64,000 nt of DNA from Parafannyhessea umbonata. GTDB taxonomy: Bacteria; Actinomycetota; Coriobacteriia; Coriobacteriales; Atopobiaceae. Under the pieces are notes generated by a model. The model saw nothing but the letters and a program-made list of their open reading frames with translations, made no database searches and was not told where the DNA came from. Location: positions 1,488,001 to 1,552,000 of the forward strand of contig NZ_LT629759.1 of NCBI RefSeq assembly GCF_900105025.1, written 5' to 3'. This document shows, piece by piece, positions 1 to 64,000 of the stretch (positions are counted from its first letter, which is position 1; every line of letters begins with the position of its first letter). A program made the position numbers and the translations under genes.

Positions 1-372
1 AAACAGCGCGGCCATCGAGCGGGTCATCGTCGCGATGCCGCTCATGCGCTGCAGGTAGTTCAGCGCGACCCTCTCGCCCGAGAGCAGCGCGCGCACGTGG
101 GCGTGCACGCTTCCCAGCACCTGCCCCTCGCGCACGTCGTCTCCCTCCGATACGGAAAGCTCCGTCGTGGTGGTCGCGTCCAGCAGCTCGAACGTCCGCG
201 CAAACACGTCGAGCCCGCAGATGACGCCGTCCTGCTTCGCGATCAGCTGCACGCGGCCCACGGCCTCGGGGCCAATGACCGATGCCGTCGTGACGTCCTC
301 GCTGGTGACGTCCTCGCGCAGGGCCTGCAGTATGAGCGGCTCCGCCTGGAGCCTCAGGCTGACGGGATCCAT
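1..372 (-). CDS. nadC: Nicotinate-nucleotide pyrophosphorylase (quinolinate phosphoribosyltransferase), N-terminal part
   Basis: This is the third gene of the NAD de novo operon; the enzyme converts quinolinate plus PRPP to nicotinate mononucleotide. Only about 124 N-terminal residues are inside the window and the gene runs off the left edge. The visible part begins MDPVSLRLQAEPL. It contains the family's N-terminal features: the acidic LREDVTSEDVTT stretch, the QDGVICGLDVF barrel-sandwich segment, and LLSGERVALNYLQRMSGIAT, which precedes the catalytic barrel. The ATG at 372 overlaps the end of nadB by 19 nt, so the two are probably translationally coupled. Confidence 0.93.
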   Translation of the reverse strand, partial: MDPVSLRLQAEPLILQALREDVTSEDVTTASVIGPEAVGRVQLIAKQDGVICGLDVFARTFELLDATTTTELSVSEGDDVREGQVLGSVHAHVRALLSGERVALNYLQRMSGIATMTRSMAALF

Positions 373-1601
373 CCGTGCCTCCTCCTCACGATGTCCCGCG
401 CCGCCAGGCGCGAGAAGACCAGGCTCTCGAGCAGCGAGTTGCTGGCCAACCTGTTCTTGCCGTGCACGCCGTTGCAGCTCGTCTCGCCCGCGGCGTACAG
501 GTGCTCCATCTGCGTGCGGGAGTCCTGGTCAACGTGGATGCCGCCCATCAGGTAGTGCTGCGCGGGCACCACGGGGATCGGCTCCCGCGTGATATCGTAG
601 CCCTCCTCAAGGCAGTGCTGGTAAATGTGCGAGAAGTGCTCGCGACACACCTCTTCCGGCACGTTCGCGAACGAGAGCCACACGTGCCTGGTGCCGTCCT
701 TCTGCATCTGGCGCCTGATGGCGGCAGACACCACGTCGCGCGGCTGGAGCTCGTCCGTGAAGCGCTCGCCGTGCGCGTCCAGGAGCACCGCCCCCTCGCC
801 GCGGCATGCCTCCGATATCAGGAAGGAGCGACCAGGCTTGGTCGAGAAGAGCGTGGTGGGATGTATCTGCACGTAGTCCATGTGCTCGAGCGCCACGCCG
901 TGCTCCTGGCACACGCGGCAGCCGTCGCCCGTGAGGCAGGGGTAGTTCGTGGAGTGCTCGTACAGGCCGCCGACCCCGCCCGTGGCCAGCACCGTGTCGC
1001 GGGCCCGGATGGCAAGTCCTTCTCCCCTGGCGTCCCGCGCGTGCACGCCCACGCAGGCGCCGTCCTTCACCAGGAGGTCGTCCATGGTGGTGTACTCCAT
1101 GATGCGCACGTTGCGCAGCTCGCGCACGCGCGCCAGCAGCTTGGTGGTGATCTCCCTGCCAGTGACGTCCGCGTGGTGCACGATGCGGTTTCTGCTGTGC
1201 GCGCCCTCGCGCGTGTAGTCCAGGTCGCCCGCGGGCGTGCGGTCAAACTCCACGCCCATGCGGATGAGGTCGTTTATGATCTCGCGGCTCGACCAGATCA
1301 TGGTGTCCACGCTCTCGGGGCGGCATTCGTTGTGGCCGGCGCGCATGGTGTCGTCGAACCAGTAGTCGTAGTCGTCGTGGTCGCGCATCACGCAGATGCC
1401 GCCCTGCGCGAGCATGGAGTCGCAGCTTGCCACGTCCTGTTTGCTGAGCATCGCGATGCGCAGGTGGCGCGGCAGGTTCAGCGCCGCGTACAGCCCGGCC
1501 ACGCCGCAGCCCACGATGCACACGTCAAAGCTTATGTCACGCTCGCCCTGCGCCGCGTCCCTTCCCTCGCTCGTCACGACAGCCCCCTCCCGCGCGCTCA
1601 T
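354..1601 (-). CDS. nadB: L-aspartate oxidase, short form
   Basis: FAD-dependent oxidation of L-aspartate to iminoaspartate, the substrate of NadA. The Rossmann motif GCGVAG is at residues 31-36. The family signature region follows (SMLAQGGI, then EGAHSRNRIVHHADVTG), and near the C-terminus GVHGKNRLASNSLLESLVFS, typical of the succinate dehydrogenase/NadB flavoprotein fold. The protein is about 415 aa against about 540 for the E. coli enzyme, so the C-terminal helical domain is missing; short NadB proteins are known in anaerobes. I chose the ATG at 1601 because it forms an ATGA overlap with the nadA stop. The reading frame stays open further upstream but that part is out-of-frame nadA sequence. 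Confidence 0.93.
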   Translation of the reverse strand: MSAREGAVVTSEGRDAAQGERDISFDVCIVGCGVAGLYAALNLPRHLRIAMLSKQDVASCDSMLAQGGICVMRDHDDYDYWFDDTMRAGHNECRPESVDTMIWSSREIINDLIRMGVEFDRTPAGDLDYTREGAHSRNRIVHHADVTGREITTKLLARVRELRNVRIMEYTTMDDLLVKDGACVGVHARDARGEGLAIRARDTVLATGGVGGLYEHSTNYPCLTGDGCRVCQEHGVALEHMDYVQIHPTTLFSTKPGRSFLISEACRGEGAVLLDAHGERFTDELQPRDVVSAAIRRQMQKDGTRHVWLSFANVPEEVCREHFSHIYQHCLEEGYDITREPIPVVPAQHYLMGGIHVDQDSRTQMEHLYAAGETSCNGVHGKNRLASNSLLESLVFSRLAARDIVRRRHGWIPSA

Positions 1602-2614
1602 CGTGCCGCCAGCTCGAGCATGCGCTCGAGCGGGGCCATGGCCCTCTCCGCGTTGTCCGGAAGCGACACCTCGCCGAGGTTGCCCTCGAGCGCGGCGAGG
1701 ACCTTCTCCGGCCCCACCATCGCCATGTTCGGGCAGATGGGCGGCGTCGCCGGGAAGTAGACGCGCTTGCCCTGGCCGGCCGTGAGGGGGCCGATCTCGG
1801 CCGCGACGCCCACCACCGTCAGCACGATGAACTCGTGCGCGTCGCTTTGGGCGATGTGCTCGATGATCTGCTTCGTCGAGCCTATGTAGTCCGCCTCGCG
1901 CAGCACCTCCTCGGAGCACTCCGGGTGCGCACAGACCTCCGCCTCGGGGTGCTCAAGCTCCAGGCGCTCCACCTCCTGTGGGATGATGCGCTGGTGCGTG
2001 GGGCAGTAGCCGCGGTTCAGGATCACGTTCTTCTGGGGCAACTGCTCTGCCACGTAGCGGCCGAGGTTCATGTCCGGAATAAACAGCACGTTGCGCTCGG
2101 GCAGCTGTGATATCACCTTCACGGCGTTCGAGGACGTCACGCACACGTCCGACCACGTCTTTATCTCTGCGGTCGAGTTGATGTAGCACGCCACGGCCAC
2201 GTCGCCGGCGTACCGTGCGCGGACCTTCTCCACATCCTCGCGACGCACCATGTACGCCATGGGACACAGGGCGCGCGGCTCCGGGTTCAGCACGCGGCGT
2301 GCCGGGTTCAGGAGCTTCACGCTCTCCGCCATGAACGACACCCCTGCGAGCACGATGGTGTCGCAGTCGAGCGTCTTGGCAAGGCGTGCCAGGTAGAACG
2401 AGTCGCCCACGTAGTCCGCGAGCGCCTGGGTCTCAGCCGGCACGTAGTAGTGCGCCAGCACCACGGCCCTGCGCTCGCGCTTCAGCTCCTGTACGCGGCG
2501 CTCGATGCGCGCGAGCTCCTCCGCGGAGAGGTCCGATCCCCGACCGCTCCTGAAGCGTCGCGTCGCCTCGCGGAGGCTCTCCTCCTCCACCGGCGTCCTT
2601 ACGTAGTCTTCCAC
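1598..2614 (-). CDS. nadA: Quinolinate synthase
   Basis: Condenses iminoaspartate with dihydroxyacetone phosphate to quinolinate using an oxygen-sensitive [4Fe-4S] cluster. Recognisable segments are VVLAHYYVPAETQALADYVGDSF near the N-terminus, the cluster-cysteine contexts ALCPMAYMV/VACYINS, CAHPECSEEV and, near the C-terminus, PPICPNMAMV. I prefer the GTG at 2614: it has a GGGAGG Shine-Dalgarno 7-8 nt upstream, and the predicted promoter would start transcription around 2656, leaving almost no leader for the in-frame ATG at 2653. Length (338 aa) fits the family. First gene of nadABC. Confidence 0.94.
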   Translation of the reverse strand: MEDYVRTPVEEESLREATRRFRSGRGSDLSAEELARIERRVQELKRERRAVVLAHYYVPAETQALADYVGDSFYLARLAKTLDCDTIVLAGVSFMAESVKLLNPARRVLNPEPRALCPMAYMVRREDVEKVRARYAGDVAVACYINSTAEIKTWSDVCVTSSNAVKVISQLPERNVLFIPDMNLGRYVAEQLPQKNVILNRGYCPTHQRIIPQEVERLELEHPEAEVCAHPECSEEVLREADYIGSTKQIIEHIAQSDAHEFIVLTVVGVAAEIGPLTAGQGKRVYFPATPPICPNMAMVGPEKVLAALEGNLGEVSLPDNAERAMAPLERMLELAAR

Positions 2615-2662
2615 AGCACTGCCCTCCCACGGGCGCGCCCCTCTGGCGCGCACTGGGTCCGC

Positions 2663-2691
2663 AGTATGCCACCTGACAAGACAGCTGACAA
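2663..2691 (-). promoter_or_regulatory. Predicted nadABC promoter
   Basis: Read on the minus strand: -35 TTGTCA (2691-2686), a 17-nt spacer, then -10 CATACT (2668-2663). It lies about 50 nt upstream of the nadA GTG. The -35 element is inside the left arm of the palindrome at 2682-2711, so a repressor bound there would block RNA polymerase. Confidence 0.6.
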
Positions 2692-2711
2692 GTCATGTGA
2701 CTTGTCAGCTG
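2682..2711. promoter_or_regulatory. 30-bp perfect palindrome, probable operator of the nad operon
   Basis: Two perfect 14-nt arms (CAGCTGACAAGTCA and its reverse complement) around a central TG. An extra half-site CTGACAAG lies just outside at 2673-2680. It overlaps the -35 of the nadA promoter, which suggests control by an NAD-responsive repressor. The sequence alone does not identify the repressor, and no repressor gene is adjacent. Confidence 0.6.
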
Positions 2712-2793
2712 AAAACTCCTTATGCCGCACAGATGGCCCGCACAGATGGCACCTAGGGTGCCAAGGCGTCAAAACGGCATCCACAAGCAGGCA

Positions 2794-3885
2794 TTATGCC
2801 AGGCCCTCGTCCCTTTCCTCCGGATAGGTCACGCCCCACTCGCGGCGCAGACCGGTCATCAGGTCCATCACGTCTGAGGCATAGTCGATCAGGCCGGCGG
2901 CCCGCTCGTCACCTGCGACAGCGCGCTCGAGGTCCGCGATCTCGTAGTCGAGCGCATAGCCCTCGACACCGCAGCGGACCTCCTCGACGCGCCCGTCCTC
3001 GGTCCACACTATCCTCGCCTCGTCGGCGCGCGGGTAGTCGGTCACCTCGACGTAGCACCTGTCGAACGAGAGGATGCCACGCTTTGGCTGCTTGGAGTGG
3101 AGGCTCAGCGTGAAGGTGGCGATTTGGCCGTCCGGGTTCCTCATCACGATGCCCGAGGTCTGGTCCACCCCGGTCGACGCGAGGTTCGCGAGCGAGAGCA
3201 CCTCCTGCGGCTGGCTCTGCATGAACTGGCGCGCGAACGTGATGGCGTACACGCCGATGTCGAGCATGGCGCCACCAGCGAGGTTCGGGTTATAGAAGCG
3301 GTTCGTGAGGTCGCCGTACTCCTTGTACGAGCCAAAGTTCACCTGCGCCAGATTCAGCGCGCCAAACTCCCCTGCCGCCTGGCGGCGCAGCAGCTCCCTG
3401 TATAGGGGCATGTGCAGGATCGTCGTGGCGTCCATCAGGACGACGTGGTGCTCGTCCGCGATGGCGCGCGCCTCCGCAAGCTCCTCGGAGTTCAGGGTGA
3501 TGGACTTCTCGCACAGCACGTGCTTCCCGGCCGCAAGCGTCGCGCGCAGGTAGCGGATGTGCGTGTTGTGCGGCGTCGTCACGTACACCGCGTCCACCTC
3601 GTCGTCAGCGCACAGCTCCTCCAGGGAGCCGTACACGCGCTCCACCCCGTAGCGCTCGGCAAACGCCTCCGCCTTCGCCTGCGTGCGGTTGCACACGCCG
3701 TGCAGGCGCCGCCCCGCAAGCGCCAAGGACTGGGCCATCTGGTTCGCGATCACGCCGCAGCCGATCACCGCCCAGCGCAGCTTCGGCGCCTCGAAGACGT
3801 CGCTCGGAAACTCCCTGCCCTCAACCTCGGCAAACGCCGCCACCGCCGCCTGCGCGGAATCGAGTGGTCTTTGTGCCATGCTCAC
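2794..3885 (-). CDS. Gfo/Idh/MocA-family NAD(P)-dependent oxidoreductase
   Basis: Cytosolic sugar- or cyclitol-type dehydrogenase of unknown substrate. The N-terminal Rossmann segment is WAVIGCGVIANQMAQSL. The family's cofactor/catalytic stretch VYVTTPHNTHIRYLRATLAAGKHVLCEKS contains the EKS lysine, and GGAMLDIGVYAITFARQF matches the substrate-domain motif (GG.L.D.G.Y). Length (about 361-363 aa) is normal. It starts at GTG 3885 or ATG 3879; a GGGGG tract precedes both. It is monocistronic, between the divergently oriented nad control region and the ilvE terminator. The dihydrodiol dehydrogenase-like branch is a possibility but the substrate cannot be assigned. Confidence 0.88.
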   Translation of the reverse strand: MSMAQRPLDSAQAAVAAFAEVEGREFPSDVFEAPKLRWAVIGCGVIANQMAQSLALAGRRLHGVCNRTQAKAEAFAERYGVERVYGSLEELCADDEVDAVYVTTPHNTHIRYLRATLAAGKHVLCEKSITLNSEELAEARAIADEHHVVLMDATTILHMPLYRELLRRQAAGEFGALNLAQVNFGSYKEYGDLTNRFYNPNLAGGAMLDIGVYAITFARQFMQSQPQEVLSLANLASTGVDQTSGIVMRNPDGQIATFTLSLHSKQPKRGILSFDRCYVEVTDYPRADEARIVWTEDGRVEEVRCGVEGYALDYEIADLERAVAGDERAAGLIDYASDVMDLMTGLRREWGVTYPEERDEGLA

Positions 3886-3936
3886 GCGAACCCCCTTCGG
3901 ACGCCCTGTCAGACTACATCGATTCTAGACGAGAAA

Positions 3937-3979
3937 GGACGCCCCCTTCCCAGACACGTCGTCCGGAAAGGGAGCGTCC
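3937..3979 (-). terminator. Rho-independent terminator of ilvE
   Basis: On the minus strand, about 40 nt after the ilvE stop, a 15-nt imperfect stem (GGACGCTCCCTTTCC pairing with GGGAAGGGGGCGTCC) is followed by TTTCTCGT. Confidence 0.7.
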
Positions 3980-4016
3980 ACACACGGGGCATCACCCCGC
4001 GCACGAGTCTCTCTTG

Positions 4017-5048
4017 CTACTCCACGTCGATCTTGTGGACCCAGCCAAACTTGTCCTCGATCTCGCCGGACTGGATGCCCGTCAGGGTCTCGCGCAGCTT
4101 CTTCATCACGGGACCAACGTGCTCCATGCCATAGACGACCTGCTTGTCGTCGGAGTCGACCTCGCCCACCGGGCTGATGACGGCCGCGGTGCCGCACATG
4201 CCGCACTCCACAAACTGGTCGATCTCGTCAAAGCGCACGGGGCGCTGGGTCACCTTGATGCCCAGGTAGTTCTCGGCCACGTCCACCAGCGAGCGGCGCG
4301 TGATGGACGGCAGGATCGAGTCGGTGTGCGACTGCGGAACCACGAGGTTGCCGTCCTTGTCCACAAACAGGAAGTTCGCGCCACCGGACTCCTCCACGTA
4401 CGTGCGGGTCTCGGGGTCCAGGAACATGTTGTCCGCATAGCCCGCCGCATGCGCCTCGACGGAGGGCAGAAGCGACATGGCGTAGTTCAGGCCGGCCTTT
4501 ATGTTGCCGGTGCCGTGCGGTGCCGCGCGGTCATACTTGGAAACCTGCACCTTCACGGGCTTCACGCCGCCCTTGTAGTAGGCGCCCACCGGCGTCACCA
4601 GGATGCGGAACTGGTACTCGTCGGCCGGCTTCACGCCGATGACGTTGCCGGTCGCGATCATGAGCGGACGGATGTACAGCGTCGCACCGGAGCCAAACGG
4701 CGGCACCCAGGCGGCGTTCGCGCGGACGACCTTCTCGACGGCGTCCACGAAGCGGTCCTCCGGGAACGGCGGCATCACGATGCGGCGGGCGCTGTTGGCC
4801 ATGCGCTTCGCGTTCTGGTCGGGCCTGAAGCAGACGATGTCGCCCTTCTCGGTGGTGTATGCCTTGAGGCCCTCGAAGACCTCCTGGCAGTAGTGGAAGA
4901 TGCCAGCGCACTCGGAGAGGGTAATGGAGTGGTCGGTGGTTAGCGCCCCTTCGTCCCACTTGCCGTCCTTGTAGTTGGAAACGTAGCTGTAGTCCGTGGG
5001 CTGGTAGGCAAACCCGAGGGCGCCCCAGTCTATGTCCTTCTTCTCCAT
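4017..5048 (-). CDS. ilvE: Branched-chain amino acid aminotransferase
   Basis: PLP-dependent transamination between Leu/Ile/Val and their 2-oxo acids. The protein is 343 aa, as in the longer (type II) class IV aminotransferases. Motifs: the pyridoxal-lysine region GTGNIKAGLNYAMSL, the YVEESGGANFLFV stretch, SILPSITRRSL, and the cofactor-phosphate segment ECGMCGTAAVISPVG. ATG 5048 has AGGAG 7 nt upstream; an upstream in-frame GTG at 5063 lies before this Shine-Dalgarno and is unlikely to be the start. The gene is alone, with its own terminator downstream. Confidence 0.96.
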   Translation of the reverse strand: MEKKDIDWGALGFAYQPTDYSYVSNYKDGKWDEGALTTDHSITLSECAGIFHYCQEVFEGLKAYTTEKGDIVCFRPDQNAKRMANSARRIVMPPFPEDRFVDAVEKVVRANAAWVPPFGSGATLYIRPLMIATGNVIGVKPADEYQFRILVTPVGAYYKGGVKPVKVQVSKYDRAAPHGTGNIKAGLNYAMSLLPSVEAHAAGYADNMFLDPETRTYVEESGGANFLFVDKDGNLVVPQSHTDSILPSITRRSLVDVAENYLGIKVTQRPVRFDEIDQFVECGMCGTAAVISPVGEVDSDDKQVVYGMEHVGPVMKKLRETLTGIQSGEIEDKFGWVHKIDVE

Positions 5049-5168
5049 CAACACACTCCTCACGATAGAACCGTATCCCCGCTTGCGCGCGGAGTGCAGA
5101 AGAGTCTACTACGGCGAGAAGAACGTGGCGTTTTATATCGCACGGATGAGACAGGCCTGAAACACTTC

Positions 5169-5195
5169 GCGCGCTCGCAACCCCTGCGAGCGCGC
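5169..5195 (-). terminator. Terminator of the asrABC operon
   Basis: A perfect 11-bp stem (GCGCGCTCGCA / TGCGAGCGCGC) with a 5-nt loop, 14 nt after the asrC stop, followed on the minus strand by GAAGTGTTTC. The tract is weakly T-rich but the stem is very strong. Confidence 0.65.
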
Positions 5196-5208
5196 TTCGG
5201 AAGGCTTG

Positions 5209-6198
5209 CTAGCGCAGGCTGTTGTCCCGGTCGTAGCGCTTCCCGTCCCAGTACACACGGGTCGCACGCTGGCATTTCTCCGGAAGCTCGACGCCTTCGA
5301 GCGCCCACTTGCAGAACTCGTCAAAGCCCACGCGGTCCACTATGTAGCCTATGTGTTCCTTCCCCTCCGGCGCGTTGGGGTCGATGTACTCCTCAATGAA
5401 CGCGTAGGTGTTCTTCACGATCTTCACGATGGAGTCCTCGTCCACCCAGCGCAGCCAGTCCTGCGCCATGCGCGGGTTCTGCTTGCCGGTGCGGCCCATG
5501 ATCTTCACGCGGAAGTAGTGCTCGGGGCTACGCGTCCACGCGCGCGTGGGGCAGTACACCACGCACACGCCGCAGCCGATGCAGCGGTCCTCGTCGCGCA
5601 CCACCTTGTCGTTCACGAGCCTGAGCGCGCTCACGGAGCGGCGCTGGCACCAGTCCACGCACTGCCCGCAGCCTATGCAGCGCGTCGGGTCGTACTGCGG
5701 CTCCGTCATCCCGATGATGCCGAAGTCGTTCAGGGCAACGTGCGCGCAGTCGTTGGAGCAGCCGGTGAACGCCACCTTCACGTGGCGGTTGTTCGGGAAG
5801 ATCTCGTGGTCCATGCGCTGTGCGAATGCGGTGGTGTCATAGCAGCCAAACGGGCACAGGCGCTTGCCGGGGCACGCCACGACGTTGCGCGTGCCGCTTG
5901 CCAGGTAGCCCTGGGACGTGTCCTCCTGGTTGATCTGCGTGTCCTCGATGACCTGCTGCAGGAGCGCGTTCACCTTTGGCATGTCGTCCAGGCTGATGCC
6001 CGGGATCTCCACGCCCTGGCGGTTGGTGAGAAAGATCTCTCCGTTGCCGAACTCCTCTGCAATCTCGACGATACGCGTCATGCTCTTGGCGCTCACGAGG
6101 CCGCCGGGCACGCGCACGCGGCTCGCGGTCTCGCCGCGTACCTTGCTGTATCGGAAGGCGTTCTTCTTCAGCGCCTTTACGTTGACGTCCTGAATCAT
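5209..6198 (-). CDS. asrC: Anaerobic sulfite reductase subunit C (siroheme subunit)
   Basis: Catalytic subunit that reduces sulfite to sulfide. The N-terminal half has the nitrite/sulfite reductase ferredoxin-like domain (GLVSAKSMTRIVEIAEEFG, FLTNRQGVEIPGI). The siroheme-[4Fe-4S] cysteines are in CPGKRLCPFGCYDTT and CSNDCAH. Two ferredoxin clusters follow, CIGCGQCVDWCQ and CIGCGVCVVYCP. Length is 329 aa, as in clostridial and Salmonella AsrC. It is the last gene of asrABC, 10 nt after asrB. With metY in the same window, sulfide could feed homocysteine synthesis, but that link is inference. Confidence 0.95.
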   Translation of the reverse strand: MIQDVNVKALKKNAFRYSKVRGETASRVRVPGGLVSAKSMTRIVEIAEEFGNGEIFLTNRQGVEIPGISLDDMPKVNALLQQVIEDTQINQEDTSQGYLASGTRNVVACPGKRLCPFGCYDTTAFAQRMDHEIFPNNRHVKVAFTGCSNDCAHVALNDFGIIGMTEPQYDPTRCIGCGQCVDWCQRRSVSALRLVNDKVVRDEDRCIGCGVCVVYCPTRAWTRSPEHYFRVKIMGRTGKQNPRMAQDWLRWVDEDSIVKIVKNTYAFIEEYIDPNAPEGKEHIGYIVDRVGFDEFCKWALEGVELPEKCQRATRVYWDGKRYDRDNSLR

Positions 6199-6208
6199 GG
6201 GTGCCCTC

Positions 6209-7009
6209 CTAGTCGATCAGGGTCTTGCTCTCGGTGTAGTTGAAGACGGGGCCGTCCAGGCACACGTACTTCTCGCCTATGCGGCAGTGCCCGCACTTGC
6301 CCAGGCCGCAGCACATCTTGCGCTCCTGGCTCACCCAGATATTCTCTTCGGCAAAGCCACGCTGGAGCAGTCCCAGCACCGTAAAGTGCATCATGGGCGG
6401 CGGGCCCACGACCACGGCCTGCGCCGTCGCGGGGTCGCGCAGCTTTAGCTCAGGGATGTACTTCGTAACGAGGCCGACGTTTCCCGCATAGCCCTCCGGC
6501 GCGGCGTCCACCGTGAGCGTGAGGTCGAGCACCTTGTCCCAGCGCGCGAGGTCGTCGCGAAACAGCATGTCGTCCGGGCTGCGGAAGCCCACGACCACGT
6601 GCTTGTCGCGCGGGGTCGCGCTCTGGGCCAGCGCCTCTATCACGCCGCGCACGGGGCTCACGCCGGTGCCGCCCGCGACCACGACGCACTCGCCGTCCAC
6701 GTAGCGCCCCACGTCGAAGCCGTTGCCGTACGGCCCGCGCAGAAGCAGGCTCTGGCCGGCGTAGGTGTCGAACATCTCGTTCGTGACGCGGCCGACGCGG
6801 CGGATGGTGAGGTCCACGGACTCGCCGGGCACGATGCCGCTCACGCTGATGGGTGCCTCGCCAAACTTGGGAACGGACACCTCGAAGAACTGGCCGGGCC
6901 TGACGTCGCCCGCAAACGCCATCCTGAACGTGTACTCCTTCTTCGTGTGTCGCACGACCTCGAGCACCTTGGAGGGAAACGGGACGTAGGGATTGGTCTG
7001 GCTACTCAT
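6209..7009 (-). CDS. asrB: Anaerobic sulfite reductase subunit B (FAD/NAD(P)H-binding)
   Basis: Electron-input subunit of the sulfite reductase, related to dihydroorotate dehydrogenase PyrK and ferredoxin-NADP reductases. It shows a flavin barrel with LLRGPYGNGFDV, the nucleotide-binding GGTGVSPVRGVIEAL, and a C-terminal [2Fe-2S]-type cysteine set (CCGLGKCGHCRIGEKYVCLDGPVF). Length is 266 aa. It overlaps the 3' end of asrA by 8 nt, so the two are translationally coupled. A GGCGAGAAG repeat (6269-6277, minus strand) encodes the GEK in this last motif. Confidence 0.95.
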   Translation of the reverse strand: MSSQTNPYVPFPSKVLEVVRHTKKEYTFRMAFAGDVRPGQFFEVSVPKFGEAPISVSGIVPGESVDLTIRRVGRVTNEMFDTYAGQSLLLRGPYGNGFDVGRYVDGECVVVAGGTGVSPVRGVIEALAQSATPRDKHVVVGFRSPDDMLFRDDLARWDKVLDLTLTVDAAPEGYAGNVGLVTKYIPELKLRDPATAQAVVVGPPPMMHFTVLGLLQRGFAEENIWVSQERKMCCGLGKCGHCRIGEKYVCLDGPVFNYTESKTLID

Positions 7010-8057
7010 CTTGCGCCTCCTCGCGCTCGCACGCGTCCGTCAGCTTGTTCACGCACGCTGCGAAGCTTATGTACTCCGGGCACACGTCGTCGCAGCGTCC
7101 GCAGCCCACGCACATGTCGTACCCAAAGCGCTGGCGGAAGTCCCACACCTTGTGCAGCACCTTGAAGCGCATGCGCTCGCCGGCGGTCTTGCGGTACTGC
7201 CCGCCGCCGGCCACGTTGGTGTAGCCGTCGATCATGCAGCTTGCCTGCACGCGCCTGCGCTCGCCCACGCGCCCGTTGTCCGTGTAGAACACGTCCTGCA
7301 TGGTGAAGCACGTGCACGTGGGGCACACGATGTTGCACCGGCCGCAGCGGATGCAGCGGTTGGTGTACTCGTCCCACAGCGGGTCCTTGTAGATGGAGGT
7401 CGGCACGCTCTGGGGGGTGCGTACGCGCACCTCGTTTTCGGTCACGTGCGCCGGCTCCACGTCCTTCTCGGCCGTGGCCGCACCGGCAAACGCCGCCTTG
7501 ACGGAATCGTCCGCCACGGCGCACAGGTAGCCGTCCCCAGAGGTCTCGAGCGAGAAGAGCCAGCCCTCCGGCGCAACGTTTGCTCCCATGTCCACGCAGA
7601 AGCAGCTCGCGAAGCTCTGCGTGCAGCCGATGAGCGCGAAGCGCACGCGGTCGCGTATGCGCGCGTAGAACGTGTCCGTGGGGCCGTTGCCCAGATACAT
7701 CTGGTCGAGCCGCCTGACGGCATGAAGGTCGCACGCGCGCAGGAACACGATGACGGGGCGGTCGTCCGCCGCCTGGGCCGGGGCGCCGGGCGCGCCCAGG
7801 TCGCCGGCCTCGTGGACCTCGTCCTCCGTGAAGTAGAACAGCGTCTTGGACAGCGGCGTGAGCAGCTCCTTGAAGCTGTAGTCGCTCTTCGCGTCCAGCT
7901 CGAGCTCGGACGCGCTCGTCACGAAGTCGTAGCGCACCACGTCCACGTCGGTGAAGCGGCCCTCGCCCACCTTCCTGACCGGTGCGTACAGCAGGTAGTC
8001 CTTCGAGAGCGCGGCGAGCGCGCTATCGAGGCCCTCCCTCTTCAGCACGTATCCCAT
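7002..8057 (-). CDS. asrA: Anaerobic sulfite reductase subunit A (iron-sulfur)
   Basis: First gene of asrABC, encoding the 4Fe-4S electron-transfer subunit that passes electrons from AsrB to AsrC. It has two ferredoxin-type clusters, CIRCGRCNIVCPTCTCF and CVGCGRCDDVCPEY, in the C-terminal half. The N-terminal half contains VIVFLRACDLHAVRRLDQMYL and a SCFCVDMG stretch typical of AsrA/hydrogenase-beta-like subunits. Length is 351 aa. The ATG at 8057 has an excellent AGGAGGAAGG Shine-Dalgarno. The whole operon implies anaerobic sulfite metabolism. Confidence 0.95.
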   Translation of the reverse strand: MGYVLKREGLDSALAALSKDYLLYAPVRKVGEGRFTDVDVVRYDFVTSASELELDAKSDYSFKELLTPLSKTLFYFTEDEVHEAGDLGAPGAPAQAADDRPVIVFLRACDLHAVRRLDQMYLGNGPTDTFYARIRDRVRFALIGCTQSFASCFCVDMGANVAPEGWLFSLETSGDGYLCAVADDSVKAAFAGAATAEKDVEPAHVTENEVRVRTPQSVPTSIYKDPLWDEYTNRCIRCGRCNIVCPTCTCFTMQDVFYTDNGRVGERRRVQASCMIDGYTNVAGGGQYRKTAGERMRFKVLHKVWDFRQRFGYDMCVGCGRCDDVCPEYISFAACVNKLTDACEREEAQDE

Positions 8058-8355
8058 CGTCTTCCTTCCTCCTGCGCGAGCCCCCGCAGGCCCGCGACCA
8101 TTGCCAGTGCCGGCGTCGCGTCACGACGGTGCCAGCACGCCATCCCACGGGCGGCCCTGCGCCCGGGCGCGGGGCGCGGTGCCAGCCGAAGGCGATGTCC
8201 TTCTCGCCTGAAACCTTTATAACGTATCGTACCGACGCACGAAATGTTGTGGCTGCGGCAACACGCGACGAATTCGCGGGCGGTAGGACCCGCAAGGGTT
8301 ATAGTCATGGGATCTGACAGCCGGGCGCGGCCCGGCCAAACCGATTGGAGCGATC
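8058..8355. promoter_or_regulatory. Divergent intergenic region, asrABC / threonine aldolase
   Basis: No gene is seen here. It must hold both promoters. On the minus strand there is a TATAAA -10-like element (8221-8216) with only a poor -35 (TTTCGT) 17 nt upstream; on the plus strand a TATAGT (8300-8305) lies about 50 nt before the next ATG. One GGCGAGAAG repeat (minus, 8208-8200) sits in the asrA leader, downstream of the putative -10. No convincing Fnr or Rex box was found. Confidence 0.35.
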
Positions 8356-9414
8356 ATGCGCATGTTCAGGAACGACTACTCGGAGGGGGCGGCGCCGCGG
8401 ATCATGGACGCGCTCGTGGCCACGAACGACGAGCAGTGCGTGGGCTACACGGAGGGCGACCCGCACTGCAAGCGGGCGCGGCGCCTGATCCTGGACGCGT
8501 GCGGCCTGGACGAGGGCGAGGCCGACGTGCAATTCTGCGTTGGCGGGACGTCCGCGAACGTGATAGGCGTGACGGGGATGCTGCGCGACTGGGAGGGCGT
8601 CATCTGCACGCGTGACGCCCACATAAACGTGCACGAGACCGGTGCCGTGGCCGCGTGCGGCAGGACGGTCCTGCCCACGGACGACGCGGACGGGTTTCTG
8701 TCTCCCGAGGGGGCGGAGCGCGTGTACGCGTTCCAGACGTCGTGCGGCCGGCACATGACGCGGCCTGCCGCCGTGTACGTCACGAACGCGACGGAGCTCG
8801 GCGGCGTGTGGGACGCCGCTCGCCTGGACGCGATCTGCGACTGGGCGCACGAGCGCGGGCTGAGGGTGTTCCTGGACGGCGCGCGGCTGGCGTCCGCGCT
8901 CACGTCCGAGGGAAACGACGTGACGCTTTCGCACATCGCCCACACGGTCGACGCGTTCTACCTGGGCGGAACGAAGAACGGCATGCTGTTTGGCGAGGCG
9001 ATGGTCATCCGCGACGAGAGGCTTCGCGAGGCGTTCCCCTTCCTGGTGAAGGAGCGCGGCGGACTCGTCGCAAAGGGCAGGCTGCTCGGCGTGCAGTTCG
9101 AGGCGGCGTTCGAGCGCGGCGAGGGCGACGCGGAGGCGCCGTACTGGAGCATGGCGCGCCACGCGAACCGCATGGCCGCGGACCTTCGCGCGGGCTTGGT
9201 GGGCCTTGGCTTCGAACCCTATGGCAGCTCCCCCTCCAACCAGCAGTTCTTCGTGGTAAGCCCCGCACAGCAGGCTGCGTTCGAGCAGGCCGTGGGCGCG
9301 GAGACGTTCTACGTCCTCGACGCCGGCCGGAAGGTCGTGAGGTTCGTAACGTCCTGGGCAACGTCGCGCGGGGACGTGGACGACCTGTTGGAGTTTGCCG
9401 CGACAATCGCGTAG
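8356..9414 (+). CDS. ltaE: Low-specificity L-threonine aldolase (beta-eliminating lyase fold)
   Basis: PLP enzyme expected to cleave (allo-)threonine to glycine and acetaldehyde. Evidence: MFRNDYSEGAAPRIMDAL at the N-terminus, DVQFCVGGTSANVIGV (family: F..GGT.AN), HINVHETGA, the PLP-aspartate context RVFLDGARLASAL, and the pyridoxal-lysine region FYLGGTKNGMLFGEA. Length (352 aa) fits. It stands alone, convergent with the acyltransferase 17 nt downstream and with no room for a separate terminator. A related tyrosine/tryptophan lyase is less likely given the length and motifs. Confidence 0.9.
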   Translation: MRMFRNDYSEGAAPRIMDALVATNDEQCVGYTEGDPHCKRARRLILDACGLDEGEADVQFCVGGTSANVIGVTGMLRDWEGVICTRDAHINVHETGAVAACGRTVLPTDDADGFLSPEGAERVYAFQTSCGRHMTRPAAVYVTNATELGGVWDAARLDAICDWAHERGLRVFLDGARLASALTSEGNDVTLSHIAHTVDAFYLGGTKNGMLFGEAMVIRDERLREAFPFLVKERGGLVAKGRLLGVQFEAAFERGEGDAEAPYWSMARHANRMAADLRAGLVGLGFEPYGSSPSNQQFFVVSPAQQAAFEQAVGAETFYVLDAGRKVVRFVTSWATSRGDVDDLLEFAATIA

Positions 9415-9431
9415 CGGCGTCGCGCCGACGG

Positions 9432-11957
9432 CTACGCGCTCTTTGCGCTGCCGTCGGCGGCAGAGCCCTTCTCCACCGCAGCGCTCACGAGCTTCGCGTA
9501 CGCCTTCCGTCCCGACTTCGTCAGCGTCACGCCGTCGGACTTGAAGTACTCGTCGTGCCCGGCGGAGGCGGCGTACCAATCGATGAGCCGCACGCTCTTG
9601 CCGGCCTTCGCCGCCTTGCGCAGCACCTGGTTGTTCGCCTCGCAGTATGTTGCGGTGGACCTGCAGGTCACCAGGTAGATGACCCTGCCCGCCTGTCCGG
9701 ACGCGTCTGCGCCAGAGCCAGACGCGTCCTTCTCGCCCTTGGAACCGTCGCCCGAGCCCTCGACGGCCGCAATCATCCGCGCCACGGCCTTCGCGTCTAG
9801 CGGCGCGGAGTCGTCCGGGTCGATCGCAACCACGTCGCCGGCCGTTCCCGCCTTCGCGTAGCCGGCCCACGCCCGCGCCGTCGCCTTTGCGTCGCGCCCG
9901 GCCGCCGCGTCGATCATCGCCTGCGGCATCGCGGCGGAAAGCTCGTCCGCGGCCGCGAGCGTCGTGGCATCGCCCAGCACGATGGCACTGTACGTCGTGT
10001 TCTCACGCGTGGGCTTCACGTAGCTGGTCGCCTTCACGACCAGGTTCGCCATCTCCTGCGCGTACTGAGGCCGCAGGTGCGTCCCATCGTCCCAGAACCA
10101 CTCGTCGTGGCCGGACGACGCACCGTACCAGTCGATGACCCCCACGTTCTCGTGCGCGTCGCCAAACGATTTCAGCAGTGCGTTGTTTGCCGAGACCCAG
10201 TCCTCCGGTGCCCTGTTGTTCACGAACCACAGCCGGCGCTTCTTGCCGACCGCGTCGTAGATCTGCTGCAGCGTGTCCTGCGTCAGCGCGCCGTTCGTGC
10301 CAACGGCAAATATCACGGTATCGCCCACGACGCCCTGGTCGGCGTACTTGCGGTATACGTCCAGCGCGTCCGTGGCCTGCCTGCCCACCTTCGCATCGAC
10401 CATACCGTATGGAAACGCCTCGTTCAGCGCGTCGCGCGCGCCCAGCGTCACGGAGTCGCCTATCAGCAGCACGTCGTACTTCCCCGCCGCAAGCGGCTTC
10501 CTCAGGGTGGCCGCGCTCACGCGGTGGGCGTCGGGCTCCCCGCCCACCGCGGCGACGGGCGGTGCGAACGCGAGGCCCCACGCGGCCACCGCGCACACGA
10601 GCACGGGCACCGCTGCCCTTGGCACGCGACGCATTGCGCCCAGCGCCGCGGCAACGTGGCCCCGCCTCCCGGCGCCGGACTCGGTCCTGGCCGAAGCCGC
10701 GCGCACGGAGGCGGCAGGCAGGATGGGCTGCGCAAGCGCCGCGAGGTACGACCGGAGCGACCCCTTGCGCAGGGGCTCCTCCACCAGGCGGTAGCTCAGC
10801 TCCGCCGCCGCGAGTATTACGCCCAGCTCGAGCGCGACCTGCCACGGCGCGAGCGCCGTGGTGGAGTTTCGCGGCTGCATCAGCTCGACCACGGGGTAGT
10901 GCCACACGTAGATCGCAAACGAGCGGGAGCCCACCCACGCCAGCGGGCGCCACGACATCACGCGCGAGACCACCGTGCCCGCAGGCACGAGCGCCGCCAC
11001 CGCCACGGCCGCGATGATCGAGCACAGCAGGATGCCCCCGTAGTACGAGAAGGACGTGTACCCCTCGGTCGTCACCATCATCACGACGAGCGCCGCCACA
11101 GATCCAAGGCCCGCGAGCTCGAGCGCCAGGCGCCGCCAAGGCGCGGCGGCAGGCGCCGTGGCCCGGCTCTTCTCGCCAAAAGGCCACACGAATGCCAGGA
11201 TGCAGCCCAGAAGCAGGCTCTGGGCGCGGGTGTCCGTGCCGTAGTACGCGCGCGACGGGTCGGCGCCGGGCACGTACAGCGCCGCCATCAGCGCGGCGGA
11301 GGCAAGCGTCAGCACCGCGAGCACTATGACCACGCCGCGGCGGTCGTGCCAGCGCGGCCCGCCGCCCCGGGGAATCGCCCGCATCAGCAGCATGAGGATG
11401 GGCGGCCACGCCAGGTAGAACTGGAACTCCAGCGCGAGCGACCAGAAGTGCGTCAGCGGCGACGGCGCACCGGCCGCCGCGAAGTACGACTCGTGGCTGA
11501 AGATCTTTGTCCAGTTGAGCGCCATCAGGAGCGCGGGCACCACGTCCGGGCGCATCTTCGTGAGCAGCTGGCGGTTCGCGACGGTGCACACCGCGGCCGT
11601 GATGGCGACGAAGACGACGCACGTGGGAAGGAGCCGCTTGACGCGGCGCATCCAGTAGGAGCCCAGGCGGATGGTACCCGTCCTTGCGAGCTCGGACAGA
11701 AGCCCCGCCGTCGCAAGGTAGCCGGAAAGCACAAACAGCACGGTCACGCCCAGAAGGCCGCCCGTGCACCACGCAAGCCCCATGTGATAGAAGACCACGC
11801 CCAGAGCGCACACGGCGCGGAGCCCGTCGAGCGACGTGACGTAGCGGCGCGAGGAGCCGGCCGCCTTTGGAGCCGCCGCCCTCCGGGGCCTCTGCCCCGT
11901 CCGCGGTGCCTGTCGTGCGGAACCCGTGCCCGCGCGTCGTGTCGTGCGTCCTGCCAT
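9432..11957 (-). CDS. Membrane O-acyltransferase (OafA/OatA type) with two SGNH domains
   Basis: Integral-membrane acyltransferase 3 protein expected to O-acetylate a cell-surface glycan. Residues 1-40 are basic and disordered. The acyltransferase-3 domain (about 40-390, ten or so membrane segments) begins YVTSLDGLRAVCALGVVFYHMG, with the family's catalytic histidine in FYH. After a cytoplasmic linker and a last membrane helix (about 445) comes an extracytoplasmic SGNH domain with LLIGDSVTLG, FAVGTNG and WFWDDGTHLRPQ (D-x-x-H). A second SGNH-like copy follows with GDATTLAA and YFKSDGVTLT, where the Ser and His positions are replaced; the copies share (V/L)IDWY(G/A)AS(S/A)GHDE. Length of 841 aa exceeds the usual 600-650 because of this duplication. 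Confidence 0.88.
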   Translation of the reverse strand: MAGRTTRRAGTGSARQAPRTGQRPRRAAAPKAAGSSRRYVTSLDGLRAVCALGVVFYHMGLAWCTGGLLGVTVLFVLSGYLATAGLLSELARTGTIRLGSYWMRRVKRLLPTCVVFVAITAAVCTVANRQLLTKMRPDVVPALLMALNWTKIFSHESYFAAAGAPSPLTHFWSLALEFQFYLAWPPILMLLMRAIPRGGGPRWHDRRGVVIVLAVLTLASAALMAALYVPGADPSRAYYGTDTRAQSLLLGCILAFVWPFGEKSRATAPAAAPWRRLALELAGLGSVAALVVMMVTTEGYTSFSYYGGILLCSIIAAVAVAALVPAGTVVSRVMSWRPLAWVGSRSFAIYVWHYPVVELMQPRNSTTALAPWQVALELGVILAAAELSYRLVEEPLRKGSLRSYLAALAQPILPAASVRAASARTESGAGRRGHVAAALGAMRRVPRAAVPVLVCAVAAWGLAFAPPVAAVGGEPDAHRVSAATLRKPLAAGKYDVLLIGDSVTLGARDALNEAFPYGMVDAKVGRQATDALDVYRKYADQGVVGDTVIFAVGTNGALTQDTLQQIYDAVGKKRRLWFVNNRAPEDWVSANNALLKSFGDAHENVGVIDWYGASSGHDEWFWDDGTHLRPQYAQEMANLVVKATSYVKPTRENTTYSAIVLGDATTLAAADELSAAMPQAMIDAAAGRDAKATARAWAGYAKAGTAGDVVAIDPDDSAPLDAKAVARMIAAVEGSGDGSKGEKDASGSGADASGQAGRVIYLVTCRSTATYCEANNQVLRKAAKAGKSVRLIDWYAASAGHDEYFKSDGVTLTKSGRKAYAKLVSAAVEKGSAADGSAKSA

Positions 11958-12020
11958 GCGTGAAGACCAATCGACCGTAGCCCTAGCGGCCAGCGGCCGC
12001 GTAACTTCCCGTCCATAAGT

Positions 12021-12650
12021 CTAGCAATAGCTGGCAAGCAGGCGCAGCGCGTCGCGGCGCATGACGCGCATTTCAAACGGCACGTCCAGCGCACAGGTCA
12101 TGACGGCATCCCCCAGCTCTGCGGAGCGCAGCTCCCAGCCCAGGAGCACCTCCGGGCGCTTGCGCGGGTCCACGGCAAAGCCCGTGCCCATCGCCTTCAG
12201 GATGGCCTCGCGACGGGTCCACGCCCGTGCCCATGCCGCGCGCCTCTCGCGCGTGGAGCCGTCGCCCACGGCGGCGCGCTCCGCCTCGTCGTAGTACTTG
12301 CGCGTGATGAGGTCCTCCACGTCGCGGTAGCGCGACGGGACCTCCTCCAGGTCTATCCCCACGGGACGCGCCGCCACGGCCAGCGCCACCATGCCCACGT
12401 CGTTCGTGAGGTTGAACTCCGGGCCGCCCGCGACGTACGGCTTGCCGTACTCGCCGTAGCCCACGTCCGCGTCGGCCACAACGCCCAGCACGTCGCGCGC
12501 CAGAAGGCCGCCTCCCAGCGCCTCCAGCCTCACGCGCGCTGGCCCCACCTCGGAGCGCCTGGCGTACATGGGCGCCACGACGTCGCGACACGCGTCCTCG
12601 TGCCCGGCCAACGGCGCGCAGTCAAGCACGTGCACCACGACCTTCTCCAC
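12021..12650 (-). CDS. 4'-phosphopantetheinyl transferase, Sfp type
   Basis: Transfers phosphopantetheine from CoA to carrier proteins. Motifs: GKPYVAGGPEFNLTNDVGMVALAV (P-pant transferase region with N-L-T in place of the usual N-x-S), the Mg-binding VGIDLEEV, and WARAWTRREAILKAMGTGF (W-x-x-K/R-E-A-x-x-K). Length is 209 aa. The start is GTG 12650 with GGAGG upstream, 18 nt after the NlpC-like gene. A carrier-protein partner is not in the window; fatty-acid ACP or a surface-polymer carrier are possible targets. Confidence 0.88.
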   Translation of the reverse strand: MEKVVVHVLDCAPLAGHEDACRDVVAPMYARRSEVGPARVRLEALGGGLLARDVLGVVADADVGYGEYGKPYVAGGPEFNLTNDVGMVALAVAARPVGIDLEEVPSRYRDVEDLITRKYYDEAERAAVGDGSTRERRAAWARAWTRREAILKAMGTGFAVDPRKRPEVLLGWELRSAELGDAVMTCALDVPFEMRVMRRDALRLLASYC

Positions 12651-12668
12651 CAGGCTCGCCTCCCGTCG

Positions 12669-13199
12669 TCACGCGAGGGCGACGCCCCGCATCCATCCCC
12701 AGCGCGGCTGCTCCCACGCCCCGTACGCACCGTACCACAGCGCGAGCGGCACCGTGCGCACGCCATGGTCCGCGCTGTCCATCACCATGCCGTCGCCCAC
12801 GTAGATGCCAACGTGTCCATGCCGCGCCGCCTGCGGGCTCGCCGGACAGCGCGGCACGGCCACGATCATGCCCACGCGCAGGTCGCCGGGGTCGGCCAGC
12901 GTGCAGTGGCGCTCGTACAGCGCGCGGGCGTCACCGCACTCCAGCCCCAGGCCAAACCACTGGAACACGCCCTCCACCCACGCGGCGCAACCGTTCGGCC
13001 CCGGCCACGGAAATCCCTTCGCATGCACCACCAGGCTGCGCTGGTCGCGACTCGCGGACGCCAGCTCCTCCGGAACGTGACCTCGCCCGGTCGCAAGGCG
13101 CCTCATGGGCAGCCCGCGCCGGGCGAGAAGAACCTCGAGCCTTCGCAGTCGCTCCGTCTCTGGGTCGGGCGCATCCTCCGCCCGCGGGGAGTCGGCCAC
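12669..13199 (-). CDS. NlpC/P60-like cysteine hydrolase
   Basis: 176-aa protein whose C-terminal 130 residues look like the NlpC/P60 papain-like fold. Catalytic Cys is suggested by PNGCAAWVEGVF and His by ARHGHVGIYVGDGMVMDS, with GDLRVGMIVAVPR between them. No signal peptide or membrane helix is visible; residues 1-55 are charged, so either export is unconventional or the substrate is intracellular. GTG 13199 begins 1 nt after the DUF47 stop, giving strong coupling with the phosphate-transport pair. A copy of the GGCGAGAAG repeat (13122-13130) encodes LLA here. Confidence 0.7.
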   Translation of the reverse strand: MADSPRAEDAPDPETERLRRLEVLLARRGLPMRRLATGRGHVPEELASASRDQRSLVVHAKGFPWPGPNGCAAWVEGVFQWFGLGLECGDARALYERHCTLADPGDLRVGMIVAVPRCPASPQAARHGHVGIYVGDGMVMDSADHGVRTVPLALWYGAYGAWEQPRWGWMRGVALA

Positions 13200-13200
13200 G

Positions 13201-13821
13201 CTACGCGCTCTTCATCACGACGGTGCGCACGACCTGCGCCGTGTGGTCGCAGGCGTCGATGCAGCTCTCCATGCGGTCGAACAGGCGCAGCCACGTCACG
13301 GTGGTGCGGCCGTTCTCCTCGTCGTGGAACAGCCTGCGCACGCCGCCGTTGTACACGACGTCGCCCTCGTCCTCGATGTCGGAGATCATGTTCGCGTGCT
13401 CCATGACCTCCGGGTCGCCCTTGTAGTTGGGCAGATGGTCGATCATCTTGCTCACCTCGTCCACGCAGCGGCGCGTCAGACGTGCCATCTGCACCGCCTC
13501 GCCGCGCATCTCCTGAACGTTGAACAGGTCCAGGCAGAGCGCGGCGCCGTTCATGTAGTCCATGATGTCGTCCATCGCAAGCGCGAGGTCGCTAATGTCC
13601 TGGCGGTCGAACGGCGTGATGAACGAGTCGTACAGCTCTCGCATGATGCGCTGGACCTTGTTGTCGCACTCGCTCTCGTACACCTTGAGCTCCGGGATGC
13701 CGGGAAACGTCTGCGGATAGCCCTCCATCACCTCGACGTAGTGGTCGCACGCCTCGACGAGCTTGGCGGCTAGGTCCTTGAACAGGGTATAGAAGATGTC
13801 TTCCTTCTTGGCGCGTGCCAT
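13201..13821 (-). CDS. DUF47/PhoU-like Pit accessory protein
   Basis: All-helical cytosolic protein of the DUF47 (YkaA) family, usually encoded next to Pit phosphate transporters and thought to regulate them. Seen here: N-terminal FYTLFKDLAAKLVEACDHY, a central ALAMDDIMDYMNGAA and C-terminal LRLFDRMESCIDACDHTAQVVRTVVMK, matching the E/D-x-x-x-D metal-binding repeats of PhoU-like helices. Length (206 aa) is normal. It lies 15 nt after the pit gene, in the same operon. Confidence 0.93.
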   Translation of the reverse strand: MARAKKEDIFYTLFKDLAAKLVEACDHYVEVMEGYPQTFPGIPELKVYESECDNKVQRIMRELYDSFITPFDRQDISDLALAMDDIMDYMNGAALCLDLFNVQEMRGEAVQMARLTRRCVDEVSKMIDHLPNYKGDPEVMEHANMISDIEDEGDVVYNGGVRRLFHDEENGRTTVTWLRLFDRMESCIDACDHTAQVVRTVVMKSA

Positions 13822-13836
13822 GTGGTCTACCTCCAG

Positions 13837-14886
13837 CTAGAAGATGATCAGGAAAATCTTGGCGAGCACGAAGCCGATGACTCCGCAGCCCGGGAAGGTG
13901 AAGATCCAGGTGTAGACCATCTCCTTCGCGACGCCCCAGTTGACGGAGCGCATGTTCTTCGCGGCGCCCGCGCCCATGATGGCCGCGGTCTTCGCGTGCG
14001 TGGTCGATACGGGAAGGCCCGTGAGCGTCGCGACCAGAAGCGACGCGGTGGCCGAGACGGACGCGGCAAAGCCCTGGTACTTCTCCATCTGCACCATCTG
14101 CATGCCGACCTTCTTGATGATGCGCTTGCCGCCCACGGCCGTGCCGATGGCCATCGTGCCCGCGCAGAGCACCTCGACCCACAGCGGGAAGCCGCCCATA
14201 TCGGACGCCTTGAGCCCGGCAGAAAGCGCGATGGCGAGCATGGCCGTGGACATGAACTTCTGACCGTCCTGCGCACCGTGCATGAGGGCGACGCCGGCAG
14301 CTCCCGCAACCTGCAGCTTCCCAAAGAGGGCGTCCGTCTTCGCACGGTTCGCATGCCGAAGCGCCCGCTGTATGACCCAGGCAACAAGCCATCCTGCCGC
14401 AAAGCCAGCGGCCGTGGAGAAGACCAGGCCATACACGACCTTCATCCACTCCCCGAAGTTCACGCCGGAGAGTCCGCCGTGCACGGCAAGCGCCGCGCCC
14501 GTGAGGCCCGCGATGAGCGCGTGGCTCTCGCTCGTGGGGATGCCGAAGATCCAGGCGCCCACGCCCCACGCCACGATGCCCACGGTCGCCGCGGCAAGCG
14601 CAATGAGCGCCGCATGCGTGTCGCCGCCAAAGTCGACCATGCCGCTGATGGTGTCCGCGACGGCCGTCGAGACGAACGTCATCGCGACGAGGCCGATGAA
14701 GTTGCAGACCACGCTCATGGCGATGGCGGCCTCGATGCTGATGGAGCGCGTGCCCACGGGCTCCGCGATCGCGTTCGCGGCGTCGGTGGCTCCGTTCACG
14801 AAGATGGTCCCCAGCACCAGGGCCATGACGACGGCGAGGAAGGGGTTCGCCTCGAGCATCGCCAAAAACTGCGAAAAGCTGACCAA
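13837..14886 (-). CDS. pit: Low-affinity inorganic phosphate transporter, PiT family
   Basis: Membrane phosphate:cation symporter. The two inverted PiT repeats are clear: GTIFVNGATDAANAIAEPVGTRS with GIPTSESHALIAGLTGAALAVHG, then MHGAQDGQKFMSTAML with GLPVSTTHAKTAAIMGAG. About ten membrane helices, 349 aa. The start is set at a TTG (14886) because AAAGGAG lies 6 nt before it, the promoter would initiate near 14904, and homologues begin at this point. The frame stays open to 15102 but that part lies upstream of the promoter. Confidence 0.9.
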   Translation of the reverse strand: MVSFSQFLAMLEANPFLAVVMALVLGTIFVNGATDAANAIAEPVGTRSISIEAAIAMSVVCNFIGLVAMTFVSTAVADTISGMVDFGGDTHAALIALAAATVGIVAWGVGAWIFGIPTSESHALIAGLTGAALAVHGGLSGVNFGEWMKVVYGLVFSTAAGFAAGWLVAWVIQRALRHANRAKTDALFGKLQVAGAAGVALMHGAQDGQKFMSTAMLAIALSAGLKASDMGGFPLWVEVLCAGTMAIGTAVGGKRIIKKVGMQMVQMEKYQGFAASVSATASLLVATLTGLPVSTTHAKTAAIMGAGAAKNMRSVNWGVAKEMVYTWIFTFPGCGVIGFVLAKIFLIIF

Positions 14887-14910
14887 AGTGACTCCTTTCT
14901 TTACATCCCG

Positions 14911-14939
14911 ATGATAAAGGGAGGTGTCACTGCCAACAA
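14911..14939 (-). promoter_or_regulatory. Predicted pit promoter
   Basis: Minus strand: -35 TTGTTG (14939-14934), 17-nt spacer, -10 TATCAT (14916-14911). The expected transcription start is about 18 nt before the TTG start codon. No obvious Pho box of the 22-bp direct-repeat type was recognised. Confidence 0.55.
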
Positions 14940-15063
14940 TGTAATCGCCCACAAGGTGGCAATGCCTTACTTTTCGCTTACATTGCACTAATTGGCTGGT
15001 CAATTGCCCCGTCTTGCGCGAATCCGAACACAGGCGCTCCACATGAGCCATCTGGCGTGCGAC

Positions 15064-15092
15064 AAAAAGGGCGCGCCCAAACGGACGCGCCC
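15064..15092 (-). terminator. Terminator of the amino-acid ABC operon
   Basis: Minus strand: stem GGGCGCG / CGCGCCC (15092-15086 with 15075-15069) around a 10-nt loop, followed by TTTTT. It is a good rho-independent terminator. A GGCGAGAAG repeat (15118-15110) lies between the last stop codon and this stem. Confidence 0.8.
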
Positions 15093-15129
15093 CCGTCGAC
15101 ACGGTAGTTCTTCTCGCCCGGCGTCGTGC

Positions 15130-15330
15130 CTAGCGATAGCGCAGCGAGACCTCCATGAAGCTCGCCTTGCCGTCTATGTAGTCCTTGAACGCGATGGTCG
15201 GGTCCTTGCCGTGGAAGCTCGCGCACAGGCCGCACTGGTCGCAGTCCGCGATGCATGGGTACTGCGACTTCACGTACCAGAGCCTGTCCATGCGAGAAGA
15301 GCTTGCGATGTCGGGCGCGGAGTCTGCCAT
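15130..15330 (-). CDS. 66-aa cysteine-cluster protein at the end of the ABC operon, function unknown
   Basis: I do not recognise this protein. It has one cysteine cluster, CIADCDQCGLC (C-x3-C-x2-C-x2-C), like half of a ferredoxin or a zinc knuckle, followed by a charged tail (FKDYIDGKASFMEVSLRYR). ATG 15330 has GGGGAGG 7 nt upstream and lies 18 nt after the ATPase stop, so it is part of the transporter operon. It could be a metal- or redox-sensing accessory protein; that is inference. Small size and clean translation signals support a real gene. Confidence 0.65.
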   Translation of the reverse strand: MADSAPDIASSSRMDRLWYVKSQYPCIADCDQCGLCASFHGKDPTIAFKDYIDGKASFMEVSLRYR

Positions 15331-15348
15331 GGGCCTCGCCTCCCCTCG

Positions 15349-16107
15349 CTAGTGTCCCTTGATGGACTCGAGGAACTCGCGGGCGCGCTCGGTCTTGGGG
15401 TGGTCGAAGAACTCGTTCGGGTCACCCTCCTCCAGGATCTGGCCGTCCGCCATGAACTCGACGCGGTCGGCCACGCGACGGGCGAAGTTCATCTCGTGCG
15501 TGACGACGACCATGGTCATGCCCTCGCGCGCAAGCTCGACCATGACGTCGAGCACCTCGTTGATCATCTCGGGGTCGAGGGCGGACGTCGGCTCGTCGAA
15601 CAGCATCGCCTTCGGGTGCATCGCCAGTGAGCGCGCGATGGCGACGCGCTGCTGCTGGCCACCGGAGAGCTGCGCGGGCACCTTGCTTGCCTGCTCCGCC
15701 ACGCCGACGCGACGCAACAGCTCCATGGCCTCCTGCTCCGCCTTCTTCTTGTCCACGTGCAGCACCTCGACGGGCCCCATGGTCACGTTTTCGAGGATCG
15801 TCTTGTGCGCGAAGAGGTTGAACTGCTGGAAGACCATGCCGATCTCCGCGCGCATCGCGGCAAGCTCCTTGCCCTCCTGGGGAAGCGGCTTGCCCTCGAT
15901 CAGGATCTCGCCGGAGTCGATGGTCTCGAGGCGGTTTATCGTGCGGCATAGCGTCGACTTGCCGGAGCCGGACGGGCCTATCAGCACCAGCACCTCGCCC
16001 TTCTCGACCTGAAGGCTCACGTCCTTCAGGACGTGGAGGTCGCCAAAGTGCTTCTCTACGTGCCTCAGTTCGATCGTTGGGGTCTTGCGCTGCGTATCTT
16101 CAGACAT
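15349..16107 (-). CDS. Polar amino-acid ABC transporter, ATP-binding protein
   Basis: GlnQ/GluA-type ATPase energising amino-acid uptake. Walker [11 protein letters not shown]-loop [10 protein letters not shown], signature LSGGQQQR, Walker [14 protein letters not shown] and switch His in VVVTHEM are all present. Length is 252 aa. It is fourth in the operon, after the binding protein and two permeases. Motifs such as [15 protein letters not shown] and [17 protein letters not shown] are typical of the polar amino-acid subfamily. Confidence 0.95.
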
Positions 16108-16132
16108 TGGATGCTCCTATCAAGCGTGCGGG

Positions 16133-16981
16133 CTACACCGGGTTCTCCTGCGAGCGCGTGACCACCTTGGCGCCGCTTCTGCGCGCCAGGTTGACTGCCC
16201 ACTGGTTGATTGCGTAGTTGATGAGGATGTAGATGATCGCCACCACGAAGTACACCGAGACGAGCGCGTCGTAGTTGCTGATGAGCACGCGAGCGTTCTG
16301 CAGCAGGTCCGGATAGCTCACCACGTACGCGACGGAGGTGTCCTTCACCACGACGACGAGCTGCGAGATGAGCGACGGGATGACATAGCGGATGGCCTGC
16401 GGCAGGATGATCTTGCGCATGACCTTGCCCTCCGTCATGCCGATGGAGAGCGCCGCCTCGCGCTGGCCCTTGGGCACGGCGTTCACGCCGGCGCGGAACA
16501 CCTCCGCGAGCACGCCGGACGCCGTGAGCGCGATGGGCAGCGTCAGCATCCAGAACGAGGGCATCTTGATGCCGTAGCCGGGGATGACCAGGAAGAAGAA
16601 GTAGATCAGCAGAAGCGAGGGGATGCCCCTGAAGAAGTTGATGACCACGCGGAAGACGGTGCTCACCACGCGGTTGTGGCTGATTCTACCCAGCATGAAC
16701 AGGATGCCAAGAACGAGGGCGATGGCACCGGCGCACAGCGCAACCTCCGCCGTGCCGGCGAGCCCCATGAGCAGGAAGCGCCACGTAGACCACTGCGCGA
16801 AGAAGTACCAGTAGCGAGAGTCGAACTGGCCCATCTCGTACAGTCTTGCCACGACCCACGCCACGATCGCGACGATCGCGATGGACGTGACGACGGTCCC
16901 CACCACGATGCGACGCCTTGTCCGAGGACCCGGGGCCTCGTAGAGCGCGTCGCGCATGGATACGCTGCTTGCGGCACTCAT
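16133..16981 (-). CDS. Polar amino-acid ABC transporter permease (GluD/GlnP type)
   Basis: Inner-membrane permease of the His/Glu/Gln family. The protein has a long N-terminal helix (residues about 22-45), five more membrane segments and the EAA loop FRAGVNAVPKGQREAALSIGMTEGKVMRKIILPQAIR. GIPSLLLIYFFFLVIPGYG is family-typical. Its ATG overlaps the stop of the preceding permease (ATGA). Length is 282 aa, longer than its partner because of the N-terminal extension, as in GluD. Confidence 0.93.
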   Translation of the reverse strand: MSAASSVSMRDALYEAPGPRTRRRIVVGTVVTSIAIVAIVAWVVARLYEMGQFDSRYWYFFAQWSTWRFLLMGLAGTAEVALCAGAIALVLGILFMLGRISHNRVVSTVFRVVINFFRGIPSLLLIYFFFLVIPGYGIKMPSFWMLTLPIALTASGVLAEVFRAGVNAVPKGQREAALSIGMTEGKVMRKIILPQAIRYVIPSLISQLVVVVKDTSVAYVVSYPDLLQNARVLISNYDALVSVYFVVAIIYILINYAINQWAVNLARRSGAKVVTRSQENPV

Positions 16982-17637
16982 CTGAGGATCCTCACTCTCT
17001 TGTCGATGGCGTTTCCGGCAAGGCCGATCAGGAACGCGGTGCCGGCGTACAGCACGGCGGAGACCGCAAACGGCAGGATGCCGCCCACGGACATCGTGTT
17101 GATGTACGAGACGAGCCCCGTCAGCTCCTGCGGGTCAAGCGGAACCTGCGAGCCGATGGCCGTGGTCAGCATGACGGCGACCAGAAGGTTCGTCATGGGC
17201 AGCACAGACGAGCGCAGCGCCTGCGGAATCACGACGTTCTTCAGCATCTGGCGAAAGCTCAGGCCCAACGAGCGCGCCGCCTCGATCTGCCCCACGCCGA
17301 TGGTGTTGATGCCGGTCATGAAGTTCTCCGAGCCAAACGACGCCGCCACCAGCACGGTCACCACAATGACGCAGGTCTGCTCGCTCCACACGACGCCCAG
17401 GTACGGGAACGCGTAATAGAAGATGATCAGAAGCGATATCGTGGCGACGTTTCGGAAGATCTGCACGTAGAGGTCCCCTACCTTGCGCAAAGGCGAGATG
17501 GGGCTCACGCGCGCGATCGTGACAAGAAGCGCCAGAAGCATCGCACCGACGTAGGAAACCACCGTCATCCAGAGCGTCGCCCCGTAGGCCTTGACGTACA
17601 TCCCCCCATAGAGCGAGAAGAGCTCCTGAATACTCAT
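16978..17637 (-). CDS. Polar amino-acid ABC transporter permease (GluC type)
   Basis: Second permease of the heterodimeric membrane channel. It has about five membrane helices and the EAA motif IGVGQIEAARSLGLSFRQMLKNVVIPQALR. ATG 17637 (MSIQELFSLYGGMY) has a GGGGGGTG sequence 4 nt upstream; a possible earlier start at 17679 would lie inside the intercistronic hairpin. Length is 219 aa. First gene after the hairpin that separates it from the binding-protein gene. Confidence 0.93.
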   Translation of the reverse strand: MSIQELFSLYGGMYVKAYGATLWMTVVSYVGAMLLALLVTIARVSPISPLRKVGDLYVQIFRNVATISLLIIFYYAFPYLGVVWSEQTCVIVVTVLVAASFGSENFMTGINTIGVGQIEAARSLGLSFRQMLKNVVIPQALRSSVLPMTNLLVAVMLTTAIGSQVPLDPQELTGLVSYINTMSVGGILPFAVSAVLYAGTAFLIGLAGNAIDKRVRILR

Positions 17638-17662
17638 GTTCACCCCCCGCATTGAAAGCAGA

Positions 17663-17686
17663 GGCCCCCGTGCGTGCACGGAGGCC
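17663..17686 (-). terminator. Intercistronic hairpin / attenuator
   Basis: Stem GGCCTCCGTGC / GCACGGGGGCC with a short loop, between the binding-protein and permease genes, with no T-tract. Such hairpins usually stabilise or partially terminate the upstream transcript, giving more binding protein than permease. Confidence 0.6.
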
Positions 17687-17780
17687 CCCTCTTAGCACTG
17701 TCTTCAAGATACCCTCACGAGCGCCACGTCCACAAGCCAATATCAGCTTTGGAACAATCACGAAACGTGGGCGAGAAACG

Positions 17781-18767
17781 CTAGTCCTCGATCGCGGGCG
17801 GCTTCGGCGCGGTCTTCTGTCCGATGCGGGTGCCCATGCAGACCTTCCAGAGCTTCTCCCACACGCCTTCGTCCTCGACCTTCTGCAGCCAGGCGTTCAC
17901 GAACGCGGCGGCGTCGGAGTCCTTCGGCAGGCCGATGCCATAGTTGTCCTTCGGGCCGATGAGCTGCTTCAGCAGGCGGTACTTGCCGGGGTTCGAGATC
18001 ATGGAGCCCATCTGCATCGTCTGGTCGATGATGTAGGCGTCCACGCGGTGCTGCTCCAGGGCGGCGCGGGCCTCCTCGTCGGTCTTGTACTGCTTCTGGA
18101 TGGCCTTCGGCGCCTCCTCCTTCACGATGCTCGGGCCGGTGGAGCCGGACTGGACGGCGACCTTCTTGCCGGCGAGGTCGTCGACGGAGTTGATGTCCTT
18201 GTTCGTCGCGAGCACCATGATGCCCTGGCGCGCGGTGAAGTACGGACCGGCGAAGTCGATGAGCTTCTTGCGGTCGTCGTTGATGCTGTAGGTCGCGAAC
18301 ACGGCGTCAACCTGGTCGTTCTGCAGGACGGACTCGCGGGTGTCAGAGGTGACCTGCGTCAGGTCGATCTTGGAGGAGTCGCCCAGGATGTAGGCCGCCA
18401 GAAGCTGGGACAGGCCGGCGTCGAAGCCGCGGACCTTGTTGTCCTTGTCATCCAGATAGCTGAAGAGCTCGGAGGTCTGCACGCCGCCAACGCGCAGCTT
18501 GCCGGCCTTCTTCACCTTGGACGCCCACTTGTTAGCAGAGATGGTGGCGTCGTCGGCCTGCTTGGAGCTCTCCTTGATGAGCTTGTCGTACGCGTCCTTG
18601 TCCAGCTTGCCGGAGGTCTTATTGGCGCTGGAGCCGGAGGCGGAGCTGCCGTTATCGGAGCTGCCACCGCACGCGGCAAGACCCATGGTTGCGAAGCCGC
18701 CAAGGCCAAGAGCAACCGCCTGGCGCCTGCTGACGACGATCTTGTCAAGGGGATTGGTGATGGACAT
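17781..18767 (-). CDS. Amino-acid ABC transporter substrate-binding lipoprotein
   Basis: Extracellular solute-binding protein family 3, anchored as a lipoprotein. The signal is VSRRQAVALGLGGFATMGLAAC: a twin-arginine pair at 14-15 and a lipobox ending at Cys33, so Tat export of a lipoprotein is possible. A Gly/Ser linker (34-50) precedes the periplasmic-binding fold, with LRVGGVQTSELFSYLDDKDNKVRGFDAGLSQ, the DAVFATYSINDDRKKLIDFAGPYFTARQGI hinge region and VAVQSGSTG. Glutamate/glutamine-type specificity is likely but not provable. Length is 328 aa. First gene of the operon. Confidence 0.92.
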   Translation of the reverse strand: MSITNPLDKIVVSRRQAVALGLGGFATMGLAACGGSSDNGSSASGSSANKTSGKLDKDAYDKLIKESSKQADDATISANKWASKVKKAGKLRVGGVQTSELFSYLDDKDNKVRGFDAGLSQLLAAYILGDSSKIDLTQVTSDTRESVLQNDQVDAVFATYSINDDRKKLIDFAGPYFTARQGIMVLATNKDINSVDDLAGKKVAVQSGSTGPSIVKEEAPKAIQKQYKTDEEARAALEQHRVDAYIIDQTMQMGSMISNPGKYRLLKQLIGPKDNYGIGLPKDSDAAAFVNAWLQKVEDEGVWEKLWKVCMGTRIGQKTAPKPPAIED

Positions 18768-18836
18768 GTGGGTTCCTTCCTTCGGGGTTACCCGTGGGAG
18801 CGGGGCAAGACCCGCCCGACAATGAGACCGGTACTC

Positions 18837-18906
18837 GCACCGGGCCGTGCCGCACCGGGCCGTGCACTAACACGGTAAATCCTATCGTGTTGCTAGGAAA
18901 TGTCAA
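18837..18906 (-). promoter_or_regulatory. Promoter and repeats upstream of the amino-acid ABC operon
   Basis: Minus strand: -35 TTGACA (18906-18901), 16-nt spacer, -10 TAGGAT (18884-18879). The -10 is bracketed by an inverted repeat AACACG/CGTGTT (18869-18874 and 18886-18891), a likely operator. In the leader, GCACCGGGCCGTGC occurs twice in tandem (18837-18850 and 18852-18865) separated by one base. The rest of 18768-19131 holds no gene; it also carries the start region of the next plus-strand gene. Confidence 0.6.
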
Positions 18907-19131
18907 CAGAGCCGCGCGCGACGTGCACAAGACGTAACACGACTGCCGCAACCTGCCATTTCAGCATAGCAATGGATTGTTTCTACCCACTTTTCAGCTC
19001 AATTTTCCGCATGCGCATTTTCGATAGAGCGCTATTGCCCAAGGCGATTGCCGCGGGGCGAGAAAAGCCGTGATGCACCGCTCGCACTACAATGGCAGGC
19101 TGTGGCACATCTTCGATAGAGGGACTCTCAC

Positions 19132-21438
19132 ATGCAGGGAACAAATGGCTCGGCCGCGTTCTGCCCAACCGTGATGGCGCAGGTCGTCGTGCTTGTCGTC
19201 GTAACGCTCGCATACGCGCTCGCAAGCGCCGCGGTCGCGGCGCACCACGCGGGCGAGAAGGGCGCCCCGGCCGTCCTTGCCCGCATCCGCCCCACGACCC
19301 TCCTGTGGGAGCTCCCGTTTCTCGGTGCGCTCGTCTTCCTCTGGGCCTGGTGCGCACGCGGCCTGTACTCCGGCGGCATCGCCTCCCTCCGGGCGAACAC
19401 CCTCGTCATCCTCATCGCTGGGATCGTCTGCCTCCCCAGGCTGCACCTCTCGTCGATCCTCGCGCGGCGCATCCCCACCCACAGGCAGGCCGCATGCCAC
19501 ACGACCGCGACCATAGTCCTTCTCGCCCTCTGCGAGGAGGCCTCCCGCGCTGCGCTCGAGGTCCCGTGGAACGACGCGTGGCTCGACATCGCGCCGCAGT
19601 TCGTGGCGATCGAGGCAACCATCATCGGCCTTGCGCTTCTCGCCCTGTACTTCCTGTTCCAGCGTCGCGGGGCTGGCGTCGCTCTCGGAGTGGGTTTCAT
19701 GCTCTTCGTCGGCATCGCACAGTACTTCGTGTTCCTGTTCAAGGACGCCAACATTACGCCGGCGGACCTCCAGGCCCTTGGCACCGCGGCGGAGGTCAGC
19801 GGCGGCTACGTCTATGTCATCACGCCAGCCGTGGTACAGGCCTTCGCGTTCGCGGCGGCCGGCATCGCGTGCGCCGCGTACCTCATGCCGCCGGCACCGC
19901 AGGCGCTGACCCAGGGCGGGCACGTGCCCGCCCATGCGGAGGGCGCGCGTCGCGGCGGCGTCCGAGCATGGCTCGCCCACGCGGCGTCCGTGCCCGCCGT
20001 ACGACGAGGCGCGCTCGGCCTTGCCTTCGTCGTCGCGCTCGTGCTCTTCGTGACGGTCCCCGGCTACGGAGCTGACTTCGGCGTCAGCCTCAACCACTGG
20101 AACTCCCTGTACAGCACGTCCCTGCAGGGCTTCTTCCCCTGCTTCGTGAAGGAGTTCCAGGCGCGCCTCATCCCCGTCCCAGAGGGCTACACGGAAAAGG
20201 CCGCGAAGGCGGCCGAGAAGAGCCTGGTCAAGAGGTATCGCAAGACGCTCGGCAGCAGTGCGAGCACCTCGGCCGGAACGGCGCGCAAGGCAGCCGAGAA
20301 GCAGTTCGAGGACACGAAGCCGTCCGTCGTGGTCATCATGAACGAGTCGTTCAGCGACCTGTCCGTCTACAAGGCCATCGCGGAAGCCGGCTACGCGGGC
20401 CCCAACTACGTGAAGAGTGGCACGACCGACGCCATCCTGCGCGGCGACTCCTACGCCTCGATCTTTGGCGGCGGCACCTGCAACTCGGAGTTCGAGGCGC
20501 TCTGCGGCGTGAACCTACACTACCTGGGATCGAACAAGTACCCCTACACGCAGTGGGACTTCACGAACGTCGACTGCATGCCAAGGCAGTTCGAGCGGCT
20601 CGGCTACCAGACAACGGCAATCCATCCCAACCTGGGCACGAACTGGGACCGCGAGCGCGTGTACCGCCAGATGGGCTTCGACAAGTTCCTCACGATCGAC
20701 GACTTCGACGGAGCGGAGACGTACCACAACGGCTACGTGAGCGACCGCGCGACGTACCAGCGCGTGCTCGACGTCCTGGCCTCCAGCAACAAGCCCCAGT
20801 TCATCCACGACGTCACCATGCAGAACCACGGACCCTTCACCACCGGCACCATCCCGAGCAAGGACCGCACGAACTTCTCGCCCGCGGGCGCCACCAGCCT
20901 GGACAACTCGAAGCTGAACGAGTACCTGGCATGCGCCACGGAGTCCGACCACGCCATCGAGTGGTTTATCGGGGAGCTTCGCAAGCTCGACCGACCCGTG
21001 GTCGTGCTGTTCTTTGGCGACCACCAGCCCAAGCCCGCAAGCCCGTACGCGACGATCGGCTACGAGGGAGAGCCTTCCATCACGACCGCGGAGCGCATGT
21101 TCCACTCCAGCTACTTCATGTGGGCGAACTACGACGTCGCGGGCGACGAGCAGGCGGGACAGACGCTGGACGAGCCCATTTCCGCACTGGGTGACGAGCT
21201 CATGTATCGCATTGGTGCGCCGCTCTCCGCACGACAGAAGGCGTCCCTCGCGTCGCAGCTCGACCTGCCCGTGCTGAGTCTCATTGGCTACAAGGACGCG
21301 AGTGGAAAGTGGCACGCCTACGGAGACGACGAGCCCCTGGCGTCCCCTGACTCGACTGAGGGCTCGGACGCCGCCACTCATGCGGACAGTCTCATGGGCT
21401 ACGTCAACTACCTGGAGTTTGGCAGCATCGTGAACTGA
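19132..21438 (+). CDS. LTA-synthase-family sulfatase (phosphoglycerol transferase-like membrane protein)
   Basis: Membrane enzyme that likely transfers glycerol-phosphate or a similar group to a surface polymer. The N-terminal 300 residues hold six to seven membrane helices. The extracellular sulfatase-fold domain starts with SVVVIMNESFSDL (metal Glu) and has the nucleophile region SIFGGGTCNSEFEAL, whose Thr449 aligns with the catalytic Thr of LtaS. Further on are HPNLGTNWDRERVYRQMGF, FIHDVTMQNHGPF and FFGDHQPK (metal Asp/His). Length is 768 aa. It has no genetic partner; the upstream gap and the downstream pseudogene leave it monocistronic. Confidence 0.9.
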   Translation: MQGTNGSAAFCPTVMAQVVVLVVVTLAYALASAAVAAHHAGEKGAPAVLARIRPTTLLWELPFLGALVFLWAWCARGLYSGGIASLRANTLVILIAGIVCLPRLHLSSILARRIPTHRQAACHTTATIVLLALCEEASRAALEVPWNDAWLDIAPQFVAIEATIIGLALLALYFLFQRRGAGVALGVGFMLFVGIAQYFVFLFKDANITPADLQALGTAAEVSGGYVYVITPAVVQAFAFAAAGIACAAYLMPPAPQALTQGGHVPAHAEGARRGGVRAWLAHAASVPAVRRGALGLAFVVALVLFVTVPGYGADFGVSLNHWNSLYSTSLQGFFPCFVKEFQARLIPVPEGYTEKAAKAAEKSLVKRYRKTLGSSASTSAGTARKAAEKQFEDTKPSVVVIMNESFSDLSVYKAIAEAGYAGPNYVKSGTTDAILRGDSYASIFGGGTCNSEFEALCGVNLHYLGSNKYPYTQWDFTNVDCMPRQFERLGYQTTAIHPNLGTNWDRERVYRQMGFDKFLTIDDFDGAETYHNGYVSDRATYQRVLDVLASSNKPQFIHDVTMQNHGPFTTGTIPSKDRTNFSPAGATSLDNSKLNEYLACATESDHAIEWFIGELRKLDRPVVVLFFGDHQPKPASPYATIGYEGEPSITTAERMFHSSYFMWANYDVAGDEQAGQTLDEPISALGDELMYRIGAPLSARQKASLASQLDLPVLSLIGYKDASGKWHAYGDDEPLASPDSTEGSDAATHADSLMGYVNYLEFGSIVN

Positions 21439-21519
21439 GGGTCCCAGCAGCCACGCCCACGGATACGCTTCACCCCGTCAAACAGCCGTCCGGCGTGCCG
21501 CGTTGCACGCTGGCGGCAT

Positions 21520-22063
21520 AGTGTTCTTAACCTTGTTAGCCACTTTGGCGCCCTCGAGGCGGCCATGCGCCAGCTTGACATGCAGTGAGAGGTTCGCGAC
21601 TACCTGGCATCCCACCCACACGCCGCGGTCGTGAACATGGGCTGCGGCCTTGACCAGACGGGACGCGCCTGCGACAACGGCAGGTGCAAGTTGTACAACG
21701 TCGACATGCCGGATGTCATCAACATGCGTGAACAGCTCTTTCCCACGGACTGGCGCGAGACCGACATCAAGAGCAACCTAAACGACCACGCGTGGATGGA
21801 ACAGGTGGACGGATCGGATGGCGCCGTCTTCTTCGCGGCGGGCGTGTTCCACTACCTCACCACTTGGCAGGCGCGAACGCTTGCATGCGAGCTAGCCCGC
21901 CGCTTTCCGGGAAGGCGGCTCGTGTTCAACACGATTGGCAGACTAGGAAAGCTTTTGATGCGCCCGCTGCGACGGGATGTTAGGGATGCGCGTCAACCGC
22001 ATTGACTTTCCCGGCACGACCGATTCGCGTTCGTCGGCAGCCCCTAGGGAACAGGAAGCGTAA
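21520..22063 (+). pseudogene. Decayed LCM/TcmP-type S-adenosylmethionine methyltransferase
   Basis: An open stretch SHFGALEAAMRQLDMQ is stopped by TGA at 21586 and continues in frame as EVRDYLASHPHAAVVNMGCGLDQ, the SAM-binding G-C-G-L-D motif of leucine carboxyl methyltransferase-like enzymes. AVFFAAGVFHYLTTWQARTLACELARRFPGRRLVFNTIGRLGK follows. The C-terminus then needs a shift of frame near 21970 to read GMRVNRIDFPGTTDS, ending at TAA 22061. No N-terminal third with a start codon is seen. It is therefore a remnant with an internal stop and a frameshift. The 21631-22005 part could still be read as a 124-aa ORF starting MNMGCGLD, but it has no Shine-Dalgarno sequence. Confidence 0.7.
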
Positions 22064-22104
22064 CACTGGCAGCGTCGACGGCATTCACGCAAGCCCCGCC
22101 ATTG

Positions 22105-22806
22105 CTATGGAAGCCTCCGACGCGGACGTCTTTCAAGCGGACCCGCAAGCCTCATCCGGTTGCCATCCCGCTCGAGCACGCCCTCGTCCACCATACGTCC
22201 CATCTCGCGTGAGACGGCACTCCTGTTGCCGCCTATGAACTGGGCCAGTGCCGTCTGGGAGAGGAGAACCGTCACCCAACCGTCGGCATCTGCGGTAAGC
22301 CCTCCCAGGTAGACCACGATGCGGTCGCGCAAGCTGTGTTGGCCCAGAATCCTTACCTTCCGATTGAGAAAGACGCTCTGCGTCGAGACAATGCCCAAGA
22401 GGTTGCGTAGAAGCACCGCCTCGAGTGCGTCCGGCTGTCCGCCCGTGCCCAGCACACCCACGTCCAGCAGTACCACCTCGGTCGAGCGCAGCGCCACGAG
22501 CTCGATGGGGCTCTCGGGAACGCGGGCGCACGCGAACGCGGCACCATACATCTGACCTGCGGTGAAGCGATTCACGTTGATGCGGTCGAACCGCTCGCTG
22601 TCGAACGACCCCTCGACCTCGCCGGACATGAGGATTCCCACGTAGCGAAACGGCTCCCCGAAGCCCTGCAGCACCTCCCCCTTGGCAAAGGAGTGGCACC
22701 GCGCCCGCATGAGCACGAGCACGTGCGGAAGGTCCTCGCGAGAGACCCCCGCAAAGAGCGGGCTCTTCGCCAACATGTCCATACAGTGCGCGAAGCGCTT
22801 GTTCAC
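22105..22806 (-). CDS. Crp/Fnr-family transcriptional regulator
   Basis: N-terminal cyclic-nucleotide-like sensor barrel (SPLFAGVSREDLPHVLVLMRARCHSFAKGEVL, then MYGAAFACARV) and C-terminal winged helix with the recognition region VLLSQTALAQFIGGNRSAVSREMGRMVDEGVLERDGNRMRL. No Fnr-type cysteine quartet is present, so a small ligand or heme sensor is more likely than an [Fe-S] oxygen sensor. I chose GTG 22806 because AGAGGGA lies 5 nt upstream; ATG 22821 is an alternative. It is divergent from the LOG gene and may control it; that is inference. Confidence 0.85.
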   Translation of the reverse strand: MNKRFAHCMDMLAKSPLFAGVSREDLPHVLVLMRARCHSFAKGEVLQGFGEPFRYVGILMSGEVEGSFDSERFDRINVNRFTAGQMYGAAFACARVPESPIELVALRSTEVVLLDVGVLGTGGQPDALEAVLLRNLLGIVSTQSVFLNRKVRILGQHSLRDRIVVYLGGLTADADGWVTVLLSQTALAQFIGGNRSAVSREMGRMVDEGVLERDGNRMRLAGPLERRPRRRLP

Positions 22807-23039
22807 GCCATCCCTCTGCATAAGCCGCACCCACTTCCGTTGCCATTGCAACATCAACCCTAACACCGCTCACACTCACGCGCAAAGCGATTACGCTCGT
22901 CGGCGCAAACGTCACGCCCGCATAACGGCTTTGTCAGCCAAAAAAAGACCACGGCGCCCCACGGACACATTGCCCTAGACTGTGCACGGAAGAACGCAAG
23001 ACACCGAAAGACATTCGAGAAGGATAGGAACGAGAGAGC

Positions 23040-23819
23040 ATGCAAGACGAAGATGCCGAGAAGGACGAGCCGCGCGAGCAGGAGCCGGACTTCGAGCCCC
23101 CATACCACCGTGGCCCCGTCATCATGCGTGGCAAGATGATTCCGAAGGAAAGCACGAACTCCCACCTCCTTGCACCCGACAAGGACACCTCGTGGCTCCA
23201 CACGGACCCATGGCGCGTACTTCGCATCCAGGCGGAGTTTGTGGACGGCTTCGGCGCGCTCGCGGAGCTGGGGCCCGCGGTCTCGATGTTTGGCTCCGCC
23301 CGCACGAGCGAGAACAGCCCGTACTACAAGGCTGCGCGCGAATGTGCGCAGGAGGTGGCCAGGCATGGCATTGCCGTGATCACCGGAGGAGGCCCCGGGA
23401 TCATGGAGGCCGCAAACCGTGGGGCGGCGGAAGTGGGCGGAACCTCCGTAGGGCTCGGCATCGAGCTCCCCCACGAGCAGAGCCTCAACAACTGGATCAA
23501 CCTGGGCATGAACTTCCGCTACTTCTTCGTACGCAAGACCATGTTCATGAAGTACTCCCAGGGCACGGTCATATTCCCCGGGGGCTTTGGGACGCTGGAC
23601 GAGGCGTTCGAGGGCCTGACGCTCGTTCAGACCGGAAAGTCCCCGCGCATTCCACTCGTACTGTTCGGCACCAGCTATTGGCAGGGCCTCTTCGACTGGA
23701 TTCGTGGGTCCATGCTCGCCGAGGGCAACATCTCGCCCAAGGACGTCGACCTCTTCACGCTGACGGATGATCCCAAGGAGGCGGCGGACATCGCCATGAG
23801 CCAGATCCTGAACGGATAG
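23040..23819 (+). CDS. LOG-family nucleotide 5'-monophosphate phosphoribohydrolase
   Basis: TIGR00730-type protein (YvdD/LOG) that hydrolyses nucleoside monophosphates, for example cytokinin nucleotides or AMP/IMP-like substrates, to base and ribose 5-phosphate. Hallmarks are ITGGGPGIMEAANRGAAEVGG and FPGGFGTLDEAFEGLTLVQTGK, the PGG-x-GT-x-x-E motif that forms the active site. The 60-residue N-terminal extension is charged and includes KDTSWLHTDPWRVLRIQAEFVDGF, typical of the longer type II LOG proteins. Length is 259 aa. Confidence 0.9.
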   Translation: MQDEDAEKDEPREQEPDFEPPYHRGPVIMRGKMIPKESTNSHLLAPDKDTSWLHTDPWRVLRIQAEFVDGFGALAELGPAVSMFGSARTSENSPYYKAARECAQEVARHGIAVITGGGPGIMEAANRGAAEVGGTSVGLGIELPHEQSLNNWINLGMNFRYFFVRKTMFMKYSQGTVIFPGGFGTLDEAFEGLTLVQTGKSPRIPLVLFGTSYWQGLFDWIRGSMLAEGNISPKDVDLFTLTDDPKEAADIAMSQILNG

Positions 23820-23838
23820 GCAAGACATCCCGAGAGCC

Positions 23839-23872
23839 GGGACCGCATCGCCATCGTCAGGGATGCGGTCCC
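23839..23872. terminator. Bidirectional hairpin between convergent genes
   Basis: A perfect 11-bp stem, GGGACCGCATC / GATGCGGTCCC, with a 12-nt loop, between the LOG stop (23819) and the repair-fusion stop (23879). No T-tract, but placement and symmetry fit a shared terminator. Confidence 0.6.
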
Positions 23873-23878
23873 ACGTCG

Positions 23879-25165
23879 CTACCCCATCTTCGCCCCCTCG
23901 AGCGCAAGGAGCCTGGCCTTCACCTCGACGCCGCCGGCAAACCCCGTCAGGCTCCCTCCTGCGCCAATCACCCGGTGGCACGGCACTATCACGCAGATGG
24001 GGTTGTGTCCAACAGCCCCTCCCACGGCACGTGCGGACGTACGCCTTCCCGTCTGGGACTCGACCCTCTCCGCAAGCTCTCCGTACGTCACGGTCCGTCC
24101 ATAGGGAATCTGGAGCAGCTGCCCCCACACCACCATCCTGAAGGGCGTCCCCACAAGCCCGAGCGGCAGCTCGCCAGGATCGGGCCTCTCCCCCGCGAAG
24201 TACCCTCGCAGCCAGCGGCGGGCAATGTCGAACACGGGCAGGTCGTCCTTGCGGACGTACGCCTCGGCAACATCCGCATCCCAGTTCCTGTCATGCTCGA
24301 ACCAGCAGTGCGAGATCCGCTCCCCGTCGCTCGCGAGCGTCAGGTTGCCTATCACGCCCGTCTCGAACGTCGTCACATACGTCGTACCCGTACCAGTCCC
24401 AGCAACCTTCCGGGGGGCAGAGCCCCCCTTCCGCACGGTCTTCCGGGCCGCACCGCCGTTCTTCTCGCCCGCCTTGCGCGCGGGCCTTGTCTTTTGCGCA
24501 AGGTCGCAAAGCTCCGGAAGCGCGCCTCCGGCCACCTCCCACAAATACAGGCTCGCGACGCTGCAGTACGGGCTGAACCGACGGCGATACCTCTCGAACA
24601 GCTTCCGCGTGATCTTACGGTGGTGATAGAGCATGCGCAGGCCGCGCTGGATGGCAAGGTCGTCGAACGCGAACACGTCCGGACGGTTCAGGCAGAAGGT
24701 CAGGATCATCTCTGCCGTCCACCTGCCCACGCCGCGAAGCGACGCAAGCGCCTCTATGGCCTCGTCGTCACCCATGCGCTCCACCGCCGCGATGTCGAAC
24801 GAGCCATCCTGAACGCGCAGGGCGAAGTCGCGGATGTAGCCCGCCTTGCCGTATGTCATCCCAAACGCCTGCAGCTCCTCGACGCTCGCGGCCGCAACGT
24901 GCGCCGCATCCACCGTTCCAAGGCCGTCGCGCATGCGTGCCCACACCGTCGCCTGCGCGCGCGTCGAGATCTGCTGCCCCACGATGCTGTGGACTACCGC
25001 CTGGAAGAGGTCGTCGTCGCGCACGCGCCACACGTGCCCGATCCTGGCGATGGCGTCCGCCATGCGCGGGTCGCGCGCGGACAGGTATGCCACGGCATCG
25101 TCGCCGTACTCGACGTACCTGACCTCGCCTTGCACCAGCCTGTCATCCGCTTGCGTCATGGCCAT
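23879..25165 (-). CDS. Fusion of AlkA-type 3-methyladenine DNA glycosylase and Ogt-type O6-alkylguanine methyltransferase
   Basis: Two alkylation-repair activities in one 428-aa chain. Residues 20-210 form a HhH-GPD glycosylase: SIVGQQISTRAQATVW, hairpin LASLRGVGRWTAEMILTF (about 140-157) and the catalytic-Asp region DVFAFDDLAIQRGL. A Lys/Arg/Gly linker (about 225-255, KTRPARKAGEKNGGAARKTVRK) follows. The C-terminal 165 residues are an Ogt/MGMT domain: GTPFRMVVWGQLLQIPYGRTVTYGELA, GGAVGHNPICVIVPCHRVIGAGGSLTGFAGG, acceptor Cys about 395. ATG 25165 follows a GAGGGTGG Shine-Dalgarno. The linker carries a GGCGAGAAG repeat (24469-24461). Confidence 0.92.
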   Translation of the reverse strand: MAMTQADDRLVQGEVRYVEYGDDAVAYLSARDPRMADAIARIGHVWRVRDDDLFQAVVHSIVGQQISTRAQATVWARMRDGLGTVDAAHVAAASVEELQAFGMTYGKAGYIRDFALRVQDGSFDIAAVERMGDDEAIEALASLRGVGRWTAEMILTFCLNRPDVFAFDDLAIQRGLRMLYHHRKITRKLFERYRRRFSPYCSVASLYLWEVAGGALPELCDLAQKTRPARKAGEKNGGAARKTVRKGGSAPRKVAGTGTGTTYVTTFETGVIGNLTLASDGERISHCWFEHDRNWDADVAEAYVRKDDLPVFDIARRWLRGYFAGERPDPGELPLGLVGTPFRMVVWGQLLQIPYGRTVTYGELAERVESQTGRRTSARAVGGAVGHNPICVIVPCHRVIGAGGSLTGFAGGVEVKARLLALEGAKMG

Positions 25166-25247
25166 CGCCACCCTCGTGGGCCTCGAGCGTTTGGTCAGAC
25201 CAGCATACACCGCCCAGGTGAGAAGAACAAGTGTTCTGTTTCGTTTT

Positions 25248-25343
25248 TTACTCTCGCTCGGTTACGACGACATGGACGTAGGCACCGCCCTTGCCCTGGG
25301 CCTCGCAGATCGTCGCGTCGTACTCGTACGCGTCTTGGGCCAT
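25248..25343 (-). pseudogene. Truncated DUF1905-like remnant (31 codons)
   Basis: After a very good Shine-Dalgarno (GGAGGGGAC, 25352-25344) the frame reads MAQDAYEYDATICEAQGKGG, then AYVHVVVTERE and a stop. The Y-E-(Y/F)-x-A-x-I ... G-A-Y-V pattern resembles the first 25 residues of DUF1905 proteins, which are normally 90 aa or more, so this looks like a 5' remnant; a real micropeptide cannot be excluded. The rest of 25166-25501 holds no gene; just beyond the stop is a small inverted repeat AGAACA/TGTTCT (25224-25237). Confidence 0.45.
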
Positions 25344-25501
25344 GTCCCCTCCAGACCGCTCTCAACACAGGGTGGCGTCTCTCCCGCAAGTTGCCTCGCG
25401 GAAGAACTCCGCCGCCGAGAGCCCCTTCGAGCGGAAGCATCGGCAGTTTAGCGCCTGCCCAACCCCAAGGAAAACCGTTCCCGCCAATCTCTTGGCGCGA
25501 C

Positions 25502-26485
25502 CTAGCCCTCAGGCCAGCTGACGATGAGCTCCATCTGCCCTTCGAACTCGAGGTCGCCGGAACCCGCCGGCGCCACGAAGTGCGACCCCAGCGCGAGCTC
25601 CCAGCTGCCGGCGCCAGACGTAACCTTGCCGCCCGTGCCATGCACCACGGAGACGCACATGAAGTCGTGCGTCTGAGGCACTCTCGCGGGCGAGCCCGGC
25701 ACCACGCGCACGCGTTCCACCTCGAAGTTGGGACACGTGCCCAGGACGGTGACGCCGTCCTTCTCGGGCGCTGCGACATCGCCGCTCTTGGGAAGCGGCA
25801 GGTCGAAGTCCACCACGTCGAGCGTCTGCGGAATGTGCAGCTCGCGGCGGGTGCCGTCCGCCTGCACGCGGTCGTAGTCGTACACGCGGTACGTCACGTC
25901 GCTGGACTGCTGGGTCTCGAGCACGACGGTGCCTGCCTGTATGGCGTGGATGGTGCCGGGCTCGATCATGAAGAAGTCGCCGGGCTTGATGGGCACGCTG
26001 TAGAGAAGGTCGTCCCACCTTCCCTCCCGCACCATGCGGACAAACTGCTCGCGGTCCTTCGCGCGCTGGCCCACGACGATGGACGCGCCCGGCTTGCAGT
26101 CGAGCACGTACCAGCACTCGCGCTTGCCCAGGCTGCCGTTCTCGTGCTTGGCCGCGTACGCGTCGTCCGGGTGCACCTGCACGGAGAGGTTCTGGCGCGC
26201 GTCCAGGATCTTGATGAGCAGCGGGAAGCGGTCACCCTTCGCGTCGCCAAAGAGCTCGTGCTCGTGCTCCCAGAGCCAGCTGAGCGACTTGCCATCAAAG
26301 CTACCGCCCTCGATCGTACAGTCGCCATTGGGATGCGCGCTGATGGCCCAGCACTCGCCCACGTCGCCGTCGGGGATGTCGTAGCCGTATTCGTCGTGTA
26401 GGTAGCGGCCGCCCCAGATCTTGTTGTGGAACACGGGCTTCGGGAACAGCAGCTCCTGCGGCTTCGTGCCAGCGCTCTTCTCCAT
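25502..26485 (-). CDS. manA: Mannose-6-phosphate isomerase, class I
   Basis: Zinc enzyme interconverting mannose 6-phosphate and fructose 6-phosphate. Signatures: FHNKIWGGRYL, GECWAISAHPNGDC, the metal-binding LSVQVHPDD and KRECWYVLDC, and FFMIEPGTIHAIQAGTVVLETQQSSDVTYRVYDYDR. The protein is 327 aa, the short Bacillus-type ManA. ATG 26485 has AAGGA 7 nt upstream. Together with the nearby phosphofructokinase it supports mannose or fructose entry into glycolysis. Confidence 0.95.
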   Translation of the reverse strand: MEKSAGTKPQELLFPKPVFHNKIWGGRYLHDEYGYDIPDGDVGECWAISAHPNGDCTIEGGSFDGKSLSWLWEHEHELFGDAKGDRFPLLIKILDARQNLSVQVHPDDAYAAKHENGSLGKRECWYVLDCKPGASIVVGQRAKDREQFVRMVREGRWDDLLYSVPIKPGDFFMIEPGTIHAIQAGTVVLETQQSSDVTYRVYDYDRVQADGTRRELHIPQTLDVVDFDLPLPKSGDVAAPEKDGVTVLGTCPNFEVERVRVVPGSPARVPQTHDFMCVSVVHGTGGKVTSGAGSWELALGSHFVAPAGSGDLEFEGQMELIVSWPEG

Positions 26486-26591
26486 GTGCACGTCCTTCTT
26501 CCTCCGACGTTGGAAGGCGCGGGCGCCGGCTCTTGCCTGGCGTCCGCGCCGGTGATACGTTCGCGCCTCTAAGATGACACGATGACAGGCT

Positions 26592-26696
26592 CTACTTCCG
26601 AGCGGCCGCCAGCTTTTGGTAAACGTCCACAAGGTCCTCGGCCATGACGCGGCTGGCCTCGGCGTTACGGTCGGCGATCCTTGTCGGTTCTTCCAA
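26592..26696 (-). CDS. Possible 34-codon ORF overlapping the small membrane protein, uncertain
   Basis: Starting at a TTG, the frame LEEPTRIADRNAEASRVMAEDL (to a stop at 26592) overlaps the end of the gene at 26665-26826 by 32 nt in another frame. It is amphipathic and helix-like, with coding-like GC3, but has no clear Shine-Dalgarno. It may be a translationally coupled micropeptide or simply chance. Confidence 0.2.
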   Translation of the reverse strand: MEEPTRIADRNAEASRVMAEDLVDVYQKLAAARK

Positions 26697-26826
26697 GCTC
26701 GTCGCGTACGGCCTTGCGCACGACGAAGTACACGGCGACCAGCAGAAGCACGGCAGGCATCGCCAGCTCCAGCATCATGGCCAGAATCGACATGCCAAGC
26801 TCCGGCAGTCCCATTCCAAAAATCAT
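26665..26826 (-). CDS. 53-aa single-pass membrane protein, unknown
   Basis: Starts MIFGMGLPELGMSILAMMLE, with a GGGAGGAACC Shine-Dalgarno directly before the ATG at 26826. A hydrophobic segment spans about residues 13-35, followed by a basic/charged tail (VRKAVRDELGRTDKDRRP) that would face the cytoplasm. It lies 61 nt after the phosphofructokinase stop on the same strand. No family is recognised. Confidence 0.6.
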   Translation of the reverse strand: MIFGMGLPELGMSILAMMLELAMPAVLLLVAVYFVVRKAVRDELGRTDKDRRP

Positions 26827-26887
26827 GGTTCCTCCCATCGTCGCATCCAAGCGTATGGACCGCATGGCCTCGCCACGCGGAATCCCC

Positions 26888-28105
26888 CTATGCCAGCGGT
26901 GGCATCTGACGCGGCAGTCCGCCCTCGTAGGCGATCTGCTCCGGCGGCGCAACCAGGGGCCTTACGTAGCGCACGAACTCCGGGGTGACACCCATGCCGT
27001 CCGCGGCGATCCATTCGCGCGGGACGGGCTTCACCTTGTTCGCCACGTCCGCCACGCCCACGGTGCGAAGCTCCGCGCGATATGGGTCGTCCGAGGTGCG
27101 CTCGACCGCGCACATGACGCCCGTCTGGCCGTCCAGCGCCGCAAGCGCGCCCAGGTGGCCGAGGGCGAAGGCCTCGTCCAGGTCCGTCGAGCTCGCGCAG
27201 TGGCTGGCGCAGCGCTGGAAGGTGGAGATCTCCACGGCGCGCGTCTTGCAGCCAAGGCGCTCCTTCGCAAGCGCGGCCAGGTAGCGGCTTGCCCCGGAGA
27301 GCTGCGCCAGGTGACCGAACTCGTCGGTGCCCGTGCCCGCGGCGACGGTGCGCTCCGCGATGAGGCGGCCCGAGGCGTCGCGCACGCCCTCAGACGTCGC
27401 GACCATGACGGTGTTCTTCTCGGCGAGAAGTGCCTCGACCTTTGCCATAAGCGTGTCCTCGTCCAGAGGCACCTCGGGCAGCAGCACCACGTCGGGACTG
27501 GCGAGGCAGGCGGAGCCCGCGAGCCAACCGGCGTCGCGGCCCATGATCTCGACGAAGGTCACGCTCTTGAGGTCGTAGACGTCCGCGTCGCGCGCGACCT
27601 CCGCGACGGCCGTCGCCACGAAGCGGGCCGCGCTTCCGTAGCCGGGCGTGTGGTCCGTGCCGACGAGGTCGTTGTCGATGGTCTTGGGAACGCCGACGAA
27701 GCGGACGTCGCTTCCCACCTGCGCACCGTAGCGCGCGAGCTTTGCGATGGTGTCCATGGAGTCGTTTCCGCCGATGTAGAGCACGGCGGAGACGCCCGCC
27801 GCGTCGATGCGCTCGAGCGCGCGTGCGAAGAACTCCGGGTCGGCCTCGGGCTCCGGCAGCTTGAAGCGGCAGCTGCCGAGCCAGCTGGCGGGGGTATCGC
27901 GCAGGAGCGAAAGCGCGTCGTCGTCCGGGACCGCCTGGTCCAGGTCCACCGTGCGCCCGTCGAGGAAGCCCTGGATCCCGTAGCGCATGCCGATGGCATG
28001 GGCGCCCTTCTCCCGTGCGCCGGCGATGACCCCGGCGAGACTGGCGTTGATGGCGGAGGTGGGGCCGCCCGACTGTCCAACAAGAATGCGCTTTGCCTGG
28101 GACAT
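26888..28105 (-). CDS. 6-phosphofructokinase, probably pyrophosphate-dependent
   Basis: Phosphorylates fructose 6-phosphate. The N-terminal glycine motif is VGQSGGPTSAINASLAGVI. The donor-determining positions read GGNDSMDT and PKTIDNDL: an Asp where ATP-PFKs have Gly and a Lys where they have Gly (PGTIDND), the PPi-type combination. Other segments include GYGSAARFVATAVAEVARDADVY and VEIMGRDAGWLAGSACL. Length is 405 aa. ATG 28105 has AGGAGGACC in front. If PPi-dependent the step is reversible, which matters given the class III FBP in the same window. Confidence 0.92.
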   Translation of the reverse strand: MSQAKRILVGQSGGPTSAINASLAGVIAGAREKGAHAIGMRYGIQGFLDGRTVDLDQAVPDDDALSLLRDTPASWLGSCRFKLPEPEADPEFFARALERIDAAGVSAVLYIGGNDSMDTIAKLARYGAQVGSDVRFVGVPKTIDNDLVGTDHTPGYGSAARFVATAVAEVARDADVYDLKSVTFVEIMGRDAGWLAGSACLASPDVVLLPEVPLDEDTLMAKVEALLAEKNTVMVATSEGVRDASGRLIAERTVAAGTGTDEFGHLAQLSGASRYLAALAKERLGCKTRAVEISTFQRCASHCASSTDLDEAFALGHLGALAALDGQTGVMCAVERTSDDPYRAELRTVGVADVANKVKPVPREWIAADGMGVTPEFVRYVRPLVAPPEQIAYEGGLPRQMPPLA

Positions 28106-28257
28106 GGTCCTCCTATCTTCGTGGTTGGAACGAGTATAGCGCGCCGGCGCCGCGGCCCCGCGCGTTGCGGCGGTCTGGCTTGGACGCGCGACCGCAAGTG
28201 GGTACAAGGCAGGTAGGTGACAACGGCCGCCGTCGCGGCGGCGAGTGAGGAGGAGCC

Positions 28258-28827
28258 ATGCTCAAGGAACTGAAGGTCGGACCCTACCTGGCACCGATGC
28301 CGGTGCTGATGATCGCAACGTACAACGACGACGGCAGCGTCGACGTCATGAACATGGCGTGGGGCGGCATCTGCGACACGGACAAGGTGGCGCTCAACAT
28401 TGGCGCGCGGCACAAGACATCCAAGAACATCGCGGCCCGCAAGGCGTTCACGATCTCCGTGGCCGACGAGGCGCACCTGCGCGAGGCGGACTACTTTGGC
28501 ATCGCCTCGGGCAACGCCGTGGCGGATAAGTTCGAGCGCAGCGGGCTCACGGCGACGAAGAGCTCCCGCGTGGACGCGCCCGTGATAGAGGAGTTCCCGA
28601 TGACGCTGGAGTGCGAGGTCGTCGAGGATGACGAGGCCGTGAGCGGGCATCGCGTGGTCGGGAAGATCGTTGGCGTGCTGGCTGACGACTCCGTGCTGGA
28701 CGCCGACGGCAAGCCCGACATCGCCAAGCTGCGCCCCCTGACGTTCGACACGTTCCACAACGGCTACTACGCGCTGGGCGAGAAGGTCGGCCAGGCGTGG
28801 AGCGATGGCAAGGGCCTGGGCGAGTAG
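28258..28827 (+). CDS. Flavin reductase-like FMN-binding split-barrel protein
   Basis: 189-aa protein of the flavoredoxin/flavin reductase-like domain family: LAPMPVLMIATYNDDGSVDVMNMAWGG, NIGARHKTSKNIAARKAFTISVADE and FGIASGNAVADKFERSGLT are typical of the FMN-binding barrel. It probably binds FMN and transfers electrons in the cytoplasm. ATG 28258 follows GAGGAGGAGCC. It is divergent from the phosphofructokinase gene and convergent with the next gene. The substrate is unknown. Confidence 0.87.
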   Translation: MLKELKVGPYLAPMPVLMIATYNDDGSVDVMNMAWGGICDTDKVALNIGARHKTSKNIAARKAFTISVADEAHLREADYFGIASGNAVADKFERSGLTATKSSRVDAPVIEEFPMTLECEVVEDDEAVSGHRVVGKIVGVLADDSVLDADGKPDIAKLRPLTFDTFHNGYYALGEKVGQAWSDGKGLGE

Positions 28828-28899
28828 GCACGCGGACGGGCCGGCAAGGACGTTGGAATCGGCAGTGGCCATCCGGGGCCGGCCCGCCCGTGCCCGGCG

Positions 28900-29445
28900 C
28901 TACGCGATCGAGGCCCCCAGCTCGCGTGCCTGGGGAACGTCGGTGACGGCCGACGCGTCCAGGTCGTCCGTGTGGAGCAGCACGGCAGAGCCCAGGTTTC
29001 GCCAGCCCATGCGCAGCATGAGGTAGTCGAAGTGCGCCAGCAGCTGCGCGGGGTGCGCGCCGCCGGCCGCAACCAGGAGCGCCCCCGAGCGGCCGTTGCC
29101 ATGAAGCTCGTCCGGCTGGCACTCCGCAAGGGCCCACAGCCGGTCGAACGCGTTCTTCAGCAGCCCGCTGTACGACCAGAAGAAGAGCGGCGTCGCAAGC
29201 ACCACCACGTCGCACGCGCGATACGCCGCGTAGATGGTCGCCATGTCATCGCGCTGCGTGCAGGGATGGGCCGGGTCCGCACCGCCGTGCAGGCAGCCCA
29301 CGCAGCAGTGTATGTCGAGCGTGCGCAGGTCAAGCACCTGCACCGTGTTGCCCGCCTGCCGCGCGCCCTGCGCAAACGAGCGGATCATGGCCGCGGTGAA
29401 GCCCCTTGCGCGGGACGAGCCGTTCAGCACGAGGATGCTTGCCAT
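28900..29445 (-). CDS. NAD(P)H-dependent FMN reductase / iron-sulfur flavoprotein-like
   Basis: Flavodoxin-fold protein of 181 aa. The N-terminal FMN-phosphate loop is ILVLNGSSRARGFTAAMIRSF. ATPLFFWSYSGLLKNAFDRLW and LLVAAGGAHPAQLLAHFDYLM are typical of the NADPH-dependent FMN reductase family. HCCVGCLHGGADPAHPC contains four cysteines resembling the compact cluster motif of archaeal-type iron-sulfur flavoproteins, so an Fe-S centre is possible. It is first of a short minus-strand run with two small membrane genes upstream. Confidence 0.85.
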   Translation of the reverse strand: MASILVLNGSSRARGFTAAMIRSFAQGARQAGNTVQVLDLRTLDIHCCVGCLHGGADPAHPCTQRDDMATIYAAYRACDVVVLATPLFFWSYSGLLKNAFDRLWALAECQPDELHGNGRSGALLVAAGGAHPAQLLAHFDYLMLRMGWRNLGSAVLLHTDDLDASAVTDVPQARELGASIA

Positions 29446-29472
29446 GGGGTTCCTCCTTTTTCCACAGATGGG

Positions 29473-29727
29473 CTACAGCAGGAGCGCAAGCAGGAGCGCC
29501 GCCTGGCCCACGGTGTTCACGACCTCCTCGGCCCAGTTGTCGCGCGCAACGTCCTGACGGTTGTGGGCGGCCATGTAGCTCATGGCGACCATGCAGCCAG
29601 CCCATCCCGCGAGCGCCACCACGGCCGGCGGCCGCACCAGCGAGGCGAGCACGCCCGCAAGCGCGTCCAGGCGCATGACGGCACCGGCAGCCATCAGGGC
29701 AAAGCCCAGCGGCATGACGTAGCGCAT
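29473..29727 (-). CDS. 84-aa membrane protein, unknown
   Basis: Contains three hydrophobic segments (MPLGFALMAAGAVMRLDAL, VVALAGWAGCMVAMSYMAA and VGQAALLLALLL) with a polar loop HNRQDVARDNWAEEVVN. It begins 3 nt after the stop of the next upstream small gene and ends 27 nt before the FMN reductase. The two small proteins may form a membrane pair. No family recognised. Confidence 0.5.
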   Translation of the reverse strand: MRYVMPLGFALMAAGAVMRLDALAGVLASLVRPPAVVALAGWAGCMVAMSYMAAHNRQDVARDNWAEEVVNTVGQAALLLALLL

Positions 29728-29730
29728 CTG

Positions 29731-29952
29731 TCACGCGAGGAAGGGGACGTCGCGGCGGGCAAGCGCCAGCAGCGCCTTCCAGGCAACCTTGCCGGCGCCG
29801 CCCGCGAACGCCACAACCGAGCCCACCACGAAGAGCGGGCTCGCGATGCGCCGGCCAAGCACGATGGAGCTGAGGCAGAACAGCACGACCGGCACGGCGT
29901 CGAGCGCCGCGAGCGCGGCCGTGAAGCCCTCCGGAACGGCGTCAGGCCTCAT
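29731..29952 (-). CDS. 73-aa membrane protein, unknown
   Basis: Begins MRPDAVPEGFTAALAALDAV and has two hydrophobic segments, VPVVLFCLSSIVLGRRI and LFVVGSVVAFAGGAGKVAW. The ATG at 29952 is preceded by AAGAGCGGGAC; the same bases are part of a GGCGAGAAG repeat (29969-29961), so the repeat lies in the ribosome-binding region. The frame is open further upstream, but that part overlaps metY in another frame. Confidence 0.5.
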   Translation of the reverse strand: MRPDAVPEGFTAALAALDAVPVVLFCLSSIVLGRRIASPLFVVGSVVAFAGGAGKVAWKALLALARRDVPFLA

Positions 29953-30005
29953 GTCCCGCTCTTCTCGCCCGCGCAGGTCGGCGCCCTGCGATGCGGCCGC
30001 CACGG

Positions 30006-31283
30006 CTACGCCTGCTCCAGCGCCTGGGCAAGGTCGTCCAGGATGTCCTGCGTGCCCTCGAGCCCGCAGGAAAGCCGCACCATGGACGGGCTGATGCCGG
30101 CGGCGACAAGCTCCTCGTCCGTCATCTGGCGGTGGGTGGAGCTCGCCGGGTGCAGGCAGCACGTGCGGGAGTCCGCCACGTGGGTCTCGATGGTGCACAG
30201 CCTGAGCGCGCTCATGAAGCGCTCGGCCGCCGCGCGCCCGCCGGCCACGTCAAACGAGACCACGCCGCAGGTGCCGTGCGGCATGTACTTCTGCGCGAGC
30301 CCGTGGTAGCGGTCGCCCGGAAGCCCGGGGTAGCGGACGGACGCGATCTTGGGATGCGCGCTCAGGAACTCCGCCGCGGCCTGCCCGTTTCTGCAGTGCT
30401 GCGGCATGCGCACGTGCAGGCTCTCGAGGCCGATGTTCAGCAGGTAGGCGTTCTGCGGGCTCTGTATGGAGCCAAAGTCGCGCATGAGCTGCGACGTCGC
30501 CTTGGTGATGAACGCGCCCGCGTTGCCAAAGCGCTTGGCGTACACGATGCCGTGGTACGACTCGTCCGGCTGCGTGAGGCCCGGGAACTTGTCCGCGTGC
30601 GCCATCCAGTCGAAGTTGCCGGAGTCCACGATCGCGCCGCCGACGCATGAGGCGTGGCCGTCCATGTACTTGGTGGTGGAGTGGGTCACGATGTCCGCGC
30701 CCCACTCGATGGGGCGACAGTTCACGGGCGTGGGGAACGTGTTGTCCACGATGAGCGGCACGCCGTGGTCATGCGCGGCGGAGGCAAACAGCTCGATGTC
30801 GAGCACCGCGAGCGCGGGGTTTGCTATGGTCTCGCCAAACACGCACTTGGTGTTGGGCCTAAACGCGGCGTCCAGCTCCTCGCGCGTGCACGTGGGAGAA
30901 ACGAACGTTGCCTCCACCCCCATCTTGCGCATGGTGTGCGCCAGGAGGTTGTACGACCCGCCATAGATGGCGGAGCTCGCCACCACGTGGTCGCCGCACT
31001 CGCATATGTTGAAGAGCGAGAAGAACGTGGCCGCCTGGCCCGAGGACGTCAGCATGGCCGCCGAGCCGCCCTCCAGCTGGCAGATCTTCTTCGCGACCGC
31101 GTCGTTGGTGGGGTTCTGCAGACGGGTGTAGAAGTAGCCGTCCTCCTCCAGGTCGAACAGGCGCCCCATGTGCTCCGAGGTGTCGTACTTGAAGGTGGTG
31201 GACTGCACGATGGGCAGCTGCCGGGGCTCGCCGTCCCCGGGAACGTAGCCGCCCTGCACGCACGTGGTCTCGATGGTGCCCAT
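30006..31283 (-). CDS. metY: O-acetylhomoserine sulfhydrylase (Cys/Met metabolism PLP enzyme)
   Basis: PLP enzyme combining O-acetylhomoserine with sulfide to give homocysteine. Evidence: ETTCVQGGYVPGDGEPRQLPIVQSTTFKYD at the N-terminus, YTRLQNPTND, LTSSGQAA, the PLP-Asp region PLIVDNTFPTPVNCRP, the lysine in VTHSTTKYMDGH, and HPASSTHRQM...LSCGLEG near the C-terminus. Length (425 aa) matches MetY rather than the shorter MetB/MetC. ATG 31283 has GGGAGA 5 nt upstream. Methionine gamma-lyase is a less likely alternative. Confidence 0.9.
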   Translation of the reverse strand: MGTIETTCVQGGYVPGDGEPRQLPIVQSTTFKYDTSEHMGRLFDLEEDGYFYTRLQNPTNDAVAKKICQLEGGSAAMLTSSGQAATFFSLFNICECGDHVVASSAIYGGSYNLLAHTMRKMGVEATFVSPTCTREELDAAFRPNTKCVFGETIANPALAVLDIELFASAAHDHGVPLIVDNTFPTPVNCRPIEWGADIVTHSTTKYMDGHASCVGGAIVDSGNFDWMAHADKFPGLTQPDESYHGIVYAKRFGNAGAFITKATSQLMRDFGSIQSPQNAYLLNIGLESLHVRMPQHCRNGQAAAEFLSAHPKIASVRYPGLPGDRYHGLAQKYMPHGTCGVVSFDVAGGRAAAERFMSALRLCTIETHVADSRTCCLHPASSTHRQMTDEELVAAGISPSMVRLSCGLEGTQDILDDLAQALEQA

Positions 31284-31352
31284 AAACGTCTCCCTGCTCG
31301 CTGGCGGCCCCCGACGCCATGGCCGATGGGACCGCAGACCTACATGCCCATG

Positions 31353-31364
31353 AACATATATGTT
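31353..31364. promoter_or_regulatory. AT-rich palindrome upstream of metY
   Basis: A perfect 12-bp palindrome AACATATATGTT, about 70 nt before the metY start, within a -10-like context on the minus strand. It is a possible operator or promoter element. The rest of 31284-31606 has no gene. An extended -10, TGCTACAAT (31506-31514), on the plus strand probably drives the esterase gene. I see no SAM riboswitch fold. Confidence 0.4.
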
Positions 31365-31606
31365 GCCACACCTTAAACCCTGCGCGGCAATAAAGCCGTG
31401 CCGCCTCCCCCATGCAGAACCAAGGACACCCGAAGCGACACCAACGCCCCCTGCGTTGCAGCCATGTGGCAAAAACGGCCCCAAAATGCACGATTTCGCA
31501 CGTAATGCTACAATTCACGCGGGCAAAGACCCGCCGGCGGACAATTTCGTACCTTCTGCCGACGCGTCAAAGCGAATACATGGACTCGATAGGAGGACAT
31601 TCCAAT

Positions 31607-33082
31607 ATGAAGCGTTCCGTCTACAAGCTTAAGAGCAAGTTCCTCGGCCAGGAGGCCAACCTGATCGTCTATGGCGAGGGCGGCTACCCCGTCGTCGCGT
31701 TCCAGACCCAGGACCAGAAGGCGAGCGAGCTCGAGGACGAGGGCATGGTGGATGCGCTTGCCGAGTTCATCGACGGCAAGCAGATCCAGCTCTTCTCGGT
31801 TGATAACTTTGACGAGCAGAGCTGGTCGCTCCTGAACGGCGACAACGAGGCCCGCGCCGCCCGCCAGGAGGACTACTTCCGCTTCGTGACGGACGAGCTC
31901 ATCCCCCGCGTGCACGAGCTGAACGCCTCCAACCTGCGCCCGATCGCATTTGGCTGCTCCATGGGCGCCGTGCACGCGGCCATCGCGCTGTTCCGTCGCC
32001 CGGACCTCTTCCAGGGCTGCATGGCGCTTTCCGGCATCTACCACTCCGGCTACTTCTTTGGCGACTGGATGAACTCCACGCTGTACGACAACGACGTCCT
32101 GGCATTCCTGCCCAACATGCCGCTTGACCACCCGTACGTGAGCCTGTACCGCAACCGCTCGCTTCTGTTCTGCTGCGGCCAGGGCGAGGACGCGCAGTTT
32201 GCCAACGACGAGCGCCGCATGGACGCCGAGCTCAACCGCCTGGGCGTGGACCACTGGTGCGACTACTGGGGAGCGGACGTCACGCACGACTGGTACTGGT
32301 GGAAGAAGCAGATGTCCTACTTCCTGCCCTTCGTGCTGGAGGACGTTGCCAAGGAGGTAGAGAAGGAGCCCGTGGCGCCGTGGGTCGCGAAGGCGCAGGA
32401 GCCCCTGAAGCCCGCTGCCAAGCCGGCTGCGAAGAAGGTCGCAAAGCCTGCCGCGAAGAAGGCCGCTGCCAAGCCCGCCGCCGCTAAGCCTGCGGCGAAG
32501 GCCGCCAAGAAGACCGCGGCGAAGCCGGCCGCAGCAAAGGCAGAGCCCAAGCCCGCTGCCAAGGCAGAGCCCAAGGCGGCAAAGGCTGCCGAGAAGACCG
32601 CGGCAAAGCCGGTCGCAAAGGCAGAACCCAAGGCAGCCGCAAAGCCGGCTGCACCCAAGGCTGCCGCAAAGCCCGCGGCGAAGGCCGAGCCAAAGCCTGC
32701 CGCCAAGCCCGCGGCGAAGGCCGCTGCCCCCAAGGCTCCCGTGACCGCCACGAAGCCGGCCGCGAAGAAGTCCGCCGCCAAGGCAGAGCCCAAGACCGAG
32801 GCCAAGCCTGTCGAGAAGCCCACCGCCAAGGCGACCCCAGCCAAGCCCGCCGCAAAGCCTGCAGCGACCAAGCCCGCAGCGGCCAAGCCAGCCGCGAAGA
32901 AGACCGCGACCAAGGCCGCTGCCGCCGCGAAGCCCGAGGCCAAGCCGGCCGCGAAGGCGGAGCCCAAGACCGCGGCAAAGCCTGCCACCTCCGCCGCCAA
33001 GCCGGCCGCGACCAAGAGGGCAGCCGCAAAGCCCGCGACCAAGAAGGCTGCCACCACCAGGACGGCTCGCAAGAAGCGCTAG
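31607..33082 (+). CDS. COG4947-type esterase with long Lys/Ala/Pro-rich C-terminal tail
   Basis: Residues 1-255 are an alpha/beta hydrolase of the COG4947 'putative esterase' group: YGEGGYPVVAFQTQDQKASELEDEGMVDAL, IQLFSVDNFDEQSW, nucleophile elbow AFGCSMGAVHA (Ser118) and the histidine of VTHDWYWWKKQM (His227). Residues about 262-491 are a low-complexity tail built from PAAK/KPAA/AEPK units with about one Lys per 4-5 residues, like histone-H1 or mycobacterial HupB tails. ATG 31607 follows AGGAGG. No signal peptide is visible. The tail is unusual for this family and may bind nucleic acid or the anionic envelope; that is inference. Confidence 0.85.
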   Translation: MKRSVYKLKSKFLGQEANLIVYGEGGYPVVAFQTQDQKASELEDEGMVDALAEFIDGKQIQLFSVDNFDEQSWSLLNGDNEARAARQEDYFRFVTDELIPRVHELNASNLRPIAFGCSMGAVHAAIALFRRPDLFQGCMALSGIYHSGYFFGDWMNSTLYDNDVLAFLPNMPLDHPYVSLYRNRSLLFCCGQGEDAQFANDERRMDAELNRLGVDHWCDYWGADVTHDWYWWKKQMSYFLPFVLEDVAKEVEKEPVAPWVAKAQEPLKPAAKPAAKKVAKPAAKKAAAKPAAAKPAAKAAKKTAAKPAAAKAEPKPAAKAEPKAAKAAEKTAAKPVAKAEPKAAAKPAAPKAAAKPAAKAEPKPAAKPAAKAAAPKAPVTATKPAAKKSAAKAEPKTEAKPVEKPTAKATPAKPAAKPAATKPAAAKPAAKKTATKAAAAAKPEAKPAAKAEPKTAAKPATSAAKPAATKRAAAKPATKKAATTRTARKKR

Positions 33083-33276
33083 TCGCCGCAAGCAAGACAG
33101 CCCCGAAGGCCCCACGCCCCTCAAACCACGGAGCGCGGGGTCTTCTCGTTAGTGCCGAGCTTCTCCTCCCCCGCCTTGCGCCGGGAGGCGTCACGCTTCA
33201 CACGCACGCAATCTTGCGTTGGTATCATCGCAGGCACGCGCCACGCACGGCGCCGGACCCTCCGGATTGGAGCACC

Positions 33277-34479
33277 TTGAACTTCGTCTTCGTATCGCCG
33301 CAGTTTCCCCACACATACTGGCAGTTCTGCGACCGGCTGCGCCGGCGCGGCGTCAACGTGCTCGGCATCGGCGACACCCCGTACGACCAGCTCGACGGCC
33401 GCCTGAGGGATTCGCTCGCGGAGTACTACTGGGTCCCGAGCCTCCAAGACTACCCCAGCGTGTTCAAGGCGGTCGCGTTCTTCTCGTACAAGTACGGCAA
33501 GATCGACTGGATAGAGTCGAACAACGAGTACTGGCTCGCGCAGGACGCCGCACTGCGCACGGACTTCAACGTCACGACCGGCCCCAACGCGCAAGAAATC
33601 CGCTCGCTCCAGAGCAAGGCGGACATGAAGCTGGGCTACCGCCGCGCCGGCGTCGCGACCGCGCGACAGATACGCCTGACCACGCTGGAGGCGGCGCTCG
33701 ACTTCGTGGATGGCGAGGCCGGCATAGGCTGGCCGGCGTTCGCAAAGCCGGAGCGCGGCGTGGGCGCGGGCGGCGTCGCCAGGATCGACGGCCGTGCGGA
33801 CCTGGAGCGCCTGCTGGGCGAGAAGGGCCAGACGCCGTACGTGCTGGAGGAGTACGTGGAGGGCCAGATCTTCAGCTACGACGCCATCCTGGACTCGCAC
33901 TGCCAGCCGCTGTTCGAGAACATGGAGGAGTTCCCGCCCTCGATGGCCAGGGTAGCGACGGAGGGGCTCGACCTCTGGTACTGCTCGCTTCCCACGGTCG
34001 ACCCCATCTTGCGGCAGCTGGGCCGCGCCACCGCCTGGAGCCTTGGCCTTGGGCGGCGCTTCGTCCACATGGAGTTCTTCAGGCTCGCCCACGACAAGCC
34101 GGGCCTTGGCCAGCGGGGCGACTACGTGGGCCTCGAGGTCAACGTGCGCCCGCCCGGCGGCTACTCCCCGGACATGATGAACTTCGCGCACTCCACGGAC
34201 GTGTACCAGATCTGGGCGGACATGGTGACGCTTGACCGCAGCACGCTGCCGCCCTCGCGCGACAACCACATCTGCGTGTACGCGGGCAGGCGCGATTCGC
34301 ACGCGTACATCCACTCCCACGAGGACGTGATCGCGCGCTACGGCGACTCCATCGTCATGTGCGAGCGCATGCCGGACGCACTCTCCAACGACATGGGCAA
34401 CCAGATGTACACCGCCCGCCTGGACAGCATGCAGGAGCGCGACGATTTCGTTCGCTACGTGCAGGAGCGCGCGGACTGA
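33277..34479 (+). CDS. Stand-alone ATP-grasp protein
   Basis: 400-aa protein with a PreATP-grasp-like start (LNFVFVSPQFPHTYWQFCDRLRRRGVNVLGIGD) and an ATP-grasp core (SKADMKLGYRRAGV, GWPAFAKPERGVGAGGVARI, YVLEEYVEGQIFSYDAIL, and the metal-binding FRLAHDKPG...VGLEVNVRPPGGYSPDMMNFA). It should form an amide or thioester bond through an acyl phosphate; the substrate is unknown. Start TTG 33277 with GGAG upstream. No obvious biosynthetic partners lie alongside, and the GNAT gene 95 nt downstream may be co-transcribed. Confidence 0.82.
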   Translation: MNFVFVSPQFPHTYWQFCDRLRRRGVNVLGIGDTPYDQLDGRLRDSLAEYYWVPSLQDYPSVFKAVAFFSYKYGKIDWIESNNEYWLAQDAALRTDFNVTTGPNAQEIRSLQSKADMKLGYRRAGVATARQIRLTTLEAALDFVDGEAGIGWPAFAKPERGVGAGGVARIDGRADLERLLGEKGQTPYVLEEYVEGQIFSYDAILDSHCQPLFENMEEFPPSMARVATEGLDLWYCSLPTVDPILRQLGRATAWSLGLGRRFVHMEFFRLAHDKPGLGQRGDYVGLEVNVRPPGGYSPDMMNFAHSTDVYQIWADMVTLDRSTLPPSRDNHICVYAGRRDSHAYIHSHEDVIARYGDSIVMCERMPDALSNDMGNQMYTARLDSMQERDDFVRYVQERAD

Positions 34480-34574
34480 GGTCCCATCCGCACGCAGCAG
34501 GTTGACGGCACGGCAGGCGACGCCGCGCAGACAGGCACAACGCAGACGCAAGAAACACAGGATAGGAGAAGAGC

Positions 34575-35066
34575 ATGGACATCAGGCGCGCAACGGACGC
34601 AGACATCCCGCAGGTTCTGGACCTGCTCGTCCAGGTGTGCAACGTGCATGCGGACGGACGGCCAGACCTCTTCGTGCGGGACACCACCAAGTACACCGCA
34701 GACGAGCTGAGCCAGATCTTCCGCGACGACAGTACCCCCGTATTCGTGGCGGTGGAGCCGGCAGACGCGAACGACCCGGACGCACGCGAGCGCGTGCTGG
34801 GCTACGCGTTCTGCATATACCAGGACTGGAACGGCAACAACGCCACCGGCATCCGCACGCTTTACGTGGACGACATCTGCGTGGATGAGTCTGCCCGCGG
34901 CAAGCACGTGGGCACGTCCCTGTACAACCACGTGATCGACTTCGCGCGCCGCGAGGGCTTCCACAACGTGACGCTCAACGTGTGGTCGTGCAACCCCGGC
35001 GCCCTCAAGTTCTACGAGGCCATGGGCATGAAGCCGCAGAAGATCGGTATGGAGACCATACTCTAG
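34575..35066 (+). CDS. GNAT-family N-acetyltransferase
   Basis: 163-aa acyltransferase. The N-terminal DIRRATDADIPQVLDLLVQV, the acetyl-CoA pyrophosphate loop VDESARGKHVGTSLYNHVIDFARREG (R/Q-x-x-G-x-G/A type, with K-H inside) and the C-terminal NPGALKFYEAMGMKPQK are standard for GNAT. ATG 34575 follows AGGAGAAGAGC. The substrate is unknown. It lies downstream of the ATP-grasp gene and may act with it. Confidence 0.9.
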   Translation: MDIRRATDADIPQVLDLLVQVCNVHADGRPDLFVRDTTKYTADELSQIFRDDSTPVFVAVEPADANDPDARERVLGYAFCIYQDWNGNNATGIRTLYVDDICVDESARGKHVGTSLYNHVIDFARREGFHNVTLNVWSCNPGALKFYEAMGMKPQKIGMETIL

Positions 35067-35089
35067 CGCGCCCAGAGCGAGGCGACCGC

Positions 35090-35440
35090 CTACTTCGGGC
35101 GCCTCGACTTCGACGTCGCGTCCAGAATCGTCTCGAAGGCGTCACGCACGTTCGGCGCCAGCCGCGCATAGATCTCCGCATAGCGCTCCTCGTAGGCACG
35201 CACCCGCACCATACGGACGTCTCCCTCGTATCCCAGCAGGTCGTTAGGGGTACAGCCCAGGCAGTTCGCCAGCGCCAGCAAGTGATCGGCCTTCATCTCG
35301 ACGCGGCCGGTCTCCCACGCGCTCACGGACTTCTCGCTCACGCCCATGATGGCCGCAAGCTGCCGCTGGCTCTTGCCGGCGGCCTCCCTGCAGGCCCTCA
35401 GGTTGTTCTTATGCCGCCCGCCCGACTTCCTGGCGCCCAT
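35090..35440 (-). CDS. XRE-family helix-turn-helix regulator
   Basis: 116-aa regulator with HTH segment NLRACREAAGKSQRQLAAIMGVSEKSVSAWETGRVEMKADHLLALANCLGCTPNDLLGYE. The C-terminal 45 residues (YEERYAEIYARLAPNVRDAFETILDATSK) are helical and probably dimerise. The gene is convergent with the GNAT gene and divergent from the 64-aa ORF at 35701; the CTAG palindromes in between are candidate operators. Confidence 0.9.
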   Translation of the reverse strand: MGARKSGGRHKNNLRACREAAGKSQRQLAAIMGVSEKSVSAWETGRVEMKADHLLALANCLGCTPNDLLGYEGDVRMVRVRAYEERYAEIYARLAPNVRDAFETILDATSKSRRPK

Positions 35441-35583
35441 GGGCGCAAACGCCTCCCCTCGATCGCTCCGGTTCCGCGCAACGCAAGCGATTCTTCCCGC
35501 TTGGCACTGCCCAACGCAAGCAAAAGCGATTCAGATACAAAGAATGCTCTTCTCTATTCATAGGAGAGTTCCCGCGGGGCATG

Positions 35584-35637
35584 TCTAGCACCACTAGGCA
35601 GTCGCGCCAAAACGCCGTAGAATCTAGTCTTGCTAGA
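35584..35637. promoter_or_regulatory. CTAG-containing inverted repeats between XRE regulator and 64-aa gene
   Basis: TCTAG-TCTTG-CTAGA (35623-35637) is a perfect 5-bp-arm inverted repeat and CTAGCACCACTAG (35585-35597) is a second one. CTAG is rare elsewhere in this GC-rich DNA, yet four copies fall in 55 bp. They are likely operator sites, perhaps for the adjacent XRE protein. The remainder of 35441-35700 shows no gene. Confidence 0.5.
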
Positions 35638-35700
35638 CACATAGATAGCCGGACGAGAAATACTTGCGTCCGCACCCCACACGCATTCGGAGGGCACCCC

Positions 35701-35895
35701 ATGAGCGACGCCGCACCCAACCGCCACGACTTCGTCGAGCCCAGGCCCACGGACAAGTTCCTCCTGCAGACCACAGGCGAGGTCGTGACGTACCAGAAGC
35801 TGCTCGAGATGTACGGCGAGGCGCCGCAGACGAAAGGCGAGCTCGAGGCCATCCTCGAGGAGTACGCTGCCGCCGCCATCGTGACGGAGCTGTAG
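35701..35895 (+). CDS. 64-aa acidic protein, unknown
   Basis: Starts MSDAAPNRHDFVEPRPTDKF with GGAGGGCACCCC directly before the ATG. Mostly helical (YQKLLEMYGEAPQTKGELEAILEEYAAAAIVTEL), with no cysteine or membrane segment. No family recognised. It is the only gene transcribed from the CTAG-repeat region on this strand, and a GGCGAGAAG repeat (35937-35929) follows it by 33 nt. Confidence 0.6.
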   Translation: MSDAAPNRHDFVEPRPTDKFLLQTTGEVVTYQKLLEMYGEAPQTKGELEAILEEYAAAAIVTEL

Positions 35896-36044
35896 CCCCA
35901 GGAAAGCGCCCCGGCGGCACTCCGCGTCCTTCTCGCCAGCACGTCCCTCTTGCGCGCTAAGTCCTTCTTGCACGGCGCGTTGCGCGCATCGGCCTTCACG
36001 TGGTATAGCTTTACTGCATAGCAGACCGATGCGGGAGGCCCCAT

Positions 36045-37031
36045 ATGCAGCTGCAGCAGCTCCGTTACGTTATCGCCATAGCCCAGAGCGGCTCCATGAA
36101 CTCCGTGGCGCGCAAGCTCTTCATATCGCAGTCCAGCCTCTCCGTCGCCGTGAAGGAGCTGGAGTCAGAGCTTGGCATCAGGATCTTCAACCGCTCGAGC
36201 AAGGGCATCAGCCTCACGAGCGACGGCGTAGAGTTTCTGGGCTACGCGCGCCAGGTGGTCGAGCAGGCGGACCTCCTGACCGACCACTACACCAGGCGCG
36301 GCACGTCCCAGGGGCGCATGTCCGTGAGCACGCAGCACTACGCGTTCGCCGTACGCGCGTTCATAAACTTTCTGCAGGCGCACGGCGGCTCGTCGTGCGA
36401 CTTCAGCCTGCGCGAGACGCGCACGAGCGAGATCATCGACGACGTGCGCACGTTCAGAAGCGACATCGGCATCCTCTTCCTGAGCCACTACAACGAGACC
36501 GTGATCCGCAGGCGCCTTGATGAGGGCTCGCTCGTGTTCACGTCGCTCTTCCACGCGCGACCGCACGTCTTCGTGCGAGAAGGGCATCCCCTCGCGTCGA
36601 GGCGCACGGTCACGGCCGAGGACCTTGCGCCGTTCGAGCGCTACGACTTCGAGCAGGGCGCGGAGGCCTCGCTCTACCTTTCCGAGGAGCCGCTGGGCGA
36701 CCTGCCGCACGCGCGCCACATCACCGTGAGCGACCGCGCCACCATGACGGGAATCCTCGGCCACTGCGACGGCTACCTGATATCCACGGGCGTGCGCTCC
36801 GACGAGATGTTCAACGGCATCGCGTCCATCCCCATCAAGACGGACGAGGTCATGAACGTGGGCTACATCACCCACAGCCAGCGCCGCCTGAGCGGCCTTG
36901 CCCGCGACTACATCCGCGAGCTCGAGCGGCTCATCGTGAGCTTTGACCAGCCGGAGGAGATCGTGCCCTCGAAGGCGGCGCTCAAGAGCGTCGCCGCGCC
37001 GGGTGCGGGCAACGCGGGGACGGAGGCATGA
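36045..37031 (+). CDS. LysR-family transcriptional regulator
   Basis: N-terminal winged helix MQLQQLRYVIAIAQSGSMNSVARKLFISQSSLSVAVKELESELGIRIFNRSSKGISLTSDG is standard LysR. The effector domain follows (SLRETRTSEIIDDVRTF..IGILFLSH). Length is 328 aa, with a short extra C-terminal tail (PSKAALKSVAAPGAGNAG). ATG 36045 follows GGGAGG. It overlaps the next gene by 4 nt (ATGA), so regulator and oxidoreductase are made together; the oxidoreductase substrate could be its effector. That link is inference. Confidence 0.93.
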   Translation: MQLQQLRYVIAIAQSGSMNSVARKLFISQSSLSVAVKELESELGIRIFNRSSKGISLTSDGVEFLGYARQVVEQADLLTDHYTRRGTSQGRMSVSTQHYAFAVRAFINFLQAHGGSSCDFSLRETRTSEIIDDVRTFRSDIGILFLSHYNETVIRRRLDEGSLVFTSLFHARPHVFVREGHPLASRRTVTAEDLAPFERYDFEQGAEASLYLSEEPLGDLPHARHITVSDRATMTGILGHCDGYLISTGVRSDEMFNGIASIPIKTDEVMNVGYITHSQRRLSGLARDYIRELERLIVSFDQPEEIVPSKAALKSVAAPGAGNAGTEA

Positions 37032-38035
37032 CACCGTTCGATTCCGTGCGGGTGGGGCGCGTGCAGCTGCGCAACCGCGTAGTGATGGCGCCCATGGCAA
37101 GCGGTCGCGCGAACCCGGACGGGAGTATCAGCCAGCGGCTGCTGGACCACTACCGCGAGCGCGCGGAGGGCGGGCTCCTGGGCCTTGTTGAGTGCGGCCA
37201 CCACTTTGTGACGGCGGACGGCCAGGCCACGCCCCGACAGGCATCAATCAGCCGCGACGACGACCTCTGCGGCCTGAGGCTTGAGGCCCGCGTGCTCCAC
37301 GAGTGCGACACCCCGGTGTTTGTGCAGCTCAGCCATGCCGGAAGCGCGGCACGGCCGCAGGTGACACGCCAGGTGGCGCTCTCGCCCAGCGGCGTGAACT
37401 GCCCGGGCGCAAAGGTGGGGCAGCCGCAGCCGCGCATCATGACGCGTGCGGACATCGCCCGCGTGGTGGACGCGTTTGGCCGTGCCACGCGGCGCGCGCG
37501 GCTTGCGGGCTTCGAAGGCGTGGAGCTGCACGCGGCGCACGGCTACCTTCTGGACCAGTTCCTCTCTCCCCTCACGAACCTGCGACAGGACGAGTACGGC
37601 GGCTCGCTGGAGGGGCGCCTGCGCATCACGCTCGAGGCGCTTGACGCCGCACGCGCGGAGGCAGGGGGCATGGCGCTCTCGGTGCGGCTGGGCGGCTGCG
37701 ACTACATGCCCGGCGGCACCACCGTGGAAGACGCGTGCGAGGCGGCGGTCCTCCTGGCCCGGCACGGCGCGGACATGGTGTCGGTATCGGGCGGGATGAA
37801 CTACTACACGCGCCGCGACACGCTGGAGCCCGGCTGGTTCAAGGGCGTATCCGGTCCCGTGCGCGAGGCCCTCGCCGCGGCGGGGCGCCCCGTGCCCGTG
37901 ATGCTTGCCGGCGGCATCCGCAGCATGCGTGACGCGCAGGCGCTTCTGAACGAGGGCGCGTGCGACCTGGTGGGCATAGGGCGGCCGATCCTGAACAACG
38001 AGCGCTGGGCGACAAAGCACCTCTTGCGCGCATAG
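37028..38035 (+). CDS. Old Yellow Enzyme-type NADH:flavin oxidoreductase
   Basis: FMN-dependent TIM-barrel ene-reductase of 335 aa. Evidence: PFDSVRVGRVQLRNRVVMAPMASGRANPDGSISQRLLDHYRERAEGG at the N-terminus, VFVQLSHAGSAA, GFEGVELHAAHGYLLDQFLSPLTNLRQDEYGGSLEGRLRITLEAL, the His-x-x-His-like active-site stretch within it, and PVMLAGGIRSMRDAQALLNEGACDLVGIGRPI. It lacks the C-terminal Fe-S/flavodoxin half of 2,4-dienoyl-CoA reductase, so it is the simple OYE form. It forms a two-gene operon with the LysR regulator. Confidence 0.93.
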   Translation: MTPFDSVRVGRVQLRNRVVMAPMASGRANPDGSISQRLLDHYRERAEGGLLGLVECGHHFVTADGQATPRQASISRDDDLCGLRLEARVLHECDTPVFVQLSHAGSAARPQVTRQVALSPSGVNCPGAKVGQPQPRIMTRADIARVVDAFGRATRRARLAGFEGVELHAAHGYLLDQFLSPLTNLRQDEYGGSLEGRLRITLEALDAARAEAGGMALSVRLGGCDYMPGGTTVEDACEAAVLLARHGADMVSVSGGMNYYTRRDTLEPGWFKGVSGPVREALAAAGRPVPVMLAGGIRSMRDAQALLNEGACDLVGIGRPILNNERWATKHLLRA

Positions 38036-38141
38036 CGCGTAGGAAAGCTGCTGCCAAACCGCTACTATTGAGAAGTTCGAGGGGCGGCACGCGGAATGCC
38101 GCAAGACGGCTGCGACGCGGCCGCATACAGAAGGCAAGCAC

Positions 38142-40784
38142 ATGCAGCAAGATGCAGCATTGGAAAAGACGGCCGCCAACGAGGACGCCGTGGTGGACGA
38201 GGGGCCAAACGGCCAGGGCTCGCTGGGCAGGCTCGTGCCGTGGCCCGACGACGAGACGTTCGCGAACATCGACCCCGAGGAGGCGCTCGACCTCTTTTTG
38301 GGGTGGGTAGAGTCGCGCGGCATCGAGCTGTGGGACCACCAGGAGGAGGCGCTGCTGGACATCGCATCCGGCGACCACGTGATCCTGGGCACGCCCACCG
38401 GCTCCGGCAAGTCCATGGTGGCGCTGGGCATGTGCTTCATCGCCATCTGCACCGACCGCCGCGCATACTACACGGCCCCCATCAAGGCGCTGGTGAGCGA
38501 GAAGTTCTTCGACCTCGTGGAGCTCTTTGGCCGCGAGAACGTGGGCATGATCACCGGCGACGTCACGCTTAACCCGGACGCGCCCATCATCTGCTGCACG
38601 GCGGAGATCCTGGCGAACCAGGCATTGCGCGAGGGCGAGGCCGCCGACGTTGGTTGCGTCGCCATGGACGAGTTCCACTACTATGGCGACCGCGACCGCG
38701 GCTGGGCGTGGCAGGTGCCCCTGCTCACGCTGCCGCACACGCAGTTCCTGCTCATGAGCGCAACGCTGGGCGATACGTCCGACATCGCGGCGTCGCTAGA
38801 GCTGATGACGGAGCGCTCCGTGGACACCGTCGCGGACGCGCCGCGCCCCGTGCCGCTGGAGTACAAGTTCGTGGACACCGCGCTGGAGCAGACCGTGAAG
38901 ATGGCGCTGGACGCGGGCGACGCGCCGCTCTACATAGTGCACTTCTCACAGGAGGCGGCCGTCAAGAGCGCATCCGGCCTCGCGAGCTTTGGCGTTTCGA
39001 CGAAGGAGCAGCGCGCCCAGATCAAGGAGGCCATCGCAGGCACCCGCTTCACCACCACGTTTGGCAAGACGCTCAGGCGCCTGCTTTTGACGGGCGTGGG
39101 CGTGCACCACGCCGGTATGCTGCCGCGCTACCGCCTGCTGGTGGAAAGGCTGGCGCAGCAGGGGCTGCTTCCCGTCATCTGCGGCACGGACACGCTGGGC
39201 GTGGGTATCAACGTGCCCATACACACCGTGCTGCTGACGGCGCTCTCCAAGTTCGACGGGCGCCGCATGCGCCACCTGAACGCGCGCGAGTTCCACCAGA
39301 TCGCCGGGCGCGCCGGGCGCGCGGGCTTCGACACCGAGGGCATGGTGATCGCGGAAGCGACGGAGTACGACATCGAGAACGCACGCGCCCTGGCGAAGGC
39401 CGGCGGCGACCCGAAGAAGGCGCGCAAGATAAAGACGAAGCAGCCGCCGAAGGGATTCGTGGGCTGGAAGGAGGCCACGTTCCAGAAGCTCATCGCTGCG
39501 GAGCCGGAAAAGCTGCGCCCGCGCATGCGCGTGAGCCACTCCATGGTGCTGGCCGAGGTGGAGCAGGGCGGCGACGCGTACTCCCGCGTCCATCAGCTGA
39601 TAGCGGACTCCGCCCAGTCGGAGGACGAGAAGCTCCGCCTGGACATGCGCGCGGACGAGATCTTCGCGACCCTGATAGACGCGGGCGTGGTGGAGCGCCG
39701 CGAGGGGGAGGGCGGGTCCTTCTCGTATGTGACGACCGTCGACCTTCCGGAGGACTTCGCGCTCGACCAGCCGCTCTCCCCGTTCCTGCTTGCGGCGCTT
39801 GAGCTGCTCGACCCGGAGAGCGACACGTATGCGCTCGACCTGATATCAATGGTGGAGTCCACGCTGGAGGACCCGCCGCAGATCCTGCGCGCGCTGGAGC
39901 GCCAGGCGCGCGACCAGGCAATGGCCCAGATGAAGGCCGACGGCGTCGAGTACGACGAGAGGATCGAGCGCATCCAGGAGGTCACGTACCCCAAGCCCCT
40001 GGAGGAGCTTCTGGACGCGGCGTTCGAGCGCTACTGCGAGAAGGTGCCGTGGGCGCGCGACTTCAGCCTGAGCCCGAAGTCCATCCTGCGCGACATGGTG
40101 GAGACGGCGTCGGACTTCAAGGGCTACGTGCAGCGCTGCGGCATCGCGCGCTCCGAGGGGTCGCTCTTGCGCTACCTTTCCGACGCGTACCGCGTGCTCG
40201 CGCGCACCGTGCCCGAGGACAAGCTGGACGACCGCCTGCGCGACATCGTGGCGTGGCTGGGCCTTGTGGTGAGGACCGTCGACTCGAGCCTGGTGGACGA
40301 GTGGTCCGCCGCCGGCACCGCCGCGCCGGAGGCGGGCGCTGCCCCCACGGACGCCCACGAGGTCGTGCACGACCGTCGCGGACTCACGCTTCTGGTGCGA
40401 AACGCCCTGTTCGCACGCGTGCGCCTTGCCGCCGTGGGCAATACGGAGCGCCTGGGCGCGCTCGACGCGGACTGGGGCTGGCGCCAGCCGCGCTGGACGC
40501 AGGCGCTGGAAGCGTACCGCGAGTCCCACGACGACATCATGCTGGACGCAGACGCCCGCTCCGCCGCCTACCTTGCGATAACCGAGTCGGACGAGAAGGG
40601 CGACGGCGCCGGTCGCCACGTCTGGCACGTGCGGCAGATGTTCCGCGACCCGGACGACGACCGCGACTTTGGGATATCGGGCGACGTCGACCTCGACGCG
40701 ACGCAGGACGAGGGCGAGGTCGTGTTCTGCCGGTACCAGGTGGGCTTCGTGGAGGACCTGCTGGAAAGCGAGCGTCGGGCGTAG
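38142..40784 (+). CDS. DEAD/DEAH-box helicase with DUF3516 C-terminal domain (Ski2/Mtr4-like)
   Basis: 880-aa superfamily 2 RNA helicase typical of Actinobacteria. Walker A GTPTGSGKS is at 83-91, motif Ia YYTAPIKALVSEKFF, motif II as DEFHYYGD, motif III MSATLGD, and motifs V/VI as GTDTLGVGINVPIHTVL and FHQIAGRAGRAGFDTEG. The C-terminal half (about 430-880) contains the DUF3516 region, e.g. ISMVESTLEDPPQILRALERQ and YLSDAYRVLARTVPEDKLDDRLRDIVAWL. It probably unwinds RNA in decay or ribosome maintenance. Monocistronic with its own terminator. Confidence 0.93.
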   Translation: MQQDAALEKTAANEDAVVDEGPNGQGSLGRLVPWPDDETFANIDPEEALDLFLGWVESRGIELWDHQEEALLDIASGDHVILGTPTGSGKSMVALGMCFIAICTDRRAYYTAPIKALVSEKFFDLVELFGRENVGMITGDVTLNPDAPIICCTAEILANQALREGEAADVGCVAMDEFHYYGDRDRGWAWQVPLLTLPHTQFLLMSATLGDTSDIAASLELMTERSVDTVADAPRPVPLEYKFVDTALEQTVKMALDAGDAPLYIVHFSQEAAVKSASGLASFGVSTKEQRAQIKEAIAGTRFTTTFGKTLRRLLLTGVGVHHAGMLPRYRLLVERLAQQGLLPVICGTDTLGVGINVPIHTVLLTALSKFDGRRMRHLNAREFHQIAGRAGRAGFDTEGMVIAEATEYDIENARALAKAGGDPKKARKIKTKQPPKGFVGWKEATFQKLIAAEPEKLRPRMRVSHSMVLAEVEQGGDAYSRVHQLIADSAQSEDEKLRLDMRADEIFATLIDAGVVERREGEGGSFSYVTTVDLPEDFALDQPLSPFLLAALELLDPESDTYALDLISMVESTLEDPPQILRALERQARDQAMAQMKADGVEYDERIERIQEVTYPKPLEELLDAAFERYCEKVPWARDFSLSPKSILRDMVETASDFKGYVQRCGIARSEGSLLRYLSDAYRVLARTVPEDKLDDRLRDIVAWLGLVVRTVDSSLVDEWSAAGTAAPEAGAAPTDAHEVVHDRRGLTLLVRNALFARVRLAAVGNTERLGALDADWGWRQPRWTQALEAYRESHDDIMLDADARSAAYLAITESDEKGDGAGRHVWHVRQMFRDPDDDRDFGISGDVDLDATQDEGEVVFCRYQVGFVEDLLESERRA

Positions 40785-40808
40785 CGGGCCCCACTCGCCC
40801 ACGCAAAA

Positions 40809-40833
40809 GGCGGGCGCCCCACGGACGCCCGCC
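40809..40833 (+). terminator. Terminator of the helicase gene
   Basis: Stem GGCGGGCG / CGCCCGCC with a 9-nt loop, 25 nt after the stop codon, followed by TCCAAGTCTCG. The T-tract is weak. It also lies just past the stop of the convergent small membrane gene. Confidence 0.6.
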
Positions 40834-40868
40834 TCCAAGTCTCGATCGCGTACGGCCGCGCGCCGCAC

Positions 40869-41081
40869 CTAGTGCACGATGCCAACCGTTCGCAGCAGCT
40901 CCCACACAACGGCAGCCCCTACGATCAGGAGCACGGGCAGCGTAAACAGCCCCAGCCAGATAAGGCCTAGCACCAGCGCGATCCGCAGCAGCCAGCCAAG
41001 GACGCGAAAGCCCAGCGCCACCAGCCTGAACGCCAGCCACAAAAATCCGATCGTGGCGATGCCACTCATCAGCCCAACCAT
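40869..41081 (-). CDS. 70-aa hydrophobic membrane protein, unknown
   Basis: Begins MVGLMSGIATIGFLWLAFRL and continues with two further hydrophobic stretches (LGWLLRIALVLGLIWLGLFTL and PVLLIVGAAVVWELLRTVG). The ATG at 41081 is preceded by GGAGA 8 nt upstream; an in-frame GTG at 41102 is an alternative start. No family is recognised. It stands alone between two genes on the opposite strand. Confidence 0.6.
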   Translation of the reverse strand: MVGLMSGIATIGFLWLAFRLVALGFRVLGWLLRIALVLGLIWLGLFTLPVLLIVGAAVVWELLRTVGIVH

Positions 41082-41294
41082 GAATGCACTCTCCAAAAGC
41101 ACGGTCGAGCGGCCCCATGCCGCCCGATGAATACCTGATACCCAAACATATCAGAGGCCAATCCCGTTCAACCGTGGCACACGACGAATCCGCCACATCG
41201 CCAAGTCCCCCCATCTCGCGTCGGTCTCGCGCCCCGGCTCCCGCCTCGCCGCGCTTGCGCTAGCATGGTGCAAACCACAACGCTCGGAGGACCA

Positions 41295-41555
41295 ATGGAC
41301 CAGAACGACCAGGCACTCGTAGACAAGCTCAAGGGAGAGCTCGCCCAGCAGGGCATGAAGACCGCCTTCGCAGAGGACGCGCCCGCCGCGGGCGAGAATA
41401 ACGAGGATTCCGAGGTGGGCTTCCTCTCGGCCATGAACGCCTTCCGCAAGGCGAAGGCCTCGGGCGACAAGGACGCCATCGCTGCCGCCGAGCGCCACCT
41501 GCAAGAGGTCGTCCGCCAGGAGATGCGCGACTTCGAGGGCTGCGACACGAAGTAG
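41295..41555 (+). CDS. 86-aa acidic protein, unknown
   Basis: Starts MDQNDQALVDKLKGELAQQG with GGAGGACCA before the ATG. The first half is flexible and acidic (FAEDAPAAGENNEDSEVGF); the second half is a charged amphipathic helix (MNAFRKAKASGDKDAIAAAERHLQEVVRQEMRDFEGC). It is the last normal-GC gene before the AT-rich island. A near-copy of the dispersed repeat (GGCGAGAAT, 41391) lies inside. Unknown function. Confidence 0.6.
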   Translation: MDQNDQALVDKLKGELAQQGMKTAFAEDAPAAGENNEDSEVGFLSAMNAFRKAKASGDKDAIAAAERHLQEVVRQEMRDFEGCDTK

Positions 41556-42005
41556 CGCCGCGCCTCTCTATAGAAAGCTGGGATGACGCTTTGCAGGATC
41601 AGCATCGCCGAGGCGAGGCTTCCAATATCTAAGACAGAGCGAATCGAAGGCGAAGAGTAATTCGCGCGTTGCCCTACCGCGCTGTTTAGTCAACCGCTCT
41701 TGTAGCTATGTTTTCGTTACACGAAGTAAATCAATCAAGAGTTGTGCGGACTCGGAAGAGACACGAACTAGTATTTCTAACTCTACTAGCGAGGACATGT
41801 CTATGCAGAGATAATTATGATATATATAGTGTATATATCATACAATTGATTACTATATACCAATTGTTACCTTTCAACTTCTATATCGTACCTTTCGCGA
41901 AAAGAGACTGGTTCTCTCATAGGTCTAGCCATCCCAGTGATACCTTACAGACAGCGGACGTCCGAGAGTCACATAGGTCATATCGATGGTTAGAGGTGAC
42001 TTTCT
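41556..42005. promoter_or_regulatory. AT-rich control region with palindrome, 450 bp without a gene
   Basis: GC drops sharply from about 41600. A perfect inverted repeat lies at 41818-41840: arms TGATATATA / TATATATCA around TAGTG, probably an operator. Several -10-like TATATA and TATATC strings follow, but I cannot pick one promoter. A 101-codon open frame at 41708-42013 has no Shine-Dalgarno sequence or plausible domain and is not called. The Shine-Dalgarno for the next gene, GAGGTGA, is at 41993-41999. Confidence 0.5.
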
Positions 42006-42686
42006 ATGCGTAAAAATTCGCTTTATACATCTATCGCATTATCTTTCTGTCTATTCGTATTACCAATCTCCGCATTCGCAAGTGATTTTTCAGGGATAGA
42101 CGGTGCGACAGTATGTAGCAGGATGACTGCAGACGGAATTGAAATAGAGAGCACTGAAAGCTATTCGTCCGCGGAGCAGACAATCGTTCAGCAAATCAAC
42201 AATGAAACCGCCAGTAAGATATCAGACGGAGACTTCTTGGGCTCGGTCGATATCGATAGCAAGATGCCGCTTGCAATCACCCACGGATCTAGGCCTTACT
42301 ACTTCAATAGATACGGGAAGGCGCAATACGTCACAAGTGGTTACCACTACGTTAGTGGACAGCCTGCTGGTGGATATAGGTTTCAAAATTCGACAGGAAC
42401 GATTTATATAAGCGCCTCTCAGGGTGGTAGCTTTTCAATCTCTCATACCTTTGCGGGTTTCGGAACGTTTGGCATTTCTTTTCCATTTGGTCGAGCAAAC
42501 AATGCAGTGATTGGAGTAGGCGTAAGCATCCTCAAAGGTGGATACTGGAAGGTTAAAATGAGCACAACAAATCGTTGTGTGCCTTACACAACTTATCGCG
42601 TTGCCAATGGAAAGACAACCGTATACTTCAAGGGCGTTTCATCGTTGTTTTACAGCAGGTCATTCTCAAGAGTGCGAGTCAAGTGA
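42006..42686 (+). CDS. Secreted protein of a low-GC island, function unknown
   Basis: 226 aa with a clear signal peptide (MRKNSLYTSIALSFCLFVLP, cleavage probably after ISAFA). The mature part has Ser/Thr-rich, beta-strand-like repeats of aromatic residues (YYFNRYGKAQYVTSGYHYVSGQPAGGYRFQ) and a basic end (SSLFYSRSFSRVRVK). Two cysteines could form one disulfide. Base composition (roughly 44% GC) and codon use differ strongly from all neighbours, so recent transfer is likely. I recognise no family; a secreted toxin, bacteriocin or adhesin-like role would be speculation. Confidence 0.75.
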   Translation: MRKNSLYTSIALSFCLFVLPISAFASDFSGIDGATVCSRMTADGIEIESTESYSSAEQTIVQQINNETASKISDGDFLGSVDIDSKMPLAITHGSRPYYFNRYGKAQYVTSGYHYVSGQPAGGYRFQNSTGTIYISASQGGSFSISHTFAGFGTFGISFPFGRANNAVIGVGVSILKGGYWKVKMSTTNRCVPYTTYRVANGKTTVYFKGVSSLFYSRSFSRVRVK

Positions 42687-42728
42687 TAACTTGATTCACT
42701 ATTAGATCCATGATTGACAGGATGTTGT

Positions 42729-43205
42729 ATGAGTAGCAAAAGTACTGGGCTACATTCGCATGTCTTCGTCGCACTCGTCATCTGGTCCGTCGCTGCCACC
42801 GTCGCGCTCGTAATCTGCGTCATCGGCATCGCAAACGCAAACAACGCCGCGACGTCCGGTGCCTCGATCGATCAGATCGCGGGCTTCTACTCCTTTGGCA
42901 CCTCGGTCGATGGCCCCGCAAACCCAACGCAGCTTTCCATCGGGCTCACAAGGAACGGCAGCGCAAAGTTCGCATTCGGCAACAACATCGGCCAGACGGA
43001 TTCCAAGCCAACGCTTAGCGGCACCGTCAAAAAGACGTCGGCGCCAAACGTGTTCAGGCTCTACTCGAAGGCGGGAAGCCCCATCGGGTACCTCTTTTAC
43101 CAGCCCGGGGTCACCACACACGCAACACGGACCGTCACGCTCGCGACGGACGAGGGCGAGACCCTCATGTCAAGGCAGTCGGAGGTTCCCCTCGGGGACG
43201 TGTAA
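42729..43205 (+). CDS. Membrane-anchored protein with extracytoplasmic domain, unknown
   Basis: 158 aa. One N-terminal membrane helix (VFVALVIWSVAATVALVICVIGIANA) follows a short cytoplasmic head, and the remaining 115 residues form a beta-rich domain (IDQIAGFYSFGTSVDGPANPTQLSIGLTRNGSAKFAFGNN) reminiscent of small lipocalin-like domains. ATG 42729 has AGGA upstream. It is only 42 nt from the secreted low-GC gene, yet its own GC is high, so the island boundary falls between them. The two may be co-transcribed, ending at the terminator at 43254. Confidence 0.65.
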   Translation: MSSKSTGLHSHVFVALVIWSVAATVALVICVIGIANANNAATSGASIDQIAGFYSFGTSVDGPANPTQLSIGLTRNGSAKFAFGNNIGQTDSKPTLSGTVKKTSAPNVFRLYSKAGSPIGYLFYQPGVTTHATRTVTLATDEGETLMSRQSEVPLGDV

Positions 43206-43253
43206 CGAACCCACACGCGAGAAGAACTCACTCCTTGTAATTACCTTACAGCA

Positions 43254-43286
43254 GCGCCCGGATTCCTCGTCGCGGAATCCGGGCGC
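43254..43286 (+). terminator. Terminator between the island genes and proA
   Basis: A perfect 13-bp stem, GCGCCCGGATTCC / GGAATCCGGGCGC, with a 7-nt loop, followed by TCTCATTT. It also faces the 3' end of proA and may serve both strands. Confidence 0.8.
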
Positions 43287-43335
43287 TCTCATTTAGACCC
43301 TAGACCTCGAGGCCGGAGCCGACGCTCGCCCAGCC

Positions 43336-44637
43336 CTACCCCAGCTCGCGGTAGTGGAAGCTCTTCTCGCCCGAGGCGTACGGCGCAACGATGTCGCCGT
43401 GGCCCACCAGACAGTACTTGTACGTCACCAGACCGTCCAGGCCAACCGGGCCGCGCGCGTGCAGCTTGCCCGTGCTGATGCCCACCTCGGCGCCAAAGCC
43501 GTAGCGGAAGCCGTCCGCAAAGCGCGTGGAGCAGTTGCGGTACACGCCGGCGGAGTCCACCATCTGCATGAAGTACTCCGCCGCATCGTCGCTTGCCGTC
43601 ACGATGGCGTCCGTGTGGTGCGAGCCATAGCGGTTGATGTGGTCGACGGCCTCGCGTACGCCGTCCACCACCTTGCAGCTCATCACGTAGTCGCCGTACT
43701 CCGTGCAGAACTCGTCGTCTGCCATAAGCTCCACGGCGGGGATGCCCTCCTCGCCGGCAAGCAGGTCCACGACCTCCTGCGTGCCGCGCAGGCGTGCTCC
43801 GCGCTCCGCCAGGCCGCGCGCCGCCTTCGGCAGAAACTCCGCCGCAATGGAGCGGTCCACCAGAAGCGTCTCCGCGGCGTTGCACACGGCGGGGTACTGC
43901 GTCTTCGCGTCCACCAGCACGCGCACGGCCATGTCCTGGTCCGCGTCGCGGTCCACGAACACGTGGCACACGCCGGCGGAGTGGCCCATCACGGGAATCT
44001 TCGTGTAGTCCATGATGTAGCGCACGAACTTGTTCGACCCGCGCGGAATCAGCAGGTCCACGTCCTCGTCGCAGCTCAGCAGCTCGTCGATCTCGCTGTG
44101 GAGCTCCGCCTGCAAGAGGCAGCCCGCGGGAAGCCCCGCCTTAACCACGGCCGCATGAATCACGTCAAACAGCACGCGGTTGGTGTTGGCGGTCTCGCGC
44201 CCGCCCTTCAGCACGGCGCAGTTGCCGCTCTTGATGCACAGCGAGCCAATCTGCACCAGCGCGTCCGGCCGCGCCTCGAAGATGACGCCTATCACGCCAA
44301 TGGGGCACGTCACGCGCCTGAGCTCCAGCCCCTGGTCAAGCTCTCGGTCGAGAAGGACCCTGCCCACCGGGTCGGGAAGCTCCTGCAGCTGCCGAAGGCC
44401 CTCGACGCCGTCGCGAAGCTTCGCCTCGTCGTAGCGCAGCCGCTTCTGGACGGTCTGTGCAACGCCGGCCTCGGCCGCGGACGCCATGTCCTTCTCGTTT
44501 GCCGCGAAGATGCTCTGGGCGTTTGCCTCCAGCGCCTGCGCTATGAGCTCGAGCGCACGGTTGCGCTGCTCCAGCGGGGACGCCGCCATCGCGGGCGCCT
44601 CGAGCTTCATCCGGTGGATGCTTTCCCTCATGTCCAT
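43336..44637 (-). CDS. proA: Glutamate-5-semialdehyde dehydrogenase (gamma-glutamyl phosphate reductase)
   Basis: Second step of proline synthesis. 433 aa, aldehyde-dehydrogenase fold. Signatures: GVIGVIFEARPDALVQIGSLCIKSGNCAVLKGGRE, LIPRGSNKFVRYIMDYTKIPVMGHSAGVCHVFVD, the catalytic cysteine in KTQYPAVCNAAETLLVD, and HTDAIVTASDDAAEYFMQMVDSAGVYRNCSTRFADGFRYGFGAEVGISTGKLHARGPVGLDGL. The ATG at 44637 follows AAGGAGG. proB is not adjacent. A GGCGAGAAG repeat (43371-43363) encodes the SGEKSF near the C-terminus. Confidence 0.96.
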   Translation of the reverse strand: MDMRESIHRMKLEAPAMAASPLEQRNRALELIAQALEANAQSIFAANEKDMASAAEAGVAQTVQKRLRYDEAKLRDGVEGLRQLQELPDPVGRVLLDRELDQGLELRRVTCPIGVIGVIFEARPDALVQIGSLCIKSGNCAVLKGGRETANTNRVLFDVIHAAVVKAGLPAGCLLQAELHSEIDELLSCDEDVDLLIPRGSNKFVRYIMDYTKIPVMGHSAGVCHVFVDRDADQDMAVRVLVDAKTQYPAVCNAAETLLVDRSIAAEFLPKAARGLAERGARLRGTQEVVDLLAGEEGIPAVELMADDEFCTEYGDYVMSCKVVDGVREAVDHINRYGSHHTDAIVTASDDAAEYFMQMVDSAGVYRNCSTRFADGFRYGFGAEVGISTGKLHARGPVGLDGLVTYKYCLVGHGDIVAPYASGEKSFHYRELG

Positions 44638-44924
44638 GTGGCCTCCTTGTGCGGGGCGCTATGTGCCGCCGCGGTGCCGCTGTCCTGCGGAGTCGTATTG
44701 CAGAGTGTACCCCGTATGCCAGCGAGCGCCACGCGCGTTAACAACATGGTGCCACTCGGGCGCGGCGCGGGCGCTGCGGTGTGGCGCGGCCGCACTTGTG
44801 GGGGCTTTCTGACGCGGGCGCAACCTCGGGTAGAATCTACGCAGCACAAGGCGGCAACGGGCGTGCGCGGGCAAGGCCGCGGCACGCGTCTGGCGGCGGG
44901 CGGAGCCCGCACGGAGGAGGAACC

Positions 44925-45512
44925 ATGGGCAGGCTCAAGTACGAGACGGCGCGCTTCGAGGCGTCGTACGGAACCATCGCACAGCTGCCCGAGCCCACCA
45001 CGCCGGAGGTCTCGTTCGTCGGCCGCTCCAACGTGGGCAAGTCGTCGCTTCTGAACAAGCTCATCGGCCGCAAGTCGCTCGCGAAGGTGTCCAGCCAGCC
45101 AGGCAAGACCGCAAACGTCAACTTCTTCGACGTGGACGGCGTGCGCTTCGTCGACCTGCCGGGCTACGGCTTCGCAAAGGTCTCGCAGGCAGAAAAGCAG
45201 CGCTGGGCAAACCTCATCAGCGGCTACTTCGAGCAGGAGCGCAGCTTCAACCTCGTCGTCTCTCTCGTGGACATCCGCCACGACGCCCAGCAGCTCGACC
45301 GCGACATGCTGGGCTACCTCGAGCAGGAGGGGCTGCCGTTCGTCGTGGCGCTCACGAAGGCGGACAAGCTCAGCCGTAGCAAGCAGGCGCAGCAGCGCCA
45401 GGCGCTTGCCAGGCAGTTTGGGCTCGACGCGTCGCGCATGCTCGTGACGTCGTCCCAGACGGGCCAGGGCATCCAGGAGCTCCGCACCATGATCGAGGAC
45501 GCCTGCCTCTAG
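44925..45512 (+). CDS. engB: Ribosome-biogenesis GTPase YsxC/EngB
   Basis: 195-aa GTPase needed for late 50S subunit assembly. G1 GRSNVGKSS (33-41), G2 region QPGKTANVNFF, G3 VDLPGYGFAKV, G4 LTKADKLS and G5 TSSQTGQG are all present. ATG 44925 follows GGAGGAGGAACC. A weak promoter with TAGAAT (44831-44836) and TTCTGA 18 nt upstream may serve it. It is convergent with the next gene, 16 nt away. Confidence 0.95.
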   Translation: MGRLKYETARFEASYGTIAQLPEPTTPEVSFVGRSNVGKSSLLNKLIGRKSLAKVSSQPGKTANVNFFDVDGVRFVDLPGYGFAKVSQAEKQRWANLISGYFEQERSFNLVVSLVDIRHDAQQLDRDMLGYLEQEGLPFVVALTKADKLSRSKQAQQRQALARQFGLDASRMLVTSSQTGQGIQELRTMIEDACL

Positions 45513-45528
45513 CAAGCCCGCCTGCAGC

Positions 45529-46755
45529 CTAGCCCCCCACCACGTCCTTCAGGCGCAGCACCAGCACGCGGTCCACCCGCGCGCAGTCCTGCCAGCGGTA
45601 GGCCTCGGCGCCAGACTCGAAGCACAGGTACAGCCTGCCGCCGGACACCTCGGTCTCCTCCATCATCGGCGGCAGTATGAACGTGGCCCAGGCCCGGGCG
45701 TTTCTCAGGTCGTTGTTCCAGGCGCCGCCGTCCCACGCCATCACCCTCAGCCTGCTGTCACGCAGACCGTACGACTGCGACAGCAGGCACAGGTCGCGCA
45801 CGAGCGCCATCCCCTGCGCCTGGCCGTTGATGAGCGCGCCGTCCACGGGCACGGGCATGTCCCCGTGCGAGCGCGCCGCGTCCTTCACCACATGCTTCAT
45901 CACCCGGGTGTTGCGCACGTCCACGGTGTCGTCCTCAGGCTCCAGCCCCTCCACGCTCTCAAGGTAGCCGTCGCTTCGCACCTTCTGGAGGTCCGCCATA
46001 GTCTCGTCCCGGTCCGCCTGCCTGAGCGTCCCGCCCTTCTCGATGTCGAACGCCTGGATCGTCGTGCGCGAGCTCCGCGTGTCGCTGAAGTCGCCCACGT
46101 ACAGCCTGTCGCCCTTCACCGTCAGAAACGACGCGTGCGCGAGCGTCGGAATGTAGTACGTGTGCTCCACCGCACACGGACCGTCCGCGCGCGACGCGTC
46201 GTAGTACTCCCACGCGCTCGCCTTCAGCGAGCTCACGGTGGCGCCGCCGTTCTTTCCCTCGCGATAGCCGCACATCCACACGCGGTCGTGCTCCGCGTCG
46301 TAGGCAAGGCCGCCCACGTGCGGCGTGCCGTCCAGCACGATCACGCCTTCCAGACGGTGGCTCTTCAGCCCGATGCGGTATATCACCGAATCGTGCACGC
46401 GGTCGTGGCAGTACGCGGACACCAGCAGGCACCTTCCCGCAACGCACACGCCCTGCGGCGTCATCGTCGTGCACGTGCTCAGGTTTCCGTCCGCGTCCAG
46501 CGTGCGCGTCATCTTCAGCCCCGGTATCACGTAGGAGTCGCGCATGACGCGGTCGACGTCGCAGTACGTGCCCATGCCATAGTCGCGCAGTGCGCGCCTC
46601 ACGTCCGCGTCGGAAAGCACGGCGTCCGCGTTCGTCCCGTCCGCGCTGGACGGCAGGCCCGCGCTCTGTGGGGCCACAAGCCCATACGCGCCAAGGCACA
46701 GGGTCGCCACCATAAGCGCCCCCGCCGCGTGCAGCACCACCCGTCTGGCCCGCAT
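45529..46755 (-). CDS. Exported beta-propeller-like protein, unknown
   Basis: 408 aa. N-terminal basic head and hydrophobic segment (RRVVLHAAGALMVATLCLGAYGLV), then a proline/serine spacer and a body with repeated strands such as CLLVSAYCHDRVHDSVIYRIGLKSHRLEGVIVL, VGGLAYDAEHDRVWMCGYREG and LTVKGDRLYVGDFSDTRS, which look like propeller blades. The retained hydrophobic segment may be an anchor. ATG 46755 with CGGAGGTGAC before it. It could be an extracellular binding or lyase-type propeller; the ligand is unknown. Confidence 0.75.
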   Translation of the reverse strand: MRARRVVLHAAGALMVATLCLGAYGLVAPQSAGLPSSADGTNADAVLSDADVRRALRDYGMGTYCDVDRVMRDSYVIPGLKMTRTLDADGNLSTCTTMTPQGVCVAGRCLLVSAYCHDRVHDSVIYRIGLKSHRLEGVIVLDGTPHVGGLAYDAEHDRVWMCGYREGKNGGATVSSLKASAWEYYDASRADGPCAVEHTYYIPTLAHASFLTVKGDRLYVGDFSDTRSSRTTIQAFDIEKGGTLRQADRDETMADLQKVRSDGYLESVEGLEPEDDTVDVRNTRVMKHVVKDAARSHGDMPVPVDGALINGQAQGMALVRDLCLLSQSYGLRDSRLRVMAWDGGAWNNDLRNARAWATFILPPMMEETEVSGGRLYLCFESGAEAYRWQDCARVDRVLVLRLKDVVGG

Positions 46756-46980
46756 GTCACCTCCGACCCCCGACCGCCCGCAGAGCATCTGGCTACGGTA
46801 GCACTTGCGGCGCCGGCGCGCACGCGGGCAGGCAGCGCGTCAGCACGCGTCCACGCATTTGTAACGCAACCGTCAGCTTGTTGCAGGCTTCGGTAAGCCC
46901 CAGCTCACAAGGGCAATACCGGTTTCCACGCGTGGAATGATACCTATAGAAGATAAGTCTCCAGAGGTTGGGAGCCCATC

Positions 46981-47118
46981 ATGTCGTCCACTACTTTTAA
47001 CCGCCAGACCGAGGGCTTTCTGCGCGGGTTCGGCATGGTCGCCGCCGTGGAGGTCGCGGGAATCATCGTCGCCGCGCTCACGATCCTGCTCCTTGTGGGC
47101 ATCACCCAGCTGTTCTAG
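46981..47118 (+). CDS. 45-aa single-pass membrane micropeptide
   Basis: Reads MSSTTFNRQTEGFLRGFGMV, then AAVEVAGIIVAALTILLLVG, then ITQLF and a stop. GGGAG lies 6 nt upstream and a strong terminator follows 56 nt after the stop, so this is a complete tiny transcription unit. One hydrophobic helix spans about residues 19-42. No family is recognised, but the coding-like signals make it a likely real gene. Confidence 0.65.
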   Translation: MSSTTFNRQTEGFLRGFGMVAAVEVAGIIVAALTILLLVGITQLF

Positions 47119-47173
47119 CAAGGCCGACAACGCCCGCCAACCGCGTCCGACCGGTCGCGCGGCGCCGCACCCC

Positions 47174-47211
47174 GCTCCCCCGGATGTCTATCTCCGGGGG
47201 AGCGCCTTTTT
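47174..47211 (+). terminator. Strong rho-independent terminator
   Basis: Stem GCTCCCCCGGA / TCCGGGGGAGC, 8-nt loop, then GCCTTTTT. It ends the micropeptide gene and insulates fbp. Confidence 0.88.
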
Positions 47212-47273
47212 GCATTTCGGGGCTATTATCGAATACGAACACATAAATCATTCCACCAACGCAAAGGAGCCCC

Positions 47274-49201
47274 ATGACCCAAGGCCCACAGCAGCAAGCG
47301 CAGGACGCCACCCCGGACACCGTATCCCAGCTCAGGTACCTGCGCCTGCTGTCGAAGCGCTTCCCCAGCCGGCGCGCCGCCATGAGCGAGATCATCAACC
47401 TCCGCGCCATCCTCACGCTGCCGCGCGGCACGGACCACTTCATCAGCGACATCCACGGCGAGTACGAGGCCTTCGAGCACATCCTCAACAACTGCTCCGG
47501 CGTCATCCGCGAGCAGATCCGCGTGATCTTCTCGCCGGAGCTGGACGCGCACGAGCAGGCGGAGCTACGCACCCTCGTGTACTACCCGCGAGAGAAAATC
47601 GACCGCCTTCGCGGCGAGGGCGTCGTGAACGAGGACTGGTACCTGCAGAACCTCTATAGGATGGTGCGCCTGGCGCGTTGGATCGCCGGCAAGTACACGC
47701 GCTCGAAGGTGCGCAAGTCCATGCCGCCGGAGTACGCCTACATCATGGACGAGCTCATGCACGCCACGCGCGACGAGGAGAAGGTGCGCCACGCCTACCA
47801 CCGCTCCATCCTGGAGTCCGTGGTGGCCGCCGGCGCCGCGGACGACTTCATCGTGGCGCTCGCCGGCCTCATCAAGCGCCTGGCCGTCGACCGCCTGCAC
47901 GTGGTGGGCGACGTGTTCGACCGCGGCGAGCACGCGGACAAGGTCATGCACGTGATCGAGCACCACCCGTCCGTCGACGTGCAGTGGGGCAACCACGACA
48001 TCGCGTGGATGGGCGCGGCGTGCGGGTCCGCGGCGTGCATCTGCTCCGTGGTACGCACGTGCGTGCGCTACGGCACGCTGTCCTCGATCGAGAGCGGATA
48101 TGGCATAAGCCTGCGCGAACTTGCGCTCTTCGCCAACCGCACCTACCGCGCCGGCGACGTCATCTCGCCGTTCCAGAAGGCCATAGACGTGATGCTCTTC
48201 AAGGTGGAGGGCCAGACGTACCGGCGCCACCCGGACTGGCGACGCTCGAGCGAGCGCCTGCTGCTCGACAAGCTGGACCTCGCGCGCGGCACCGTGCGCA
48301 TAGGCAATCGCGACTGGCCGCTCAAGACCTGCGACTTCCCCACCATAGACCCAGAGGACCCCTACCGCCTCTCGCCGGGCGAGAAGGACGTGCTCCAGGG
48401 GCTCCAGGCGGCGTTTCGCGATGCGGACCGCCTGCGCCGCCACGTCGCGTTCCTGTACGAGAGCGGCTCCATCTACCGCGTGTGCGATGGCAACCTGCTG
48501 TTCCACGGGTGCATCCCGCTTGCGTCCGACGGCTCGTTCTGCAGCGTCAGCTGCGAGGGCACGTGGAGGCGCGGCCGCGACTACCTGGACTTCTGCGACT
48601 CCGTGGCGCGCCGCGCGTGGACCCGGGGCGACCAGTCCGCGCTGGACTGGATGTACTACCTGTGGTGCGGCGCCCACTCCCCGCTCTCGGGCCGCGTGGT
48701 GAAGACGTTCGAGCGAGCGTTCGTGAGCGACAGGGCGGCGTGGGAGGAGCCACGCGACCCGTACTACGACCTGACGGACCGCGAGGACGTCTGCGTGCGC
48801 ATACTCGAGGAGTTTGGCCTGGACGGCCCGGAGTGCCGCATCATAAACGGCCATACGCCCGTGCGCACCGTGCGCGGGGAAAGCCCTGTGCGCGCAAACG
48901 GCCGCAAGCTCGTGATCGACGGCGGGTTCTGCCGCGCCTACCACGACAAGACGGGCATCGCGGGCTACACCTTGGTCTCCGGCTCGCATGACCTGCGCAT
49001 CAAGGCGCACCGGCCGTTCTTGGGAATCGACGCCGCCCTGGACGACAACGCGGACATCATGAGCGAGAGCGACGTGCTGCGCCGCTACGACCACCAGGTC
49101 CTGGTACGCGAGACGGACCGCGGCGCGGAGCTGCGCGCCCAGATACAAGACCTGGACGCGCTCGTCCGCGCCTATCAGGACGGCACCATCCCGGAGCGCG
49201 C

Positions 49202-49205
<4 letters not shown>
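47274..49205 (+). CDS. fbp: Fructose-1,6-bisphosphatase, class III
   Basis: 643-aa Firmicutes-type FBPase (metallophosphoesterase fold) of gluconeogenesis. Evidence: [57 protein letters not shown] at the N-terminus (metal D-x-H), [35 protein letters not shown], and near the C-terminus IINGHTPVR and [26 protein letters not shown] 47274 follows AAAGGAGCCCC. Its stop codon overlaps that of copA (49202-49205). Confidence 0.96.
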
Positions 49206-51817
<2,612 letters not shown>

Positions 51818-51850
51818 CTTGCACCTCCCTGGGCGCCGGCGCAGGAGCGC

Positions 51851-52183
51851 CTACGCGCCAAACTTCCTCAGCAGGTCCATGACCTCGTCCACGACCTCCG
51901 TGTCGCCCTGCTGGATCCTCTCGACCACGCAGGTCTTCAGGTGGTCGTGCATGACCATGCGGCTCACGGCCTTGACGGCGCTTTCCGCCGCCGCCAGCTG
52001 CGTCAGCACGTCGCCGCAGTACCTGTCGTCCTCGATCATGGCCTTGACCCCGTTGAGCTGGCCGATCGCACGGTTCAGCCTGCAGGTCACGCTCTTCTTC
52101 AGCTCGTCCGAGCGCGGCGTGTGCTTGTGTGCCGGCGTCGCGGCGCCAGACGCGGCGCAGCCGCACGGCGCGGCCGTGGCCAA
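51851..52183 (-). CDS. csoR: CsoR-type copper-sensing repressor
   Basis: 110-aa helical repressor (DUF156). The copper ligands are visible as the Cys of DDRYCGDVLTQ and the His and Cys of MVMHDHLKTCVVERI, the Cys-His-Cys set of CsoR. The N-terminal arm APCGCAASGAATPAHKH adds extra Cys/His residues that could modulate binding. First gene of csoR-copA. The start is uncertain: the frame opens at TTG 52183 with a weak Shine-Dalgarno, while a strong AAGGGAG plus ATG (52245) lies upstream in a different frame. Confidence 0.9.
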   Translation of the reverse strand: MATAAPCGCAASGAATPAHKHTPRSDELKKSVTCRLNRAIGQLNGVKAMIEDDRYCGDVLTQLAAAESAVKAVSRMVMHDHLKTCVVERIQQGDTEVVDEVMDLLRKFGA

Positions 52184-52274
52184 TGCGGGGGCGTTCTTCT
52201 CGCCCCGCGTCCCCGCCGCCGTCGCGTTCCCCTGCCCTGTGCCATGACGGACTCCCTTCCGTTCCCCGGGAACA

Positions 52275-52335
52275 TATACCCCCAGGGGGTTCCTCTCACT
52301 GCATCGAGACTATACCCCCAAGGGGTACCTGTCAA
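52275..52335 (-). promoter_or_regulatory. csoR-copA promoter with two CsoR operators
   Basis: Site 1 TATACCCCCAGGGGGTT (52275-52291) and site 2 TATACCCCCAAGGGGTACC (52311-52329) match the classic pseudo-palindromic CsoR operator (TACCCCC..GGGGTA). Minus-strand promoter: -35 TTGACA (52335-52330) and -10 TATAGT (52314-52309) with a short 15-nt spacer; site 2 fills the spacer exactly, so bound CsoR would occlude polymerase. Site 1 lies just downstream of the start point. Inverted GGCGAGAAG copies flank the region at 52196-52204 and 52338-52346. Confidence 0.85.
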
Positions 52336-52506
52336 CGGGCGAGAAGGACGCGGGCCCTCTGCCCGCACACGCCGCACACATCGACCGCACGCCGTCGGGC
52401 GGGGGCTGGCGCGGCGAACCGTATAATCGTTTGCAGCGGCCTGCCGCACGGCGGCCCGCGCACGAGCACCAGCACCGCACGCACCGGCACGCCAAAGGAG
52501 CGACGC

Positions 52507-54507
52507 ATGAGCTTTCTTCCCGTCAACAAGCAGGACATGGCAGATCGCGGCTGGGACCGCTGCGACTTCGTGTACGTGTGCGGCGACGCCTATGTGGACC
52601 ACTCGTCGTTTGGCATGGCCATCATCACGCGCACGCTGGAGGCGCACGGCTACAAGGTGGGCGTCATCTGCCAGCCGGACTGGCGCGACCCCGCAAGCGT
52701 GCAGGTCCTGGGCCAGCCGCGCCTGGCGTTTCTGGTGTCCTCCGGCAACATGGACTCCATGGTCAACCACTACACCGTGGCGAAGCGACGCCGCTCCACG
52801 GACTTCTACTCCCCCGGCGGCAAGATGGGCCTGCGCCCGGACCACGCCACCGTGGTGTACTCCAACCTCATCCGACGCGCATACCGTCACGTTCCCATCG
52901 TGCTGGGTGGCATCGAGGCATCACTCAGGCGCCTTGCCCACTACGACTACTGGAGCGACTCGCTCAAGCGCTCCATACTGCTCGACAGTGGTGCCGACCT
53001 GCTCATATACGGCATGGGCGAGCTGTCCGTGGTCGAGGTGGCAGACGCACTCGACTCCGGCCTGCCCGTGAGCCAGGTCTCGTGGATCCACGGCACCGTG
53101 TACAAGACGCGAAGCATTCAGGACGTGGACCGCCCGCTCACGCTTCCCACCTGGGAAGAGATGCAGGCGGACAAGCTGGCCTACGCGCGCAGCTTTGGCA
53201 TCCAGGGAAGGAACCTGGACCCGTTCAGCGCGCGCACGCTGGTGGAGGAATACCCCCACGGCGTATACGTTGTGCAGAACCCGCCGACCATGCCGCTCAC
53301 CACCCAGCAGATGGACGAGACGTACGAGCTCCCGTACGAGCGGACCTACCACCCCATGTACGAGGCCGCCGGCGGCGTCCCCGCCATCAAGGAGGTCAAG
53401 TTCTCCATCGCGAACAACCGCGGCTGCCTGGGACAGTGCAGCTTCTGTGCGCTCAACTTCCACGAGGGCCGCATCATCCAGAGCCGCAGCCACGCCTCCA
53501 TCCTGCGCGAGGCGCGCCTGATGACGCAGGACCCGGACTTCAAGGGCTACATAAACGACCTCTCGGGCCCCACGGCGGACTTCCGCATACCCGCGTGCGC
53601 CAAGCAGCTGAAGCACGGAGCCTGCCCCAACCGGCGCTGCCTTGCGCCCGAGCCCTGCCCCAACCTCCGCGTCACGCACGAGGACCTGGTCCAGCTCCTG
53701 AGGGAGCTCCGCGCCATCCCCGGCATCAAGAAGGTCTTCATCCGCAGCGGCATCCGCTTCGACTACGCCATGCTCGACCCCGACCACACCTTCATAAAGG
53801 AACTTGCGGAGTACCACACCTCCGGCCAGCTGCGCCTTGCCCCCGAGCACATATCAGACAAGGTGCTCGAAATCATGGGCAAGCCCCACAACCACATGTA
53901 CGAGGACTTCTGCAAGGAGTTCGAGAAGTACAGCCGCCAGGCCGGAAAGGAGCAGTACGTGCTGCCCTACCTCATGAGCAGCCACCCGGGCTCCACCATG
54001 CGCGAGGCCGTCAGGCTCGCGGAGTTCTGCCGCGACCTTGGCTACAACCCCGAGCAGGTGAGCGACTTCTATCCCACGCCGTCCACGGTCTCCACCTGCA
54101 TCTTCTATACCGGCGTGGACCCGCGCACCATGGAGCCGGTCTACTGCCCCACCAACCCGCACGAGAAGGCGATGCAGCGCGCCCTCATCCAGTACCGCAA
54201 CCCCAAGAACTACGACCTGGTGGTGGAGGCCCTGCACAGGGCCCACCGCGAGGACCTCATAGGCTACGGCCCCAAGTGCCTGGTCAGGCCCGACGGCCCG
54301 TGGCGCAGCAAGAGCGACGCCCCCGGCGGCAGGCGGCACGGCCACGGCAAGGCGTCCGGCAAGCGCGGCAAGGCCGCCGGCGCGGGCGCCCGCAAGGCCG
54401 CAGGCAAGCGCAACGGCGGCGGCAACGGCAAAGCCCCCTCCACGCCGCGCGACCACGGCACGTACGCCTCGCGCGGGCGCCACCCGGGCAAGCGCCGGGG
54501 CAGGTAG
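52507..54507 (+). CDS. YgiQ-family radical SAM protein
   Basis: 666-aa radical SAM enzyme of the YgiQ (UPF0313) family. The [4Fe-4S] motif is CLGQCSFCAL (Cys307, 311, 314), preceded by the family N-terminal domain (FVYVCGDAYVDHSSFGMAIITRTLEAHGYKVGVICQPDW) and followed by SHASILREARLMTQDPDFKGYINDLSGPTADF. The C-terminal 70 residues are a Lys/Arg/Gly-rich tail (RHGHGKASGKRGKAAGAG...) with no obvious fold. ATG 52507 follows AAAGGAGCGACGC. The reaction is unknown; family members are often strict-anaerobe proteins. Confidence 0.93.
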   Translation: MSFLPVNKQDMADRGWDRCDFVYVCGDAYVDHSSFGMAIITRTLEAHGYKVGVICQPDWRDPASVQVLGQPRLAFLVSSGNMDSMVNHYTVAKRRRSTDFYSPGGKMGLRPDHATVVYSNLIRRAYRHVPIVLGGIEASLRRLAHYDYWSDSLKRSILLDSGADLLIYGMGELSVVEVADALDSGLPVSQVSWIHGTVYKTRSIQDVDRPLTLPTWEEMQADKLAYARSFGIQGRNLDPFSARTLVEEYPHGVYVVQNPPTMPLTTQQMDETYELPYERTYHPMYEAAGGVPAIKEVKFSIANNRGCLGQCSFCALNFHEGRIIQSRSHASILREARLMTQDPDFKGYINDLSGPTADFRIPACAKQLKHGACPNRRCLAPEPCPNLRVTHEDLVQLLRELRAIPGIKKVFIRSGIRFDYAMLDPDHTFIKELAEYHTSGQLRLAPEHISDKVLEIMGKPHNHMYEDFCKEFEKYSRQAGKEQYVLPYLMSSHPGSTMREAVRLAEFCRDLGYNPEQVSDFYPTPSTVSTCIFYTGVDPRTMEPVYCPTNPHEKAMQRALIQYRNPKNYDLVVEALHRAHREDLIGYGPKCLVRPDGPWRSKSDAPGGRRHGHGKASGKRGKAAGAGARKAAGKRNGGGNGKAPSTPRDHGTYASRGRHPGKRRGR

Positions 54508-54510
54508 ACC

Positions 54511-55179
54511 CTACGCCCGCCTGATGGCGTCGCGCAGCGTCTGCATGTCCAGGTCCACACTCGCGATCTCGTCGGCGCAGCGCTTCAGCTCCTGCGTCAG
54601 CAGGGCCTGGTTCCTCACGGACTTCTTGTACTTCATCTTGTGCTCAAGCGTCGCCCAGAAGTCCGTGGCAACGGTGCGAATCTGGATCTCGCACGAGGGG
54701 AGAAACGCCGCCGCCCCGCTCGTGAACCTCACGTTCATGTGATAGCTCCGGTAGCCGTTCGGCTTCGGGTTCTTGATGTAGTCCTTCGTGCGCAGCACCT
54801 CGACCTCGGGCTGGCTCTCGATCCAGCGCACCGCGGCGTACACGTCGTCCCCAAACGCGCAGATAATCCTCAGACCCAGGATGTCCTGCACGTCCGCGTC
54901 GATCGCGGCCGCGAGCGACGATCCGTCGCCGCCCTTGCGCCGCACCTTCTCCACCAGGCTCTCCGGCGACTTTATGCGCGAGGTGTAGTACACCACGGGC
55001 CTCAGGTCGTCGGAGTTGCCCTCCGTGCAGGCAAAGCCCTCGGCCAGGTCGTTCAGCTGCTCAAGCCCCTCCCGCAGCCGCGGCAGGTCCTTCCCATAGA
55101 AGCCCTCCAGCTCGGCCTCGCTCTCTGCATGGCATCTGCCGGCCAGCACGCGGCCGGCGCTCTTCTCGTCAGCGCTCAT
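54511..55179 (-). CDS. Small alarmone synthetase (RelA/SpoT domain, GTP pyrophosphokinase)
   Basis: 222-aa single-domain (p)ppGpp synthetase. Synthetase motifs: YYTSRIKSPESLVEKVRRKG, ADVQDILGLRIICAFGDDVY, IKNPKPNGYRSYHMNVRF and PSCEIQIRTVATDFWATLEHKMKYKK. No hydrolase, TGS or ACT domain, so it is of the RelP/RelQ/YjbM type. Its ATG overlaps the end of the histidine kinase gene by 11 nt, third in a response regulator-kinase-alarmone synthetase operon. Its expression is therefore tied to a two-component system. Confidence 0.93.
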   Translation of the reverse strand: MSADEKSAGRVLAGRCHAESEAELEGFYGKDLPRLREGLEQLNDLAEGFACTEGNSDDLRPVVYYTSRIKSPESLVEKVRRKGGDGSSLAAAIDADVQDILGLRIICAFGDDVYAAVRWIESQPEVEVLRTKDYIKNPKPNGYRSYHMNVRFTSGAAAFLPSCEIQIRTVATDFWATLEHKMKYKKSVRNQALLTQELKRCADEIASVDLDMQTLRDAIRRA

Positions 55180-56440
55180 CGCTGCCTCCCTCGGTCTCGT
55201 GCCTCCGCGTCCGCTGCGTGGGGTCTCGCGTCGTCGGCAGCGTCACGACCATCGTGACGGAGCTTCCGTCCGCCTCCGCCTCGGCGCGCGCCTTGCCGCC
55301 GTGCGCACGGGCAACGGCCTCCACCATGGAAAGCCCGATTCCATAGCCACCCGCCTCGTGGGTCCTCGCCCTGTCGGACTGGTAGAACCTCCCAAACCAG
55401 CGCCCCACCTCCTTGGGGTCCACCCCCTCGGTGGCGTTCCTCACGCTCAGCTCCGCCTGGTGCAGGTGCCGCTCCAGCCGCACCTCGATGGGGCCGCCGT
55501 CCACGGAGTACTTCAGTGCGTTGTCGATGAGCGCACCGACCATGCGCTGCAGGTACTGTTCGTTGCCCCGCACGCAGACGCCGTCGCACACGTCGCTCGC
55601 CAGCGGGTGGCCCTCCGTCAGCGGCCGCGACTTGAAGCCGCGCACCTCCCGCGCCACCACGTCGGAAAGGTTCACCACGCCGGCGTCGCGCTCGTTCGCG
55701 GTGGACGCGCGTGAAAGCACAATCAGGCTCTCCGTCAGTCCGCTCATCACGTCCACCTGGCTCTTGATGTCGTCGATCCACTCGCTCTCGCCCACGTCCA
55801 TCGCCAGGACGTCCGCATCCGCGCTGATGATGGAAAGCGGCGTGCGCAGGTCGTGCCCCGCGTCGATCACAAACTGCCGCTGGCTCTCGTGCGCGCGCAC
55901 GATGGGCTGCACGATCCGTTTCGACAACAGCAGGAAGATCACGGTCACCACCACGACGCCCGCGCCATAGATCTTCAGCTCGGACGCGATGCTCGCGCTC
56001 AGCGCCTCCAGCTGTCGCGCGCGGTCGAGAAGAACCACGACCTTCGTCCCGTCCTTCTCGGCCCTCACGCCATAGCGGAACTTTTCCACGTAGCCCCGGT
56101 CGCCGCCGCGCGAGAGCGCGCGCCTCACCATGGCCTGTGCCTCGCCCTCGTCGATCGTCGCGACGTGGTCGAGGTTCGTCTCCTCGAGCGTGCCGTCTGA
56201 CGCCACCCGCGTCACCAGGTAGCGCATCTCGTAGAAGCCCTCGATCTTGCTGTTCGAGTACCTGGAGAGGTCCTTCGGGAGCTCTCCGCCCTCCTCGACG
56301 ATGGTGTCGATCGACTTGTCCGCGTCCGCATCCACCTGTGCTCGGCGCGTCATATACGTTCCCAGGAACATGACGCCCAGCAGCACCACAAGAGAGGCCA
56401 GCACGCTCAGGGTCAGCTGTATGCGCAGCCTACGCTCCAA
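55169..56440 (-). CDS. Sensor histidine kinase
   Basis: 423-aa membrane kinase. Transmembrane segments at about 11-30 and 150-172 enclose a 115-residue extracytoplasmic sensor (DADKSIDTIVEEGGELPKDLSRYSNSKIEG...). Then DHp with the phospho-accepting His in FVIDAGHDLRTPLSIISADADVL, and the ATPase domain with N-box DNALKYSVDG and G-boxes GGYGIGLSMVEAVARAHGGKA. No HAMP is obvious. It overlaps the response regulator by 11 nt and the synthetase by 11 nt, so all three are co-translated. The signal is unknown. Confidence 0.93.
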   Translation of the reverse strand: MERRLRIQLTLSVLASLVVLLGVMFLGTYMTRRAQVDADADKSIDTIVEEGGELPKDLSRYSNSKIEGFYEMRYLVTRVASDGTLEETNLDHVATIDEGEAQAMVRRALSRGGDRGYVEKFRYGVRAEKDGTKVVVLLDRARQLEALSASIASELKIYGAGVVVVTVIFLLLSKRIVQPIVRAHESQRQFVIDAGHDLRTPLSIISADADVLAMDVGESEWIDDIKSQVDVMSGLTESLIVLSRASTANERDAGVVNLSDVVAREVRGFKSRPLTEGHPLASDVCDGVCVRGNEQYLQRMVGALIDNALKYSVDGGPIEVRLERHLHQAELSVRNATEGVDPKEVGRWFGRFYQSDRARTHEAGGYGIGLSMVEAVARAHGGKARAEAEADGSSVTMVVTLPTTRDPTQRTRRHETEGGSDER

Positions 56441-57101
56441 CGGTCTCGACCATCCTCCAGCCGTCGCGGTCCGACCCCTCGACCTTCACGCAGGAACCCA
56501 ACGCGTCCAGCTTGCCGTTCAGGTAGCTTGCGTACAGCTCCACCTCGCCTTCGAGCGCGGCGCCGTCCCATACGCGCTCGCGCAGCCAGTCCGTGTCCAC
56601 GGCCTTGCCGCCCGCATGGGCCAGAAGCGCCGCCATCTGGGCCTCGCGCTGGCTCACGCCCAGGGAGGCCGTGCGCGTGGTGAGCGTGGAGGAGTCCTCC
56701 TCTATCACCAGGTCGCCAAAGCGCACCTTCGACGACGCGCCGGACCTGTGCCGCGCGGCGGCGCGAATGCGAGCCACCAGCTCGCGACTGTCGTACGGCT
56801 TCGTTATGTAGTCGTCCGCGCCGTCCGCCAAGCCGGCGACCTTGTCGTCCACCTGCGTCTTCGCGGTCAGCAGTATCACGGGAACGTCGTTTCCCTCCGC
56901 ACGGACGCGTCGCAGCACCTCGAGGCCGTCAAGCCCCGGCATCATGATGTCCAGCACGGCGACGTCAAAGTACCCGCGGTCGAGCGCATCCAGCGCCTCA
57001 AGGCCGTCGTGGGCCACCTCCACGGCAAGGCCGTTCTTCTCCAGGATCACCTCGGTCGCACGGCCAAGCCGCACGTTGTCCTCCGCAAGCAGTACGCGCA
57101 T
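56430..57101 (-). CDS. OmpR/PhoB-family response regulator
   Basis: 223 aa. Receiver domain with phosphoacceptor Asp in VAVLDIMMPGLDG, switch Thr in VILLTAKTQ and Lys in ITKPYDSREL. The C-terminal winged helix has LGVSQREAQMAALLAHAGGKAVDTDWLRERVWDG and SYLNGKLDALGSCVKVEG. ATG 57101 follows AAGGGAC. It is the first gene of the three-gene operon with the kinase and the (p)ppGpp synthetase. The 57102-57351 gap holds its promoter region and the terminator at 57243. Confidence 0.93.
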   Translation of the reverse strand: MRVLLAEDNVRLGRATEVILEKNGLAVEVAHDGLEALDALDRGYFDVAVLDIMMPGLDGLEVLRRVRAEGNDVPVILLTAKTQVDDKVAGLADGADDYITKPYDSRELVARIRAAARHRSGASSKVRFGDLVIEEDSSTLTTRTASLGVSQREAQMAALLAHAGGKAVDTDWLRERVWDGAALEGEVELYASYLNGKLDALGSCVKVEGSDRDGWRMVETVGA

Positions 57102-57242
57102 GAAAGTCCCTTCGTCTCGCAGACGGCCCCGCCGCATCGCGGTGGGCCCAGCGTCCGTGTGGACGCCACCCCGCATGGCTATGGTACCCATAAGCGCGTG
57201 CGGGCCGCCGCGCGCCCGCTCGCCGATGCCCACGTATGAAAC

Positions 57243-57268
57243 GCGGGCGCACATAGCTGTACGCCCGC
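57243..57268 (-). terminator. Terminator of the exporter-like operon
   Basis: Stem GCGGGCG / CGCCCGC with a 12-nt loop, followed on the minus strand by GTTTCAT, about 85 nt after the stop at 57352. Moderate. Confidence 0.55.
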
Positions 57269-57351
57269 TGAAACATCCTGCTTGGCATGTCTTGGCGCGT
57301 CCGGCCCCACGCTGCCCCCGCGACGCACCCATGCCGCCAGCCGTCGCGGGC

Positions 57352-58284
57352 CTACTTGCCGTGCCCCTCGATCACCATGTTCTCGAAGCGGTGAGACATG
57401 AACTGGTTCGAGAAGTTCTTGTCCACCCACACCTCGAACTGGTTCTTCGGCGGGATGCCCTGGTCGCGCTCCGCGCGCCTCGTGAAGCACGCCAGCGTCA
57501 TGAACACGTCCAGCGACAGGTACGCCGCAAGTATCAGCACAAAGATCACCTGCCGGCGCGTGGTGGGCTCGCCAATGAGCCCCAGAAGCCACGGCGTGAT
57601 TACGTTTGCCCAGATAAGCCCCAGCGCGCCCCAGAAGAACAAGAACGGCCACGCCACCCACTTCGTGATGCAGCCGGGGACGGTCGTGTAGTCCCACGAC
57701 ACCGCGCCCATGAGCGTCTCCATGCCCCAGCCGGTCAGCTGCTCAAGCAGGCCTCCCACGACCATGGATACCAGAAAGACCATCCACCACTTCGCCTTCT
57801 TGCGGCGCAGCTGGAGCGATATCAGCGTCAGCAGCACGGCCCCCACGCCATACAGGGGCGAGAAAGGCCCCCATACCAGGCCGTAGCGCCCCTGCGTAAG
57901 CCCCAGCGTCACGAACATCCACAGCTGCTCGAGCAGAAGCCCGCCCACGGAGCCCACGATGAACAGGATGACCACCTGGTACCAGCCAATGCGCATGTGG
58001 TCCACGCGGTCGTCGCGCACGACCCGCTCGCGCTGCGCAAGCAGGTGCAGCTGGGCGCGAGACAGCTTCAGCGGCTTGCCTATGAGCTCGCGATAGCCCT
58101 TCAGGCGATAGTAGTAGTCCAGCTCCCGCGCCGCGTCGCGAACCTCCTGGGGCAGCTCGCGGTCCTCCGCCGCGCGCTGGATGGGCTTGCCGCGACCAAG
58201 CCAGGCGACAAACCACCTGACCGCGAACACGATCCCCCTCACCACGAGGGCGAGCACCAGGAGGCTCACGAGTGACCAGAACAT
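57352..58284 (-). CDS. CmpB-like (PF06541) multi-pass membrane protein
   Basis: 310 aa. One N-terminal helix, a 90-residue cytoplasmic helical region (LPQEVRDAARELDYYYRLKGYRELIGKPL), then about six membrane helices. The family's segments are WYQVVILFIVGSVGGLLLEQLW and RYGLVWGPFSPLYGVGAVLLTLI; these proteins are annotated as putative ABC permeases although they lack classical permease motifs. It is the last gene of the operon that starts at 61967, 60 nt after the ABC-2 permease. Function unknown. Confidence 0.82.
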   Translation of the reverse strand: MFWSLVSLLVLALVVRGIVFAVRWFVAWLGRGKPIQRAAEDRELPQEVRDAARELDYYYRLKGYRELIGKPLKLSRAQLHLLAQRERVVRDDRVDHMRIGWYQVVILFIVGSVGGLLLEQLWMFVTLGLTQGRYGLVWGPFSPLYGVGAVLLTLISLQLRRKKAKWWMVFLVSMVVGGLLEQLTGWGMETLMGAVSWDYTTVPGCITKWVAWPFLFFWGALGLIWANVITPWLLGLIGEPTTRRQVIFVLILAAYLSLDVFMTLACFTRRAERDQGIPPKNQFEVWVDKNFSNQFMSHRFENMVIEGHGK

Positions 58285-58344
58285 GCTTGCGTCTCCTATC
58301 TTCCTGCCGCGGGCGCGCGCCGCCGGGCGCCGCCGCGGACCAGG

Positions 58345-59313
58345 CTAGCGAATCTCCACCGTCCGGCGGAAGCCCACCAGCGCAAGGACGATTCCCGCCA
58401 GCGCCAGCACGCCCAGCACCGTCCACACGTGCCCCAGGTACGCGGCGGTCGCCGTGTACTCCGGCAGGTTGTGGTTCACGCCAAGCACGCCGGGGTTCAG
58501 CGGGAAGTTCGTGATGTAGTCCTGCAGGCGCGCTATGAGCTTGTCGAAGAACGGTATGGGGAGCCCTCCCACGGGAGAAGAGCTCACCTCGCCGTTCACC
58601 TGGCCCGTCACCTGGTACGACACCTGCCTCATGATCTTCTTGACCGAGGTCTCCGCCTTCCACGGCAGCATGTCGATGTCGAAGATCGTGCCCAGGCCGG
58701 AAAGGCCCCACCGCACGATCGTCGTCTCGCGCAGGGGACGCACCGCGTCGGGCAGGCCAAACAGCGTCTCGGACATGATGAGCTCGTAAATCAGGATGAA
58801 CGGCGCCACGGTCAGGGCCTGCTGCGACGTGCGCACGATGGCCGACACCCCCAGCCCCAGCATCTGCGCCGCAAACGTAATCAGGAAGAGCGTCACCAGG
58901 TACTCCGGCATCGCGGGCGCAAGCAGCGCCTTCGTCTCTATGGGAAACTCGATGATCGACGTCGTCATCCAAAAGAGGACGCCCGTCTGGAGAAGGGCGT
59001 GCACGGCCTGCCACACCACGTTCGCGAACACGAAGCTGTACGGGTTGAGGCCCGAGAACTTGTCGCGCTCCAGCACGTCGCGCGCGTCGCAGATGCACAG
59101 GATGGAGTCGAAGAGCCCCATCCACAGGCAGCAGCACACCACTATGAAGAAGCCCACCTTCGCGTTCTCGTAGTAGTCGAACATGCGGTAGCGGATGACC
59201 CACGCCGCAAGCGAGCTGATGATGAGGGCGGACGCGCCCATCATCAGCTCGGACCTCTTGTTGAACGACTCCCTGGCAAGCATGGCGACCTGCCCAAAGA
59301 AGCTCAGGCTCAT
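58345..59313 (-). CDS. ABC-2-type permease of an ABCG-like transporter
   Basis: 322 aa with about six membrane helices: AWVIRYRMFDYYENAKVGFFIVVCCCLWMGLFDSILCICDARDVLERDKFSGLNPYSFVFANVVW is the coupling/ABCG-like part, and APAMPEYLVTLFLITFAAQMLGLGVSAIVRTSQQALTVAPFILIYEL is typical of ABC-2 proteins. An extracellular loop of about 100 residues (PDAVRPLRETTIVRW ... NPGVLGVNHNLPE) lies before the last helix. Its start overlaps the ATPase stop (TGATG), so the two form one transporter. Confidence 0.85.
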   Translation of the reverse strand: MSLSFFGQVAMLARESFNKRSELMMGASALIISSLAAWVIRYRMFDYYENAKVGFFIVVCCCLWMGLFDSILCICDARDVLERDKFSGLNPYSFVFANVVWQAVHALLQTGVLFWMTTSIIEFPIETKALLAPAMPEYLVTLFLITFAAQMLGLGVSAIVRTSQQALTVAPFILIYELIMSETLFGLPDAVRPLRETTIVRWGLSGLGTIFDIDMLPWKAETSVKKIMRQVSYQVTGQVNGEVSSSPVGGLPIPFFDKLIARLQDYITNFPLNPGVLGVNHNLPEYTATAAYLGHVWTVLGVLALAGIVLALVGFRRTVEIR

Positions 59314-61256
59314 CAGCAGATGCCCCCCAGCTCGTCCGGATGGTCCCGACGCCACTCCTCGAAGCGCCTGATGAACGGGTACGGGTCCTTGTCCATAAGT
59401 GTGTATATCTCGCGCGTGGAACGGGTGTCGAAGTACTCGAACAGCTTGACCGGCGTGCCATAGAAGCAGACCTTGCCATGCGCGAGGAAGCAGATCTTGT
59501 CGAACAGCTGGATGTTCTCGTAGTCGTGGTTGATCACGAGCGCCGTCATGTGCCGGTTGTGGACCAGGCTGTGCAGCACCGCCACCAGGTTGCCGGAGTC
59601 CCCGGGGTCCAGGCCGCTCGTCGGCTCGTCCAGCACGAGGCCGTCCGGGAACGAGAGGAGCTCGCACGCGACGGACACGCGGCGCTTCTCGCCGCCCGAG
59701 CACTTGCGTATGAGGGTGCGGCGCACCTTCTGCAGGCCAAGCTCACGCACGACGCGGTCCACACGCTCGCGCGCCTTCTGCCGGGGCAGGTGCTTCACGG
59801 CACGTGCGTAGAAGTCCAGCTGCTGGGCCACGGTCAGGTTCTCGTGCACGAGGTTGCGCTGCGGCACGAAGCCCAGGCGCCCGCCAAACACCACGCGGCC
59901 GTGCGTCGGGCGCAGCGTCCCCAGGATGATGCTGCCCAGCGTGGACTTGCCGCCGCCAGAGCTGCCCACGATGGCCACAAGCTCGCCGCCCTTGATGGTG
60001 AGGGTGATGTCGTCCAGAACCACCTTGCGCCCGAAGTTGCGGCTCACGTGGTCGAGCACGATGTTGCCGCCGCGCACGGAGCCGGCAACGTCGTGCTCCG
60101 AGCCCTCCGCAAGCGCGCGCTCGCACTCCGCCATCTCCTCGCGGGCGTCCTCGCGGCCAAGCTCCAGCGCACGTGCGAAGAGCTTCCGGGCAAGGTCGTA
60201 GTCCTGCTCCACGAACATGCCCGTGCCGTAGTACAGCGCAAGCTGGAACGCGGCGTCGGCGTTGCCGTTCTCTATCGCGAGGCTGAACCACGCCAGGCCG
60301 CGGTCCACGTCCTGGTCCAGGTACTTGCCGATGAGGTAGTAGTAGCCAAGGTCCCACATGGCCGTGGTGTTGCCCGCCTGGGCGGCGCGCTCCCACCACT
60401 CGCGCATGAGGTCGTAGCTCTGCGGCACGCCGTTTCCCGCCTGGTAGCGGTTGCCCAGCGAGCGCATGGCCGCGCGGTCCCCCGCCGCGGCGCGTGCCTT
60501 GAGCTGGGCGATCTCGCCCTCCTCCAGCTCCGTGTCGTCCTCGTCGCGCCCCGGGGCGGAAAGTGCGTCGTGGTAGCTCGGCCGCTCGGCGCTGCCGGCC
60601 TCCACCAAGTCGTCCGCCGCCGCGTCTCCTGCCGGCGCGTCACCTGCCGGGGATACGCTCTGCGCGGGGGCATCGCCGTCCGCAGGCTCCTCGCCGGCGT
60701 CCTCAGCGGGCTCCTCGCGCTCGCCCTCGGAAGGCGCGTCGTCTTCCGAGGTGGCGTCAGCCGGCTGCGGCGCGCTCTTCTCGCCCTGGGCGAGAAGAGC
60801 CTCGTCCTCCGGCCGGGCCTCCACCGTGACCTTTGGCTCGCCCGCGGCCGCGGCGTCCGCCGCCTCGCCCGCAGCGTCCGATGCCGCACGCGCCTTCGGA
60901 AGCGCAACCGTCACGTCGCCGGGCTCCGCGGGGACGTCCGTCTGGCGCGGCCTTGCCAGCGTGGAGTAGTCAATGTACACACGCAGCTTCTTGCCGCGCC
61001 TACCAGACTTGCCAGCCTTTTCAGGCTTGCCAGGCCTGCCGTGCGCGTCGCGGCCCGCAGCGGCCTCCACCATGCCTTCGGGGCGCGCCTCTGTGGCGTC
61101 GGTGCCAGACGGCGCGTCGCCGCCCGGGCGCGCGTCCTTCTCGCCCTTGGCGGCCTTGCCCTTCTTGTCCTTCTTCTTGTGCTTCTTCCGCTTGCGCTCA
61201 GGCTCTGGCTTGCCCCAGTAGACCTCGGAGTCGCTCTCAAGCTTCTTCTTGCCCAT
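59313..61256 (-). CDS. Fusion: disordered region - Sel1 repeats - ABCG-type ATPase
   Basis: 647 aa. Residues 1-250 are disordered, first Lys/Arg-rich (KKHKKKDKKGKAAKGEKD) and later Asp/Glu/Ala-rich. About 255-390 hold four Sel1-type repeats (e.g. AAMRSLGNRYQAGNGVPQSYDLMREWWERAAQAGN, LGYYYLIGKYLDQDVDRGLAWFSLAIENG). About 400-620 is an ABC ATPase of the ABCG/White kind: Walker A GSSGGGKST (about 430), signature KCSGGEKRRVSVACELL, Walker B GLVLDEPTSGLDP. Upstream, the disordered region carries three GGCGAGAAG repeats, two forming a palindrome. Sel1 repeats joined to an ATPase are unusual and could recruit a partner or substrate to the transporter. Confidence 0.88.
   Translation of the reverse strand: MGKKKLESDSEVYWGKPEPERKRKKHKKKDKKGKAAKGEKDARPGGDAPSGTDATEARPEGMVEAAAGRDAHGRPGKPEKAGKSGRRGKKLRVYIDYSTLARPRQTDVPAEPGDVTVALPKARAASDAAGEAADAAAAGEPKVTVEARPEDEALLAQGEKSAPQPADATSEDDAPSEGEREEPAEDAGEEPADGDAPAQSVSPAGDAPAGDAAADDLVEAGSAERPSYHDALSAPGRDEDDTELEEGEIAQLKARAAAGDRAAMRSLGNRYQAGNGVPQSYDLMREWWERAAQAGNTTAMWDLGYYYLIGKYLDQDVDRGLAWFSLAIENGNADAAFQLALYYGTGMFVEQDYDLARKLFARALELGREDAREEMAECERALAEGSEHDVAGSVRGGNIVLDHVSRNFGRKVVLDDITLTIKGGELVAIVGSSGGGKSTLGSIILGTLRPTHGRVVFGGRLGFVPQRNLVHENLTVAQQLDFYARAVKHLPRQKARERVDRVVRELGLQKVRRTLIRKCSGGEKRRVSVACELLSFPDGLVLDEPTSGLDPGDSGNLVAVLHSLVHNRHMTALVINHDYENIQLFDKICFLAHGKVCFYGTPVKLFEYFDTRSTREIYTLMDKDPYPFIRRFEEWRRDHPDELGGIC
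60774..60800. repeat. 27-bp perfect palindrome made of two inverted dispersed-repeat copies
   Basis: Arms GCTCTTCTCGCCC and its complement around a single T, inside the disordered region of the Sel1-ABCG gene, where it is translated as ALLAQGEKSA. It is the closest-packed inverted pair of the GGCGAGAAG family. Confidence 0.85.
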
Positions 61257-61265
61257 GGCCCACCG

Positions 61266-61967
61266 CTAGCTCGTGATGATCGACACGATGTCGCTTGCGC
61301 CCTTGAGCAGCGTCAGCTCGTCGTGGAGGCTCTCGTACGTGTCGTTCGTGCCGGAAAGTATGCTCAGCAGCCGGTCACGCGCGTGGTTCAGGCTCGATAT
61401 GTGGGCGTCGCCCGCGGCGCGCACCTGCTTCTCGCAGTCCTTCGTGATCTTTTGCGCCTTGTCCACCTTCTTGAGCAGCTTCGACAGGTCCTTTGCCGAA
61501 CCTATGCCCGAGCCGTCAGCGGGAACCACCTTCTGGAGCCCGTCGCACACGGGCATCAGGGCGTCGTCGCACGAGCGCTTGCCCACGGCGGCCAGCGTGC
61601 GGCCCATACGCACGTCGTCGCCCACCACGGGAAGCCGCGCGGGGATGCCCCACACCCACAGCTGCGTCTGCTCCTGTATCTTGTCCATCGCGGCGGTCAG
61701 GCTCTTGGACGCCTTGATGGCGGCCGGGTAGTCCGCCTTGCGCGCGGCGGCCGTCAGCGCGTCGTAGCCCTGGTTCACGTCCATCATGCCGTCCTGTATG
61801 GCAAGGTAGCTGCGGCCGAGCGCAAACAGGTACGCAACCAGCAGCGCAAGCACCACCAGCAGGATCGCCTGCCTGCGCCGGCGGCGCGTCTGGTCCGCGG
61901 CGGGACGGGGCTCCTGCGGCGGAATCTCGTCGCGCCCCAGGCCCAGGTTGGTGAGGTGCTTGGCCAT
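61266..61967 (-). CDS. Membrane-anchored protein resembling the N-terminal part of DUF4012
   Basis: 233 aa; first gene of the operon. A basic cytoplasmic head (DQTRRRRR) precedes one membrane helix (QAILLVVLALLVAYLFALGRSYLAI), and the rest is an extracellular helical domain. The pattern ALTAAARKADYPAAIKASKSLTAAMDKIQEQT, then WGIPARLPVVGDDVRMGRTLAAVG, resembles the start of DUF4012 proteins, but the protein is much shorter. ATG 61967 follows GGAGGCGAGC; it ends 10 nt before the Sel1-ABCG gene. It may be a surface component served by the ABCG transporter. Confidence 0.6.
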   Translation of the reverse strand: MAKHLTNLGLGRDEIPPQEPRPAADQTRRRRRQAILLVVLALLVAYLFALGRSYLAIQDGMMDVNQGYDALTAAARKADYPAAIKASKSLTAAMDKIQEQTQLWVWGIPARLPVVGDDVRMGRTLAAVGKRSCDDALMPVCDGLQKVVPADGSGIGSAKDLSKLLKKVDKAQKITKDCEKQVRAAGDAHISSLNHARDRLLSILSGTNDTYESLHDELTLLKGASDIVSIITS

Positions 61968-62069
61968 GCTCGCCTCCACGTAACGGATGACTCCACGGGG
62001 CACCGCGTGCCGGCGCCCGCTCGTTAGGCTATCTTAGCACCCGCGCCGGACACGCCGCGCCGGCAGACC

Positions 62070-62912
62070 CTACAGCATGAAGCGAGGCGTGCGGCCCTCG
62101 CGCGTGGCGCAGGCAATCTCCTCCAGGGCCGCGGCCACGCTGTCCTCGTCGCAGCGGCCAATGTGGTAGCGGGCCGCCGCGGCCGCGGCGGGCGTCGCGT
62201 TCGCCACGGCGACGGAGTTCTCTAGCGCGCCCATCAGGGCCAGGTCGTTCTCCGCATCGCCAAAGAACACCACCTCGTCCTGGGATATCCCCATGGCGTC
62301 CAGCAGCATCGGCAGCGCCGTGCCCTTGTTCAGGCCGCGCGGCACCACGTCGCACCACGCGTCCACAGGCTGCACGAGGTCGAACTCAGGACACGCCTCC
62401 ATGCCGCCCGCCTTGATCTTCTCCAACACGTCCTGTCCCAGCGGACAGGCGACCGTCGCGGCGATCAGCTCGTCTTCGGGCACCGCGTCTGCCAGCGTGC
62501 ACGCAAACTTGAAGCGCTCAGCGTACGGCGCCGCGTCCGCCTCCGTGGTCGCTATGCACCACGCCGGGTTCGTCTGGTCGTTTGCCAGCGGGTACGCGGT
62601 CACGAAGCAGTGCTCGAAGCCGCGCACGTAATCGCTCAGGCGCTGCAGCGCGGCGTTGTCGATCAGGCTCTTGCGGCGAAGCTCGCCATCCACGTAGATC
62701 TTCTTGCCGTTCGAGAGTATGCCCGTCTGGAACGCGGAGTCGTCGCCGCCAAAGAAGCGCATCAGCTCCTGCGTGTCGCGGCCGGTCGCGGGGCCAAACT
62801 CCACGCCGGCGGCGCGCAGCTCGCGAATGGCGTCCATCGCGCGCGGGCTCACGCGCTCCGCGCCAAACGGTATGAGGGTGTTGTCCATGTCCGTCAGGAC
62901 CAGCTTGATCAT
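62070..62912 (-). CDS. HAD-superfamily Cof-type phosphatase
   Basis: 280-aa HAD IIB hydrolase. Motif I LTDMDNTLIPFG (D-x-D), motif II as GPATGRDTQEL, motif III Lys in GLNKGTALPMLLDAMGI and motif IV FFGDAENDLALMGAL are present. It dephosphorylates sugar phosphates or similar metabolites; the substrate is not predictable. ATG 62912 follows AAAGGCAGAGC. It is a monocistronic unit; a GGCGAGAAG repeat sits 56 nt upstream (62968-62976), within the promoter region. Confidence 0.92.
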   Translation of the reverse strand: MIKLVLTDMDNTLIPFGAERVSPRAMDAIRELRAAGVEFGPATGRDTQELMRFFGGDDSAFQTGILSNGKKIYVDGELRRKSLIDNAALQRLSDYVRGFEHCFVTAYPLANDQTNPAWCIATTEADAAPYAERFKFACTLADAVPEDELIAATVACPLGQDVLEKIKAGGMEACPEFDLVQPVDAWCDVVPRGLNKGTALPMLLDAMGISQDEVVFFGDAENDLALMGALENSVAVANATPAAAAAARYHIGRCDEDSVAAALEEIACATREGRTPRFML

Positions 62913-63152
62913 GCTCTGCCTTTCGCTTGGGTTGCGACGCCGGGGTGCGGCGACCGCGCGGGCGCCGGGCGAGAAGTGCCGCCGCCAAAGACCATAGCAT
63001 CGCCCTCTGCGCAAACATCAACACTTCTGAAAGTTTTCGCTTTGCCATGGATGCCGACGCATAAATGGCTACCCTGTTGTGTGCAAGAGTTCGCGTCACG
63101 CGGCGGCACGAGCACCGCCGCCGCCCTGACACCAGGCACCGGGAGGTTCCAC

Positions 63153-63773
63153 ATGCTTATGCCGCAGGAGAGCGCACGCAGGCTCTTCTTCCCGCAGGCG
63201 TACGCGGGCGGCGAGGGGGCACAGTGGTCCGGCCTCCCTTACTGGGAGTTCAGCGTCGAGCTCGCGGGCTGCGGGCTGTGCTCCGCAGCCATGTGCATCG
63301 ACCTGCTCACAAACCGGGACCTCACGCCCCGCGACGTGCTCGCGCGCTACCGCAAGGACGGTATGGACGACGCGGGCGCGAGCAAGGTGGGCGGACGCAA
63401 CATGAGCACGCTCCTGAACGAGTACAACGCGCGCACGTTTGGCATACGCTCCTTCCCCATCGAGCGCAGCGTGGACGCGTTCAGGCAGGCGCTCGCGCAG
63501 GGCGACGTCATCTGGGCGTCGAGCTCGGACCACCAGGGCACGCACCCGTGGCACTACGCGGACGGCTCCCTGCAGCCGCTGGACCCGTGTGGCATCCAGC
63601 ACCCGCACGGTCACATCGTGTGCGTCTGGGCCTACGAGGACGGCGCGTTCCTGGTGAAGGACCCCCTTGGCCCCAGCCAGCTCTGCAACAACGTGCGCTA
63701 CACGGACGACCAGATGGAGCGGTGGCTCGCGGGAAACGACCACCAGCAGTACCGCGTCTCCGTGGCACGGTAG
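63153..63773 (+). CDS. C39-like papain-fold peptidase
   Basis: 206-aa protein of the C39-like (peptidase_C39_2) group. Catalytic Cys in ELAGCGLCSAAMCIDLLTNRDLTPRDVLARY, His in IQHPHGHIVCVWAYEDGAFLVKDPLG, with the Asp of KDPLG completing the triad. No signal peptide or export motif is visible, and the start MLMPQESARRLFFPQAYAGGEG is cytosolic-like. ATG 63153 follows GGGAGG. Whether it processes a peptide or is an amidase-type cell-wall enzyme is unknown. Confidence 0.78.
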   Translation: MLMPQESARRLFFPQAYAGGEGAQWSGLPYWEFSVELAGCGLCSAAMCIDLLTNRDLTPRDVLARYRKDGMDDAGASKVGGRNMSTLLNEYNARTFGIRSFPIERSVDAFRQALAQGDVIWASSSDHQGTHPWHYADGSLQPLDPCGIQHPHGHIVCVWAYEDGAFLVKDPLGPSQLCNNVRYTDDQMERWLAGNDHQQYRVSVAR

Positions 63774-63782
63774 CGCCCGCGC

Positions 63783-64000
63783 CTACAGGTCGCGCTTCGT
63801 CAGGATCTCCTGCGGGACGAGCCCGCACGACTCCACCACGGCACGCGCGTAGTCCGCCTCCTCGGCCGACATCCCCTCGCACACCAGCGACATGTCCGGC
63901 ACGTCGATGTTCGCCTGGCCGGTCGACTCGTTGTCCGTCGGATCCGGGAAGCGCTCCATCGCACGGTCCACCATGAGCCGGTATGCGGGCGAGAAGGGCG
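63783..64000 (-). CDS. C-terminal part of a gene entering from the right edge, unknown
   Basis: Reading in from the edge, the frame is PFSPAYRLMVDRAMERFPDP, then a Thr/Asn/Ser stretch, PDMSLVCEGMSAEEADYARAVVESCGLVPQEILTKRDL and a stop at 63783. It stays open to the window end, so the true start is probably outside, although an internal ATG (63974) exists. The partial product suggests a 70-residue helical C-terminus. A GGCGAGAAG repeat (63988-63996) lies inside. I do not recognise the family. Confidence 0.55.
   Translation of the reverse strand, partial: PFSPAYRLMVDRAMERFPDPTDNESTGQANIDVPDMSLVCEGMSAEEADYARAVVESCGLVPQEILTKRDL

Follow-up and report, generated by a model that had tools for sequence, protein, structure and literature searches.

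The window analyzed here, a stretch of 64,000 nucleotides, begins within a minus-strand cluster of genes for de novo NAD synthesis, in which nadA and nadC flank a gene for a FAD_binding_2 protein that we take to be nadB from its position and from general knowledge of the family (Table 1). The preliminary description of this DNA stated that no NiaR gene is adjacent. This was wrong, and the gene was missed because the window edge cuts the operon inside nadC: base 1 of the window is contig position 1488001, nadC ends at 1487515, and a gene for a 178-aa protein, niaR, starts 2 nt farther on the same strand, 489 bp to the left of base 1, so that the gene order is nadA-nadB-nadC-niaR, with niaR in fourth place in the operon. 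The genome contains one match to the 3H domain (PF02829), at G000:C1:1487015-1487302.

From its sequence, the product of this fourth gene is predicted to be the repressor NiaR. It combines the N-terminal HTH and the C-terminal 3H domain that define the family (HTH_11, PF08279, 55.1 bits; 3H, 107 bits; curated cutoff, 25 for each), and its best match in a search of PDB sequences was NiaR 7cv0 (E value, 2.5e-36; residues 3 to 167), further matches being 9ebr and 1j5y, the latter identified in the available part of PMC7713382 as TM1602 of T. maritima. A search against NCBIfam returned two matches only, both below the cutoff. The zinc/niacin residues reported for B. halodurans NiaR in the same partial source (H83, E91, H150, and H152; PMC7713382) are conserved as H74, E82, H141, and H143 in the alignment to 7cv0, and the gene is linked to NAD synthesis genes, as members of the family are, both here and in 74 of 80 related nadA loci. 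The domain layout and the four ligand residues are thus common to this protein and B. halodurans NiaR (7cv0/7cv2; PMC7713382, as far as available). The difference lies in the host, since 7cv0/7cv2 NiaR comes from a Bacillus, whereas the present gene comes from a genome whose closest nadA is that of Parafannyhessea umbonata strain 105184 (98% identity); L009, a locus with the same species name, reaches 73%.

Anatomy of the nadA promoter region

Upstream of nadA lies an inverted repeat, CAGCTGACAAGTCA / TGACTTGTCAGCTG, with 14-bp arms (2682-2695 and 2698-2711) that are 100% complementary across a 2-nt gap, and beside it an additional half-site, TGACAAGACA, occupies positions 2674-2683, 12 bp from the unit at 2686-2695; both elements are as the preliminary description had them. 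Together they form one array of three 10-bp units in a 12-bp register, with the consensus TGTCTTGTCA in either orientation. Read along the minus strand, the units are TGACAAGTCA (2707-2698), TGACTTGTCA (2695-2686), and TGTCTTGTCA (2683-2674), and all steps between them have the form CAnnTG; the first two units with their flanks constitute the perfect palindrome, and the third is the half-site. Perfect 14-bp arms with a gap of at most 8 occur at two places in the window (here and at 43253) and at none in 40 Markov-1 random windows, and a scan of the entire genome (2,353,093 bases, one contig) for the 22-bp core, with up to three mismatches, gave this operator only. Between the operator and the next gene, a short distance upstream of the former, stands a 13-bp perfect tandem repeat (CCGCACAGATGGC, two copies, window positions 2725-2750).

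The array overlaps a predicted minus-strand promoter, TTGTCA-17-CATACT, which extends from 2691 to 2663, has a TG ahead of the -10 hexamer, and is σ70-like by its sequence. The earlier placement of the palindrome over its -35 element is confirmed, and this is the sole promoter-like site in positions 2300 to 3000 (mean in shuffled sequence, 0.0; standard deviation, 0.2). Since the right part of the middle unit serves as the -35 hexamer, and most of the spacer is taken up by the third unit in minus-strand order, a protein bound to the array should block the promoter. Translation of nadA probably starts at the GTG at 2614, which stands 7 nt after GGGAGGG (2628-2622); the first GTG in the open reading frame, at 2653, is less likely because hardly any leader would then remain.

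Table 1. Genes and predicted control elements at the nadA end of the window (window coordinates unless a contig position is given)
Feature	Position	Strand	Remark
nadA, quinolinate synthase (PF02445)	1598..2653	-	likelier start 2614
nadB (presumed), L-aspartate oxidase; FAD_binding_2 protein between nadA and nadC	354..1607	-	
nadC, 5' part (QRPTase)	1..372	-	runs off the window to G000:C1:1487515
niaR, outside the window	G000:C1:1486976-1487512	-	starts 2 nt after the nadC stop
-10 hexamer CATACT	2663..2668	-	TG before it (extended -10)
Operator unit 1, TGTCTTGTCA	2674..2683	-	exact consensus; in the -35/-10 spacer
Operator unit 2, TGACTTGTCA	2686..2695	-	contains the -35 hexamer
-35 hexamer TTGTCA	2686..2691	-	within unit 2
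Operator unit 3, TGACTTGTCA	2698..2707	+	upstream of the -35 hexamer
Perfect palindrome, two head-to-head units with CAnnTG flanks	2682..2711	.	14-bp arms, 2-nt center

A symmetrical element ahead of nadA could also act in RNA, as an attenuator or a riboswitch; nadA leaders in other phyla can carry NAD riboswitches, which is what speaks for this idea. Its probability here is minimal: the palindrome precedes the predicted -10 hexamer and should therefore be outside the nadA transcript, an Rfam search of positions 2300 to 3000 gave two matches only, both scoring far short of the gathering threshold and neither near the palindrome, and no terminator-like site was found in the same interval.

Conservation of the unit upstream of nadA

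The preliminary description proposed that the palindrome be sought upstream of nad genes in relatives. It is found there, and the reading as an operator stands: among the 80 related loci, 69 carry a unit with at most one mismatch ahead of the nadA match (region of up to 650 bp, with less than that available in L010, L022, L033, and L081), compared with 20 matches in 757,427 bases of the same loci outside those regions, a background of 0.018 per region. The records bearing the unit are titled Olsenella, Collinsella, Coriobacteriaceae, Eubacterium, Hespellia, Lachnospiraceae, Veillonellaceae, Anaerovibrio, and others.

Seven of the 11 loci without such a unit nonetheless have niaR (L015, L016, L069, L075, L081, L082, and L083). 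Among these, L015, L016, and L069 show the printed type I form of NiaR operators, as TGT-N4-ACA units upstream of nadA (a count made with no chance control), L016 having two of them 12 bp apart; L083 has TGACTTGACA; in L082, a lone TGT-N4-ACA at a distance of about 300 bp is all that was found; L075 has neither the unit nor TGT-N4-ACA upstream of nadA; and L081 has no unit in the 207 bp available upstream. The other four are L080, where niaR is also absent, as in L023, at contig ends, and L053, L058, and L059, where unit and niaR are absent together: nadABC is present, neither the unit nor any TGW-N4-WCA within 450 bp was found, and the genomes (completeness not stated) gave no 3H match. The one remaining locus without niaR, L078, has the unit, and nadB and nadC were not found there either.

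L033 and L035 had too little flanking sequence and are not among the 57 distinct sites. Many Collinsella sequences being near-identical, repeats and alignment columns were analyzed on 49 representatives, chosen to differ from one another at more than 12 of 82 bases. In 28 of these 49 sites, a second unit (at most two mismatches) stands some multiple of 12 bp away, compared with 0.26 when the flanks are shuffled, and the chains comprise one unit in 21 sites, two in 23, and three in 5. In L006 and L062, about 140 to 170 bp upstream of the nadA match, the units are 11 rather than 12 bp apart.

Conservation at this position might be due to RNA polymerase and not to a repressor, TTGTCA being no more than a -35 element. 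Column counts, made on the 43 representatives whose best unit is plus oriented, bear on this directly, and because the core columns are conserved by the choice of matches, only the flanking columns are independent evidence. A promoter reading gains from the position of the -35 hexamer within a unit and from a -10-like hexamer 17 to 18 bp after the unit in 34 of the 43 sites (a raw count with no shuffled control). Against it, (i) the TG 12 bp on, in columns that played no part in choosing the sites, is conserved as well (T in 39/43 and G in 36/43); (ii) there are additional units away from the hexamers and in the opposite orientation; (iii) the A of the consensus TTGACA occurs in just one of the 43 sites, even though one mismatch was allowed; and (iv) the unit is missing from the three nadABC loci of genomes in which niaR had no match. 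We therefore regard a promoter without a repressor as very unlikely, and an operator as the better account of the conserved array.

Units and niaR across genomes

Of 81 family genomes searched, 37 contain the exact pattern TGTCTTGTCANNTG and 44 contain niaR, with both in 30 and neither in 30 (Fisher p = 1.4e-5, in a test that ignores relatedness); the reversed pattern, as a control, matched in 2 of the 81, once each. Because the 80 loci and the 81 genomes partly overlap (at least 11 of the 80 are in the 20 family regions examined), neither tally is independent of the other. Pattern and niaR are 3.3 to 4.0 kb apart, about the length of nadABC, in 27 of the 30 genomes with both. In the other three (G021, G052, and G063), the exact match is far from niaR, within an open reading frame in G021 and G063; at nadA itself, units with at most one mismatch are present in G021 and G063, and G052 has TGTCTTTACA, of type I form.

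Seven of the 37 genomes with the exact pattern lack niaR. Six of these matches are within open reading frames of at least 150 aa and look like chance. The seventh genome, G020, has a strong inverted-pair operator before a truncated nadA and no niaR match, in a genome 99% complete, and no nadB, nadC, or niaR was found in the fetched 10 kb (L148; G020:C10:297500-307500; operator at about 4927-5500), so that this operator looks like the relic of a recently decayed operon.

Conversely, 14 of the 44 genomes with niaR lack the exact pattern, and 10 of them have a unit with at most one mismatch upstream of nadA, including G055, whose nadA match reaches no more than 37.5% identity and is oriented away from nadB. 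A further one, G072, has a TGT-N4-ACA (type I) unit, and in G003 the nadA region is cut by a contig end and is not readable. The last two count against a NiaR operator: G009 shows no unit with up to two mismatches upstream of nadA or nadB, and G042, where only parts of nadB and nadC were found, shows none with up to one. In L157 (G009:C1:2213000-2220000), niaR stands behind nadB-nadC, and a 45%-identical nadA match lies beyond niaR. Overall, the 44 niaR genomes divide into 39 with the unit at or linked to the operon (27 linked by distance and not each read at nadA, plus 2 and 10 read at nadA), 2 with the type I form, 2 with none, and 1 that is not readable.

These counts also bear on whether another regulator (NrtR, NadR, NadQ, or an unknown factor) might use the palindrome, with niaR a mere passenger of the operon. 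The departure of the unit from the printed type I consensus and the two genomes with niaR and no unit are in favor of such a factor. Yet the NrtR WHD domain (PF21906) gave no match in this genome, in a search that was positive in 4 of 14 control genomes; the unit and niaR lie within 4 kb of each other in nearly all genomes that have both and are jointly absent from three loci; and relatives in which the operon is the same show TGT-N4-ACA units at this position. We give a different regulator very little credence, and NiaR remains the repressor predicted to bind the array.

Pattern searches and inspection of pncB and PnuC revealed no clear target in the present genome other than nadABC-niaR. With up to one mismatch, TGTCTTGTCANNTG matched at nadA (three rows) and at 716994, inside an open reading frame. 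A looser two-unit pattern, also with up to one mismatch, gave 13 rows, of which 6 are at nadA, 4 are copies of TGTCACGTCATGTGTCAA, and 3 are single matches, compared with 2 for the reversed control; two of the three single matches were inspected as further targets and were not convincing. The four TGTCACGTCATGTGTCAA copies (G000:C1:591514, 614659, 641924, and 1479250) are identical, and one inspected copy adjoins an open reading frame that by eye is transposase-like, so that the sequence is probably an insertion-sequence end. The gene pncB is present, with no unit of up to two mismatches in the fetched 3.5 kb around it, and PnuC had no match in the genome.

Predicted control by niacin and comparison with known NiaR operators

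Taken together, these data make it very probable that the palindrome is the operator of a niacin-responsive NiaR encoded by the last gene of the operon that it would control. The family of the protein, its conserved ligand residues, and the placement of the site over the promoter make niacin-activated repression, with autorepression of niaR, the most likely mode of action. When niacin is plentiful, NiaR loaded with metal and niacin would bind the units, which cover the region upstream of the -35 hexamer, the hexamer itself, and the -35/-10 spacer, and would exclude RNA polymerase, so that the genes for de novo NAD synthesis and the presumably cotranscribed niaR would be turned off; when niacin is lacking, NiaR would release the operator. 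The suggestion of the preliminary description that an operator over the nadABC promoter may define the site of the NAD repressor used in this lineage thus gains support, as a predicted site conserved upstream of nadA, and a nameless repressor would become a named regulator with a known ligand. It would also extend the NiaR/niacin switch, described for Firmicutes, Fusobacteria, and Thermotogales in the available parts of PMC5343564 and PMC7713382, to Olsenella, Parafannyhessea, Atopobiaceae, and Collinsella records, and the aligned site could be used to predict which of these bacteria control de novo NAD synthesis by niacin.

It is conceivable, though we think it rather unlikely, that the array represents a third class of NiaR site (TGT-N4-TCA), a ladder of near-palindromic 10-bp units in a 12-bp register and in either orientation, on which two or more dimers would sit side by side and the number of units (one to three) would tune repression. 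The operators with one, two, and three units would in any case offer a natural series on the packing of NiaR dimers on DNA.

A search at the level of titles found no paper on NiaR in Coriobacteriia; the site tables of RegPrecise and of Rodionov 2008, reportedly the founding paper on the NiaR regulon, were outside its scope. RegPrecise NiaR regulons have been applied to gut genomes, according to the accessible portion of PMC6593275. In S. pneumoniae, NiaR represses niaX, pnuC, and nadC through the operator 5'-TACWRGTGTMTWKACASYTRWAW-3', operator mutations relieve repression, and only one of two putative sites in PnadC mattered (PMC5343564, available part). B. halodurans NiaR binds nifS-nadB promoter DNA better with niacin, and a metal-site mutant binds it poorly (PMC7713382, available part).

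Two forms of NiaR (YrxA) operators are distinguished in the same partial text (PMC7713382): type I, TGT-N4-ACA, in the Bacillus/Clostridium group and Fusobacteria, and type II, ACA-N5-TGT, in Thermotogales. The latter does not occur in positions 2660-2715; the family of the repressor is common to both systems, but the steps between units here are ACA/TCA-N2-TGA and not ACA-N5-TGT. The strict type I consensus is not matched either, as the units (TGTCTTGTCA, TGACTTGTCA, and TGACTTGTCA) read TGT/TGA-N4-TCA, that is, the core TGTCTTGTCA (TGT-N4-TCA) and its variant TGACTTGTCA, and type I sites differ further from the present array of three units in a 12-bp register, two of which form a perfect 30-bp palindrome. 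Common to both are the 10-bp core, the CAnnTG-like flanking steps, and the position upstream of nad genes, and the type I layout, a core over a nad promoter with steps spaced by 12 bp, is recognizable here in a by-eye reading of the printed sites; also by eye, the B. halodurans test DNA TTTACATATGTCTTGACATC (PMC7713382, available part) aligns with the Collinsella sequence TTTACAGCTGTCTTGTCAGC. The earlier remark that this is not a standard site is therefore right as to the printed TGT-N4-ACA consensus, but not as to the layout, which is that of NiaR-bound DNA, nor as to relatives such as L015 and L016, which have TGT-N4-ACA itself. Since the strict consensus is unmatched while the type I layout is kept and relatives have type I units in place, the site is best described as a type-I-like variant with repeated units.
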